Shown here: piece after piece, positions 1 to 43,037 of the stretch | Position numbering within the stretch: the stretch's first letter is position 1 | How the letters are laid out: every line of letters starts with the position of its first letter | Assembly: GCA_016181525.1 (NCBI GenBank) | Contig: JACOZD010000002.1 | Coordinates: 1-43,037, forward strand | Direction of reading: 5' to 3' | DNA length: 43,037 bases | Source: Candidatus Tayloriibacteriota bacterium | GTDB taxonomy: Bacteria; Patescibacteriota; Minisyncoccia; Phycocordibacterales; JACOZD01 | The notes under the pieces: generated by a model | What the model was told of the DNA's origin: nothing | Database searches by the model: none | What the model saw: only the letters and a program-made list of their open reading frames with translations | Made by a program: the position numbers and the translations under genes

Positions 1-37
1 ACTTGTAAAATGCATAACAAAATAATATCCTAAAGGT

Positions 38-208
38 ATGGCTAAAGCACCAAAAACACCAGTTTTTTTTATAGCAACTAAGACAAGGAAAGAACCTGTT
101 GTTGTAAACTTCTACACCAAAAATGGAAAGTTGGTTTCATTTAATGCTGTTCAGAAAGTGAAAACTAAGACAGGCGTGAATTTTTACGCAAAGCGACCAA
201 AGCGCTGA
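38..208 (+). CDS. Hypothetical 56-residue basic protein
   Basis: Short ATG ORF, MAKAPKTPVFFI at the start and FYAKRPKR at the end, rich in Lys, Val and Thr and without acidic clusters. The sequence AAAGG lies just before the ATG and can act as a weak ribosome binding site. The stop codon overlaps the ATG of the next gene by one base, which suggests translational coupling and a two-gene operon. I do not recognise the family. The low GC resembles the next gene and differs from the core part of the window. Confidence 0.5.
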   Translation: MAKAPKTPVFFIATKTRKEPVVVNFYTKNGKLVSFNAVQKVKTKTGVNFYAKRPKR

Positions 209-573
209 TGTCGAAGAAACAATCTCTCACTTCCATAGATTTCGACTTTGGAGTTGGTAAAATCATTCCTGCAACACAAGAAGCTTTTAGTGATGAAGGG
301 TTTGACGTGCAAGTAAGGAAAACAGAAAAAGAATCCTTGTCCATTTTTAAGAGTACACTTGGAACTGAGATTGATTCCAAGCTTACGAGTAATGAACTGT
401 TTCCCACTGATGGGGAAGTATTTTTATTTATTGTTCAAAGAGTTCCGCAAGATTTTGCTTACTGTGCTGTAAAGCGATTGAGCTCTTCTCAAGATGTTGA
501 TGCACTTAAGATTTCAGGTTTAGAGCGCTCTGTTACTATGTTTCAAGAGCTCAAGAATAAAAAAATTCTCTAA
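208..573 (+). CDS. Hypothetical 121-residue protein
   Basis: ORF starting in the 1-base overlap with the stop of the preceding small gene (ATG/TGA overlap), so the start is supported by coupling. The protein is soluble, with no signal peptide or membrane segment and a mixed alpha/beta look. It contains FDFGVGKIIPATQEAF near the N terminus and ends with a Lys-rich helix (ELKNKKIL). I recognise no family. A hairpin at 586-609 follows the stop and may end the transcript, although it lacks a T-run. It is relatively AT-rich, like other accessory genes here. Confidence 0.6.
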   Translation: MSKKQSLTSIDFDFGVGKIIPATQEAFSDEGFDVQVRKTEKESLSIFKSTLGTEIDSKLTSNELFPTDGEVFLFIVQRVPQDFAYCAVKRLSSSQDVDALKISGLERSVTMFQELKNKKIL

Positions 574-585
574 ATCAAGGGAGCT

Positions 586-609
586 TTCGCCGCTCTTTCT
601 TGCGGCGAA
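586..609 (+). other. Hairpin after hypothetical gene
   Basis: TTCGCCGC and GCGGCGAA form an 8-bp stem with an 8-base loop, 13 bases after the stop codon of the preceding gene. There is no T-run, so it is only a possible terminator. The rest of 610-705 is GC-rich with no ORF I trust. Confidence 0.4.
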
Positions 610-705
610 GTGCGCGCGCATGGGAGGTGGGTGAGAAGCGAATACTTGGAGCTTCGCAAGGCCGGAGCGCGGCGGCGCGAGGAGGGGTCGCGGGCTACAA
701 AAAAG

Positions 706-734
706 TTGACATAAAACAGTGACCATGCTAATGT
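706..734 (+). promoter_or_regulatory. Sigma-70 promoter with extended -10
   Basis: TTGACA (706-711), 17-base spacer, TAATGT (729-734), preceded by TGC, giving an extended -10. It drives the phage-type gene that starts at 885. The expected transcript start is near 741, exactly where a leader hairpin begins. Confidence 0.75.
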
Positions 735-741
735 ATTTTTG

Positions 742-817
742 TTGATAGGGTGTACCTATCAATAAGAGTCTTAATCAAGGCTTTTTTCATTGACAACAGA
801 ATATTGACAACAGAATA
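742..817 (+). promoter_or_regulatory. 5' leader: hairpin plus 14-bp tandem repeat
   Basis: TTGATAGG (742-749) pairs with CCTATCAA (755-762) across a 5-base loop right at the expected 5' end of the mRNA. Two exact tandem copies of TTGACAACAGAATA follow (790-803 and 804-817). Similar leaders, with a hairpin and/or short direct repeats, precede the genes at 2424, 5507 and 30300. They may stabilise the mRNA or bind a regulator. Confidence 0.5.
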
Positions 818-884
818 CAGGTAATAACGCCTTGAGCATGGCCTGAAAAAGCTCTGTTCTAAAGTGTGGAAAGGTAAGTTAGCT

Positions 885-1571
885 ATGAAGATACGTGCGC
901 TACTCGTGGGGGTTGCCCCGCTTCTCATCAATCGAATGACACCGGACACGCTCGAAGGTCTCCGGACCAAGGTCCATAAGCCAAAAGCCAAGGATCTCTC
1001 GCCGAAGCAGGAAGCGATTGGCAAGATCTATCGGAAGGACGGCGACAAAGGGCCAATGGGCATTCCGACCTTGAATCTGCTTGCCGCTATCAAAGCGGCA
1101 GGACGGTTCCATAAGTTCGATGGCAAGAAAGCGGTCTCGACCGCCGAGGGCACCTTGCTCTATTCGTTCCTCTCGATTGAGGATGAGTTCCTGCCGTTCG
1201 CGAATAATAATACCAAGGGAGAAATCCAGTGGGAAGCCGACATGCGTCGGGGAACCTGCATGGACATCGCCGTTTGCATTGTTCGGCCGAAGTTCAAAAA
1301 TTGGTCGCTCGACGTCACCTTCCAGGTTGACGGGAAGCAGGTCAAAGAAGGTCTCATCCGTCAACTCGTGGATACCGCTGGCTCCAAGGCCGGCCTCTGC
1401 GACTTCCGTCCGAACAAGGGCGGACCCTTCGGCCGTTTTGCGGTCGAGAAGTGGGAAGTGACGATGGAAGAATCGGACAAGCAGGGCGGGTATTCGGAAG
1501 AAGTCGAAGAGTCAGAGCCATCTGGTAATGGTCCGAATCGTCTCGAGAAACTTGAGACGGCGCGAGCGTAA
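885..1571 (+). CDS. Phage/mobile-element type conserved protein
   Basis: 228-residue protein. The ATG at 885 is chosen over the in-frame GTG at 864 because GGAAAGG (868-874) is correctly placed for it. The N terminus, MKIRALLVGVAPLLINRM, and the C-terminal block with GLCDFRP, then GPFGRFAVEKWEV, match my memory of a family common in phages and prophages. In that family a TPLLMHN-like start is followed by a GLGDYRPxxGRF motif; its function is not established. The Gly-rich C-terminal motif is loosely reminiscent of RNA- or DNA-binding RAMP folds, but that is speculation. The last 30 residues are acidic and Ser/Gly-rich, so probably disordered, as in single-strand DNA-binding proteins. Membership in a mobile element fits the helicase downstream. 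Confidence 0.65.
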   Translation: MKIRALLVGVAPLLINRMTPDTLEGLRTKVHKPKAKDLSPKQEAIGKIYRKDGDKGPMGIPTLNLLAAIKAAGRFHKFDGKKAVSTAEGTLLYSFLSIEDEFLPFANNNTKGEIQWEADMRRGTCMDIAVCIVRPKFKNWSLDVTFQVDGKQVKEGLIRQLVDTAGSKAGLCDFRPNKGGPFGRFAVEKWEVTMEESDKQGGYSEEVEESEPSGNGPNRLEKLETARA

Positions 1572-2283
1572 GTATTTACTTGCGGTGTCTGCGTGTCTTG
1601 TGCTAGTCTACGGTAAGATGCGGTTCTCTACTGATGCCGCGGAGTGAAAAATCTCCGCGGCAAGATTTCCGTTTTGTTCTTTGTCGCCAGGTCCTGTTCG
1701 CTCGAGTTAAGTTGGTTTCTGCTCGTTACGGCACGGTAACCTTCAGTACGGCCCCCGCCCCTTTTTTGAAAAAGGGGCGGGGGAGAATTTCAAAATCTGT
1801 TTTTTTATTCCGGTTGAGTAACCCGTTCTCCGCTGGACCGGAGCACGGTGAAGTTCATTCCACTAATGGGCGAGAGAGTTTAACTCTCTCGCCAGAATTT
1901 CCGGTTCGGTTTGTTCGGCCAAACTATCCTGCGGTTCTCTGGCCTGCACTAAACAAATCCGAACTACGCGGCTGGCATTCTCTTGAATGCCAGCCATTTG
2001 ATTTTTTGTCATAAAAGTTTTTTAAGTTATCTCTCGCGGTAAGGTGCGTTTTTGTTCTCTTTCCCAGAGTTTGGTTTTCCATCCTACAGTCTTCTTTTTC
2101 TACAGGGCACAAGGTGAGAAACTTTGTGCGATTTACTTTTTATGTTTTTAATGTAAGGTAAGACTGGATCAGGCGTACCAACGTGTGCTTGAGTGTGCTC
2201 CACTCCTCTGCGGCCGACTCAGGTTGGGTATTGTAGGGATTCTCTATGGGGCGAGGAATGAAAATTCCTCGCCATTTTTGTAT
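1572..2283 (+). repeat. Hairpin array 1 (six units, period 101-143 bp)
   Basis: Gene-free stretch with six stem-loops: 1636-1661, 1752-1783, 1869-1893, 1970-1995, 2107-2129 and 2250-2273. Each has an 8-15 bp, nearly perfect stem of unrelated sequence. Start-to-start distances are 116, 117, 101, 137 and 143. Stems 2 and 4 are preceded by TACGG or TACGC, and stems 1-3 are followed by AGATTTCC or AGAATTTC. The last loop is GAAA and that hairpin is followed by ATTTTTG, so it could also act as a terminator. The flanks match the second array at 4586-5261. A 126-codon ORF crosses the array but encodes the palindromes and is not credible. Confidence 0.7.
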
Positions 2284-2312
2284 TTGACAGTTTGTGATAC
2301 TCATGCTAGTAT
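2284..2312 (+). promoter_or_regulatory. Sigma-70 promoter with extended -10
   Basis: TTGACA (2284-2289), 17 bases, TAGTAT (2307-2312) with TGC in front. The layout matches the promoter at 706-734, down to CATGC before the -10. It drives the 2424-4585 operon. The leader contains AGCTAT repeats and two copies of TAATCTAGGT (2345-2354 and 2358-2367). Confidence 0.75.
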
Positions 2313-2423
2313 CTCAACCAGAAATAGCTCCATAGCTATAGCTATAATCTAGGTGAGTAATCTAGGTTTTTTGACAACACTGAATAATCAAAACACAGAC
2401 AACAAAGAGAAAGGAAATTCCTT

Positions 2424-2747
2424 ATGGGTAAGCATTATGTTGTAACTAGCTCGAGAATACGCCGAAAATCAAAAAAAGAGAAACGTCCTCCGAGCGTAAA
2501 CAAATACGCCCGTTTCGTACCTTCTCGGTCTTCTTTCTACCACTGGTTTGATAAAACTTTTCGCGACCTGCCAATTATTGGTGATCGCGGAGAAGTTCTC
2601 AAGGCGGGCTATCGTGTAACCTTTCATGGACGATTATATGCCCTTATGAAGGATACATCAATTCCGCAGACAGCACCCTCCATTCCGGGCACAGCAAACA
2701 AGTATCAAGGCGTCGGGCGATTCAAGTTGGTTGCCCGCCTTGATTGA
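2424..2747 (+). CDS. Hypothetical 107-residue basic protein, helicase operon
   Basis: ATG preceded by AGAAAGGAAA, a good ribosome binding site. The first 40 residues are strongly basic (RIRRKSKKEKR), then comes an aromatic stretch (FYHWFDKTF) and a compact domain ending GVGRFKLVARLD. No membrane segment or signal peptide is visible. I recognise no family; the basic N terminus suggests nucleic-acid binding. It is the first gene of an operon with the XPD/DinG-type helicase, whose start lies 14 bases after this stop, so a helicase partner role is a reasonable inference. Confidence 0.65.
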   Translation: MGKHYVVTSSRIRRKSKKEKRPPSVNKYARFVPSRSSFYHWFDKTFRDLPIIGDRGEVLKAGYRVTFHGRLYALMKDTSIPQTAPSIPGTANKYQGVGRFKLVARLD

Positions 2748-2761
2748 AAAAGAAAGGAAAC

Positions 2762-4585
2762 ATGCAACATCTGGAACATCTAAAATTATCTCTTTTAGAA
2801 GAGACGTTCCCCACAAGCGCTCTTCGTCGAGCGCCGTGGGCAAGTCAGCGGGAAATGTTTCGCATCATTTCCGAGAATGGCTCGGTCACGATCGAATCTC
2901 CGACAGGAAGCGGAAAAACCGCAGTCGAGTATACGGTCCTCAAAGCCGCAGACTTGAAACGGAAACAACCGCTTTTTCTCATCACTCCGAATAAAACATT
3001 GGTGGAGCAAATCCGCCAAGAGTTTCCGGATCTCAAAATCGCTCTTGGGCGAAACGAGCATCCATGTTTCTACTATCAGGACAAGTTGCCAGCTGATAAA
3101 CAGCCAATGGCAGACGAAATTCCATGCTCGCTTCTTAAAGACTGCCCTCATCGGGTGGACCAAGAGACAGGCAAAACTTTCGTAGAGGGAGCGATCCCAT
3201 GTCCGTATTTGAAGCAAAAGTTTGAGGCGAAGCAGGGCGGCATCGTTCTCTCCACCATAGCTTTCTATCTCTTCACTCAGCTTTTTAGCAAGGAGTGGGA
3301 GCAACCAGAAGTACTTGTCATTGACGAAGCACATAGGATGGCTGAAGTGGTGAGAAATGCACTCTCGTACGAAATCACTGATTGGCATTTACGAAAGTCG
3401 GTGGAACTTCTGCGAGAAATTGGTGCGGAGGAAGCAGAGTTGCTTCACGACTTCTACAAGAAGTTGGTTCATATAATCAAGTCAAAACCTGCGCATGAAC
3501 GAACCATGCTGAATGCCCGAGAAATTAGAGCGCTCATGGAAAAGCTTGAGGTCATAGATCAATCAGGACTCTTGCGCAAGCTTGAAAAGGCGGTGCGGGA
3601 GAAAGTGATTGATGTTGTCGAGAAACGGGAGACTCTGAAGAAGCTTGAAGTAGTGGTGAAGGATCTTCGCCGCTATCTACGCTCATTCGAGTATTCGCTA
3701 CCTGACGAAAATCGGCACGCGCTCAACTACACCTATGCCTTCTACAAAGACAAAGAGGAGAAAGGAGAGAAAGAGCATGTGCAGTATCGACTGGTGGTTA
3801 AATGCTACTATGTCGCACCCATCATCAAAAAAATTATGGGCAAGACAACGGTGGCTCTCTCGGCGACAATCGGAGATGATGAAGTGTTTGGCCATGAGAC
3901 GGGAATACGGAATCCATGTTTCAGTTTGGAATCCAATTTTCCGTCCGATAATGCTCGACTCTTTATGCCGACCGATACTCTCAATCTCGCGAAAAACGAG
4001 CGTGGTAATCGCGATTTACCAAAGAGTATCAGGATGGTGGCTCGGGCTTGCAAACGGTTGAGAGATAAAGGACACCGAAGTCTTTTCGTCACTATCTCTA
4101 ACCTTGAACGTGATAAGTTCATGATGATGGCAGAGGAGGAAGGTCTAAAGGCCATAAGTTACGGCAACGGCGTAACTGCAAAGGAAGCGGCTATCCGTTT
4201 CCGTGACGGCGAGGGTGATGTTCTCTGCGGCACGGCTTCAAACTATGCCGAAGGGGTGGATTTGCCAAAACAGATCGCACCAGTCATATTCTTTCTCCGA
4301 CCCGGGTATCCCAATCCTAAGGATCCGGGAACACAGTTTGAAGAAGAACGCTTCGGCGGCAGTCGGTGGGCGCTGTGGAATTGGCGGGTGATGATCCAGG
4401 CACTTCAAGTCCGCGGTCGGAACATTCGTTCTACCAAGGATCTGGGGGTGACGATATTCATATCACAGCAATTCCGGCGGTTCGTTCACGCATCACTTCC
4501 CAAATGGCTCGAGAAAGCATATGTCAATGACCGTACGTTTGACGAGTGTATTTCCCAAACGGAGGAGTTGTTAGGGGAAAAATAG
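2762..4585 (+). CDS. Fe-S cluster XPD/DinG-type superfamily 2 helicase
   Basis: 607 residues. The ATG at 2762 follows GAAAGGA at 2752-2758; the upstream TTG at 2744 is less likely. Walker A is ESPTGSGKT (about 45-53), the DEAH box VIDEAH (about 186-191), motif V GTASNYAEGVDLP and motif VI QVRGRNIRS. Four cysteines between motif I and the DEAH box (C102, C122, C128, C147) fit the 4Fe-4S domain of the XPD/DinG/Rad3 family. The expected activity is ATP-driven 5'-3' unwinding. A coiled, Lys/Glu-rich insertion (about residues 215-310) fills the Arch-domain position. It is shorter than E. coli DinG (about 716 residues). The flanking hairpin arrays and the phage-like gene upstream suggest a mobile or defence role rather than housekeeping repair. 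DinG-type helicases also occur in type IV CRISPR loci, but no other Cas gene is visible. Confidence 0.9.
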   Translation: MQHLEHLKLSLLEETFPTSALRRAPWASQREMFRIISENGSVTIESPTGSGKTAVEYTVLKAADLKRKQPLFLITPNKTLVEQIRQEFPDLKIALGRNEHPCFYYQDKLPADKQPMADEIPCSLLKDCPHRVDQETGKTFVEGAIPCPYLKQKFEAKQGGIVLSTIAFYLFTQLFSKEWEQPEVLVIDEAHRMAEVVRNALSYEITDWHLRKSVELLREIGAEEAELLHDFYKKLVHIIKSKPAHERTMLNAREIRALMEKLEVIDQSGLLRKLEKAVREKVIDVVEKRETLKKLEVVVKDLRRYLRSFEYSLPDENRHALNYTYAFYKDKEEKGEKEHVQYRLVVKCYYVAPIIKKIMGKTTVALSATIGDDEVFGHETGIRNPCFSLESNFPSDNARLFMPTDTLNLAKNERGNRDLPKSIRMVARACKRLRDKGHRSLFVTISNLERDKFMMMAEEEGLKAISYGNGVTAKEAAIRFRDGEGDVLCGTASNYAEGVDLPKQIAPVIFFLRPGYPNPKDPGTQFEEERFGGSRWALWNWRVMIQALQVRGRNIRSTKDLGVTIFISQQFRRFVHASLPKWLEKAYVNDRTFDECISQTEELLGEK

Positions 4586-5261
4586 TTTCAGCTGCCCTTC
4601 GGCATTCTTGCGTGAAGTCGCGTAGTCCGAGCTCGCGTGCGCTTGTCTGCCGTTCAGTGCAGTTCGCTAAAGTACGGGCTGAGCATTTTCGAAAGAAAAT
4701 GCTCAGCTAAAATTTCCGGTGCAGTATAAGTCGCGCATCCTGCGCTGCTGTCCGGTGAAGTCCGCTAGCCATATGCTAGTGTGTCGTTCGGTGCCGAGTA
4801 ACATTTCGATGTCACTCGGCTAGAATTTCTGAAGTACACCAGTCTATGTTGCGGCGTTTTGTAGTTTGCTTGGCTAGACTGTCGTGCACTGCAGTAGCAG
4901 TACGGGCATAGCACCACGCTGTGGTGCTAGGCAAAAATTTCCCGTGTGGTAACGTAACCTTCCGTATGCTGTGTTAAGGTGCTACATGGTACACTCCGGA
5001 GCCAAGCTTTTGATTTAAAGGCTTGGCTATAATTTACTTCTGCTCCGTGTGCCTTGCTAGTCTCGGCCCCGGTCAGGTGGAGGTGTTGTCCAGTGCGATG
5101 CAGTTCGCCAGACTACGGCCTCGCCCTTTCGCGGAGAAAGGGCGAGGGAAATTTCTCTTGTTCTTTCAGTTCGGTTCGTTGCTCTGTGGTATAGTGGCCT
5201 GTGCTATGTTATACCAAGCTTGTCTACGGACGCGCGTATCAGAAATGGTACGCGCTTTTTT
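4586..5261 (+). repeat. Hairpin array 2 (six units, period about 115 bp)
   Basis: Gene-free stretch after the helicase with stem-loops at 4678-4707 (loop GAAA), 4793-4820 (loop TTCG), 4909-4929, 5001-5027, 5119-5147 and 5232-5261. Start-to-start distances are 115, 116, 92, 118 and 113. Stems share no sequence, but the flanks do. TACGG precedes four of the six. TAAAATTTCC, TAGAATTTCT, AAAAATTTCC, TATAATTTAC and GAAATTTCTC follow the first five. The last hairpin ends in a T-run and looks like a terminator. Inter-hairpin segments also share pieces such as GCAGTTCGC before the first and fifth stems. No credible ORF. Confidence 0.75.
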
Positions 5262-5402
5262 CTTTGTCTGAAAAGGAGCCCCGCCACATCCTTTCTCCTC
5301 CCTTGTGGCGTGGCATATGTGCGCGGTGGGTAGGAAGGCAAGCACATACAAGAATGAGTCCTCGGACATTAAACAGGGCTTTTTTGTTTATTTTGAGTGA
5401 GC

Positions 5403-5470
5403 TTGACTTTTGTTGAAACTTACAATATATTTATTGAGACACTTGAGTAAGGTGCTCAAGGGTGCTCAAG
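5403..5470 (+). promoter_or_regulatory. Promoter and repeat-bearing leader
   Basis: TTGACT (5403-5408), 17 bases, TATATT (5426-5431). Just after the expected transcript start, CTTGAG (5442-5447) can pair with either of two CTCAAG copies that sit in an exact tandem repeat, GGTGCTCAAG at 5451-5460 and 5461-5470. The alternative pairings could form a switch or an operator. Confidence 0.6.
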
Positions 5471-5506
5471 CAAGAAATTGTACCTTGAAAGGAGAGATGA
5501 TCCTCG

Positions 5507-6292
5507 ATGAGATATTTTTCTGCTCGTCGGCGAATACAAGAGGAGCTTCAATACCTCCTTAAGTTTCTGACCGAGTACTTCGGAACAGAAATTCAGACAG
5601 TCGTTGTCTACGGAAGTTTCCTTAGGTGGTCATTCCGTAAATACAACGATGTGGATGTAGCAATCATTTTGCGTGATTCTCCAGAGTGGCGATGGAGCAG
5701 TTCAGAGTCCTTCTGGGATGCGCGAGATGATTCGCCATATCGTCAGAATTTCTTCCAAAAGCTCGAGCAGTTTCTCAAGGAGTTGGGTGCTTCTCGTCCT
5801 TACGACATCAAGGTCTTTACTACGCGTGACCTTGTATTGTTGGCAGAGTTCCAGGAACGCGTAGTCCACACCAGGGGGAACCTGGCACCGAGTATCAGAG
5901 CTGGGAAAGTCATTTTCCAGCGAAAGGAGAACGACATGGCGGAAATGAAGAAGAAACACAGGAGCTTCGTGGAGTTCCTGGACCGAGAGCTCCCGGCTCT
6001 CGGCATGACACACTGGTACAGAAGCAACGACGACTACGGTATCGGGATCGACTACCACGACATCGGCAAAGTCGTGACGGTGGAGCATCGCTTCCTGTTC
6101 ATCACTTGGACATCGAAGCGCACCATCACCATCGCGAGTGTGATTGCCGAGCCGGACACGCCGATTCATGGCGGAGCAGAGGATACTCTCCGGCTTCGCG
6201 TGAAGGTTCGTGAGGCAATACCGACGCTTCAGAGATTGGCCGAGAAGTTCGAAGATGCGACCTTCGGACTCAAAGCCGAGCTCATGTACTGA
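5507..6292 (+). CDS. Nucleotidyltransferase-domain protein, two modules
   Basis: 261 residues, start set by AAAGGAGAG at 5488-5496. Residues 1 to about 142 form a minimal DNA polymerase beta-type nucleotidyltransferase (MNT) domain: VVVYGSFLRWSF, then NDVDVAIIL, is the usual GS...DxD motif that binds metal and NTP. Residues 143-261 form a second, unrecognised domain. It starts at an internal, in-frame ATG (5936) with its own AAAGGAGA (5922-5929). The second half is visibly richer in GC. So the gene may be a recent fusion, or may yield both the full protein and a separate 118-residue product. MNT domains are common in toxin-antitoxin pairs with HEPN proteins, but I see no HEPN RxxxxH motif here. 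A terminator follows. Confidence 0.75.
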   Translation: MRYFSARRRIQEELQYLLKFLTEYFGTEIQTVVVYGSFLRWSFRKYNDVDVAIILRDSPEWRWSSSESFWDARDDSPYRQNFFQKLEQFLKELGASRPYDIKVFTTRDLVLLAEFQERVVHTRGNLAPSIRAGKVIFQRKENDMAEMKKKHRSFVEFLDRELPALGMTHWYRSNDDYGIGIDYHDIGKVVTVEHRFLFITWTSKRTITIASVIAEPDTPIHGGAEDTLRLRVKVREAIPTLQRLAEKFEDATFGLKAELMY

Positions 6293-6312
6293 ACACGTCT
6301 CGCCTGTTAGTC

Positions 6313-6348
6313 AGAGGGAGTTTGCGAAAGCAGTTCCCTCTTTTTTTT
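6313..6348 (+). terminator. Rho-independent terminator
   Basis: AGAGGGA (6313-6319) pairs with TCCCTCT (6335-6341), followed by a run of eight T. It ends the nucleotidyltransferase transcript. Confidence 0.85.
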
Positions 6349-6599
6349 AGTTTCAAAGAGCAAGGAATTTGCCGCCAAGACTGAAATTCGTTAGAATTTC
6401 AATAATCCGAATCCGCCACATCCTTCGCTAAGGCTACGGAGTGCAAGGCAAAGAAAAACTTGAAATTATCTGATTCAAAATTGCGATTCAGATTTTCCAA
6501 TCAATTTTTCAGAGTTTTGGCCACCGCCGCCGAGGGCGGCGAAATGGGTTCGGACTATTTTCAGGAGACACAGCTGGTTTATAGCTCATTAATTAAGTT
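6349..6599 (+). repeat. Non-coding stretch with diverged dispersed repeats
   Basis: No credible gene. It holds diverged copies of repeats found in the 27-31 kb island: AATTTGCCGCCAAGACTGAA (from 6367) and CAAAGAAAAACTTGAAATT (6449-6467). It also holds CCTTCGCTAAGGCTACGGA, which resembles TTTCGCTAAAGCTACAGA near 29228. A small GC hairpin sits around 6524-6541. Two inverted stretches (GAAATTCGTTAGAATTTC) are also present. Confidence 0.55.
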
Positions 6600-6631
6600 C
6601 TATTCAAGTATTTTGCAAAATACTAGAGTAG
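6600..6631 (+). promoter_or_regulatory. Palindromic operator of the winged-helix regulator
   Basis: A perfect 18-bp palindrome, AGTATTTTGCAAAATACT (6607-6624), lies inside a longer imperfect one (CTATTC ... GAGTAG). It ends 17 bases before the regulator start. A related palindrome (TATTCTAG ... CTAGAATA with ATTTTGCAAAA inside) covers the end of the same gene at 6917-6946. The position suggests autoregulation. Confidence 0.65.
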
Positions 6632-6641
6632 GATACAATTG

Positions 6642-6947
6642 ATGGCGTTAGGACTAAGCTCTGACCTTATTAAGATGGCAGTCAATTTTCGAAAATTGGA
6701 GAGAATTATCAAAGGTTTCGCCAATCACCGCCGCCTGGAAATACTTAATTTGCTTTTACATGAGCCAGAGCTCTCTGTTAGTGAAATATCTGAAAAGACC
6801 AGGACAGAGTATATGAACGCCTCTGACCATATTCGGAGGTTAGCTATTTCTGGTCTTCTTCTCAAACGTAATGATGGTAATATGGTGCGGCACAAATTAA
6901 CCCCTCTTGCCGAATCTATTCTAGAATTTTGCAAAAAACTAGAATAA
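6642..6947 (+). CDS. ArsR-like winged-helix transcription regulator
   Basis: 101 residues from the ATG at 6642; TTG at 6639 is possible. KLERIIKGFANHRRLEILNLLLHEPELSVSEISEKT is the typical first part of an ArsR/MarR-type winged helix: an allosteric helix, then the helix-turn-helix, with ASDHIRRLAISGLL as the recognition helix. DGNMVRHKLTP is the wing. No cluster of metal-binding Cys/His is seen, so it may not be a metal sensor itself. A strong palindrome sits in front and a related one over its 3' end. The next gene is a 54-residue Cys protein 6 bases on, so the two form an operon. Confidence 0.85.
   Translation: MALGLSSDLIKMAVNFRKLERIIKGFANHRRLEILNLLLHEPELSVSEISEKTRTEYMNASDHIRRLAISGLLLKRNDGNMVRHKLTPLAESILEFCKKLE
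6917..6946 (+). promoter_or_regulatory. Second operator-like palindrome
   Basis: TATTCTAG (6917-6924) and CTAGAATA (6939-6946) flank ATTTTGCAAAA, a diverged copy of the palindrome before the regulator gene. It overlaps the regulator stop codon and directly precedes the start of the 54-residue Cys protein. Confidence 0.5.
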
Positions 6948-6953
6948 AATCCA

Positions 6954-7118
6954 GTGAAAGAAATTCTAAAAAATAACAAAAAATTCTATCAGTGCCAGGA
7001 GTGCGGCTTGGTTTACGCCGACAAAGAAACTGCCGAGAAATGCCAAGCGTGGTGCATCGAACACAGAAGCTGCAACTTAGAGATTATCAAACACGCTGAA
7101 AAAAACTTTAACTTCTGA
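6954..7118 (+). CDS. Small Cys-rich (putative metal-binding) protein
   Basis: 54 residues from a GTG start. Cysteines at 14, 17, 30, 34 and 40 give CxxC ... CxxxC ... C, with FYQCQECGLVYADKE and EHRSCNLEIIKHA. This resembles a small zinc-ribbon-like family that I recall next to ArsR-type regulators and metal genes in archaea and CPR bacteria. That comparison is from memory. Function is unknown; metal binding is inferred from the cysteines. It lies 6 bases after the winged-helix gene, in the same orientation, with no good ribosome binding site, so translational coupling is likely. Confidence 0.7.
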   Translation: MKEILKNNKKFYQCQECGLVYADKETAEKCQAWCIEHRSCNLEIIKHAEKNFNF

Positions 7119-7158
7119 TTAAAGGTAGAAATATTTTAGGAGTGGTAGGCGTAATATT

Positions 7159-9462
7159 ATGCTCCATGAAATAAAGAGGAACAGTAAGAGATGCTATTTG
7201 GGCAATATCACTGTGCTCGCGGTCCTTTTATCTATTTTATTTTTAGTCGAGGCGTTGTTTCCTTTGTCATACGCTGGTTCAGAGGAAGGATTTAGAAGAA
7301 AGATTTCAGACCATAAAATCCATAATTACTTTGCCGAGGTCTGGAAGATAAGGAAAGAGATTGCTGAGGGGGGAGATGAAGAAGATAAATACAGGATATC
7401 GAAACGTCGAAGTTTGATGAAGGAACTTATGAAGCACGACCCCTCTCTTTTTTTCCTCCTCGCCGAAAGCGGAAGAAACAAAGCGAATTTTGAACGGAAA
7501 GAGCTTATAAAAGGGCTCGTCGAAATTGTTCATCATGATGAGATAAATTTCTCCAAACTTCGCGATGAATATTTTTTGCACACTAAAAGCAAGAGATTCA
7601 AACTTTATCCAGTATCTGATTTCAGACCAGAGGCGGGTTCGGAGATTTCTTTCCTCGGCTATACCGTCGGAGATAATATAGTCTTCAACCCGGCAGAGGG
7701 TATATCAGTGTTATCGGGCGAGAGGAACGAAGCTTTGGGGGAACAGAGAACACTGGTCATTCTTTTGAATCCCGAGACCGAGAGCGCCGAGCCGTTTACC
7801 GAAGAAGAAGCTCACAATATTGTTTTCGGAAGCACTGTCAGTAAATTCATGACTGAACAATCATATGGGGCTGTCTCTTTTACTGGTGACGTTTTGCCTT
7901 GGACGACCTTTCCTGCCAGAGGGAGTTGTACACTTCTCACTTCAGCCGAGCTCGAGGGAGTGATAGATTCATATAATATTGATTTGAGCGGTTATGACAG
8001 AATAATAAATTTGGTGCACATACCCACTCTGAATTTCTTAGGAGGATGCTCCACGATCGGCAAGAGCGAGTATGTTATAGGAGGAACAAGTTATCGTCTT
8101 TCACAAGCCTCGGTATCAACTTATGGATTTGATATTCCGGCCCGGTTTCTTGAATTTTTCCGCTGGACTCTCTTAGACGGCGCTTTAGCCCATGAACTGG
8201 GACACTCTCTCGGTCTCCACCACGCAAACGGCTGGGATTGCGGCGGCAGCTCGCTTGGCGCTGTCTGCGCGCGTGAGGAGTACGGCAATCTCTTTGACGT
8301 AATGGGGCAAGCTCTTTACTCCAGCCACACTAACGCTTTTTACAAACAACTACTGGGTTGGCTGCCTCCTTCGCGCATTCTGTCGGTTACCGAGTCAGGC
8401 CGCTTTGCCTTGCAGCCATTCGAGCGCTCCGACGGCGTTGCGGCCGCACGGATTAAGCTGGCGGGCAGTGATGCTTACCCTTACTACCTCGAGTTCAGAC
8501 AAAACCAGGGTTTTGACGTCGGTCTTGGGCGAAGTCATCTTGTCTCCAATCTACAAGGTCTAATGGTAAACCGAATTTTGGATATCTCCCGATTGGGCTG
8601 GAGTGTGCCGGCTCTCATCGATGCGCGCCCTACTTCTCTCACTTGGGCTTCTGATTTATTCGAAGTCACTCTTAATGCCGGTCAAAGTCTTATCGATGAA
8701 CGCTTGGGTATCGAGATCGAGACCGTGAGTTCCACTCTAGAGATTCTGATATTTGAAACCAAAATTTCTCCGCCGCCCTGTGAGCGCACCCCCCCGACCC
8801 TTTTCATACTGGAAGGCAGCGCTACTCCTGTAATTGCCTCTGGTGGCGCGGGTTACGTCACTCTTATTTTAAAGAATGATGACTATTTTGGATGCGGCCC
8901 TGCAGCAATAACAGTCACGCCTGCCCCTGGTTCTGCCGGGTGGGTATGGGAGGAGACTCGAAATCAAACTGTCAACTTGCTTCCGGAGGGGGCGCAAACG
9001 GCCTACCTAGGTTTTGGTTTAGATATTCCTCCTGATACTCCGCCCGGGTCTTACAATCTCGCTTTTGAAGCGCGGAACGAGGTCAGTGGATTGCAGTCAG
9101 AACTCATTCTACCCATAGAGATAGTCTCACCCCCGCATATTTCCGAAGTCCTGCCTCATATTGGCCCGGCTGGAACTGGGGTGATTATCAAGGGTAGCGG
9201 CTTTGATTCGCAGTCCACATTCGTGGATATGTGGAAAGTCAACTTTGGTTATCTTAGCGACTACTTGGAAGGAATCGATATCTCGGCTACTGAAGAGGGT
9301 ATTGAGTTTACTGTGCCCGAAGTGATTAATGTCTGCGCCGAAATCTGTGAAATCATCTCTCTCCCTCTGGGCAGGTACGAAATAATTATTACAGCCAACG
9401 GTGCCAGTGCCAAGGGGGATTTTATTGTCGTGCCGCCTGCGCCAGTAAAGTCCAAAAAGTGA
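7159..9462 (+). CDS. Secreted zinc metalloprotease with C-terminal IPT/TIG domain
   Basis: 767 residues. A hydrophobic segment (about residues 17-37, VLAVLLSILFLVEALFPLSYA) is a signal peptide or membrane anchor. The zinc site is HELGHSLGLHH at about 345-355, an HExxHxxGxxH metzincin-type motif. DVMGQALYSSH about 30 residues later supplies the methionine region. The context resembles gametolysin-type (M11) peptidases. Residues about 540-640 form a beta-sandwich of the NEW3/CARDB style. Residues about 655-755 match an IPT/TIG fold (HISEVLPHIGPAGTGVIIKG). It probably cuts proteins outside the cell or on a host surface. A TTAGGAG motif precedes the ATG. It lies directly upstream of the endonuclease IV gene (7 bases). 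Confidence 0.85.
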   Translation: MLHEIKRNSKRCYLGNITVLAVLLSILFLVEALFPLSYAGSEEGFRRKISDHKIHNYFAEVWKIRKEIAEGGDEEDKYRISKRRSLMKELMKHDPSLFFLLAESGRNKANFERKELIKGLVEIVHHDEINFSKLRDEYFLHTKSKRFKLYPVSDFRPEAGSEISFLGYTVGDNIVFNPAEGISVLSGERNEALGEQRTLVILLNPETESAEPFTEEEAHNIVFGSTVSKFMTEQSYGAVSFTGDVLPWTTFPARGSCTLLTSAELEGVIDSYNIDLSGYDRIINLVHIPTLNFLGGCSTIGKSEYVIGGTSYRLSQASVSTYGFDIPARFLEFFRWTLLDGALAHELGHSLGLHHANGWDCGGSSLGAVCAREEYGNLFDVMGQALYSSHTNAFYKQLLGWLPPSRILSVTESGRFALQPFERSDGVAAARIKLAGSDAYPYYLEFRQNQGFDVGLGRSHLVSNLQGLMVNRILDISRLGWSVPALIDARPTSLTWASDLFEVTLNAGQSLIDERLGIEIETVSSTLEILIFETKISPPPCERTPPTLFILEGSATPVIASGGAGYVTLILKNDDYFGCGPAAITVTPAPGSAGWVWEETRNQTVNLLPEGAQTAYLGFGLDIPPDTPPGSYNLAFEARNEVSGLQSELILPIEIVSPPHISEVLPHIGPAGTGVIIKGSGFDSQSTFVDMWKVNFGYLSDYLEGIDISATEEGIEFTVPEVINVCAEICEIISLPLGRYEIIITANGASAKGDFIVVPPAPVKSKK

Positions 9463-9469
9463 ACCAAGA

Positions 9470-10318
9470 ATGTTAAGAATCGGAGCGCATCAGTCGATTG
9501 CCGGAGGGTACGCTAAAGCAGTGGAGAGAGTTCACGCTATCGGGGGCAACTGTCTCCAGATTTTCTCCGCCTCGCCCCGAAGTTGGAGCCGGCCCGCTCC
9601 GGACGCCGAAGACAAGAAAAATTTTTTGAAGTTGAGAGAGGAATTTGACGTTCATCCTGTCTACTTCCACGCTTCTTATCTCATCAACCTGGCCGATGGC
9701 GGAGAAGTCGGCCGGAGGTCAGTCGGGGCGCTCATCGCCGAACTTAAAGCGGCCGGGGACTGCGATATTGTCGGCAGCATCATCCATCTCGGCTCGTTTA
9801 AAAACGCTGACAGCGCCGCCGTGGCAGAAAACCGGTACTCGATTTTAATCGCCAATATAAAAGAGATTTTAGATAACACCCCTAAGCGCACCTTTTTTAT
9901 CATCGAGAATTCGGCCACCCGTAAAATCGGCCGGCGGCTGGAGGAGATAGCTAATATCATAAATTGGCTTGGCAGCGATAGAGTAAGGGTTTGTCTCGAC
10001 ACCTGCCACCTCCACGCCGCCGGCTACGACCTCTCCAGCCGGAGGAGAATGGAAGATTTTCTTAAGGACTTTGACTCTCAAATCGGTTTGTCACAACTCC
10101 AGGTTTGGCACGCCAACGACAGCCGCGACGCCTTCGGGTCGCTGCGCGACCGGCACGAGAACATTGGTGAAGGCAAGGTGGCCAAGGCCATTTTCTCTCT
10201 TCTTCTCCAGGAAGCCGAGACGAAGTATCTGCCTTTTATTATCGAGACGCCGGGTTTTGACGGCCAAGGGCCGGATGCCGAGAATATCGCTAGACTGCGC
10301 TCGCTGGAAGTCGGTTAG
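9470..10318 (+). CDS. nfo: Endonuclease IV (AP endonuclease)
   Basis: 282 residues, the normal family length. It opens with the classic IGAHQSIAGG. All nine metal ligands known from E. coli Nfo can be placed: H67, H106, E146, D177, H180, H214, D227, H229 and E259. They lie in the motifs FHASYL, IIHLGS, IIENSA, CLDTCHLHAAGYDL, WHANDSRD, DRHENIGEG and IIETPG. It cuts the DNA backbone 5' of abasic sites in base-excision repair. The start lies 7 bases after the protease stop, without a good ribosome binding site. Confidence 0.97.
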   Translation: MLRIGAHQSIAGGYAKAVERVHAIGGNCLQIFSASPRSWSRPAPDAEDKKNFLKLREEFDVHPVYFHASYLINLADGGEVGRRSVGALIAELKAAGDCDIVGSIIHLGSFKNADSAAVAENRYSILIANIKEILDNTPKRTFFIIENSATRKIGRRLEEIANIINWLGSDRVRVCLDTCHLHAAGYDLSSRRRMEDFLKDFDSQIGLSQLQVWHANDSRDAFGSLRDRHENIGEGKVAKAIFSLLLQEAETKYLPFIIETPGFDGQGPDAENIARLRSLEVG

Positions 10319-10344
10319 AATGAGCTGTGTATAACCTTATGCTC

Positions 10345-10368
10345 CGAAACGTCTCTTGTTGATATAAT
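10345..10368 (+). promoter_or_regulatory. Extended -10 promoter, leaderless start
   Basis: TATAAT (10363-10368) preceded by TGA forms an extended -10; no good -35 is seen. The ATG of the next gene begins 9 bases later, so the mRNA probably starts at or next to the start codon. Confidence 0.6.
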
Positions 10369-10376
10369 TTTGCTGT

Positions 10377-12104
10377 ATGCTCACTCCCAATGAACAAGAG
10401 TATCTTGTAAAAATCCAGTCCTATAATCCCGGCATCGGAGACGCCGATATCCGGCTGGTACTTCGCTCAAGCGGCTGGAACGCCGAGAAGATAGAAGAAG
10501 GGGTAAAGTATCTTCGGGGCGGCCCTCCTCCGCCTTGGCCCAAGGAGACCTCTCTGCCGTCACCGGCCGTGAGCCCGCCGCCCCGGCAAGGGGGCGATCT
10601 CATCCCGCAGCCGGTTAAACCCGGACTGACTCCGCTCATTCAGTCAAAGGCGCCTCTGCCGCCGAAACCGGTCGCACTCTCTCCAGCTCTGCGCGGAACG
10701 CCCGGTGTTCGAGGCGTAGCTTTGGCCATGGCGGCATTGCTTGTTTTAATTTTAGCCGCCAGTGGTTTGTCATTTTTCCTCGGCCTGCCGCCGCTTGGAA
10801 CTCTCGGCAAGCCCGCTTCGCCGAGTAATTTTCTGACCACTATCTCAAAGGCCTTAACCGGGTCCGGGAGCTTGTCCCGAACCATAGTTCTGGAGTTTAA
10901 AGAAGAGCCGAGGGAGAACGGGGTCAAATCTTCCGGTTCGAGCGCCGTCAATGACTTTTTAAAGAGCATCTCTCCGGGTTCTTTCGCTCGGTCCCGGCTT
11001 GAGGCCAGCTACGCCGGCCGGGACTTCAAGGTCGAACTTGACGCCAGCGCCCGGGTTGGCCTCGCTGTCTTTGAGTCGGTCGGGGCCGTCGTTATCAAAG
11101 CGGGCAAAATTTATCTTAGAGTTGATAAACTTTATCCGAGTGCCTTAGCCACCTCGACCATCCTCGGTCAGTGGGTCTCACTCATGCCCGAGGAGTTGCC
11201 CCTCCTGGCCCGGCCCGAGGCCACCACCACTGCCGCCGGAGCGGGCCCGCTCCGGCTCGACGAGCGGGTCTACCTTGAATACCTTGAAACCGCTCTGCCC
11301 CTGGCCGACCGCCACCGGGTGATTAAAATCTCGCGGGTTAGGCGCGATGACATCTCCGGCCTAAAGGCCTATCGTTACGACATCAGGGTCAGTCTGCCGA
11401 ATTTAATCTCGTTTTATAAAGAGTATACCGAGGTAATGAGAGAGAGGTATGGAGCATCCGTCATTTCTCCCAATACCGGTTTGATTGAGTTTCTTGAGAA
11501 TGAAGATTCAGCCGAGGTTTTCGACTTTTGGAAAAGGAACAGCGCCGCCTCGGTGTGGCTCGACGAGAGAGGATTGCCCGTTTCCTCTCTTCTCACCTTG
11601 CGCTTGGTGCCTCCGGACGAGGTGACTACCCTCTCCGGCAGACAGTTTAAGTTGACCGTCTCGGCAGACGTCTCGCCCGGGTTGGCGGTTATCCAGGCCC
11701 CGGAGAGGTTTCTCTCGATCGAGGAGGCTCGGAGAATTCTCTTTGAACCGCCGCCCTCGCCTTCGTCCCTCAAGCCGCCGCCTCCGCCGGCCGCAAGAAA
11801 ACCGACTTCTGCCGTAACCGAAGTCAAGGCCGTTTTTGAAAAAATTCGCGCGGCTAACAGGACTCAAAATGCGGACGAGATGGATAAACATCTCACCGCC
11901 CGCTCGGTAGCCCTGCTCGCGGCCGGAGGCGAGAGAATCTGGTTTAAGGACTTTGTTTGGGTCTCCGGTCGGGTTTCAGGCTCGAGAGTGGTGACGGAGA
12001 TACGCATCATTGACCTGGCGGCCGGGGCCAGCACCTTGAGTGTCCCGTTTTTGCGTCAAGGCGGAGTCTGGAAAATGGGTTTAGCCGAAAGTCTGGAGCT
12101 TTAA
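10377..12104 (+). CDS. Membrane-anchored protein with N-terminal helical domain
   Basis: 575 residues. Residues 1-48 (LTPNEQEYLVKIQSYNPGIGDADIRLVLRSSGW) look like a small UBA-like three-helix domain on the cytoplasmic side. Residues 50-105 are Pro-rich. One membrane helix follows (about 112-138, ALAMAALLVLILAASGLSFFLGL). The large outer part has a beta-rich domain, a Pro-rich linker (about 455-475) and a final domain that looks like an NTF2- or DUF4878-type fold (SAVTEVKAVFEKIRAANRTQNADEMDKHLTARS). Such one-pass proteins of unknown function are frequent in Parcubacteria. The gene is probably leaderless. A strong palindrome follows it. Confidence 0.75.
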   Translation: MLTPNEQEYLVKIQSYNPGIGDADIRLVLRSSGWNAEKIEEGVKYLRGGPPPPWPKETSLPSPAVSPPPRQGGDLIPQPVKPGLTPLIQSKAPLPPKPVALSPALRGTPGVRGVALAMAALLVLILAASGLSFFLGLPPLGTLGKPASPSNFLTTISKALTGSGSLSRTIVLEFKEEPRENGVKSSGSSAVNDFLKSISPGSFARSRLEASYAGRDFKVELDASARVGLAVFESVGAVVIKAGKIYLRVDKLYPSALATSTILGQWVSLMPEELPLLARPEATTTAAGAGPLRLDERVYLEYLETALPLADRHRVIKISRVRRDDISGLKAYRYDIRVSLPNLISFYKEYTEVMRERYGASVISPNTGLIEFLENEDSAEVFDFWKRNSAASVWLDERGLPVSSLLTLRLVPPDEVTTLSGRQFKLTVSADVSPGLAVIQAPERFLSIEEARRILFEPPPSPSSLKPPPPPAARKPTSAVTEVKAVFEKIRAANRTQNADEMDKHLTARSVALLAAGGERIWFKDFVWVSGRVSGSRVVTEIRIIDLAAGASTLSVPFLRQGGVWKMGLAESLEL

Positions 12105-12108
12105 TCTT

Positions 12109-12142
12109 GGTAAAATAAGCTGCGATCGCAGCTTATTTTACC
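12109..12142. terminator. 34-bp perfect palindrome, bidirectional terminator-like
   Basis: GGTAAAATAAGCTGC and its exact reverse complement flank GATC, 4 bases after the stop at 12104. A-rich and T-rich arms give weak T-runs on both strands. Confidence 0.6.
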
Positions 12143-12157
12143 ATTACCATCACCACT

Positions 12158-12187
12158 AGAGGAAACCAGAGGAAACCGGAGGAAATT
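12158..12187 (+). repeat. Triple 10-bp tandem repeat
   Basis: AGAGGAAACC at 12158-12167 and 12168-12177, then GGAGGAAATT. Purine-rich, between the palindrome and the promoter of the next gene. It could be slippage-prone. Confidence 0.6.
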
Positions 12188-12234
12188 TCAACTGGGTAAC
12201 TGAACACGTTCTGGCGGTCTCGGCTTTTCTTTGT

Positions 12235-12240
12235 TATACT
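12235..12240 (+). promoter_or_regulatory. -10 box TATACT
   Basis: TTGTTATACT shortly before the dCTP-deaminase-like gene; the start codon is 39 bases on. The -35 is not clear. Confidence 0.4.
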
Positions 12241-12279
12241 CCCGGTAGACGCGCATAGGTGCGTTTGTTCTTTAAGTGT

Positions 12280-13053
12280 ATGAAGATTCTGTCTAAATTG
12301 TTTTCTAATTCAGGAGCGCAGACTACTCTCTTTAGAGAGGACATTCTCAAGGAAATTAAGGAGGGCGGTCTCCAGATTGCTCCCTTCAATCCCGAGCTGG
12401 TCAAGGAGGCCTCAATCGACCTTAGCCTCGGTGAATATTACTTCGAGCAGAACGAGGACTATGAAATGCGGGCCCAGATTGGCGGCCCGCGCTGCCACAA
12501 TCCCTTTGACCAATTCTCCAGAAATTTATGGAAGTGCGACTGTTCGCGGGCCAAACCGGCTCAAATATGCGCCGACGAGCATGATGTCGTGCTGAAGGGT
12601 TTCGACCCGAAGGATTTGGCGGTGGTTATCAAACCCAAGCAGAGCATCCTGTCGGCCAGTCTGGAGTTTGTAAAATTGGGAGAGAGAATCTCTCTCCATC
12701 TTGACGGCCGGTCATCGCCCGCGCGGCTGCTTTTGAGGGCGGCCGGGCCGATGGACTTCATCGACCCCGGCTACGTCGACCCCGTAACCTTTCTTATCAC
12801 CAACCCTTTTGACACCTTGCCGGTTGTCCTTAAGGTCGGTACGCGCCTGGTTCAGTTTGAAGTCAAAAAGGGCGGCCCTGGTTGCAGCGGCTGCTACGGC
12901 GGTCGAGGCAAGTATTCTTCACCCGTAAGTCTCGAGGAGGCGCAGGCGGCCTGGCAGCCGGAAATGATGCACTCCAAGATGCATCTCGACCCGGAGGCCT
13001 TCCCCAGTATGACCGTTTACCCAGATAAACATATAACCAGCCGCGCGGTCTAA
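12280..13053 (+). CDS. dCTP deaminase/dUTPase superfamily protein, atypical
   Basis: 257 residues from the ATG at 12280; an upstream GTG at 12259 is less likely. LVKEASIDLSLGEYYF and HLDGRSSPARLLL ... DFIDPGYVDPVTFLITNPF ... VGTRLVQFEV follow the dCTP deaminase pattern, including GRSS (143-146) and R149. By my alignment, the catalytic Glu of E. coli Dcd (E138, in VLEFYN) is Leu172 here (FLITN), so deamination is doubtful. It is about 60 residues longer than Dcd. An insertion holds cysteines at 72, 86, 88 and 97, and another pair sits at 202 and 205 (CSGC), which may bind a metal. A terminator overlaps the stop codon. Pathway role: pyrimidine dNTP balance, or a nucleotide sensor. Confidence 0.75.
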   Translation: MKILSKLFSNSGAQTTLFREDILKEIKEGGLQIAPFNPELVKEASIDLSLGEYYFEQNEDYEMRAQIGGPRCHNPFDQFSRNLWKCDCSRAKPAQICADEHDVVLKGFDPKDLAVVIKPKQSILSASLEFVKLGERISLHLDGRSSPARLLLRAAGPMDFIDPGYVDPVTFLITNPFDTLPVVLKVGTRLVQFEVKKGGPGCSGCYGGRGKYSSPVSLEEAQAAWQPEMMHSKMHLDPEAFPSMTVYPDKHITSRAV

Positions 13054-13068
13054 AACCGCGCGGTTTTT
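13041..13068 (+). terminator. Rho-independent terminator overlapping stop codon
   Basis: CCGCGCGGT (13041-13049) pairs with ACCGCGCGG (13055-13063), followed by five T. The stop codon at 13051-13053 lies in the loop. Confidence 0.85.
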
Positions 13069-13100
13069 CATTGGATTTTTAATTATTAGGATGATAATGT

Positions 13101-13634
13101 ATGTTTATGAATGCCAAGGGTGTTTTTTATTTTGTCTTAGTTTTAGGTATCGCCGTCCTGGCCTTTGTCTTTGTCAAGCCAGGCCGGCCGGCAGTCCGGA
13201 ACTTCTTCGAGTGTGAGGAGGCGGATTATCCGGTTCAGGAGTCTTTTCCCAGACGATGCACCGACAAAACCGGCAAAGTCTTCGTCGAGGACGTCGGCAA
13301 TGTTCTGGAGAAGCAGAACCTCATTCGCCTGGACCGGCCGAGACCGAACGAGTTTATTGAGAGCCCGCTCGAAATCTCCGGCTCGGCCCGGGGCGTCTGG
13401 TTTTTTGAGGCCTCTTTTCCCGTGACCTTAAAAGACTCGGTGGGGAGAATCATCGCGGAGGCGCCGGCCGAGGCGCAGGGCGAGTGGATGACCGCGGAGT
13501 TCGCGCCCTTTAAGGCTGTCTTAACCTTCTCATCGCCGACAGGAGAGTTTGGGTCTCTCATCTTGGAAAAAGACAATCCTTCAGGCCTGCCGGAGCATGC
13601 CGATTACCTCCGCGTGCCGGTGAGATTCAAATAA
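13101..13634 (+). CDS. Gmad2 (Ig-like) domain membrane protein
   Basis: 177 residues. One N-terminal membrane helix (about 7-26, GVFYFVLVLGIAVLAFVFV), then a short Cys-containing segment (CEEADYPVQESFPRRCTDK). Residues about 80-176 form a Gmad2 domain, an Ig-like fold first named in spore-germination proteins (NEFIESPLEISGSARG ... LRVPVRF). The protein should face outward. ATG at 13101, with a second Met two codons later; AGGA at 13088-13091 is the likely ribosome binding site. It is followed by the GerMN gene at 13797, and Gmad2 and GerMN often occur together or fused. Confidence 0.88.
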   Translation: MFMNAKGVFYFVLVLGIAVLAFVFVKPGRPAVRNFFECEEADYPVQESFPRRCTDKTGKVFVEDVGNVLEKQNLIRLDRPRPNEFIESPLEISGSARGVWFFEASFPVTLKDSVGRIIAEAPAEAQGEWMTAEFAPFKAVLTFSSPTGEFGSLILEKDNPSGLPEHADYLRVPVRFK

Positions 13635-13655
13635 AGGAGGGCACGCCGAAAAAAC

Positions 13656-13787
13656 ATGAGAAATTACGCTAAAGTCGGCGGGCGGCGGGGCAAACCGGGT
13701 TACCGGACACCATCCACATTTCGCAACAAAAAGGCGGTTGCAGTCGCTAGGCTAAAGAGATATACTTATTCACGTAAAAAGTTTTAA
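13656..13787 (+). CDS. 43-residue highly basic microprotein
   Basis: MRNYAKVGGRRGKPGYRTP at the start and RLKRYTYSRKKF at the end. 15 of 43 residues are Lys or Arg, with no Asp or Glu. AAAGGAGG (13633-13640) is a strong ribosome binding site but sits 15 bases before the ATG, a long spacing. It lies between the Gmad2 and GerMN genes on the same strand. Probably nucleic-acid or ribosome binding; I do not recognise the family. The combination of a strong ribosome binding site and extreme composition makes it more than a chance ORF. Confidence 0.6.
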   Translation: MRNYAKVGGRRGKPGYRTPSTFRNKKAVAVARLKRYTYSRKKF

Positions 13788-13796
13788 AGCGACAAT

Positions 13797-14393
13797 ATGG
13801 AAAACAACGAACCGAACAAAACGTCTTCAGCAAAGTTCGTAACGGGAGCGATTATCATTGTTTTGGTTGTAGCGGCGGCCGTGTTTGCGGGCAGTCGGCG
13901 GGGCGGCGAGGACAAGGTCGGGAGCGAGCCTCTGACTCCTCCTCCACCGGCGAGTGTCAATCCTCCGGCCGTCTCACCCGTGCCCCCGCCTGTCTCGCCG
14001 GGCGCCGTCTCGCTTAAGGTTTATTTTCCAAACAGCAAGCTCGACCCGGGAACCCCGGATTGCGCCAAGGTTTTTAGCGTTAGTCGAACCATTCCTGCCA
14101 CTAGGGCCGTGGCTAAGGCGGCTCTGGCCGAACTTCTCAAGGGTCCGACGGCGGAGGAGCTCTCCCTCGGATACTTTACCTCGATTAACTCCGGCGTCCG
14201 TCTGCAGAAGCTCTCAATCGTGAGTGGCGCAGCCAAGGCCGACTTCGATGAGGAACTTGAGAAAAATGTCGGCGGCTCGTGCCGAGTGACGTCCATCATT
14301 GCCCAGGTAGAGGAGACCCTGAAACAGTTCCCAACCGTACAAAAGGTCGAAATTTCCATTAACGGCCGGACGGAGGACATCCTCCAGCCGTAA
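13797..14393 (+). CDS. GerMN domain protein
   Basis: 198 residues. Membrane anchor at about 14-33 (VTGAIIIVLVVAAAVFAGS), then a Pro-rich linker (residues 43-68), then a GerMN domain (about 70-198): LKVYFPNSKL ... RTIPATRAVAKAALAELLKGPTAEE ... GYFTSINSGVRLQKLSI ... VQKVEISINGR. The domain is known from GerM of Bacillus and LpqB of actinobacteria and acts outside the membrane, probably near peptidoglycan; its exact reaction is unknown. No sporulation genes are present, so here it is a general envelope protein that works with the neighbouring Gmad2 and CAP proteins. Confidence 0.9.
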   Translation: MENNEPNKTSSAKFVTGAIIIVLVVAAAVFAGSRRGGEDKVGSEPLTPPPPASVNPPAVSPVPPPVSPGAVSLKVYFPNSKLDPGTPDCAKVFSVSRTIPATRAVAKAALAELLKGPTAEELSLGYFTSINSGVRLQKLSIVSGAAKADFDEELEKNVGGSCRVTSIIAQVEETLKQFPTVQKVEISINGRTEDILQP

Positions 14394-14406
14394 ATTTTTC
14401 AATTTC

Positions 14407-14565
14407 ATGCACTACGTTTGCACAGGCAATTGCGGTTGCACCTCGGAAACTCCTTGCGTCTGCGAGACCGAAGGGTGCGTCAAGGAGGGTAAACCCATGA
14501 TTGAGTGCGGTTGCACCGACAGTCAGCACAAGGAGGCCATCGATAAGACCAACAAGGGAGAGTGA
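14407..14565 (+). CDS. 52-residue Cys-rich metallothionein-like microprotein
   Basis: MHYVCTGNCGCTSETPCVC at the start, with eight Cys at positions 5, 9, 11, 17, 19, 24, 34 and 36, three of them in CxC pairs. The C-terminal third is charged and Cys-free (SQHKEAIDKTNKGE). The pattern suggests metal binding. I recall similar short proteins (MxYxCTGGCG...) in Parcubacteria, but cannot verify it here. ATG at 14407, 13 bases after the GerMN stop. Its stop overlaps the extended -10 of the CAP gene. Confidence 0.7.
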   Translation: MHYVCTGNCGCTSETPCVCETEGCVKEGKPMIECGCTDSQHKEAIDKTNKGE

Positions 14566-14571
14566 TAAAAT
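14563..14571 (+). promoter_or_regulatory. Extended -10 promoter overlapping a stop codon
   Basis: TGATAAAAT: TAAAAT (14566-14571) with TGA in front, which is also the stop of the Cys-rich gene. The CAP gene ATG follows 6 bases later, so a leaderless mRNA is likely. Confidence 0.5.
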
Positions 14572-14577
14572 AAGGGG

Positions 14578-15471
14578 ATGAGAAAGATTGTGGCGGCTTC
14601 GCTGGCCGCCGTGGCCGTTTTGGCGGTTTTTATAGTTCGAACCGGTTTCTGGCGAGAGGCTATAAAGGGCACCGAGCTGGAACGAAAGTTTGCCGAGCTG
14701 GAGAAACTCGTTTCGCCGTCCGGAGTGACCGAAGCCATTCGGGAGACCTTGCCCGGGCTCGAGAGCGCTGTTAAACGTCTGGAGGCGCCAGGGCCTTTGA
14801 GGAAGCCAAACGGCAGCGCCGCCCCGCTTACCCAAGGCGGAGTCTGGCGTTTAACCAACGACGAGAGAGTTAAAGCCGGTTTTCCACCCCTTGCCTTGAA
14901 CTTGCGACTGAACGTGGCCGCTCTCTCTAAGCTCCAAGATATGTTCGCTCGACAATACTTCGAGCATGTCGCCCTAACCGGGGAGGACGCCGGTCATCTG
15001 ACCGGGCAGGCCGGATATGATTTTCTCTCCGTCGGCGAGAATCTGGCTTTAGGCAACTTCTCGGGCGACGCCGGCTTAGTGGCCGCCTGGATGGCCAGTC
15101 CCGGCCACCGCGCCAACATCTTGAGTCCGCGTTTTAGCGAGATAGGCATTGCCGTCGGAGAGGGTTTTTTCGAGAGCAGAAGAGTCTGGATGGCGGTTCA
15201 GATTTTTGGCTGGCCGGCCGAGAGCTGCCCGGCTCCAGATGAGAACTTGAGGCGGCGAATCGAGGTGAGAGAACTTGAGCTCGAGGTCATGGAGGATGAG
15301 CTCACCCGCCGGCAGGAGACCTTGGAGAGCGAACCGGGACGCCGGCGGCAGGCGGTGGAGGAGTACAATAACTTGGTGGCCCGATACAACGCCCTCGTTA
15401 AGGAGCTCAAGCTCGTGATTGAGGAGTATAACGCCGGCGTCCGGAGCTTCAACGAATGTGTGTCGGGCTAG
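14578..15471 (+). CDS. CAP (SCP/PR-1) domain secreted protein with coiled coil
   Basis: 297 residues. N-terminal membrane helix (about 5-23). Residues about 90-220 form the CAP/SCP fold: LTNDERVKAGFPPLALN, YFEHVAL, GENLALG, AAWMASPGHRANILSPRFSEIGIAVG and WMAVQIFG. The GENL, SPGHR and GIAVG blocks are diagnostic. Residues 225-295 are a Glu/Arg-rich coiled coil. CAP proteins in bacteria are extracellular and of varied, mostly unknown, function. The 3' end overlaps the end of the opposite-strand MFS gene by 23 bases. Confidence 0.92.
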   Translation: MRKIVAASLAAVAVLAVFIVRTGFWREAIKGTELERKFAELEKLVSPSGVTEAIRETLPGLESAVKRLEAPGPLRKPNGSAAPLTQGGVWRLTNDERVKAGFPPLALNLRLNVAALSKLQDMFARQYFEHVALTGEDAGHLTGQAGYDFLSVGENLALGNFSGDAGLVAAWMASPGHRANILSPRFSEIGIAVGEGFFESRRVWMAVQIFGWPAESCPAPDENLRRRIEVRELELEVMEDELTRRQETLESEPGRRRQAVEEYNNLVARYNALVKELKLVIEEYNAGVRSFNECVSG

Positions 15472-16651
15472 TATCTTTTAGTCTGGCGGCGTAGTATACC
15501 CCGACAAGCATGAGAAGACCTAAAACAACAAAGAGTTTGCCCTCGGTCGGGAGGCCGGTTGGGAGCGAGAGGAGAATGCCGGCTGCGAGCGGCGAGATGA
15601 TGTAAGCCAGAGGTCGGGCCGACCGGAAGAGGCTGATAATCGAGGCGTCGGCGGTGGAAACTTGCTTGAAAAAGTAAGATTCGGTCATAATTTCTACGGC
15701 GCTGGCCCCAACCCGAGTCATAAAAAGTATGGCCGCCCAGAGGGCGAAGTTTTTGTGGGAGACGAAGGCCATGAGGGCGGTAAAGAAAGCGGTCGTGATG
15801 AAGCCGGCCGCCAGGAACTCTTTCTCGCCTGTCCGGCTGTCGGCCAGTCGGCCCAAAGGGAGTTCGAAAAGGAGGAAAGGCAGGAGCATGATGGAGAAGA
15901 TAGCCAAAGTTTCTTTGAGAGTGAAGCCGACCGCCTCTTGGAGATAGATGGGAGTGTAAATCACCATCCAGGAGTAAAAAAATTGGAGAAGGAAGTTGGC
16001 CATGAAGATGCGGTAGATGTTTGGGTTCCGAAAGAGGGCGCGGGCGGTGGCGGGGATGTTGAGCTCGCGGTAAGAAGTGTCGCGGAAGAATTTTAGATTG
16101 ACGAGAATGATGACGAAGAGCGGCAGGAGAAAGATGACCGAGGCGGAATAAATCGAGCTGAAGCCGCCCCCGCCGGCTAAGAATGAGACCGCCAAGGGCG
16201 AAACGACGAAAGCGGCGTTGGCGGCGGTCATAAAAAGGCCGCGGACGGTGCCGGTCTCGCGGTTCCGGGTGACGGACTCCAGAAAGATGTCGAGGTCAAA
16301 GGCGATGAGGGGGAAGATGGCGTGATGAAGGATAAAAAATGCGGCGATGAGGTAGGGTTTATGGAGGAAGGCCAGACCGAGAATCAGGGCGGCCTCGAGG
16401 AGAATGAGGGAGAGAGTCAGACGGTAGTTGCCGGTGCGCCGCAGGACCTTGGCAAGGTAGAGAAAGATAAAGATATTTAAAGCGGCGCCGGCTGTGTAAA
16501 GGATGCCGACGTTCTCTTGGGAGAAGAACTTGGAGAGAAAGGAGGAGTTGACGTAAACAACGAAGGCGTAGTGGAAGGAGAGGAGGAGGGTCGAGACGTA
16601 CATGAGCCGCTCCATCATTCTCCCTCCCGGTCTCCGGGCGATTTCTTTCAT
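15449..16651 (-). CDS. Major facilitator superfamily transporter
   Basis: 400 residues with about 12 hydrophobic helices in two six-helix halves, a typical MFS size. Arg-rich loops such as LRRTGNYRLTL and PLGRLADSRTGEKEF (a partial MFS-type loop motif with GRLADR-like sequence) are visible. The substrate cannot be told. A TATAAT box (16658-16663 on the minus strand) ends 6 bases before the ATG, so it has its own promoter and is probably leaderless; GAGGA also lies there. It is the last gene of a minus-strand block, and its end overlaps the CAP gene. Confidence 0.9.
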   Translation of the reverse strand: MKEIARRPGGRMMERLMYVSTLLLSFHYAFVVYVNSSFLSKFFSQENVGILYTAGAALNIFIFLYLAKVLRRTGNYRLTLSLILLEAALILGLAFLHKPYLIAAFFILHHAIFPLIAFDLDIFLESVTRNRETGTVRGLFMTAANAAFVVSPLAVSFLAGGGGFSSIYSASVIFLLPLFVIILVNLKFFRDTSYRELNIPATARALFRNPNIYRIFMANFLLQFFYSWMVIYTPIYLQEAVGFTLKETLAIFSIMLLPFLLFELPLGRLADSRTGEKEFLAAGFITTAFFTALMAFVSHKNFALWAAILFMTRVGASAVEIMTESYFFKQVSTADASIISLFRSARPLAYIISPLAAGILLSLPTGLPTEGKLFVVLGLLMLVGVYYAARLKDTSPTHIR

Positions 16652-16657
16652 TCCTCA

Positions 16658-16663
16658 ATTATA
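16658..16663 (-). promoter_or_regulatory. -10 box of MFS gene
   Basis: TATAAT on the minus strand, 6 bases before the start codon at 16651. It lies in the 44-base gap after the RNase J gene. Confidence 0.6.
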
Positions 16664-16695
16664 TCTTGATTGCTCCAGACCCTAAATGCCCGCCT

Positions 16696-18546
16696 CTACA
16701 CTCCCAAAATAACCGGAATGACGATGGGGCGTTTGGCGGTTTGCTGGAAGAGGTAGCGCGAGACGTTGTCGGTCACCTGATTTTTGACATAATCAAAGTT
16801 GATGGGGTTCATGCCCCGGGCGGCGTCCTCGATGGTTTTTTTGATGATGTAGCGGGTTTGCCGCAGAAGGTCCTGGGATTCGCGCAGATAAACAAAGCCG
16901 CGGGAGATGATGTCGGGCGATTTCTTGAGTTTCCCCGTCTGGGTGTTGACGCTCCCGATAATAACGAACATGCCGTCTTCGGCCAACATCTGCCGGTCGC
17001 GCAAAACCACCTCCTGGATATCGCCCACGGAGAAGCCGTCAACCATAACCGGCGAGGCCGGCGCCTTTTCCTTAAGAACCGTCATTCGTTCGCCTTTGTT
17101 TGTAATCTCAATAATGGAGCCGTTGTCCGGCACAATCACGTTTTTCTCTGGCGTGCCGAGGTCGCGGGCCAGCTCGGCGTGAAGGCGCAGGCGGTAATGA
17201 TTGCCGTGGATGGGGATAAAAAACTTTGGCTTAAGCCGGCGATGGAGCCACTCGATCTCGCCCCGGTTGCCGTGGCCGGTTGAGTGAATGTAGACCTCCG
17301 AGGTGCGGTAGTGGATAATCTTGGCGCCTTGGCGGGCCAGATTGTCCTTGAGTTTCTCCACCGTTTTTTCGTTCCCCGGGATGATGGAGGAGGAGAGGAT
17401 AACGGTGTCGCGGTTGTTTATCTGGACGGTTTTATGGGCCTTGGTGCCCATCCGCATCAGGGCGGCGAACTCCTCGCCCTGGGCGCCGGTGGCCAGAACC
17501 ACGATTTTGTCGGGCGGGTAGGCGCTCATCTCGGCGGCGGGTATGATGGTGCCTTTCTTGACCGTAAGCATCCCCGAGGTCTCGGCCACCTCGATGTTCA
17601 CCTTCATGCTCCGTCCTTCAATGACCACCTTTTTGCCGTATTTTTCGGCGATTTTAATGATATGAATCATTCTGGCCAGCTGGGAGGCGAAGGTGCCGAT
17701 GATAATCCGGCCTTTGATGTTTTTGATTATCTCCTCCAAGTTTTTGTGGACCACCGACTCCGGGGTGGAGAAACCGGGGTTCTCAATGTTGGTCGAGTCG
17801 GTTATGAGAAGGAGCACTTTTTTCTTATCGAAGATGCGGTAGGCCTCTTCTTCGGAGGCGGTCGGCACCTCGTCCACATGGTCGAGTTTGAAGTCGCCGG
17901 GATTAACGATAAGGCCGTAAGAGGTTTCAATGACGATGCCCATGGAGTCGGGGATGGTGTGGGTAACGTTGAAGAAGCTCACCGAAAGGGCGCCGATTTT
18001 CAAGTGGTCATCTTTCTCGATGATGCGGATATCCAAGTTTTTGAGATGCGGGAACTCCGCCTGCCGCTTTTTAATCATGATAGCGGTGAGGTTGCGGGTG
18101 TAGAGCGGCGGGTAGCCGATGCGGGGCATGAGATAAGGAACGCCGCCGATGTGGTCCAGGTGACCATGGGTGATAATGACGGCTCGGATTTTTTCCTTGC
18201 GTTCTTCGAGGTACTTGGTGTTGGGTAGAATGTAGTCAATGCCGGGAGTGTCTTCTTCTTTAAACTGAAAACCCATGTCCAGGACTAAAATGTCCTCGCT
18301 GGTCTCGACCAAGGTCATATTCTTGCCGATTTCCTCCACTCCCCCGAGGGGGATGATGCGGATGTCGCCCGGGGCGGGCGGAGGGATTTTTGCGCCTTCC
18401 CGCCCGCCGCCTCTCGCTGGCTCGCGGGAGACAGCTCTCCCCCCCGGAGCGCGCGGCGTCCGGGCTAGGAGCCCGGGCCGGCCGCTCCGGGGGCGGAGCC
18501 GGTCGCGGCCTAGCGCTCGTCTTAGTGTTCTTGGTGTGTAGGTCAT
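16696..18546 (-). CDS. rnj: Ribonuclease J
   Basis: 616 residues. Metallo-beta-lactamase/beta-CASP ribonuclease. IRIIPLGGVEEIGKNM starts the core at residue 62; the zinc motif is HGHLDHIGG (H127, H129, D131, H132), followed by VTHTIPDSMGIVIET, NPGDFKLD, STNIENPGFSTPE, GTFASQLARM, the ATGAQGE loop, SSSIIPGNE and IHSTGHGNRGE ... PIHGNHYRL. It degrades and matures RNA and can act as a 5'-3' exonuclease and an endonuclease. The first 60 residues are Arg/Pro/Gly-rich and probably disordered, an extension absent from Bacillus RNase J. Only 10 bases separate it from the upstream peptide-binding protein gene. Confidence 0.97.
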   Translation of the reverse strand: MTYTPRTLRRALGRDRLRPRSGRPGLLARTPRAPGGRAVSREPARGGGREGAKIPPPAPGDIRIIPLGGVEEIGKNMTLVETSEDILVLDMGFQFKEEDTPGIDYILPNTKYLEERKEKIRAVIITHGHLDHIGGVPYLMPRIGYPPLYTRNLTAIMIKKRQAEFPHLKNLDIRIIEKDDHLKIGALSVSFFNVTHTIPDSMGIVIETSYGLIVNPGDFKLDHVDEVPTASEEEAYRIFDKKKVLLLITDSTNIENPGFSTPESVVHKNLEEIIKNIKGRIIIGTFASQLARMIHIIKIAEKYGKKVVIEGRSMKVNIEVAETSGMLTVKKGTIIPAAEMSAYPPDKIVVLATGAQGEEFAALMRMGTKAHKTVQINNRDTVILSSSIIPGNEKTVEKLKDNLARQGAKIIHYRTSEVYIHSTGHGNRGEIEWLHRRLKPKFFIPIHGNHYRLRLHAELARDLGTPEKNVIVPDNGSIIEITNKGERMTVLKEKAPASPVMVDGFSVGDIQEVVLRDRQMLAEDGMFVIIGSVNTQTGKLKKSPDIISRGFVYLRESQDLLRQTRYIIKKTIEDAARGMNPINFDYVKNQVTDNVSRYLFQQTAKRPIVIPVILGV

Positions 18547-18556
18547 TGTTTAACTA

Positions 18557-20296
18557 TTAATTTTTATTTACAAAAATATTCCAGACCTTGTCGGTCTCGA
18601 TGTACCATTCGTGGACGTTTAGGAACCTCTCGGCCGCGGTGGTGATGGAACCAAGGCCGACTCCCTTGACCTCTCGCGGCAGGACGTAGATAAAGTCCGG
18701 CGAGTAGAGAAAGACAGCCGGCACGTCCTCGGTCAGAATCTCGGCGAATCTTTGATACTTCTCCCGACGGACGGTGAGCTCGCTGGCGGCCCGGGCCTCC
18801 TCGAGGAGCTTGTCGGCGGCGGCGTCGGCGTATAGGGCAATATTGAGCCCCGGGTCATTGCGCTGGGAGGAGTGCCAGAAGGCAAAGAGGTCAAGCTCGC
18901 GGCCGACAATCTCGCCGAAAAGCAGGGAATCGTACTTGCGGGGCCGGATGACGTCTTGATTGAGGTCGCCAGTCTCAAAAATTTTAAGCTCAATCCGGGC
19001 GCCGATTTTCTCCCACTGGTCCTTCAAGAGCTCGGCCGCGCCGCGCAGTTCCTCGGCGTCCGAGGTGGAGATGGAGAAGGCCAGGGTATAAGTTTCCTTG
19101 CGGCTCTTTTTTTCCATGACCTGTTTCTCCTCGTTCCAGCTCCAGCCGTTTTTTTCGAGAAGAGCGCGGCCGGCCGCGGCCGAGGTGCTGGCCGCGTTTG
19201 CGTTTGGAGGGAGAGACAGGGGCACGGGTGAGTCGATGGGCGAGCCGAAGCCGCGGAGAACTTCCCGAACAATAATCTCGCGGTCAGTGGCCGTATTTAG
19301 GGCCTGTCTGACCTCGCGCAGAGATAAAACAGGGGCCTGATTTTGGTTGAAGAAGACGCCAAAGACCCGGGGCAGAGGGTAGCGGTCGAGGCGAGCGTTT
19401 GCGGAGAGATCCAGGGTCTCCCTCGGGGAGAGACTCCCGATACTCCCGATTTCGCGGCGGCGCAGGGCCTCGAGTCCAGCGCGCTCATTGCCGAAAAAGG
19501 TAAAGACGATTTTTTGGATTTTGGGCTCGCCTAACGGGTACTTGCGAAAGGAGCGAAGGATATAGAGATAAGGCAAACGACTCTCATTGGTTTTGAGTTT
19601 GGAGAGTTTATAAGGCCCCGAGCCGACCGGCTCGATGTTCCACTGGCTCCAGGCAAATTCATCGGGGCCGACATCCCTCCAGAGATGTCGAGGCAAGAGT
19701 CCCAAGGTGGCGTTCTCGAGAAAAGGCGGGTACGGCTCCTTGAGAGCGAAGCGGATGGTCTTGTCGTCAATTTTTTCGACTGTTATCCCGTCCCAGTTGG
19801 CTCGCTTAGGCGAGCGGGTGACCGGGTCCTGGGCGCGGGTGACAGTGAAAATTACGTCGTCAGCTGTAACCGGCGTGCCATCGTGAAAGTAGGCGTCTGC
19901 CCGGATGAAGAAGGTATACTCCCGGCCGTCGGGCGAGACGCTTACCGACTCGGCCATGTCGGGAATGAGTTCACCGGAGGGTGTGGCCTTGAGAAGTCCG
20001 GCGTAAATTAAGGCCACCAAGTCCTTATCGGCGTCGGTGATGGCTAGAAGGGGGTTAATCGAGCGCGGGGTGCCGATGATGCCTTCGGTTAAGGTGCCCC
20101 CGCGAGCCGGCACCTCCACCAGAAAGGCGGCATTTATGGTAGTGAGCATCCAGGCGACGCTCGCCGAGAGTCCGATGAAAATAAGGCAGAAAATCAGCCG
20201 TTCGGTTAGACTGAAGGCCTCGACGGCCCTCTCGGCTTCCGCAAAGAGCGCTATCCGCCTTTGACGCGTTATGAAGTTGCCCTTCGGTTGTAACAC
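18557..20296 (-). CDS. Family 5 peptide-type ABC substrate-binding protein
   Basis: 579 residues, GTG start. Unlike a lipoprotein, it has a cytoplasmic N terminus of about 40 residues and a membrane helix (about 33-55, LIFCLIFIGLSASVAWMLTTI). The rest is an OppA/DppA-like fold: GGTLTEGIIGTPRSINPLLA, VALIYAGLLKATPSGELIPDMAESVSVSPDGREYTFFIRADAYFHDGTPVTADDV and NWDGITVEKIDD (quoted in parts). No permease or ATPase gene is nearby. In CPR genomes such lone binding proteins are common and may take part in peptide uptake or act as an envelope chaperone. The start is uncertain: no ribosome binding site is seen. Confidence 0.9.
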   Translation of the reverse strand: MLQPKGNFITRQRRIALFAEAERAVEAFSLTERLIFCLIFIGLSASVAWMLTTINAAFLVEVPARGGTLTEGIIGTPRSINPLLAITDADKDLVALIYAGLLKATPSGELIPDMAESVSVSPDGREYTFFIRADAYFHDGTPVTADDVIFTVTRAQDPVTRSPKRANWDGITVEKIDDKTIRFALKEPYPPFLENATLGLLPRHLWRDVGPDEFAWSQWNIEPVGSGPYKLSKLKTNESRLPYLYILRSFRKYPLGEPKIQKIVFTFFGNERAGLEALRRREIGSIGSLSPRETLDLSANARLDRYPLPRVFGVFFNQNQAPVLSLREVRQALNTATDREIIVREVLRGFGSPIDSPVPLSLPPNANAASTSAAAGRALLEKNGWSWNEEKQVMEKKSRKETYTLAFSISTSDAEELRGAAELLKDQWEKIGARIELKIFETGDLNQDVIRPRKYDSLLFGEIVGRELDLFAFWHSSQRNDPGLNIALYADAAADKLLEEARAASELTVRREKYQRFAEILTEDVPAVFLYSPDFIYVLPREVKGVGLGSITTAAERFLNVHEWYIETDKVWNIFVNKN

Positions 20297-20329
20297 TGTC
20301 TTGGTGCGAGCACGAGAAAGCGGAGGAGA

Positions 20330-20351
20330 GGCGCGGCCGGAGGCCGCGCCT
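20330..20351 (-). other. GC-rich hairpin between secG and the binding-protein gene
   Basis: GGCGCGGCC and GGCCGCGCC with a 3-base loop, in the gap between the two minus-strand genes. It has no T-run, so it is an attenuator or processing site at most. Confidence 0.4.
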
Positions 20352-20363
20352 CACGGGCGAGAG

Positions 20364-20594
20364 TTATGGGACGAGAAGAGCGGCAAAGGCCGCGGCCGCA
20401 AAAAACCCGCCCAGAACGCAGGTTCCGATGAAAAGCGTTTTTTCGAACCCCCTCCGAGTATGGAACGCTGAACTCCAGTTGTCGCCGAAGGCTCCGCCGA
20501 TGCCGGCGGCGCTCCTCTGGAGGAGGATACCGGCGGTGAGGAGGACAGCCAAAGCGATCTGGATGTATGGCAGGATGTTCCCGATGCTCGTCAT
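20364..20594 (-). CDS. secG: Preprotein translocase subunit SecG
   Basis: 76 residues from the ATG at 20594. Two membrane helices flank the conserved SecG loop: ILLQRSAAGIGGAFGD, then HTRRGFEKTLFIGT. It is part of the SecYEG channel and helps SecA-driven export. A TATAAT box with TGC before it (20602-20607, minus strand) overlaps the upstream ATG at 20603, so that codon cannot be the start if this promoter is used. The ATG at 20594 fits a leaderless mRNA. Confidence 0.93.
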   Translation of the reverse strand: MTSIGNILPYIQIALAVLLTAGILLQRSAAGIGGAFGDNWSSAFHTRRGFEKTLFIGTCVLGGFFAAAAFAALLVP

Positions 20595-20601
20595 TGCGGC
20601 C

Positions 20602-20607
20602 ATTATA
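20602..20607 (-). promoter_or_regulatory. Extended -10 box of secG
   Basis: TGCTATAAT on the minus strand; the box overlaps an in-frame ATG and ends 7 bases before the next one (20594). Confidence 0.6.
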
Positions 20608-20658
20608 GCACGGCTCCCGGCGCCGGCAAGGTCTGCGGGTAACTTACTATTATAATCT

Positions 20659-20707
20659 ATATTTGACCTCTTGTCAATATTGATTTAAGCTGGCTCGTCA
20701 TTATACT
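20659..20707 (+). promoter_or_regulatory. groESL promoter region with inverted repeat
   Basis: TTGATT (20680-20685), 16 bases, TATACT (20702-20707) is the best promoter. Just upstream, TTGAC CTCTT GTCAA (20663-20677) is a short inverted repeat that could bind a regulator. It is not the CIRCE element (TTAGCACTC-N9-GAGTGCTAA), which I could not find. A weak GGCC/GGGC stem followed by five T (20715-20732) lies in the leader. Confidence 0.45.
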
Positions 20708-20757
20708 TGGAGTAAGGCCTTCTAGGGCTTTTTGTTTACAAGCTAAATTTCAGGCCC

Positions 20758-21093
20758 ATGAAAAGGAGTAAAACTAAAACTAAGAAGTCAAGCTCAAACC
20801 GGTTTAAGCTGGAGCCTTTAGGCGATAGGGTGCTTGTAAAACCCTCATCTCCCGAGGAGAGAAAAAGCGCGGGAGGGATTATCATCCCCGACACCGTCAG
20901 CAAGGAGAAGCCCGAGCGCGGCACGGTGGTGGCCGTCGGCAAAGGCAAGTTCGAGGACGGAAAACTTATTCCCCCGCGGGTTAAGGTCGGCGACGAAGTG
21001 GTTTTTTCCAAGTATGGTTACGATGAGCTCAAGATTGACGATATCGAATACTTTATCCTGCGGGAGGACGGCATTTTAGCCATAGTCAAGTGA
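20758..21093 (+). CDS. groES: Co-chaperonin GroES
   Basis: 111 residues. FKLEPLGDRVLVKP is the family signature, and GGIIIPDTVSKEKPERGTVVAVG is the mobile loop and its flank. The protein has a basic N-terminal extension of about 15 residues (MKRSKTKTKKSSSNR) beyond the usual start. It forms the seven-subunit lid of the GroEL cage. It lies 6 bases ahead of groEL in the same operon. Confidence 0.97.
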   Translation: MKRSKTKTKKSSSNRFKLEPLGDRVLVKPSSPEERKSAGGIIIPDTVSKEKPERGTVVAVGKGKFEDGKLIPPRVKVGDEVVFSKYGYDELKIDDIEYFILREDGILAIVK

Positions 21094-21099
21094 AATAAC

Positions 21100-22749
21100 A
21101 TGTCTAAAATAATTTTGTACAACGAAGAAGCCCGCAGAGCCCTCAAAAAGGGGGTGGATGTCGTCTCGGACGCCGTCAAAATCACCATCGGGCCCAGGGG
21201 CCGCAACGTCGTTCTGGACAAGGGCTACGGAGCGCCAACCATCACCAACGACGGCGTCTCCATCGCCAAAGAGATTTCTCTCAAAGATAAGTTCGAGGGC
21301 ATGGGGGCGGAGATTGTCAAAGAGGTGGCGGAGAAAACCAATGACGTCGCCGGCGACGGCACCACCACCTCGGTTATTCTCACTCAAGCCATGGTTGGCG
21401 AGGGTATGAGGCATCTCACTATGGGAGTAAACGCCATGGCCATCCGCGCCGGCATTGAGCGAGCGGCCGGTGACGTGGTGGCAGTGCTCCGCAAGCTTGC
21501 CAAGCCCATCAAAAACAAAGAGGAGATTATGCAGGTGGCCACCATCGCCGCCGAGTCGGAGGAGGTCGGCCGGATTATCGCCGATACCATCGAAGAGGTG
21601 GGCAAGGACGGGGTGGTGACGGTTGAGGAAGCCCAGACCTTCGGCGTGGACAAGGAGGTGGTGGAGGGTCTGGAGTTCGACAAGGGTTTCGTCTCGCCCT
21701 ACATGGTGACCAATGCCGAGCGGATGGAGGCCGAGTATCGCGACCCGGCCATCCTCATCACCGACAAGAAGATTTCCGGCGTCAAGGAGATTCTGCCTTT
21801 GCTCGAGAAAATGGTGGCAAGCGGCAAGAAAGATTTGGTGATTGTCGCCGATGACATTGAGGGCGAGGCCTTGGCCACCTTTATCGTCAACAAACTGCGG
21901 GGCGCTTTCTCCGTCCTCGGCGTCAAGGCCCCGGGCTACGGCGACCGCAAGAAGGAGTTGCTCGAGGACATTGCCACCACTGTCGGGGCCAAGGTGGTTT
22001 CCGAAGAACTAGGGGTCAAGCTCGAGAACGCCGATCTCTCCGCCCTCGGCCGGGCCGCCAAGGTCATCGCCAACAAGGATAAGACGGTCATTGTGGGCGG
22101 CAAGGGTCGGAAGAGCGATATCGAAGGCAGGATTGCCCAGTTAAAGAAGCAGCGGGAGGAGTCCGACTCTAAATACGACCAGGAGAAACTGGATGAGCGA
22201 ATCGCCAAACTCTCTGGCGGAGTGGCCGTCATTCGGGTCGGCGCCGCCACCGAGACCGAGATGAAGTATCTGAAACTGAAGATCGAGGACGCGGTCAACG
22301 CCACCAAGGCGGCTATTGCCGAGGGTATCATCCCGGGCGGCGGGGTGGCCTTCATCAAGGCCGCCAAGGAGGTGCGCGAGGTCTTTAAAGCCAAAAAGGA
22401 ACCGGCGGGGCTCGAATTTTCGCTCGGCTACGACCTGGTGCTCAAGGCCCTCGAGGCGCCTCTGCGCCAGATCGCCGTCAACGCCGGCAAGGACGACGGC
22501 TCGGTTATTGTCGAGAACGTCAAAAACGCCAAGGGCAACGTCGGTTACGACGCCGAGAAAGACGCCATTGTGCCCGACATGCTCGCGGCCGGCATCATTG
22601 ACCCGGTTAAGGTGGCCCGAAGCGGGGTAGAGAACGCCGCCTCCGCCGCCGCCATTCTCCTCACCACCGAAGTGGCCGTGGCCGAGGAACCCAAGGAGGA
22701 GAAATCAGTGCCCGGCGGAGGCGGCGGCGGGATGGGGATGGAATACTAG
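21100..22749 (+). CDS. groEL: Chaperonin GroEL
   Basis: 549 residues, the usual length. [44 protein letters not shown] and [14 protein letters not shown] (quoted in parts) are canonical ATP-site and family blocks. The C terminus is Gly/Met-rich ([11 protein letters not shown]), as in most GroEL proteins. ATP-driven protein folding in the cytoplasm together with GroES. A strong terminator follows at 22876. Confidence 0.99.
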
Positions 22750-22766
22750 GAAGATATGTTCAATGT

Positions 22767-22865
22767 TCAACACTCGGTGTTGCACATCTCTCGGTGTTGC
22801 ACATCTCCCGACTGCCTACCGCTATGTGCAACACCGAGTGTTGCACACGGGCACGGTGTTGCAAA
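22767..22865. repeat. REP-like palindrome cluster
   Basis: Several copies and half-copies of the palindrome TGCAACACCGAGTGTTGCA lie between the groEL stop and its terminator. One is at 22767-22785 (inverted), a half at 22788-22801, a full copy at 22826-22847 and a half at 22853-22864. Further copies are at 23791-23813 and 30163-30183. All are intergenic, so this is a dispersed palindromic element of the REP type. Confidence 0.8.
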
Positions 22866-22875
22866 GTTGATAGTG

Positions 22876-22907
22876 AGGCCCGACTGAATGTCGGGCCTTT
22901 GCTTTTT
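22876..22907 (+). terminator. Rho-independent terminator after groEL
   Basis: AGGCCCGAC (22876-22884) pairs with GTCGGGCCT (22890-22898); followed by a T-rich tail ending in five T. Confidence 0.9.
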
Positions 22908-22966
22908 AAGTGCTTTGTGCTAGATTCTTTGCAGCGTTGAACATTAAAACTAGAAAGGCAATATGA

Positions 22967-23701
22967 ATGAAAACGAAGAATATGACAGCTATTCTCGAGC
23001 GGGAAGAACTGCCCGAGATTGACCCGGAAAAACTGGTGGCGCGCAATGTCCTCGACTACGCCCGCGACAAGTTGGACTATAGGCATCCAAACGCCATAGC
23101 CCAAAATGAGGAGACCACACTATGTACAGCCCTGCGCACGGCAGGCATCAGGCCTCTGAATGAGAAGTCGGTGGAAAGATACAAAACAGAGATGCTTCAC
23201 AAGCACTCTCCCAGCTGGGTGAGCCGGTCCATGGCCTATGAAGAGCCAGTCCCCCTTTATGTTTTCGGCTCGTTTGCGGCCGCGGGTGTGATGGCGGCGA
23301 TGGTGGTGCTGGTGGCCGGAGGGGTTTATCTGTGGGCAGATAAGGTAGATTCCGCTCGCATAGGACTGATAATTTTGAAGTCCACTATTATCTTCCTGGG
23401 TTGCGGCACAGTCGCGACTTTGATGGCGTTTTTGGCGGGGATAGGAAGAAGGGTGTGCGGATGGAAGACTCTCAGTCTTGGAGAATACTCTCGTTTGAAA
23501 AAGGCGGTCCCAGAGTTTGCGCTGCAGACGGCCGTGGAGGTTCATCAGAGGTCTGGAGGAAAGGTGTTTTTCTTTGTTGAAGAGTTTGAGGTGGAGAGAA
23601 GAGTTATGGATCCCTTTCTCATCGCCCAAGGGCCGGAAGGCGATACTTACTATCTCGAGGTTTGGGACGAGCCTGGCTTCAAGCGAAAACGCAAGGCCTG
23701 A
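22967..23701 (+). CDS. Hypothetical membrane protein, two helices
   Basis: 244 residues. Start at 22967, with GAAAGG at 22953-22958 as ribosome binding site and a TGCTAGATT extended -10 at 22918-22926. Residues 1-100 are soluble and charged; two membrane helices (about 97-121 and 130-156) follow; the last 85 residues are soluble (LGEYSRLKKAVPEF ... YYLEVWDEPGF). No family recognised. It is an independent unit between two REP-like sites, with its own terminator. Confidence 0.75.
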   Translation: MKTKNMTAILEREELPEIDPEKLVARNVLDYARDKLDYRHPNAIAQNEETTLCTALRTAGIRPLNEKSVERYKTEMLHKHSPSWVSRSMAYEEPVPLYVFGSFAAAGVMAAMVVLVAGGVYLWADKVDSARIGLIILKSTIIFLGCGTVATLMAFLAGIGRRVCGWKTLSLGEYSRLKKAVPEFALQTAVEVHQRSGGKVFFFVEEFEVERRVMDPFLIAQGPEGDTYYLEVWDEPGFKRKRKA

Positions 23702-23726
23702 CTTCTTCCGGCCGTGCTTAATCTCC

Positions 23727-23762
23727 AACCGCTTCGGTTCAATTTTCGAAGCGGTTTTTTCT
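23727..23762 (+). terminator. Rho-independent terminator
   Basis: AACCGCTTCG (23727-23736) pairs with CGAAGCGGTT (23747-23756), then a T-run. Confidence 0.9.
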
Positions 23763-23790
23763 TTTTTGTGGTTGCTCTGTTGGGGAAGAT

Positions 23791-23813
23791 ATGTGCAACA
23801 CCGAGTGTTGCAC
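23791..23813. repeat. REP-like palindrome, single copy
   Basis: TGTGCAACACCGAGTGTTGCACA, preceded by GGAAGATA as at the groEL copy. Same family as 22767-22865. Confidence 0.8.
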
Positions 23814-23910
23814 AAAGGCAGAATCGCACCATATCTCCATTCTCAAAAAAATTCGACATCGGATTTTGAAGTTGGTTTCCAGTGTCTCGTTTCTGGTTTC
23901 TTGGATATGC

Positions 23911-23916
23911 TAGAAT
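23911..23916 (+). promoter_or_regulatory. Extended -10 box, leaderless gene
   Basis: TGCTAGAAT, with the box ending 7 bases before the ATG at 23924. Confidence 0.55.
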
Positions 23917-23923
23917 TCTGGCG

Positions 23924-24499
23924 ATGAGAGGTGAAAAAGGGCTGAAATGGATGTACATTTTGCTTGCGGCGGGGCTTGTGGCAGTTGTCGGCCTATCGCT
24001 GATTCTCTCTAAAGAGGAGAAGGAAGAAGGCCGGATGGAAAAATTGGCCGGGCCAAGCGCGGCCGAGAAATTTAGCTGGTCGACCTTCGCTCACGGCACT
24101 TTGCCTTTCTCCATCATGCATCCGCCCGCGGTCTCTCCGCGCGAGCTTCCCGGCACGGGCGCTCTCCATGCTGTGGCTGCTTTTTTTGACGGGACCCAAG
24201 GCCAGCCGAGCGAGCCGATTATGGTCATCGCGGCCGAGGATATGGAGGAGACCTACGGCCGAATTTATGCTTCGGCGGAGGAATTTATAAACGAGTCGCC
24301 ACCCTCGCCGGAGGCGAGGGCTTCGAAAGTCAGAGTGGGCGGCGTCACCGGACTCTTGCTCTCTGGAGCGGAGAATGGAGGCACCTCATACTCCCACCTT
24401 CTCCTGGCCAAAAAGGGAAGGCTTTGGAACATTATATTTAAGTCCGACTCCGCTCGAGCCCAAAAGATGCTGGCTACCTTCAAGTTTTTGGATAAATGA
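23924..24499 (+). CDS. Hypothetical single-pass envelope protein
   Basis: 191 residues from the ATG at 23924; an in-frame GTG at 23882 lies before the -10 box and is unlikely. Membrane helix at about 9-27 (WMYILLAAGLVAVVGLSLIL). The outer domain of about 155 residues has FSWSTFAHGTLPFSIMHPP and ends SDSARAQKMLATFKFLDK, the pattern of PsbP/DUF1795-like beta-sandwich proteins found in many CPR genomes. That assignment is tentative. No catalytic motif seen. Confidence 0.7.
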   Translation: MRGEKGLKWMYILLAAGLVAVVGLSLILSKEEKEEGRMEKLAGPSAAEKFSWSTFAHGTLPFSIMHPPAVSPRELPGTGALHAVAAFFDGTQGQPSEPIMVIAAEDMEETYGRIYASAEEFINESPPSPEARASKVRVGGVTGLLLSGAENGGTSYSHLLLAKKGRLWNIIFKSDSARAQKMLATFKFLDK

Positions 24500-24565
24500 T
24501 GTAATATACAAACTTATTAGCTAGTAGTCTGCAGTTTGCTAGTTCGGTAATTTAAAAAAATTTCC

Positions 24566-25123
24566 ATGACTATTCTATATATTGTGCTGGGGATTGCAGT
24601 TTTGATTCTTCTTTGGATTATTTTTGCCTACAATCGCCTGGTCTCACTGGTGAACCAAACCAAGGAGGCCTGGGCGGACATCGAGGTTCAGCTCAAACGA
24701 CGCTACGACCTCATTCCTAACCTTGTAAGCACGGTCAAGGGCTACGCCGCCCATGAGAGCGGCGCCTTCGAGAACGTGACAAAGGCCAGGGCCAGCGCCA
24801 TGGGCGCCACCTCTCTCCGCGACAAAGGTATGGCCGAATCGTCGCTGGCCGGCGCCCTGCGCACCGTTTTTGCCGTGGCCGAGGCCTATCCCGATCTTAA
24901 AGCCAACCAAAACTTCCTTGCCCTGGAGCAGGAGCTCTCCGACACCGAGAATAAAATTCAGTCGGCCAGACGTTTTTACAACGGCAACGTCAGAGACCTG
25001 AACACCGCCATCGAGTCCTTCCCAAGCAACGTCGTTGCCTCGCTCTTCCATTTCGGCAGGATGGAGCTTTTCGACCTGCCGGATGAGCACGCGGCCCAAG
25101 AGCCGGTGGAAGTGAAGTTTTAG
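24566..25123 (+). CDS. lemA: LemA family protein
   Basis: 185 residues, the usual length. One N-terminal membrane helix (about 3-22), then a four-helix domain: YNRLVSLVNQTKEAWADIEVQLKRRYDLIPNLV is the classic LemA start, and DTENKIQSARRFYNGNVRDLNT and SFPSNVVASLFHF follow. Function is unclear. The gene lies just upstream of htpX, a pairing seen in many bacteria and in line with a role in membrane protein quality control. Confidence 0.97.
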   Translation: MTILYIVLGIAVLILLWIIFAYNRLVSLVNQTKEAWADIEVQLKRRYDLIPNLVSTVKGYAAHESGAFENVTKARASAMGATSLRDKGMAESSLAGALRTVFAVAEAYPDLKANQNFLALEQELSDTENKIQSARRFYNGNVRDLNTAIESFPSNVVASLFHFGRMELFDLPDEHAAQEPVEVKF

Positions 25124-25208
25124 TACGTGACCCGAATCACCAATTCGCCCGAATAACACAATTTATTAAGTGTTACTCGCGACCATTCGCGGATTGAGGT
25201 CGAGTTAT

Positions 25209-26117
25209 ATGACTACTTTATACTCTCATCGCCGGAAAAATATCCAGAAAACCTGGCTGCTCGTAACCTCCTTTTTTCTCATCATCATCGCTCTCGGCTG
25301 GACCTTTAGCCAAATCTACAACAGCCCCGGCATTCTTTACTTTGCTGTTATCTTTAGCATTGTCATGAACATCTTGAGTTATTGGCACTCCGACAAGATT
25401 GCTCTGGCCCTCTCCGGCGCGCGCTCGATTCAAAAAGCGGACAACCCGGAGCTTTGGAATGTGGTTGAGAACCTCTCCATCGCCGCCGGCCTGCCCATGC
25501 CGAGGCTTTATGTCATCGAGGACGCCGCTCCCAACGCCTTCGCCACGGGTCGCGACAAGGAGCATGCCGCCGTGGCCGTTACCGCCGGTCTTTTAAGTAT
25601 TTTAGAGCGGTCGGAGCTCGAAGGAGTGATTGCCCACGAACTCTCGCACATTGACAACCGCGATATTCTCGTTTCCACAGTAGTTGTGGTGCTAGTGGGG
25701 TTTGTCACTCTTCTTTCGGACTTCTTTTTGCGCAGCCGATTCTTCGGCCGCCGCGACAATCATCGGGGCGGAGGCGGAGTGCTGCTTCTCATCGGCCTCG
25801 CTCTGGCCATCCTCTCGCCTTTGGTCGCCACCATTATCCAGTTGGCCATCTCCCGCAAACGGGAGTTTCTGGCTGACGCCTCGGGGGCTCTGCTTACCCG
25901 CTACCCCGAAGGGTTGGCCGGCGCTCTGCGCAAGATTGGCGGTTACGGTCAACCCCTGCGCCGAGCCAATCACGCCACCGCCCATCTCTTTATCATGAGC
26001 CCCTTTGGGCCCGAGGAGGAGAAGACGGGTTTTTTGACCAAACTCTTTATGACCCATCCGCCGGTGGCGGAGAGAATAAAAGCTTTACTAGGACGCCATG
26101 CGGATAACCTCCACTGA
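25209..26117 (+). CDS. htpX: HtpX-type membrane zinc metalloprotease
   Basis: 302 residues from the ATG at 25209, without the 13-codon upstream extension, which has no good start context. Two N-terminal helices (about 16-60) precede GLPMPRLYVIEDAAPNAFATG. The zinc motif is HELSH (143-147), with the third ligand in REFLADASGALL. Two more helices follow the motif, separated by an Arg/Gly loop. It cleaves damaged membrane proteins. Its end overlaps the start of the next gene by 20 bases. Confidence 0.95.
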   Translation: MTTLYSHRRKNIQKTWLLVTSFFLIIIALGWTFSQIYNSPGILYFAVIFSIVMNILSYWHSDKIALALSGARSIQKADNPELWNVVENLSIAAGLPMPRLYVIEDAAPNAFATGRDKEHAAVAVTAGLLSILERSELEGVIAHELSHIDNRDILVSTVVVVLVGFVTLLSDFFLRSRFFGRRDNHRGGGGVLLLIGLALAILSPLVATIIQLAISRKREFLADASGALLTRYPEGLAGALRKIGGYGQPLRRANHATAHLFIMSPFGPEEEKTGFLTKLFMTHPPVAERIKALLGRHADNLH

Positions 26118-26664
26118 CCGTCTCATCTCCTGGCTGATTTTACCGGTAATTCCGAGCTGGGTGACGCCTAATCAAGTTACTCTCCTCCGCTTTTTTCTTA
26201 TTCCTTTCGTGGTTTACCTCCTCATGATGGAGGAGTTTCGTCGGGGAGCCATTCTGTTTGGTCTGGCCGCTCTAACCGACGCCCTCGACGGCGCCATGGC
26301 CCGCTACCGCAACCAGATTACCGAGTGGGGGAAAATCTATGACCCCCTGGCCGATAAACTTTTGGTGGGCACGGCCGTGGGTGTTTTGGTGACCAAGTAC
26401 GTGAGTGAGTACCTGGCCGCGGCCATTATCTTCGTCGAGGTTCTCCTTATCGTCAATGCCTTCTACAAAAACCAAGCGGAAGGAAAGGTGATTCAGGCCG
26501 TCTGGGCCGGCAAACTCAAGATGATTCTCCAGTCGTCCGCCATCTTGCTCCTTCTCGTTTCCCTCATTTTCTTTATTCCTTCGCTCATCGCCGCCGTCAC
26601 CGGCCTCCTTTATCTTTCTCTCCTCTTTGCTTTGATTAGTCTCCTTGTCTATCGTTCTATTTGA
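26098..26664 (+). CDS. pgsA: CDP-alcohol phosphatidyltransferase (PgsA-like)
   Basis: 188 residues with about five membrane helices. The catalytic motif DxxDGxxAR-x8-GxxxDxxxD is complete: DALDGAMARY, then WGKIYDPLADK (about residues 61-87). Length and motif fit phosphatidylglycerophosphate synthase, making acidic phospholipid precursors from CDP-diacylglycerol, but related enzymes with other alcohol acceptors cannot be excluded. It starts inside the htpX gene (20-base overlap), so the two are translated together. Confidence 0.9.
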   Translation: MRITSTDRLISWLILPVIPSWVTPNQVTLLRFFLIPFVVYLLMMEEFRRGAILFGLAALTDALDGAMARYRNQITEWGKIYDPLADKLLVGTAVGVLVTKYVSEYLAAAIIFVEVLLIVNAFYKNQAEGKVIQAVWAGKLKMILQSSAILLLLVSLIFFIPSLIAAVTGLLYLSLLFALISLLVYRSI

Positions 26665-26689
26665 AAGAATGGGCTTGAGTGTTTAGTAT
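26661..26689 (+). promoter_or_regulatory. Promoter of tRNA-Ser
   Basis: TTGAAA (26661-26666), 17 bases, TAGTAT (26684-26689). The -35 overlaps the end of the pgsA gene. Transcription should begin near 26696, 15 bases before the tRNA. Confidence 0.7.
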
Positions 26690-26710
26690 GAAGGAGAGTA
26701 TGAGGTGGAA

Positions 26711-26800
26711 GGAGGGTTCGCATAGTGGTCTAGTGCGCGCGCTTGGAAAGCGCGTAAGGGATAATTCCCTTCGAGAGTTCGAATCTCTCACCCTCCGCCA
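26711..26800 (+). tRNA. tRNA-Ser (anticodon GGA)
   Basis: Acceptor GGAGGGT pairs with ACCCTCC; the anticodon loop CTTGGAAAG gives GGA. A long variable arm (AAGGGATAATTCCCTT) marks a class II serine tRNA. The CCA end is encoded. The repeat island starts directly at its 3' end. Confidence 0.93.
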
Positions 26801-26865
26801 GTTGGGAAAATGCAAATTTGCAGAGGTCAGCTCGCGGCGCGAAACGCGCCGCTCGCACAGGATTT
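26795..26865 (+). repeat. Repeat starting at the tRNA 3' end
   Basis: CCGCCAGTTGGGAAA begins inside the tRNA 3' end (CCGCCA) and continues with ATGCAAATTTGCAGAGG, then a GC hairpin (about 26831-26856), then CAGGATTT. A direct copy of the first block is at 27619-27633 and a long inverted copy, with a different hairpin, is at 29113-29200. See findings. Confidence 0.75.
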
Positions 26866-26908
26866 GAAAGGGATTTTTTGGCGAAAAGGAAAAGGATTTA
26901 TCAATGAA

Positions 26909-26932
26909 GGGCAAAAGAAATTTTTTCATAAG
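26909..26932 (+). repeat. Short dispersed repeat (GGGCAAAAGAA type)
   Basis: GGGCAAAAGAAATTTTTTC and ATAAG; other copies at 29501-29524 and 30962-30984. Confidence 0.7.
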
Positions 26933-26940
26933 ATTTTTCT

Positions 26941-26976
26941 TCAATGAGCGGCAAGTTGCCGCTCATTGACTTTTAT
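26941..26976 (+). terminator. Terminator-like hairpin
   Basis: TCAATGAGCGGC (26941-26952) and GCCGCTCATTGA (26958-26969), a 12-bp perfect stem followed by CTTTTATT. Its end is used as the -35 of the next promoter. Confidence 0.75.
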
Positions 26977-26994
26977 TGTATAATATGCTATCCT
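26966..26994 (+). promoter_or_regulatory. Promoter with extended -10
   Basis: TTGACT (26966-26971), 17 bases, TATCCT (26989-26994) with TGC in front. The architecture is as at 706 and 2284. A TATAAT at 26979 is too close to this -35. Confidence 0.6.
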
Positions 26995-27055
26995 TGAGTG
27001 AAATCTGGGTATGTTGCCTGGATGGAATCAAACAGTTCTTTGAAAGGAGAAAAAG

Positions 27056-27361
27056 ATGGAAAACACATCTGTGCATGAGAACAGCGGTGCTCGAGCACGA
27101 CTGAAGCCGGGGGCATTACTGATTTGGCGGGTAGCCCTACTGAGCTTGCTTGGGGTTGTGGTTGCTGCAATCTTCAAAATCAACATGCTCGTAGCACTGA
27201 CCATGACCGCCTTGGGTGTTGCCCTCGGAGTAGCGGGCTGTGGTTTTCTCTTTCAAAACAGGAAGGGGTTTACTGCTCGCGACAACCTCATGGCCAATCT
27301 CGTCGGTGGAGGATGTCTTCTGTCAGCCACTGCGATTCTGGTCTGGACATGGCTACTCTGA
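27056..27361 (+). CDS. Hypothetical 101-residue membrane protein
   Basis: Start set by GAAAGGAGA in the leader CAGTTCTTTGAAAGGAGA, which is nearly shared with the gene at 30300. Three hydrophobic helices (about 21-42, 44-66, 80-101), Gly/Ala/Val-rich, after a hydrophilic N terminus. No family recognised. The DNA is more even in GC than the neighbouring repeats. It has its own promoter and terminator, like the other accessory genes of the island. Confidence 0.7.
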   Translation: MENTSVHENSGARARLKPGALLIWRVALLSLLGVVVAAIFKINMLVALTMTALGVALGVAGCGFLFQNRKGFTARDNLMANLVGGGCLLSATAILVWTWLL

Positions 27362-27377
27362 TCTCGAGCTCAATCCG

Positions 27378-27424
27378 TGCCCCATGGTTACGATACGTCG
27401 TTGCTGTGGGGCATTTTCTTTTTC
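27378..27424 (+). terminator. Rho-independent terminator
   Basis: TGCCCCA (27378-27384) pairs with TGGGGCA (27407-27413); a TTTTCTTTTTC tail follows. Confidence 0.7.
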
Positions 27425-27427
27425 AGC

Positions 27428-27740
27428 GAGAATTTGCCGCCAAAGCCAGTGAATTTTTCAATAATTTTAAATTGAAAAATTCACTGAATTGAGTTATACT
27501 TAACTCAATAAAAACTTGAAATCGTTAACGCTCTCAGCTTCGCCTTTCATTTTGCCCGCCCGCACATTCCGAGCCGCGCACAGCGCGGCGAGGACAGAAT
27601 TCCGTTCGAGCTATTTCAAGAATACACCGCCAGTTGGGAAATGAAGTCATTGGCTCGCCCGCTACGCGGGCTCGCCAGCCGTTTTTCGCGGAAATTTCAA
27701 GCCGTTTTGAATTCAGTAAGGCCAAAAGCGGGCTTTTCTT
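27428..27740. repeat. Repeat-rich non-coding stretch
   Basis: Contains GAATTTGCCGCCAAAG (27430-27445), a 16-bp stem CAGTGAATTTTTCAAT with its complement (27448-27487), a TGAGTTA/TAACTCA hairpin next to it, and AAAAACTTGAAATCGTT (about 27510). It also holds a block at 27575-27640 that is the inverse of 29185-29275, and GC hairpins around 27580 and 27655. No credible ORF. Confidence 0.65.
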
Positions 27741-27747
27741 TTCGGAA

Positions 27748-27792
27748 TTGAAAAAAGTAAATAATTTTGCTATCATAGTATTGTAATCAATA
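27748..27792 (+). promoter_or_regulatory. Promoter and operator of the XRE regulator
   Basis: TTGAAA (27748-27753), 17 bases, TATCAT (27771-27776) with TGC in front. TATTG TAAT CAATA (27779-27792) is an inverted repeat over the transcript start, a likely self-repression site. Confidence 0.65.
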
Positions 27793-27825
27793 TAACACAA
27801 ATAATGATATCAAAGTATTGAAACT

Positions 27826-28023
27826 ATGGCAACGATTGGCGAAAACATCAAAAAGGCGCGAAATAAGCTTGGCTTGACCCAAGACGACTTAGTGAGAAAA
27901 TCCGGTGTAAAACACACAACACTTACAAAAATTGAGAGCGATGTTGTAGTCAAGCCAAGTGTGCAAACAGTCGCAAAAATTGCTAAAGCGTTAGGCATTC
28001 CAATAGAAGAACTAATCAAATAA
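27826..28023 (+). CDS. XRE/Cro-family helix-turn-helix regulator
   Basis: 65 residues, a bare HTH domain. IGENIKKARNKLGLTQDDLVRKSGVKHTTLTKIES is the canonical XRE pattern and ends with KIAKALGIPIEELIK. Without any effector domain it is like controllers of toxin-antitoxin or restriction-modification units. An inverted repeat lies over its own promoter. The next ORF (a methyltransferase) begins 4 bases later, and AT-rich composition is shared by the two, so they moved together. Confidence 0.92.
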   Translation: MATIGENIKKARNKLGLTQDDLVRKSGVKHTTLTKIESDVVVKPSVQTVAKIAKALGIPIEELIK

Positions 28024-28027
28024 ATTT

Positions 28028-28787
28028 ATGGCAAAATGGCATTTCTGGGGCGAAAAAGAATTTTCTGATGTTTATGAAAATATCTACATCAGGAGTTATT
28101 GTTTTTGAAGTTGTAAAAGAAATCAACGCTTTGGGCGTAAAGAAAAAACAGATTATTGATATTGGATGTGGCGAGGGTCATGCTACAAAACAAATTCTTG
28201 ATAGAATTGATGGCGAATATATTTGTGACCTACTTGATCCCAACGAAAACGCGCTTTCTTTGGCCGAAGCTTTTCTGACTCCAGAAAATGTCGTTGGCGA
28301 AGTTTTTCCGAGAACACTTGCAACTTTCAAACCAAGTAAAAAATATGATGTGGTTTTCACCTCTCACACAAATTACTACTGGGCATTAAATGAAAAAGAC
28401 TATGATGCTCAACTTAAGAAACTACCAACTTTTTTGAATGAGAAAGGAAAGTTAATGATTCTCACTTTGCCGGAAGAGAGCGACCACTATCGAATAGCGG
28501 TAAGAAAAATTTACCCAGAATTTAACTACGCGCAATACATCATCAAATTTTATAAAAATTTAGGTTTGAAAGTTGATGTAAAAAAACTCAAAATGAGAAT
28601 GTACGTCGGAGATATTCTAAGCACAAAAAGTCTTTTCGATCTCAAAATTTTCTACCGATTTATTCATAACACAGATTCTTTTCCGAGCGACGAGGAAAGT
28701 AGAAACTTTCTAAAGTTGGTACAAGAGTATCAAGTGGACAACTATCTTGATTTCAAGGATTATTTGATTGTAGTTTCAAATCCGTAA
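28028..28787 (+). CDS. SAM-dependent methyltransferase, possible 5' frameshift
   Basis: The long frame runs from 28068 to 28787 (239 residues). IIDIGCGEGHATKQIL is the SAM-binding motif I of a class I methyltransferase; YDVVFTSHTNYYW is motif IV-like and LNEKGKLMILTLPEE the post-motif strand. The substrate is unknown. The 28068 start lacks a ribosome binding site. An ATG at 28028, 4 bases after the HTH stop, opens a different frame (MAKWHFWGEKEFSDVYENI) that reads like the natural N terminus but stops at 28108. Removing one base near 28091-28096 would join them. So either a frameshift mutation or a sequence error is possible, or translation restarts at 28068. AT-rich compared with core genes. 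Confidence 0.75.
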
Positions 28788-29530
28788 TTTTGCCGCCAAA
28801 GAAAAACTTGAAATTGTCCTTTCCGCTCCGGTTCAAGGCGAGGCGGGCGGAAGGGGGGTGTGGGGGGAATTCCGCCATTCCCTTGCAAAAAACAGAGGCC
28901 AGCCCCGCCGCCTTGCAAGTCATTGCAAAGCACCACAGAAAAATACTCTTTTCATTAGGAGAAAAAGAAATCCGGCGCGCGCAAATCAAAAAATGTGAAG
29001 AAAACTTTTTGGCTGGCTGGCGAGCGTTAGCGAGCGGCGGCGGGGCGGCTTCCATTAGTCGGGGTTCTGCTCAAAAAAAGTTCGGATTTCGTCCAAAAGG
29101 TACCGCAATTCAGGATTTCGCAAGTGAAGAGAGGATGCCTCGCGGCGCGTTCCGCGCCGCGAGGCATCCTCTGTAAATTTGCATTTTCCCAACTGGCGGT
29201 GTATTCTAAAAATAGCTCGAACCCTCTTTCGCTAAAGCTACAGACGGGCACAGCGGAATTCTGTCCTCGCCCAGCCCTTTCACAGAAAGAGCTGGGCGAG
29301 GAGTGGGCGGGCCTTCGCCTCGCTGAAGTGGCTTCGGCCACGCAAGCGGGCGGGCAAAACAAAAGGCGGAGCCGAGAAAATTCCAAACTGCCAAAGAACC
29401 TGAAAACAAATCGGCTCGCTTGCCAGTCCGTAGCGAAGCGAAGGCGGGAACCATATTTTGCCTGCCCCGTAGCTTCGCGTAGCGAATGGTACTGGGGGAA
29501 GGGCAAAAGAATTTTTTTCATAAATTTATA
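28788..29530. repeat. Long non-coding repeat cluster
   Basis: Copies of GCCGCCAAAGAAAAACTTG (28792), TCCTTTCCGCTCCGGTT (28818; also 30131), a 19-bp stem GAGGATGCCTCGCGGCGCG with complement (29132-29172), the inverted tRNA-end repeat (to 29200), CTCGCCCAGC/GCTGGGCGAG (29265-29302), CCAAACTGCCAAAGAACCTG (29383), AACCATATTTTG (29449) and GGGCAAAAGAATTTTTTTC (29501). ORFs here are made of palindromes and I do not believe them. Confidence 0.7.
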
Positions 29531-29572
29531 GGACTCTGAAGGACTATTTATTAAAAGAGTTGTAACCAATAA

Positions 29573-30019
29573 ATGAAATTATTCCTAAACGGATTAAAGA
29601 TATCAGTCGGAATGTCCATACTATGGGGCATGTTTTCATTTGTTGTTCTATACCTTCAATACAAAGATATAGTCCGATCAATCACTCCAGCTTTTGGTGC
29701 CGCGGTAAAGCTTTTTCCTATCTTTTTTATTGCTTCTCTCGGATTGAGCGTTTTCACAAATAATTCCAAAAAAAGATCTCAATCAGAAATTGTCGGTGTG
29801 AAGAAATCATTTTGGACTAGTTCGCGCATAGGTTTTGTTCTCGGGTTATTACTTGGAATCGGAGCAATTGCATCATCTGTATTTTATTGTTCCGAAGGAA
29901 GAGAGTGTGGACCAGGATGGATATTTCCAACTGCTATATTGCCAATAGTTCTTCCATTTCTAGGTGCAATTCTAGGTGCAATAATTGGTCACAGTATCGA
30001 TCGGAAAAATCAAAAGTAA
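29573..30019 (+). CDS. Hypothetical 148-residue membrane protein
   Basis: Four hydrophobic helices (about 9-29, 42-61, 84-106, 118-140) with a basic loop (NNSKKRSQSEIVGVKK) between the second and third. The last helix is Gly-rich (LGAILGAIIGHSI), and the C terminus is short and basic. No family recognised. AT-rich, and without a clear ribosome binding site. It stands alone between two repeat clusters. Confidence 0.65.
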   Translation: MKLFLNGLKISVGMSILWGMFSFVVLYLQYKDIVRSITPAFGAAVKLFPIFFIASLGLSVFTNNSKKRSQSEIVGVKKSFWTSSRIGFVLGLLLGIGAIASSVFYCSEGRECGPGWIFPTAILPIVLPFLGAILGAIIGHSIDRKNQK

Positions 30020-30062
30020 AAAGCGGCCTTTTTTGTGTCATTATTTCATAAAGACTCTGAAA

Positions 30063-30183
30063 ATTTTCCGCCAAAGAAAAACTTACTTGCCCGTCCGCAG
30101 GTCGCCTAAGGCGACCGAAGGAGGGAATCGTCCTTTCCGCTCCGGTTCCCGCCAGACACCGATGTGCAACACCGAGTGTTGCA
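30063..30183. repeat. Repeat pair: dispersed element plus REP-like palindrome
   Basis: CCGCCAAAGAAAAACTT (30069), GCAGGTCGCC/GGCGACC hairpin, TCCTTTCCGCTCCGGTT (30131) as at 28818, then TGTGCAACACCGAGTGTTGCA (30163-30183). Confidence 0.7.
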
Positions 30184-30208
30184 TCTGTGATTTTGTTATC
30201 GCCACCCC

Positions 30209-30265
30209 TTGACATATTAGCTTAATTATCATAGGATAAGTGGCAATCTGAACATGGTGTTCAGA
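30209..30265 (+). promoter_or_regulatory. Promoter and leader hairpin
   Basis: TTGACA (30209-30214), 17 bases, TAGGAT (30232-30237). The leader begins with TCTGAAC ATGGT GTTCAGA (30247-30265), a 7-bp hairpin near the 5' end. Confidence 0.7.
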
Positions 30266-30299
30266 AGCAACCAAATAGTTCCTTGAAAGGAGAAAAGCA

Positions 30300-30788
30300 A
30301 TGCATGAAATCCAATTGAAGTCGAAGTGGGGCGAGAAGCTGATCAAAGCGATCCCGGACAATGCGTCCTGGGAGTTCGTTTCGCATAGGGCCGGTTTGGT
30401 GAAGGCCCTCAATCTTATTGGGCCGGAGTCCTCGGACGTTCTACTCTACTTCGACGGGTTCTCGACAGTCAGAGTTCCGAGCAGAGACGTGAGCTTTCAC
30501 ATCGCAACAGAGAACAGCTCAGAGCTCGAAGAGTGTCCGATCGCAGAAATTCGTTACAGTCAACGAAAGAACGATATGGAAGTCCGTTGGCGAGAAATCA
30601 AGCTGTGGTTCAAGGATCGCGCTCAACTCGATCGATACGTACAGGCAGTAGTACTCCCCACCGGCGAAACCAAGCTGAACCCAAAACAGTTAGAGGAGCT
30701 CAAGAAACCGCAAGCGGAAGGTTCTTCTTCCGGCTCAGGGCTTCTACCCTTCGTTATCGGCCTTGGTCTTGGTATCGCGATCGATTAG
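30300..30788 (+). CDS. Hypothetical 162-residue protein with hydrophobic tail
   Basis: ATG at 30300 after CCTTGAAAGGAGAAAAG, a strong ribosome binding site. Residues 1-125 are soluble, beta-rich and charged (SSDVLLYFDGFSTVRVPSR, KNDMEVRWREIKLWFKD). Residues 138-148 are Gly/Ser-rich (EGSSSGSG), and the last 16 (LLPFVIGLGLGIAID) are hydrophobic, like a short tail anchor. No family recognised. Own promoter and terminator; GC content is normal for the window, unlike the methyltransferase. Confidence 0.75.
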   Translation: MHEIQLKSKWGEKLIKAIPDNASWEFVSHRAGLVKALNLIGPESSDVLLYFDGFSTVRVPSRDVSFHIATENSSELEECPIAEIRYSQRKNDMEVRWREIKLWFKDRAQLDRYVQAVVLPTGETKLNPKQLEELKKPQAEGSSSGSGLLPFVIGLGLGIAID

Positions 30789-30809
30789 TCGAGACAATGC
30801 CAGCATTTA

Positions 30810-30852
30810 GGAGCCACTTGCAGAATTAACTTCTGCGCGTGGCTCTTTTTTT
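30810..30852 (+). terminator. Rho-independent terminator
   Basis: GAGCCAC (30810-30816) pairs with GTGGCTC (30838-30844), with an inner GCAGAA/TTCTGC stem and a T-run. Confidence 0.9.
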
Positions 30853-30854
30853 GA

Positions 30855-30985
30855 AGCGAGAATTTGCCGCCAAAGAAAAAACTTGAAATTGTTACTTCCT
30901 TTCAGGAAGCCCAAACTGCCAAAGAACCTGAAAACAAATCGGCTCGAACCATATTTTGTAAGGGCAAAAGAATTTTTTCATAAAG
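30855..30985. repeat. Composite dispersed repeat, compact copy
   Basis: GAATTTGCCGCCAAAG (30860), then CCAAACTGCCAAAGAACCTG (30911) to GGCTCG (30946), then AACCATATTTTG (30947-30958), then GGGCAAAAGAATTTTTTC (30962). The blocks occur in the same order as at 29383-29524 but without the two hairpin inserts seen there. The remaining 31000-31080 holds only the promoter region of the next gene. Confidence 0.75.
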
Positions 30986-31080
30986 GTTTCATTTAAGTCG
31001 GCAATGGAAGATTTGCTACGATAATGTTAATGTTGTCATGAATAAAGGTCGAGGTTAATTAGTAAAAAAGAAGCTAAAAT

Positions 31081-31650
31081 ATGCCGAAAATTAGTTGGAA
31101 AATTACATCAACGGTCGCACTCGTCGTGTTTGTTATCGTGGCGGCAATGGTGGCACCGGTGCGGTTCGCGTCAGCTGGCAGCGAAGGCGCGGACTACGAT
31201 TTTTTGATCGGGACCGGTTTTCTCTGCGGTCTTGACCCAAGTGCCTGTCCGGATATCGCAAGAGCAGATAATGGCGACACGATTGAGATTACCGGCTCGG
31301 GAGCACTGTCAACACATCCAAAATCAGTATCAGGCGGCGGGTCGTTCACCCACAAGGACGCATCTGGCGGCGTCCTGGCGAGCGGCACGTGGACTGCGGA
31401 CCAGTTAGTAAGTTTTCAGGGGTACGGTTGCGGTGGCGACGGGCTGCCGAGTTTTCTCTGCGGCGGCCGGGCTATTATCAAGGTAACGCTCTGGGTCGGT
31501 GGCGTGCCGGTTCACACCGGACTTTTGCAGGTTGATTGTTTGATTGGCGATAAAATCCCAGCGGCCGCGACAGAAGGAGTTCGCCTCTCTGTGCAAGACG
31601 CGCTCAACTTCAACAAAGAAGTAAGCGGATTCACCGTCTTTGTTGATTAA
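31081..31650 (+). CDS. Secreted hypothetical protein
   Basis: 189 residues with a clear signal peptide (ITSTVALVVFVIVAAMVAPVRFASA, about 7-32) and a likely cleavage after ASA. The mature part is Gly/Ser-rich and beta-like: FLCGLDPSACPDIA, then GDTIEITGSGALSTHPK, SGGGSFTHKDASGG and GTWTADQLVSFQGYGCGGDGLPSFLCGGR. Six cysteines could form disulfides. It resembles secreted proteins of unknown role in several bacterial and archaeal lineages (from memory). Start ATG at 31081, AAGAAG before it. Confidence 0.75.
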   Translation: MPKISWKITSTVALVVFVIVAAMVAPVRFASAGSEGADYDFLIGTGFLCGLDPSACPDIARADNGDTIEITGSGALSTHPKSVSGGGSFTHKDASGGVLASGTWTADQLVSFQGYGCGGDGLPSFLCGGRAIIKVTLWVGGVPVHTGLLQVDCLIGDKIPAAATEGVRLSVQDALNFNKEVSGFTVFVD

Positions 31651-31683
31651 AGAGTATTAAAACAAGTGCTGTATAATAAAAAG

Positions 31684-31706
31684 CAGAGACACAGTCTCTG
31701 TTTTTT
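31684..31706 (+). terminator. Rho-independent terminator
   Basis: CAGAGAC ACA GTCTCTG followed by six T. Confidence 0.9.
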
Positions 31707-31755
31707 ATTAAGTTGTCCTTCTTTTTGACTTTGGGCTTAGGTGTATAATAGAGAG

Positions 31756-32271
31756 GTGGGGAAGGTTGCCTATCTTTTGATTGCGGCAGTCTCCATCTCT
31801 GCCGCTCTTATTCTCTTTTTTCTGAAAGTCGAGAAGGACGGGTGGTCGGATTTAAAACTTGAGGTCAACGATCCCGATGTAGGGTCGGGATCCCGACCGG
31901 AGCGTCGGGACTTAAATCTAGCAACTATCCTGATTGCCGACACGCCGGAGGAGAGGGCACGCGGCCTTGGCGGCCTGGAGAAACTTCGCGAGGGAGAAGC
32001 CATGCTCTTTGTTTTTGACGAACCGGCTTACCACTCCATCTGGATGAAGGACATGAATTTCTCAATAGACATCATTTGGCTCGATGAGAATTACCGAGTG
32101 GTTGATATAAAAGAGAGGGTGGCGCCGGAAACTTATCCAAAAATCTTCACCCCGCGGGATGAGGCCAGCTATGTTTTGGAAACTAAGGCCGGCTTAGTGC
32201 CGGAGGAGGGCATAAAAGCGGGAGACATTCTCGGGGGCGGTTTACACGGCAAAGAAGTTGTGGGGCACTAG
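31756..32271 (+). CDS. DUF192 family envelope protein
   Basis: 171 residues from GTG at 31756. The GTG at 31741 overlaps a TATAAT box (31744-31749), so the downstream GTG, 6 bases after it, fits a leaderless mRNA. Membrane helix or signal at about 4-22. DUF192 core: LATILIADTPEERARGLGGLEKL, MLFVFDEPAYHSIWMKDMNFSIDIIWLDENYRVV (read in parts) and YVLETKAG ... GIKAGD. Family function is unknown. A palindromic element (31882-31918) is inserted in frame between the anchor and the DUF192 domain and is translated as part of GSGSRPERRDLN. Confidence 0.9.
   Translation: MGKVAYLLIAAVSISAALILFFLKVEKDGWSDLKLEVNDPDVGSGSRPERRDLNLATILIADTPEERARGLGGLEKLREGEAMLFVFDEPAYHSIWMKDMNFSIDIIWLDENYRVVDIKERVAPETYPKIFTPRDEASYVLETKAGLVPEEGIKAGDILGGGLHGKEVVGH
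31882..31918. repeat. Palindromic element inside the DUF192 gene
   Basis: GGGTCGGGATCCCGACC followed by GGAGCGTCGGGACTTAAATC. The same arrangement (GAGTCGGGACTCCGACC, TCAAA, GGAGCGTCGGAGCTAAATC) lies in the RNase P RNA gene at 35319-35356. Confidence 0.8.
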
Positions 32272-32364
32272 CCTTTGTCTCCAGTTATCCACTCCTGCCT
32301 CGAAATCGGTGGAGTAGAATAAGTGAACTAAAAATTTTTTATAAAAAAATTAAATTCCAGATCC

Positions 32365-34725
32365 ATGGTCAAGACAAAAAATCTTGTAAAGTCTGCAGTC
32401 CCCGCTTCGGCTGTTAAGCGAGGTGAAAAGAAGAAAGAAAACACCTTCGTAAAGGTGGTGCGCAAGCGCGACGGCACCGTCGTGCCTTTCGATATCAACA
32501 AAATCAAGAACGCTCTCTACAAGGCCATGATTCAGACCGGCGAGGGGAGCGAAGAGGAGGCGGCGGTGGTAGCCAACAAGGTTTACGCCGACCTTATTCG
32601 TATCACCAAAAAGTACAAAAACTTCATCCCCGAGGTGGAGGGTATCCAAGACACGGTTGAGGCCGAGCTTATCCTCTCCGAGTACGTCAGGACGGCCAAG
32701 GCCTACATCCTCTACCGCGAGAAGCGGGCCAAACTGCGCGAGAAGGGTTTCCATGTGCCCGCCCACGTTAAAAAGCTGGCCGCGGAGAGCAAGCGCTACT
32801 TCCGCAACCCTTTGGGCGAGTTCGTTTACTACCGCACCTACTCGCGTTGGATTGACGAGGAGGGTCGGCGGGAAACCTGGATCGAGACGGTGGACCGTTT
32901 TATGGCTTTTATGAGAGAGAATCTTGGCGGCAAGCTCAAAGAAAGCGAGTACAAAGAGCTCCGGGAAACCGTTCTCTCCCACGAGGCCATGCCCTCGATG
33001 CGGTTGCTGCAGTTTGCCGGCAGGGCCGCCCGGGCTTCGAATGTCTGCGCCTACAACTGCTCCTTTGTCGCCCCGGAGTCCTTTCAAGACCTGGCCGAGA
33101 TTATGTATATCTCCATGTGCGGCACCGGCGCCGGTTGGGAGGTCTCGGCCATAAACGTGGAAAAGTTCCCGCAGATTCTGCCCCAGACCGGCGAGAAACT
33201 CGCAACTCACGTTATTCCCGACAGCAAGGAGGGCTGGGCCGACTCATTGGTGGTTGGGATGAAGGCCTGGGCGGTCGGCAAAGACATTGATTTTGATTTC
33301 TCTCTGCTTCGTCCGGCCGGGGCTAGGCTTAAGACCATGGGCGGCAAGAGCTCCGGGCCGGAGCCTCTGCGCCGGCTCCTCGCCTTTGCCCGCGAGCGGA
33401 TGCTCGCCCGTCAAGGCCGGCGCCTGCGGCCCATCGACATTCACGACATCATCTGCATGATAGGGGACTGCGTGGTGGCCGGAGGGGTGCGCCGGAGCGC
33501 CATGATCTCCCTCTCCGACCTCGACGACGGCGAAATTCGGGATGCCAAGAAGGGCGCTTTTTACCTCACCGACCCGCACCGCTCCTTGGCCAACAACTCC
33601 GCCGTTTACCTGCGCAAGCCCACCAACGAGGAGTTTTTGGAGGAGTGGATGGCTCTCATCAAAAGCCGTTCGGGGGAGCGGGGAATATTTAATCGCGGCT
33701 CGCTCGCCAAGCAGCTGCCGGGGAGACGCCTCGAAGTTTTGAAGAAACACAAGGGCTACCTCGACCCTTCGGGGGAGAGTGTCATCGGCCACCTCGGCAC
33801 CAATCCTTGCGGAGAGATAATTCTTCAAAGCAAGCAGTTCTGCAACCTCTCCGAGGTGGTGGCCAGGCGGGAGGACGATGAGAGGTCGCTTCTGCGCAAA
33901 GTTAGGGTTGCCACCATCCTCGGCACCTATCAATCGACCTTGACCGACTTTCCCTACCTCTCCAAGGAGTGGAAAGAGCGCTGTGAGGAGGAGCGCCTCC
34001 TCGGTGTCTCCATTACCGGCCAGTGGGACTCGCCGACAGTTCGCCGTCCCGAGGTTCTCTCCAAGCTCAAAGGAGAGGCCATCAAGGTCAATCGGGAGTA
34101 CGCCAAGCGCTTTGGCGTGAGTCTCTCCACCTGCATCACCTGCGTTAAGCCCTCGGGCACTCTCTCCCAGATGGTTGACTGTTCCTCGGGCATGCACCCG
34201 CGCCACGCGCCCTACTACATCCGCCGCATTCGCATCGCCGCCACTGACGCCCTCTTTAAGATGCTCAAGGACCAGGGCGTGCCTTACTACCCGGAGACAG
34301 GGCAGACCAAGGAGAACGCCACCACCTTCGTCTTGGAGTTCCCTGTCCGCTCGCCCGACAACTCTATCTTCAAGGACGATATTACCGCCATCGAGCAGTT
34401 GGAGTACTGGAAAACGGTCAAGTTGAGCTACACCGAGCATAATCCTTCGGTGACGGTCTCGGTCGGCGACGGCGAATGGGTTGAGGTGGCCAACTGGCTT
34501 TACAAAAACTGGGATATTTTGGGGGGACTGTCTTTCCTCCCCAGAGAGAAGCACGTTTACCAGTTGGCGCCTTATGAGGACATTGATGAGAAAAAGTATC
34601 ACGAGCTGGCCAGCCGGCTTAAAAATATCGACTACTCCAAAATCATTACCTACGAAAAGAGCGACGAGACCGAAGTTAAAAAAGAGCTGGCCTGCGTGGC
34701 CGGGGTGTGCGAAGTGGTTCAGTAG
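32365..34725 (+). CDS. nrdJ: Class II (B12-dependent) ribonucleotide reductase, RTPR type
   Basis: 786 residues. An ATP-cone domain (about 28-115) precedes the catalytic barrel. NPCGE (480-484) and C493 reproduce the C408/E410/C419 spacing of the Lactobacillus leichmannii enzyme. SNVCAYNC supplies the partner cysteine. The C-terminal pair C777 and C782 (CVAGVC) matches its C731/C736 thioredoxin-linked pair. FVYYRTYSRW is also typical. It reduces ribonucleotides to deoxyribonucleotides with adenosylcobalamin, without oxygen. It contains no intein. As a small CPR genome is unlikely to make B12, the cofactor must be imported. The start at 32365 has no clear ribosome binding site. Confidence 0.96.
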   Translation: MVKTKNLVKSAVPASAVKRGEKKKENTFVKVVRKRDGTVVPFDINKIKNALYKAMIQTGEGSEEEAAVVANKVYADLIRITKKYKNFIPEVEGIQDTVEAELILSEYVRTAKAYILYREKRAKLREKGFHVPAHVKKLAAESKRYFRNPLGEFVYYRTYSRWIDEEGRRETWIETVDRFMAFMRENLGGKLKESEYKELRETVLSHEAMPSMRLLQFAGRAARASNVCAYNCSFVAPESFQDLAEIMYISMCGTGAGWEVSAINVEKFPQILPQTGEKLATHVIPDSKEGWADSLVVGMKAWAVGKDIDFDFSLLRPAGARLKTMGGKSSGPEPLRRLLAFARERMLARQGRRLRPIDIHDIICMIGDCVVAGGVRRSAMISLSDLDDGEIRDAKKGAFYLTDPHRSLANNSAVYLRKPTNEEFLEEWMALIKSRSGERGIFNRGSLAKQLPGRRLEVLKKHKGYLDPSGESVIGHLGTNPCGEIILQSKQFCNLSEVVARREDDERSLLRKVRVATILGTYQSTLTDFPYLSKEWKERCEEERLLGVSITGQWDSPTVRRPEVLSKLKGEAIKVNREYAKRFGVSLSTCITCVKPSGTLSQMVDCSSGMHPRHAPYYIRRIRIAATDALFKMLKDQGVPYYPETGQTKENATTFVLEFPVRSPDNSIFKDDITAIEQLEYWKTVKLSYTEHNPSVTVSVGDGEWVEVANWLYKNWDILGGLSFLPREKHVYQLAPYEDIDEKKYHELASRLKNIDYSKIITYEKSDETEVKKELACVAGVCEVVQ

Positions 34726-34793
34726 GGTGCAGATTCTCTCGTTTTGATTTGCGGCTTGGCGGCAAGTGTCGAGCGCTGGCGGGGGCGCGCACA

Positions 34794-34827
34794 CGAAAAC
34801 CCCCCGAATTGCTTCGGAAGGTTTTCG
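34794..34827 (+). other. Two-tier hairpin in the gap before rnpB
   Basis: CGAAAACC and GGTTTTCG enclose CCGAA TTGC TTCGG. It lies 70 bases after the RNR stop, without a T-run; it may end or protect the RNR mRNA. The rest of 34726-34944 holds no credible gene. Confidence 0.5.
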
Positions 34828-34944
34828 CGGCTGCCTACACAGAAATTGCTTTCCATGCAAGATGTACAGCCTTGCCGGTAATTCTAGACCGGTTCGGCGG
34901 TTTGTAAATGGGGTTCTTGTGGATAATTTTTTGGGCTTAAAAAT

Positions 34945-34972
34945 TTGTCTTGAGTCAATGGTATGCTATAAT
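34945..34972 (+). promoter_or_regulatory. Promoter of rnpB
   Basis: TTGTCT (34945-34950), 16 bases, TATAAT (34967-34972) with TGC in front. Transcription is expected at about 34980, matching the start of helix P1. Confidence 0.8.
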
Positions 34973-34980
34973 AGCAGAAT

Positions 34981-35553
34981 CCTGCGCTGGACAGTTGCCC
35001 AGCACTTTTGTGCCACTGAAGAGAGCAAAGCGACTAAAGTTTAGTTAGACACTTGAGTGGAGACATTTAGAGTCGGTGGAACAAAAGTGCTGGGAGGAAA
35101 GTCCGAACACCATCCAGCTCCACTTTTACTGAAGAACTCCGTATCAATCGTGAATCACTCCGGCCATGCGAACATTATCTCCGAGATTCAGCTTGCAGCG
35201 TTGTTTAGTGAAAGTGGGGCTGGAGAGCATGGTAGCGGGTAACGCCCGCCCGGAGCAATCCGAGAGGTGCGAACAGAAACGACCCGGTTAAGTCCGGCTG
35301 AAACGGCCCCGACGCGGAGTCGGGACTCCGACCTCAAAGGAGCGTCGGAGCTAAATCCTTACCTTGGTGCAAGGCCGTACTCTGGGGGCTGGACACTAGG
35401 TGCTTTGGTCTGGAAGACTTCCAGATTCAAGTCTCTAGTCTCCAGCTCTCCAGTTTGTGCCGCTTGACCCTGACGGCAACGTCAGGGCTAGAGAAATAAC
35501 TATCATCCCACTGAAAGGCAGTGGCGAGACAGAATTCGGCTTACAGGCGCAGG
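34981..35553 (+). ncRNA. rnpB: RNase P RNA, expanded
   Basis: Conserved core pieces are in order. P1 is CCTGCGC (34981-34987) with GCGCAGG (35547-35553). GGGAGGAAAGTCCG (from 35091) is the first conserved region. GGTAGCGGGTAACGCCCGCC and GAACAGAAA follow, and GACAGAATTCGGCTTACAG is the 3' conserved region. The RNA catalyses 5' maturation of tRNAs. At about 573 bases it is longer than the usual 350-400. Three expansions are visible: a P3-like arm with CCAGCACTTTTGT and its complement (about 35000-35090), an arm closed by CCAGCTCCACTTT/AAAGTGGGGCTGG (35114-35226), and a palindromic insert at 35319-35356 shared with the DUF192 gene. Confidence 0.93.
35319..35356. repeat. Palindromic element inside rnpB
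   Basis: AGTCGGGACTCCGACC, TCAAA, GGAGCGTCGGAGC then TAAATC; matches 31882-31918 within the DUF192 coding sequence. Confidence 0.8.
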
Positions 35554-35559
35554 ACCTGT

Positions 35560-35597
35560 ATCAAAACACCCCGCTTAAAAAGCGGGGTGTTTTGATA
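35560..35597 (+). terminator. Rho-independent terminator of rnpB
   Basis: ATCAAAACACCCCGCTT and its complement with loop AAAA, 17-bp stem. TTTTGATAG at the end gives a T-run. Confidence 0.93.
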
Positions 35598-35620
35598 GTT
35601 GCTTTAAGAAAAAGTTTGGA

Positions 35621-35626
35621 TATAAT
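35621..35626 (+). promoter_or_regulatory. -10 box, leaderless gene
   Basis: TATAAT, 6 bases before the ATG at 35633; TTGCTT (35599-35604) is a possible -35 at 16 bases. Confidence 0.6.
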
Positions 35627-35632
35627 CAGCTT

Positions 35633-38002
35633 ATGAGCGTCAAGGGGATTTTTCAGAATCTTTTGAACTGGGAGCGGATGCTTTTTGCGGTTCCTCTGGT
35701 CGCCTTAGTCGTCGTTCCTCTTTTTTTTATCCCCGCCTCGGCCCTCGACCTTTCTTACAGCAAGTTTTTGATAATCACTTTGCTCGCTTTGGTTTTGTCC
35801 GCCCTCTCCGTTGGCCGGGCCGTTCTCCTTCGAACGGTCACCTTCTCCTCGCATCCCATCTTTCTTACCGCCGCCTTTCTTCTTATTGTGGCCGCGGTCT
35901 CGGCCTCTTTCTCTGAAAGCGTTTTTGTTTCTTTCTTTGGTTCCGGGACGGAGACGGGCACGGCGATGATGATGTTTGTGTTCTTCGCCATTTTTACTGT
36001 TATTTCTTTGGCACCGTTTCAAAGGTCAGCCTTGCTTGCGTCTCTCTCCATCTTTGCTCTGGTTTTTGCTGTCATTGTTCTTTTCGTCATTCTTAAGTTT
36101 GTTTTCGGTCCGGATTTTTTATCCCTCGGGCTTTTTCGAGGAGTTTTTAGCAACCCTTTAGGAACTTGGTTCGACTTTGGCATTCTCTCGGGAGCCGCGG
36201 CCCTTCTTTCGCTGGTTTCTCTCGAACTGGGGAGATTTTCTCGAAAGGTCAAGGTTCTCCTTCATCTGCTTTTGCTTCTCTCCCTCCTCTCACTTGTTCT
36301 GGTTGATTTTTCGGTTTTTTTGAGGCCGGGAGGTAAATTAGCAATCTCGGAGCTGTGGCTGGCCTTAGCTCTTTTTGCCTTGATAGTCGGCCTTTACCGT
36401 TTTTGGTCCAGCCGGGGGGCCATGGTTAAAACCGGCATTCCATACCGTCTTCTCCTGGTTTTTGTCTTCTCCGCCATTTTGGTTTTCACGGGTCAGAGGG
36501 TGACGGGCGGGATTATGAAGGCCAGAGGCTACATTCAGCCAGTCGAGGTTAGGCCGTCCCTAACCTCTACCTTCCGGGTCGGGAAGGGGATACTGCGCCA
36601 GGATCCCCTGCTCGGGTCCGGCCCCAACACCTTTGTCTCGGCTTGGGGGAAGTGGAAGCCGGCCGCTGTCAACGAGACTATCTTTTGGGGGGTTGATTTC
36701 CGCCAGGGTAGAGGTTTTGTTCTGACCTCGGCTATGTCCATGGGTTTCTCCGGTTTGGTCGCCTGGCTTCTTCTGGCTGCCGCTTACCTCTACGCCGGCT
36801 GGACGATTCTGCGTCGTCCTTTACCTCAAGAGTTTCTGCAGTTCGCCTCCGTTTCGACTTTCCTCCTATCTTTGTTTTTCTGGCTCTTTGCCATTCTCTA
36901 TGTTCCATCTCTTTCCATCATCGCCCTAGCGGTGATTTTTTCCGGTTTCTTTTTCTCCACCTTGGTTTCCGGAGAGAGAGGCGATGTCAGGGAAATGAAG
37001 TTGGCTCTGGCCTCTCCGGCCGCGGCCGGCCTGGCCGCCGGTAAGGTCCTCCTCCTTCTGGCCGCCTTCATCGGAGCTTACTTCGGAGTGGCCCGGATGG
37101 CCGCCGAGGCCAGCTTTGCCAAGGCCGGAGCGGCTCTCTCGAACGTCGATCAAGCTCTGAAACACCTCCGGAGGGCGGCGGCATTTTCCGGCTCCGATCG
37201 TTACTTCCGTTCCTTGGCCGATGTATATCTCGCCAAGGCCGGCATTTTTTATTCCCAAAATCGCGATAAGCTCGGTCAACCGGAGGTCGAGCGAAATCTG
37301 GTCGCGCTTTTCGAAAACGCCATCGCCGCCGCTAGGAGGTCAGTCTCCGCCAATCCGGCCAATTACGAAAACTATCTGGCTTTAGGCAGGGTTTACGAGC
37401 TTTTGGTGCCTTACGGCATCGCCGGCGCTGACCGGGAGGCCCTTGCCAATTATCGGCGCGCCGAAAATCTCGCGCCCCGCAATCCGGGTGTGTATTTGGC
37501 GGCCGGACGATTCTTGGCCGCCACCGGCAACGGCCGGAGCGCCAAAGAGCAGGTGGAGAAGTCACTTAAGGAGAAAAGTAACTTTACCGAGGCGGTATTC
37601 CTGCTCTCGCAGATCGAGGTCACGGAGGGCAATGCTAAGAAGGCCATCGCCGCCGCCGAAAAAGCGGCTGACTTTTCGCCCCTGAACCCAGTTGTCCACT
37701 TCCAGCTCGGCTTTCTTAAGTATTCCGGCAGAGACCTCAAAGGCGCTGCCGAGTCGCTGGAGCGGGCGGTGGCTCTCAATCAATCTTACTCCAACGCCCG
37801 TTATTATCTGGGGTTGAGCTACGACCGCCTGGGGAGGAGAAAAGAGGCCTTAGAGCAGTTTAAACGGATAGCCGAGCTCAATCGAGACAGCGCCGAGGTC
37901 AAGCAGATTATCGATAATCTCGAAGAGGGACGGGGCGCTCTCTCCGGTCTCTCCGGTGTGGTCGAAGCGGATAAAAGACTTGAGCCCCCTTTCAGGGAGT
38001 AA
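35633..38002 (+). CDS. O-antigen ligase-like membrane protein with TPR domain
   Basis: 789 residues. About 12 hydrophobic helices fill residues 15-490. The large outer loop contains ARGYIQPVEVRPSLTSTFRVGKGILRQDPLLGSGPNTF (read in parts), where the DPLLGSGPNTF block is typical of O-antigen ligase/polymerase (Wzy, WaaL) proteins. Residues about 560-780 form TPR repeats (YRRAENLAPRNPGVYLAAGRFL, VHFQLGFLKYSGRDLKGAAESLERA in parts). This fusion is common in Parcubacteria. It probably attaches or polymerises surface glycans. The MurJ gene starts right after its stop, so glycan handling and lipid-carrier flipping are coupled. Confidence 0.9.
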   Translation: MSVKGIFQNLLNWERMLFAVPLVALVVVPLFFIPASALDLSYSKFLIITLLALVLSALSVGRAVLLRTVTFSSHPIFLTAAFLLIVAAVSASFSESVFVSFFGSGTETGTAMMMFVFFAIFTVISLAPFQRSALLASLSIFALVFAVIVLFVILKFVFGPDFLSLGLFRGVFSNPLGTWFDFGILSGAAALLSLVSLELGRFSRKVKVLLHLLLLLSLLSLVLVDFSVFLRPGGKLAISELWLALALFALIVGLYRFWSSRGAMVKTGIPYRLLLVFVFSAILVFTGQRVTGGIMKARGYIQPVEVRPSLTSTFRVGKGILRQDPLLGSGPNTFVSAWGKWKPAAVNETIFWGVDFRQGRGFVLTSAMSMGFSGLVAWLLLAAAYLYAGWTILRRPLPQEFLQFASVSTFLLSLFFWLFAILYVPSLSIIALAVIFSGFFFSTLVSGERGDVREMKLALASPAAAGLAAGKVLLLLAAFIGAYFGVARMAAEASFAKAGAALSNVDQALKHLRRAAAFSGSDRYFRSLADVYLAKAGIFYSQNRDKLGQPEVERNLVALFENAIAAARRSVSANPANYENYLALGRVYELLVPYGIAGADREALANYRRAENLAPRNPGVYLAAGRFLAATGNGRSAKEQVEKSLKEKSNFTEAVFLLSQIEVTEGNAKKAIAAAEKAADFSPLNPVVHFQLGFLKYSGRDLKGAAESLERAVALNQSYSNARYYLGLSYDRLGRRKEALEQFKRIAELNRDSAEVKQIIDNLEEGRGALSGLSGVVEADKRLEPPFRE

Positions 38003-39682
38003 ATGGTCCAGAAAATATTCGAGTTACTTAGCAGAGAGGTCAAGGGCCTGCACGAGACCGCTTATCTCATCGGCCTCTTTACCATTCTCTCCCAGCTTCT
38101 CGGTCTTATTCGAGACCGGCTCCTGGCCCACCTTTTCGGGGCGGGGCAGACCCTCGACATTTACTACGCCTCTTTTCGGGTCCCGGACCTGGTCTTCGCC
38201 TCGGTGGCCTCACTGGTTTCCTTCTCGGTCCTCATTCCCTTTTTGGTCGAGCGGCTTACGCGCGACCGCGACCGCGGCGCCGGCTTTATTGACTCGGTTT
38301 TTTCTTTCTTCTTCTTTCTCATCATCGCCGTCTGCGCCGCCCTTTACCTCTTGGCTCCTCAAATTTTGCCCTGGCTCATGCCCGGCTTCGCCGCTTCAGA
38401 CCGGCTCTCGGAGTTGATTCTCCTTACAAGGATTCTCCTCCTCTCGCCCATTCTTCTTGGTTTCTCAAATTTCCTGGCGAGCATTATCCAGGCTCATCGG
38501 CGTTTTATGACTTACGCTCTCTCACCCATTTTCTACAACACTGGCATCATCGCGGGAATTATCATTCTTTATCCCGCCCTCGGGGTGGTTGGGCTGGCTT
38601 GGGGAGTGGTGGCCGGCGCCTTGCTCCATCTCTTGATTCAGGTTCCGCCAGCCGTAAAAACCGGTTTTTTCCCGCGTTTGCGTCTGGATGTGGCCTGGAG
38701 CGACATCAAGAACGTTGTTTTTCTCTCCGTCTCGAGAACCTTCGCCCTCTCCGTCGGCCAGCTTTCGCAGTTTGTGCTCATCGCCTTCGCCTCGCTCATG
38801 GCCGCCGGCTCCATTGCCGTCTTTAACTTCTCCTGGAACATTCAGTCGGTGCCTTTGGGCATCATCGGTGTCAGCTACTCGGTGGCCCTCTTTCCCACCC
38901 TCTCGCGCCTGATTTCCGCCAATGACCGGAGGAAGTTCTTGGAGAAGATGGTGGTGACTGCCCGGCACATTGTTTTTTGGTCAGTGCCGGCTCTGGTTCT
39001 TTTTATTGTTCTGCGGGCCCAGATTGTCAGGACTGTTCTCGGCACGGGCCAGTTTGACTGGCAGGCCACTCGTCTCACCGCCGCCGCTTTGGCCATCTTC
39101 GCCGTCTCCCTCCTGGCCCAGAATCTCGTTCTTCTCTTTATCCGGGCCTTTTACGCCGCCGGCGATACCCGCGTGCCGGTGACGGTCAACACCTTCTCGG
39201 CCGCCGGCACAATCGCTATGGCCTTTCTTTTTTTAAAACTCTGGAATGGTTACCCGCTCTTTGGTTACTTTATAGAGACCTTGTTTAAGGTCGAGAGTCT
39301 CTCTGGCACCAAGGTTCTGGCTCTGGTCTTGGCGGCGAGCGTCGGGGCGGTTTTGAATGCGGTTGCGCTATGGTTCATTTTCGGCAGGCGTTTCAAGGGT
39401 TTTAGTCAGCCGGTCCTGGCTACCTTTTATCACTCATTTTCCGCTTCGGTCATCATGGGGGCCATCGTCCATGGCGGGCTCAATATTTTTGACGAAGTTT
39501 TCAATCTAAACACCCTGCCGGGGATTTTCTTCCAGGGGTTCTCGGCCGGGCTTTTTGGTCTGGCAGCCGGCGTGATTGTCCTCTTGGCCATGGGCAACCT
39601 CGAGATTCAGGAAGTTTTTGCCGCCTTCCGCCGCAAGTTCTGGCGCGTTCAGGCCATTACCCCGGAGCAGGAGACTCTTTAG
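38003..39682 (+). CDS. murJ: MurJ/MviN lipid II flippase
   Basis: 559 residues, about 14 hydrophobic helices, the MOP-superfamily layout. FTILSQLLGLIRDRLLAHLFGAGQTLDIYYASFRVPDLVF (in parts) is the MurJ N-terminal signature, and SVPLGIIGVSYSVALFPTLSR and RAFYAAGDTRVPV are typical of the family. It moves lipid-linked peptidoglycan precursors across the membrane. The ATG follows the previous stop directly, with AGGGAG as ribosome binding site. Thus a two-gene operon. Confidence 0.96.
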   Translation: MVQKIFELLSREVKGLHETAYLIGLFTILSQLLGLIRDRLLAHLFGAGQTLDIYYASFRVPDLVFASVASLVSFSVLIPFLVERLTRDRDRGAGFIDSVFSFFFFLIIAVCAALYLLAPQILPWLMPGFAASDRLSELILLTRILLLSPILLGFSNFLASIIQAHRRFMTYALSPIFYNTGIIAGIIILYPALGVVGLAWGVVAGALLHLLIQVPPAVKTGFFPRLRLDVAWSDIKNVVFLSVSRTFALSVGQLSQFVLIAFASLMAAGSIAVFNFSWNIQSVPLGIIGVSYSVALFPTLSRLISANDRRKFLEKMVVTARHIVFWSVPALVLFIVLRAQIVRTVLGTGQFDWQATRLTAAALAIFAVSLLAQNLVLLFIRAFYAAGDTRVPVTVNTFSAAGTIAMAFLFLKLWNGYPLFGYFIETLFKVESLSGTKVLALVLAASVGAVLNAVALWFIFGRRFKGFSQPVLATFYHSFSASVIMGAIVHGGLNIFDEVFNLNTLPGIFFQGFSAGLFGLAAGVIVLLAMGNLEIQEVFAAFRRKFWRVQAITPEQETL

Positions 39683-39705
39683 TTTTTGTATTCCGGTTTT
39701 TTTGA

Positions 39706-39711
39706 TATATT
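39706..39711 (+). promoter_or_regulatory. Extended -10 box of lepA
   Basis: TGATATATT, with the box ending 11 bases before the ATG at 39723. Confidence 0.5.
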
Positions 39712-39722
39712 GTTGTCCTTTG

Positions 39723-41501
39723 ATGAATGATACTCAAAAGATAAGAAATTTCTGCATTATCGCCCACATCGACCACGGCAAATCAACCTTGGCCGACCGG
39801 ATGCTCGAACTCACGGGCACGGTGGAGAAGCGTAAGATGCGCGAGCAGGTTTTGGACTCCATGGAGCTGGAGCGGGAGCGGGGCATTACCATCAAGATGC
39901 AGCCTGTCAGGATGAAGTGGGGAGATTATATCCTCAACCTGATTGATACGCCTGGACACATAGATTTCGCCTATGAAGTTTCGAGAGCTCTCAGGGCCGT
40001 GGAAGGGGCAGTGCTCCTTGTGGATGCCACTCAAGGCGTCCAAGCCCAAACCTTATCGACCCTTGAGGCGGCTAAGGAAGCAGGGCTTGTTATCATTCCG
40101 GCGGTCAACAAAATTGACTCGCCTCTGGCCAAAGTCGGCGAGGTCAAGGGGGAGGTCGCCGCCCTGCTTTCGTGCCGAGAAGACGAGATTCTCGAATGCT
40201 CCGGCAGAACCGGGCAAGGTGTCAGAGAAATTCTGGATGAAGTGGTGAAGCGCGTGCCGCCGCCTCGGGCCGAGACGAGCGGAGCGTTCAGAGCGCTCGT
40301 CTTCGACTTCAGCTACTCCGAGCATCGCGGGGTGATTGTTTATGTGCGGGTCACCGACGGCGAGGTAGGCCGTCAGGACGAGCTCCTCTTCCTGGCCGCC
40401 GGCCGCTCCTTTAAGCCGGCGGATATCGGGATTTTTACTCCCGAAGAGAGAACGGCGGAGAGTTTGGGCGCGGGCGAGATCGGGTTTCTCGTAACCGGCA
40501 TCAAGGAGCCGGCTGTCGCCTCCGTGGGCGAGACGGTGGTTTTGAAGCGCAGGCCTCTGCCGGCTCTCCCGGGCTACCGGGAGCCGGAGCCCCTGGTCTG
40601 GGCCTCCGTTTATCCAGAGGACCAGAGTGAACTCAACCTTCTTCGTCAGTCGCTCCTTGAGTTGCGTCTCTCCGACTCCTCGTTCACTTTTGAGGAGGAG
40701 TCTCTGGGTATTTTGGGGAGAGGTTTTCGGTTGGGTTTTCTCGGCATGCTCCATTTGGAGATTGTGACCGAGCGCCTCCACCGGGAGTTTTCTTTGAAGC
40801 TCGTCGTTACCACTCCCTCCATAAGTTACGAGGTGTTCGGCCGCCGGGGCGAGAGGCGGATGGTTTATTCTCCGGCCCTTTTCCCTGATTATAGCGAGAT
40901 TGAGAAGGTTCGCGAGCCCTGGGTTCGGGTCACGGTCATCGCCATCCCGGAGCACCTCGGTCCCGTTCTCCGGCTTCTCCGTGACCATGAGGCCGCGGTG
41001 GGCGAGACCGAGACCTTGAGAGACCGCACCAAGATAGAGGCCGAGATGCCCCTTAGAGAACTGATGAGAGGTTTCTTCGACCGACTGAAGAGCGCGACCG
41101 AGGGCTACGGCTCGATGACCTACCGGCTTATCGGGATGAGACCGGCGGAGGTGGTCAAGCTCGAGCTTCTTGCGGCCGGGGAGGCGGTGCCGGCCTTGAG
41201 CCGGGTGGTCTCGCGGCGGAGAGTGGAGGAGGAGGCCAAAAGAGCGGTGGAGAAACTCTACTCCATTTTGCCGCGTCAGCAGTTTAGAACCAAAATCCAG
41301 GCCAGGGCTTTGGGGAGAATCATCTCTTCCCGGACCCTAAGCGCCCTGCGCAAGGACGTCACTGGCTACCTTTATGGCGGCGACGTCACCAGAAAAAAGA
41401 AATTGCTGGAGAAGCAGAAAAAAGGCAAAAAAAAGCTTTTGGAGAGAGGCAGTGTTCACATTCCCGGGGACGCCTTTATCGAGATGATGAAAGAGTTCTA
41501 G
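39723..41501 (+). CDS. lepA: Elongation factor 4 (LepA)
   Basis: 592 residues from the ATG at 39723; the frame is open upstream to 39576, inside murJ, but that part is not conserved. G1 is AHIDHGKST (13-21), then LDSMELERERGITIKMQ (switch I), DTPGHIDF (G3), NKID (G4) and the SGRTGQG region (G5). The C-terminal LepA domain ends in RKKKLLEKQKKGKKKLLERGSVHIPGDAFIEMMK (in parts), which is diagnostic: the GSVxIPQEAF-like block distinguishes it from EF-G. It is a ribosomal GTPase linked to translation and assembly. A 36-residue gene overlaps its stop on the other strand. Confidence 0.98.
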   Translation: MNDTQKIRNFCIIAHIDHGKSTLADRMLELTGTVEKRKMREQVLDSMELERERGITIKMQPVRMKWGDYILNLIDTPGHIDFAYEVSRALRAVEGAVLLVDATQGVQAQTLSTLEAAKEAGLVIIPAVNKIDSPLAKVGEVKGEVAALLSCREDEILECSGRTGQGVREILDEVVKRVPPPRAETSGAFRALVFDFSYSEHRGVIVYVRVTDGEVGRQDELLFLAAGRSFKPADIGIFTPEERTAESLGAGEIGFLVTGIKEPAVASVGETVVLKRRPLPALPGYREPEPLVWASVYPEDQSELNLLRQSLLELRLSDSSFTFEEESLGILGRGFRLGFLGMLHLEIVTERLHREFSLKLVVTTPSISYEVFGRRGERRMVYSPALFPDYSEIEKVREPWVRVTVIAIPEHLGPVLRLLRDHEAAVGETETLRDRTKIEAEMPLRELMRGFFDRLKSATEGYGSMTYRLIGMRPAEVVKLELLAAGEAVPALSRVVSRRRVEEEAKRAVEKLYSILPRQQFRTKIQARALGRIISSRTLSALRKDVTGYLYGGDVTRKKKLLEKQKKGKKKLLERGSVHIPGDAFIEMMKEF

Positions 41502-41608
41502 ATGAAAAAAGCGGGGGCGGAGAAGAGAATCATGCTCAAGATGACGAGCGCTCCGACCACAATCCAGAAAATAGCCACTTTCTTTTTATGCTCTCGGTTG
41601 AAAAGCAT
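41498..41608 (-). CDS. 36-residue single-helix membrane microprotein
   Basis: MLFNREHKKKVAIFWIVVG at the start, then ALVILSMILFSAPAFFI: a basic N-terminal end followed by one membrane helix. Its stop overlaps the lepA stop by 3 bases on the opposite strand. Upstream it shares the promoter gap (TAGTATATAG on the minus strand) with the FtsB-like gene. I recall similar tiny membrane proteins in Parcubacteria, near septum or tRNA genes. The clean basic-then-hydrophobic pattern in a short gap supports it. Confidence 0.6.
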   Translation of the reverse strand: MLFNREHKKKVAIFWIVVGALVILSMILFSAPAFFI

Positions 41609-41617
41609 GTTGTTTGC

Positions 41618-41625
41618 TATATACT
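41618..41625 (+). promoter_or_regulatory. Overlapping -10 boxes, possibly bidirectional
   Basis: TGCTATATACT: an extended -10 for the gene at 41635. The reverse strand reads TAGTATATAG, usable by the 36-residue gene. Confidence 0.5.
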
Positions 41626-41634
41626 AAATCTCCG

Positions 41635-42024
41635 ATGAGAGAATTTCAAGCCGCGCCGCTCGGCCGAGCCAGAGCCCGGCACTATCTCTACTCTTGGCCT
41701 GTTTTCATCCTGCTCCTGGCCGCTTTGGCCCTCTCGGCCAAAGCGGCCTTAAGGGCGGCCGCGGGCCTCAAGGAGAGTGAAGAAACCAAACGCCTTTCGG
41801 CCGAGAAGTTCTCCGCTCTCGAGGTCAGGCAAAAGGCGCTGGCGGCGGCCATCGAACACTTGAGAACGAAGGAGGGCGAGGAAGATGAAATCAGGAGAAA
41901 GTTCCGCGTCCGCCGGCCGGAGGAGGGGCTTATCATCCTCATCGAGGACGAAGAGCCGCAGTCCATCCGTCCCCGGCGCAGGGGTTTTTGGCGCCGCCTG
42001 ACGGAATTTTTCAGCCGGGATTAA
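41635..42024 (+). CDS. FtsB/DivIC-like septum protein
   Basis: 129 residues from the ATG at 41635; the TTG at 41614 lies before the -10 box. A cytoplasmic tail (1-17), one membrane helix (about 18-38, LYSWPVFILLLAALALSAKAAL), a coiled coil (about 45-82, rich in Glu/Lys/Leu) and a conserved EEDEIRRKFRVRRPEEGLIIL block are the usual FtsB/DivIC (PF04977) layout. It should join the divisome and link FtsL/FtsQ-type partners. An Arg-rich tail follows (SIRPRRRGFWRRL). Confidence 0.85.
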   Translation: MREFQAAPLGRARARHYLYSWPVFILLLAALALSAKAALRAAAGLKESEETKRLSAEKFSALEVRQKALAAAIEHLRTKEGEEDEIRRKFRVRRPEEGLIILIEDEEPQSIRPRRRGFWRRLTEFFSRD

Positions 42025-42031
42025 ACATGGA

Positions 42032-42102
42032 GCGGGATTGGTTTAGTGGCAGAACATGTGCTTCCCAAGCATAGGGCGCGAGTTCGATTCTCGCATCCCG
42101 CA
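42032..42102 (+). tRNA. tRNA-Gly (anticodon CCC)
   Basis: GCGGGAT pairs with ATCCCGC; the anticodon loop TTCCCAA reads GGG. TTCGATT T-loop present. CCA is not encoded. Confidence 0.95.
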
Positions 42103-42158
42103 CCGATAGCTGATATAATACTTCTACATTACTATCACAAGTATCGTTAAGTATCGTT

Positions 42159-42398
42159 ATGAAAAAAGTTGAGATTTACACCACCCCGACCTGCGTGTAC
42201 TGCAAAGCCGCCAAAGAATTTTTCAAGGAGCACAACATTACCTACGCCGAACACGATGTGGCCGCTGATTTTGAGAGGCGCTCGGAGATGTTCGAGCGGA
42301 GCGGCCAGATGGGCGTGCCGGTCATCTCTATTGATGGTCAAATTCTCATTGGCTACGACAAAAACGCTCTAGCCAAGGCCTTCGGGGTGTATAAATGA
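42159..42398 (+). CDS. Glutaredoxin-family protein
   Basis: 79 residues, one thioredoxin fold. Redox motif CVYC (C12, C15) after EIYTTPT, cis-Pro block GVPVISIDG and the C-terminal GYDKNAL. It fits glutaredoxin-like/NrdH proteins (mycoredoxin style). It may reduce the ribonucleotide reductase or other disulfides. It lies between tRNA-Gly and tRNA-Arg. Confidence 0.93.
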   Translation: MKKVEIYTTPTCVYCKAAKEFFKEHNITYAEHDVAADFERRSEMFERSGQMGVPVISIDGQILIGYDKNALAKAFGVYK

Positions 42399-42403
42399 AG
42401 GGC

Positions 42404-42475
42404 GCCGCCGTAGTTCAACGGACAGAACAAGGGACTCCTAAGCCCTAGATACAGGTTCAATTCCTGTCGGCGGCA
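42404..42475 (+). tRNA. tRNA-Arg (anticodon CCT)
   Basis: GCCGCCG pairs with CGGCGGC; loop CTCCTAA reads AGG. GGTTCAATTCC T-arm. CCA not encoded. Confidence 0.94.
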
Positions 42476-42511
42476 GATTTCTGATAAAATAAGCTCTTAA
42501 ATCTTAACGGG

Positions 42512-42754
42512 ATGGACGACGAGGAGAAAAAACTTTTGTATCGGGCGGTAAAACTCTCGGAGGATAACCACCACATGCTCCGCGAGATGCTCCGCTGGGC
42601 CAGGATTCGGCGCTATCTCACTCTTTCTTACTGGTTGATTATCATTGTTCTCACCGTCGCCGCCTACTATCTGGTCGAGCCCTACATCAAAGAGCTTTAC
42701 GGCGGTCTCGCCGGCGTCATTGAACTGGTCCAGAAACTCAAACCCGGGGATTGA
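42512..42754 (+). CDS. Hypothetical 80-residue membrane protein
   Basis: Charged N-terminal half (MDDEEKKLLYRAVKLSEDN) with an amphipathic helix, RWARIRR, then one membrane helix (about 39-56, SYWLIIIVLTVAAYYLV). Ends in PYIKELYGGLAGVIELVQKLKPGD. A common small-protein type in Parcubacteria; function unknown. It lies between tRNA-Arg and tRNA-Phe. Confidence 0.75.
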   Translation: MDDEEKKLLYRAVKLSEDNHHMLREMLRWARIRRYLTLSYWLIIIVLTVAAYYLVEPYIKELYGGLAGVIELVQKLKPGD

Positions 42755-42760
42755 AGAGCG

Positions 42761-42789
42761 TTGAGTGGAAGGCAAGAAAATGATAAAGT
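42761..42789 (+). promoter_or_regulatory. Promoter of tRNA-Phe
   Basis: TTGAGT (42761-42766), 17 bases, TAAAGT (42784-42789) with TGA before it. Confidence 0.7.
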
Positions 42790-42806
42790 GTCGGCGCGCT
42801 TTGTAA

Positions 42807-42879
42807 GCCGAGGTAGCTCAGTCGGTAGAGCGTCCGCCTGAAGAGCGGTAGGTCGCCGGTTCGATTCCGGCCCTCGGCA
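42807..42879 (+). tRNA. tRNA-Phe (anticodon GAA)
   Basis: GCCGAGG pairs with CCTCGGC; anticodon loop CTGAAGA reads TTC. GGTTCGATTCC T-arm. CCA not encoded. Confidence 0.95.
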
Positions 42880-42887
42880 TCACGGAG

Positions 42888-42967
42888 AATGGGGTCAGCC
42901 ACCTTTTCTCGGCCTTATCGGAAAATGGAAAATGGGAAAATGGGGTCAGCCACCTTTTCTTGGCCTT
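42888..42967. repeat. 29-bp direct repeat pair beside transposase-like gene
   Basis: Copies at 42888-42916 and 42939-42967 start AATGGGGTCAGCCACC and differ at one base. The second overlaps the 3' end of the minus-strand partial gene. The spacing and position resemble REP ends next to REP-associated transposases. Confidence 0.75.
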
Positions 42968-43037
42968 CCCGCAGAACGGAGTGTCTGTTCAAGTCCATAT
43001 TTTTTAATCATAGCACGCTGCCATGTATCGACACCAA
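42946..43037 (-). CDS. Partial gene, REP-associated transposase-like C terminus
   Basis: Open frame entering from the right edge and ending in TGA at 42946-42948. The visible 29 residues start GVDTWQRAMIKKYGLEQTL and end RSAGRPRKGG. The Lys/Arg-rich end with GRPRK resembles the tail of Y1/RAYT-type transposases (IS200-like), and the 29-bp repeat over its end supports a mobile element. The catalytic HUH and Tyr motifs would be outside the window, so the call is tentative. Confidence 0.5.
   Translation of the reverse strand, partial: GVDTWQRAMIKKYGLEQTLRSAGRPRKGG

Follow-up and report, generated by a model that had tools for sequence, protein, structure and literature searches.

How does one short palindrome come to lie both within a protein-coding gene and within the gene for RNase P RNA of the same bacterium? 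The question arises from a stretch of 43,037 nucleotides from a Candidatus Tayloriibacteriota bacterium, hereafter the window, in which an earlier note had reported the same palindromic element in a DUF192 protein gene and in rnpB. Both copies are present (Table 1), each made up of two adjacent 7-bp hairpins, [YYCCGAC-loop-GTCGGRR] x2, with variable loops; the core CCGAC/GTCGG is conserved and the length across the family is mostly 38-60 bp. The boundaries originally drawn, 31882-31918 and 35319-35356, mark real sites but are too narrow, since the upstream arm was missed and only three of the four arms were seen. To search for the element we used a covariance model, R1, built from 19 copies that include the DUF192 copy and exclude the rnpB copy. 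With cmsearch, R1 found the rnpB copy independently (43.6/42.8 bits, E about 1e-8 (9e-9)), and the next-best match within the window reached only 10 bits. Because the 54.3 bits of the DUF192 copy arise by construction, this copy being part of the model, independent evidence for it comes from its 26-mer, which recurs exactly in three other GTDB genomes in a 257-billion-base collection (one Kuenenbacterium and two Kaiserbacteria, all Patescibacteria). On these two lines of evidence, the presence of the same element in both genes is beyond chance. The window's own genome (492 kb, 82% complete) yielded these two copies and no more, and their spacing of 3.4 kb has a probability of ~1.4% under random placement.

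Table 1. Positions in the window of the two element copies and of the genes that contain them.
Feature	Position	Strand	Details
DUF192 protein gene	31741..32271	+	PF02643, 176 aa, GTG start
Element copy A	31872..31910	+	39 nt, TCCCGATGTAGGGTCGGGATCCCGACCGGAGCGTCGGGA, in frame within the DUF192 gene
Copy A, hairpin 1	31872-31890		
Copy A, hairpin 2	31891-31910		
rnpB, class A RNase P RNA	34990..35570 (ends approximate)	+	RF00010; cmscan core 35188-35557
Element copy B	35307..35350	+	44 nt, CCCCGACGCGGAGTCGGGACTCCGACCTCAAAGGAGCGTCGGAG, within rnpB
Copy B, hairpin 1	35307-35325		
Copy B, hairpin 2	35326-35350		

Covariation favours a structure of two separate hairpins. Within the alignment of 19 copies, the outer two base pairs of each hairpin co-vary, with 99.2% of cells paired, and the two-hairpin structure has a covariation score of 0.283 compared with 0.132 +/- 0.016 for shuffled alignments, a value reached in 0 of 500 shuffles. 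Across 58 distinct copies, which were chosen via the inner motif and not via the outer pairs under test, the outer pairs are standard in 224 of 232 cases, with a maximum of 183 in 2000 shuffles. Since outer pairs often differ between the hairpins of a single copy, each hairpin must be constrained separately. A single long nested hairpin was also considered and was rejected, as its covariation was at the level of the shuffles. The predicted fold of copy B likewise consists of two hairpins.

The family is widespread in Patescibacteria and dispersed, and one relative holds near-identical copies by the dozen. The search for further copies that the earlier note had proposed found many, R1 matching 38 of the 118 genomes of the window's order; in this count both strands were included, at most 56 candidates were scored per genome and the weakest matches (E 0.01-0.1) are possibly due to chance. 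Several genomes of the order have 15-39 matches (both strands counted), and 143 family copies were collected in all. In genome G023, 45 copies were read within 136 kb, 28 of them identical save for orientation; these copies are largely intergenic and their flanks are genome-specific. Its congener G473 has few R1 matches and no copy at the loci matching those of G023, where divergence of the intergenic DNA prevents an empty site from being defined to the base. The distribution is patchy, most sampled genomes of the order being without the element. Narrow patterns requiring GGAGCGTCGG had suggested that it was absent from the order, a result overturned by the covariance model. Of 379 genomes in the phylum of the window, 6 contain the exact hairpin TCCCGACCGRAGCGTCGGGA, one of them being the genome of the window itself, and 0 contain its reversed control pattern. 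A pattern for the element centre matches in 42 of the 379, some of these by chance, as a control pattern also matches in some genomes; among the centre-only matches no gene was seen between the two hairpins. With the queries used, no copy was detected in viral contigs (two scans), plasmids or E. coli. We consider it very likely that the repeat is a mobile element; no filled and empty pair of close strains is available, so recent movement is not directly shown. Its fuller description, as a non-autonomous mobile palindromic repeat of Patescibacteria with two independently folding hairpins, resembling both REP/BIME sequences and Rickettsia palindromic elements (RPEs), we regard as likely.

A considerable share of the family lies beside tRNA genes. 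Thirty-three of the 143 copies (23%) are located no more than 300 nt from an intact tRNA, whereas the tRNA density of the same loci (62 tRNAs in 446 kb) predicts ~9%, an expectation that is an upper bound, as the loci were picked around copies. In 22 of these 33, once the element is taken out, the joined flanks are identical to the neighbouring tRNA for 10-27 nt. The element follows tRNA position 7, 10-12, 15-16, 33 or 35, which implies that most of these copies occupy the D-arm or the anticodon loop of a partial tRNA duplicate. Judged by these matches, at least 22 copies sit inside partial duplicates of the adjacent tRNA. The partial copies may have been made by insertion, or it may be that only insertions into spare copies survive. 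At one locus (L101) a tRNA-Val gene is complete apart from an element in its D-arm, and both here and at a second locus (L110) direct duplications flank the element. These duplications, together with the 22 copies within part of the same tRNA, might indicate a site-specific recombinase or a tRNA-using integrative element, the repeat being its recombination site or scar. However, most copies away from tRNAs have no such context (recombinase genes were not systematically surveyed) and neither viral-contig scan contained a copy, so that we think this explanation improbable. Entry into rnpB, tRNA D-arms and anticodon loops, and the tRNA-Val gene that is whole but for its D-arm element, could also be accommodated by an RNA-level or intron-like element, which enters structured RNAs as RNA and is then copied to DNA, or is excised from the transcript. 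We find this very unlikely, since many copies are intergenic or lie in protein genes where they are readable in frame, 38-60 nt is too short for any self-splicing structure, and the tRNA hosts are mostly partial duplicates beside an intact gene, which makes removal unnecessary. A palindromic repeat that moves as DNA remains our preferred reading.

Insertion is best documented in rnpB. The window's gene scores 84.9 bits against RF00010 (E 5.1e-26), just below the gathering score of 100, and GAGGAAAGTCCGAACACC near 35095 and the end ACAGAATTCGGCTTA are directly visible. The site is empty in rnpB relatives from the same order, in which GAAACGG and CTAAATCC, or ACGG and CAAAATCC, are continuous; these insert-free relatives read GAAACGGCTAAATCC, and once the insert is deleted the window's gene regains their conserved sequence, no duplicated target being left over. 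The TAAATC 3' of the element, which the earlier note had counted as part of it, proves to be host sequence, since CTAAATCC is conserved in insert-free rnpB relatives, while the claim of a hairpin insertion in rnpB is borne out by the orthologues without the sequence and by the two-hairpin fold. In the cmscan alignment copy B coincides with two hairpins that are native to the Rfam class A model and that we take to be P13 and P14. As the inserted hairpins occupy native-hairpin positions, the window's RNase P RNA probably still folds despite the insert. This alignment, and the presence of other hairpins nearby in the rnpB of several relatives, leave room for the view that copy B is merely the native P13/P14 (on our assignment), element-like by chance or convergence. 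We judge that most unlikely: a model excluding this copy nevertheless recovers it with an E value of about 1e-8, two relatives (L139 and L142) have no hairpin at the window's insertion site and show continuous flanks, and the same family occurs at a different site in two other rnpB genes. This second site, GGTAGCGG^GTAACGCCCG, presumably in P8, is filled in the same-order genomes G020 and G469 and is unbroken, exactly or as a one-base variant, in 15 rnpB genes including that of the window; the shared P8 copies may go back to a single old insertion or to two. The rnpB gene of G469 has an additional weak family match of 20 bits. We read copy B, then, as an insertion of the mobile repeat.

In the DUF192 gene, copy A falls between an N-terminal hydrophobic segment and the DUF192 domain (Pfam E 2.9e-28, residues 63-163). 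Its deletion leaves GTC AAC GAC TTA, ...LKLEVNDLNLATILIADTPEE..., and keeps the reading frame, in agreement with the original description of an in-frame element. The DUF192 homologues L171 and L189 have a 14-aa gap across the insert; because the linker is variable, this empty site is weaker evidence than the one in rnpB. Orthologue alignment has thus located empty sites in rnpB and best DUF192 relatives that also lack the insert, and neither outcome that would have refuted the earlier note, conservation of the sequence in orthologues or a lack of further copies, came true. In-frame copies are present elsewhere in the genes for UvrB (48 nt), UvrA (54 nt) and SecA (51 nt), and the solved orthologues of all three proteins have gaps opposite the element-encoded residues. 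Comparison with solved relatives places another copy in a thioredoxin reductase-like gene, and further copies were recognised by reading in a carbamoyl-phosphate synthase-like gene and an isoleucyl-tRNA synthetase gene. The length is divisible by 3 in 14 of the 20 copies inside long open frames. That the repeat is a functional hairpin, such as a terminator or protein-binding site, spread by selection and not mobile, would agree with its conserved core and with the largely intergenic copies of G023 but is scarcely credible, given that a terminator is not expected inside the UvrA, UvrB and SecA frames, rnpB or tRNA arms, and that the distribution is so patchy within the order.

For the mobile repeat, we infer a mechanism in which the element moves as single-stranded DNA by its hairpins and is mobilised in trans by a Y1 transposase of the TnpA-REP/RAYT type, cleavage by which is likewise an inference. 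At the clearest sites, in rnpB and tRNA arms, a filled site differs from an empty one by the element alone, and no target-site duplication is seen. TnpA-REP makes use of GTAG and cuts at CT or CA (PMC8266576). GTAG adjoins 21 of 101 copies compared with 0.7 expected, in part as tRNA sequence (GTAG^CTCAG) or from a single genome (G015), and is absent at both window copies; the 3' flanks are frequently CT or CA, in partial agreement with TnpA-REP cleavage sites. The lack of target duplication, together with the GTAG and CT/CA flanks, renders the Y1 route plausible. It is unproven: of the 20 Y1 loci inspected, not one has copies of the element on both sides, and PF01797 gave no match in three genomes holding 5-7 copies. 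We see the prospects of this route as evenly poised. In the window's own genome, the RAYT gene on contig C19 has a different palindrome at its flanks. Hosts would tolerate the element since it contains hardly any stop codons and pairs with itself, and the insertions inferred to have survived are those in protein linkers, rnpB loops, intergenic DNA and spare partial tRNA copies. A more specific proposal, which we advance only tentatively and suspect is wrong, is a Patescibacteria transposition system whose enzyme, a diverged Y1 or an undescribed one, directs a double-hairpin cargo into tRNA arms and the loops of RNase P RNA, with a partial tRNA duplicate left behind as a safe landing site; if true, this duplicate would make insertion into essential RNAs survivable.

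The element resembles several known repeats and matches none of them fully. Like the RAYT-associated GTAG REP/BIME sequences, it is a short palindrome present in many copies, built, as those often are, of two neighbouring units, and it sometimes lies inside genes, including uvrA and uvrB, where REPs have been described in other bacteria (PMC3733652). GTAG, which in those repeats marks the 5' foot of the hairpin, stands beside a fifth of its copies, in part as tRNA sequence, and its CT/CA flanks are like TnpA-REP sites (PMC8266576). The criterion of a short many-copy hairpin repeat is met in the relatives, with only 2 copies in the window's genome. In contrast to GTAG REPs, the two hairpins are fused with no linker, GTAG is missing at most copies, both of those in the window included, and no RAYT gene is bracketed by copies; we found no mention of rnpB or tRNA-arm insertions in the REP survey PMC3733652. 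CGTC REPs, which include Neisseria dRS3 and Rickettsia RPE-4/RPE-6, have stems of 8-9 bp, form dimers, occur within genes and have no dedicated transposase known (PMC3733652). The present element is similar in its CGTC motif, stem length (7 bp), dimers, intragenic copies and lack of a known dedicated transposase, but the tag of CGTC REPs is unpaired at one end, a criterion that is not met here as CGTCGG overlaps the paired stem in 19 of 19 aligned copies. RPEs are repeats of 100-150 bp known from Rickettsia and Wolbachia that lie in frame in preexisting ORFs (PMC3767692). The parallel to them drawn in the earlier note is right as an analogy, both being in-frame palindromes in ORFs of small-genome, host-dependent bacteria (PMC3767692), and the criterion of in-frame insertion with readable hosts is met by DUF192 and, against solved structures, by UvrB, SecA and UvrA. 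Membership of the RPE family is not shown, as mostly 38-60 bp and a double-hairpin build differ from 100-150 bp and the length criterion is not met (sequences were not compared directly).

Since one defining feature each of RAYT-REPs, CGTC REPs and RPEs is unmet, we file the element under none of these; it has the appearance of an undescribed element akin to REP sequences and Rickettsia palindromic elements. To our knowledge, in-frame insertion of mobile palindromes into genes has been described chiefly in Rickettsia, Wolbachia and REP-rich Proteobacteria. The family described here, which belongs to Patescibacteria and is separate from those, has members at two sites in RNase P RNA, in tRNA arms and within the genes for UvrA, UvrB and SecA. 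No earlier description in Patescibacteria/CPR was found in the open-access literature, most subscription papers being outside this scope, and the earlier note, too, had known of none in CPR bacteria. The family offers an essential ribozyme and essential proteins with naturally occurring insertions, along with a large set of copies for comparative work towards identifying the mobilising enzyme. It may also explain odd tRNA pieces, and rnpB genes under the Rfam cut-off, in these genomes. A genome-wide repeat inside an RNase P RNA gene is reportedly not without precedent, Vioque being said to have found one, the STRR, within cyanobacterial rnpB in 1997; STRRs, unlike the present element, are tandem heptamers and not hairpins.

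Beyond the element, further long repeats and inverted repeats are clustered in the window upstream of the DUF192 gene, and a dispersed palindrome, TGTGCAACACCGAGTGTTGCACA, which is present in at least four copies, is a second palindromic repeat family of this stretch. On another contig of the same genome, C19, a RAYT-like Y1 transposase gene carries a repeated palindrome, TGCTATGAGGTGACACCTCATAGCA, at its flanks, apparently a repeat family belonging to this gene itself. Since the reversed control for the element-centre pattern matched 12-13 times in one of the searched genomes, G308, these matches point to another repeat family in that genome.

At three loci read from genomes (L101, L105 and L073), an outer tRNA is interrupted in its anticodon loop by an intact tRNA (Leu-gag, Ile-gat, Val-tac) that has 12-17 bp inverted repeats on both sides; acceptor-stem pairing of the outer tRNA is kept in L101 (Leu) and L105. 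Within this same family of genomes, tRNA-like sequences also carry, around the D-loop, an insertion of a second hairpin, CCCCAGCACC...GGTGCGGGG, which differs from the element. At a further locus, L292, a copy of the element lies between a 16S rRNA gene piece and the group II intron match that follows it.

Coordinates of the additional repeats and interrupted loci
Feature	Sequence	Position
Clustered long and inverted repeats	window	26795-30946
Inverted-repeat arms, 58 nt	window	26795 and 29142
Identical 36-mers	window	29383 and 30911
TGTGCAACACCGAGTGTTGCACA copies	window	22764-30191
RAYT-like gene with flanking TGCTATGAGGTGACACCTCATAGCA	L129 (contig C19)	1230-2000
Interrupted tRNA	L101	790-1120
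Interrupted tRNA	L105	1490-1800
Interrupted tRNA	L073	1430-1900
Second hairpin	L105	about 1560-1592
Second hairpin	L101	about 850-880
16S rRNA piece, element, group II intron match	L292	529-1802
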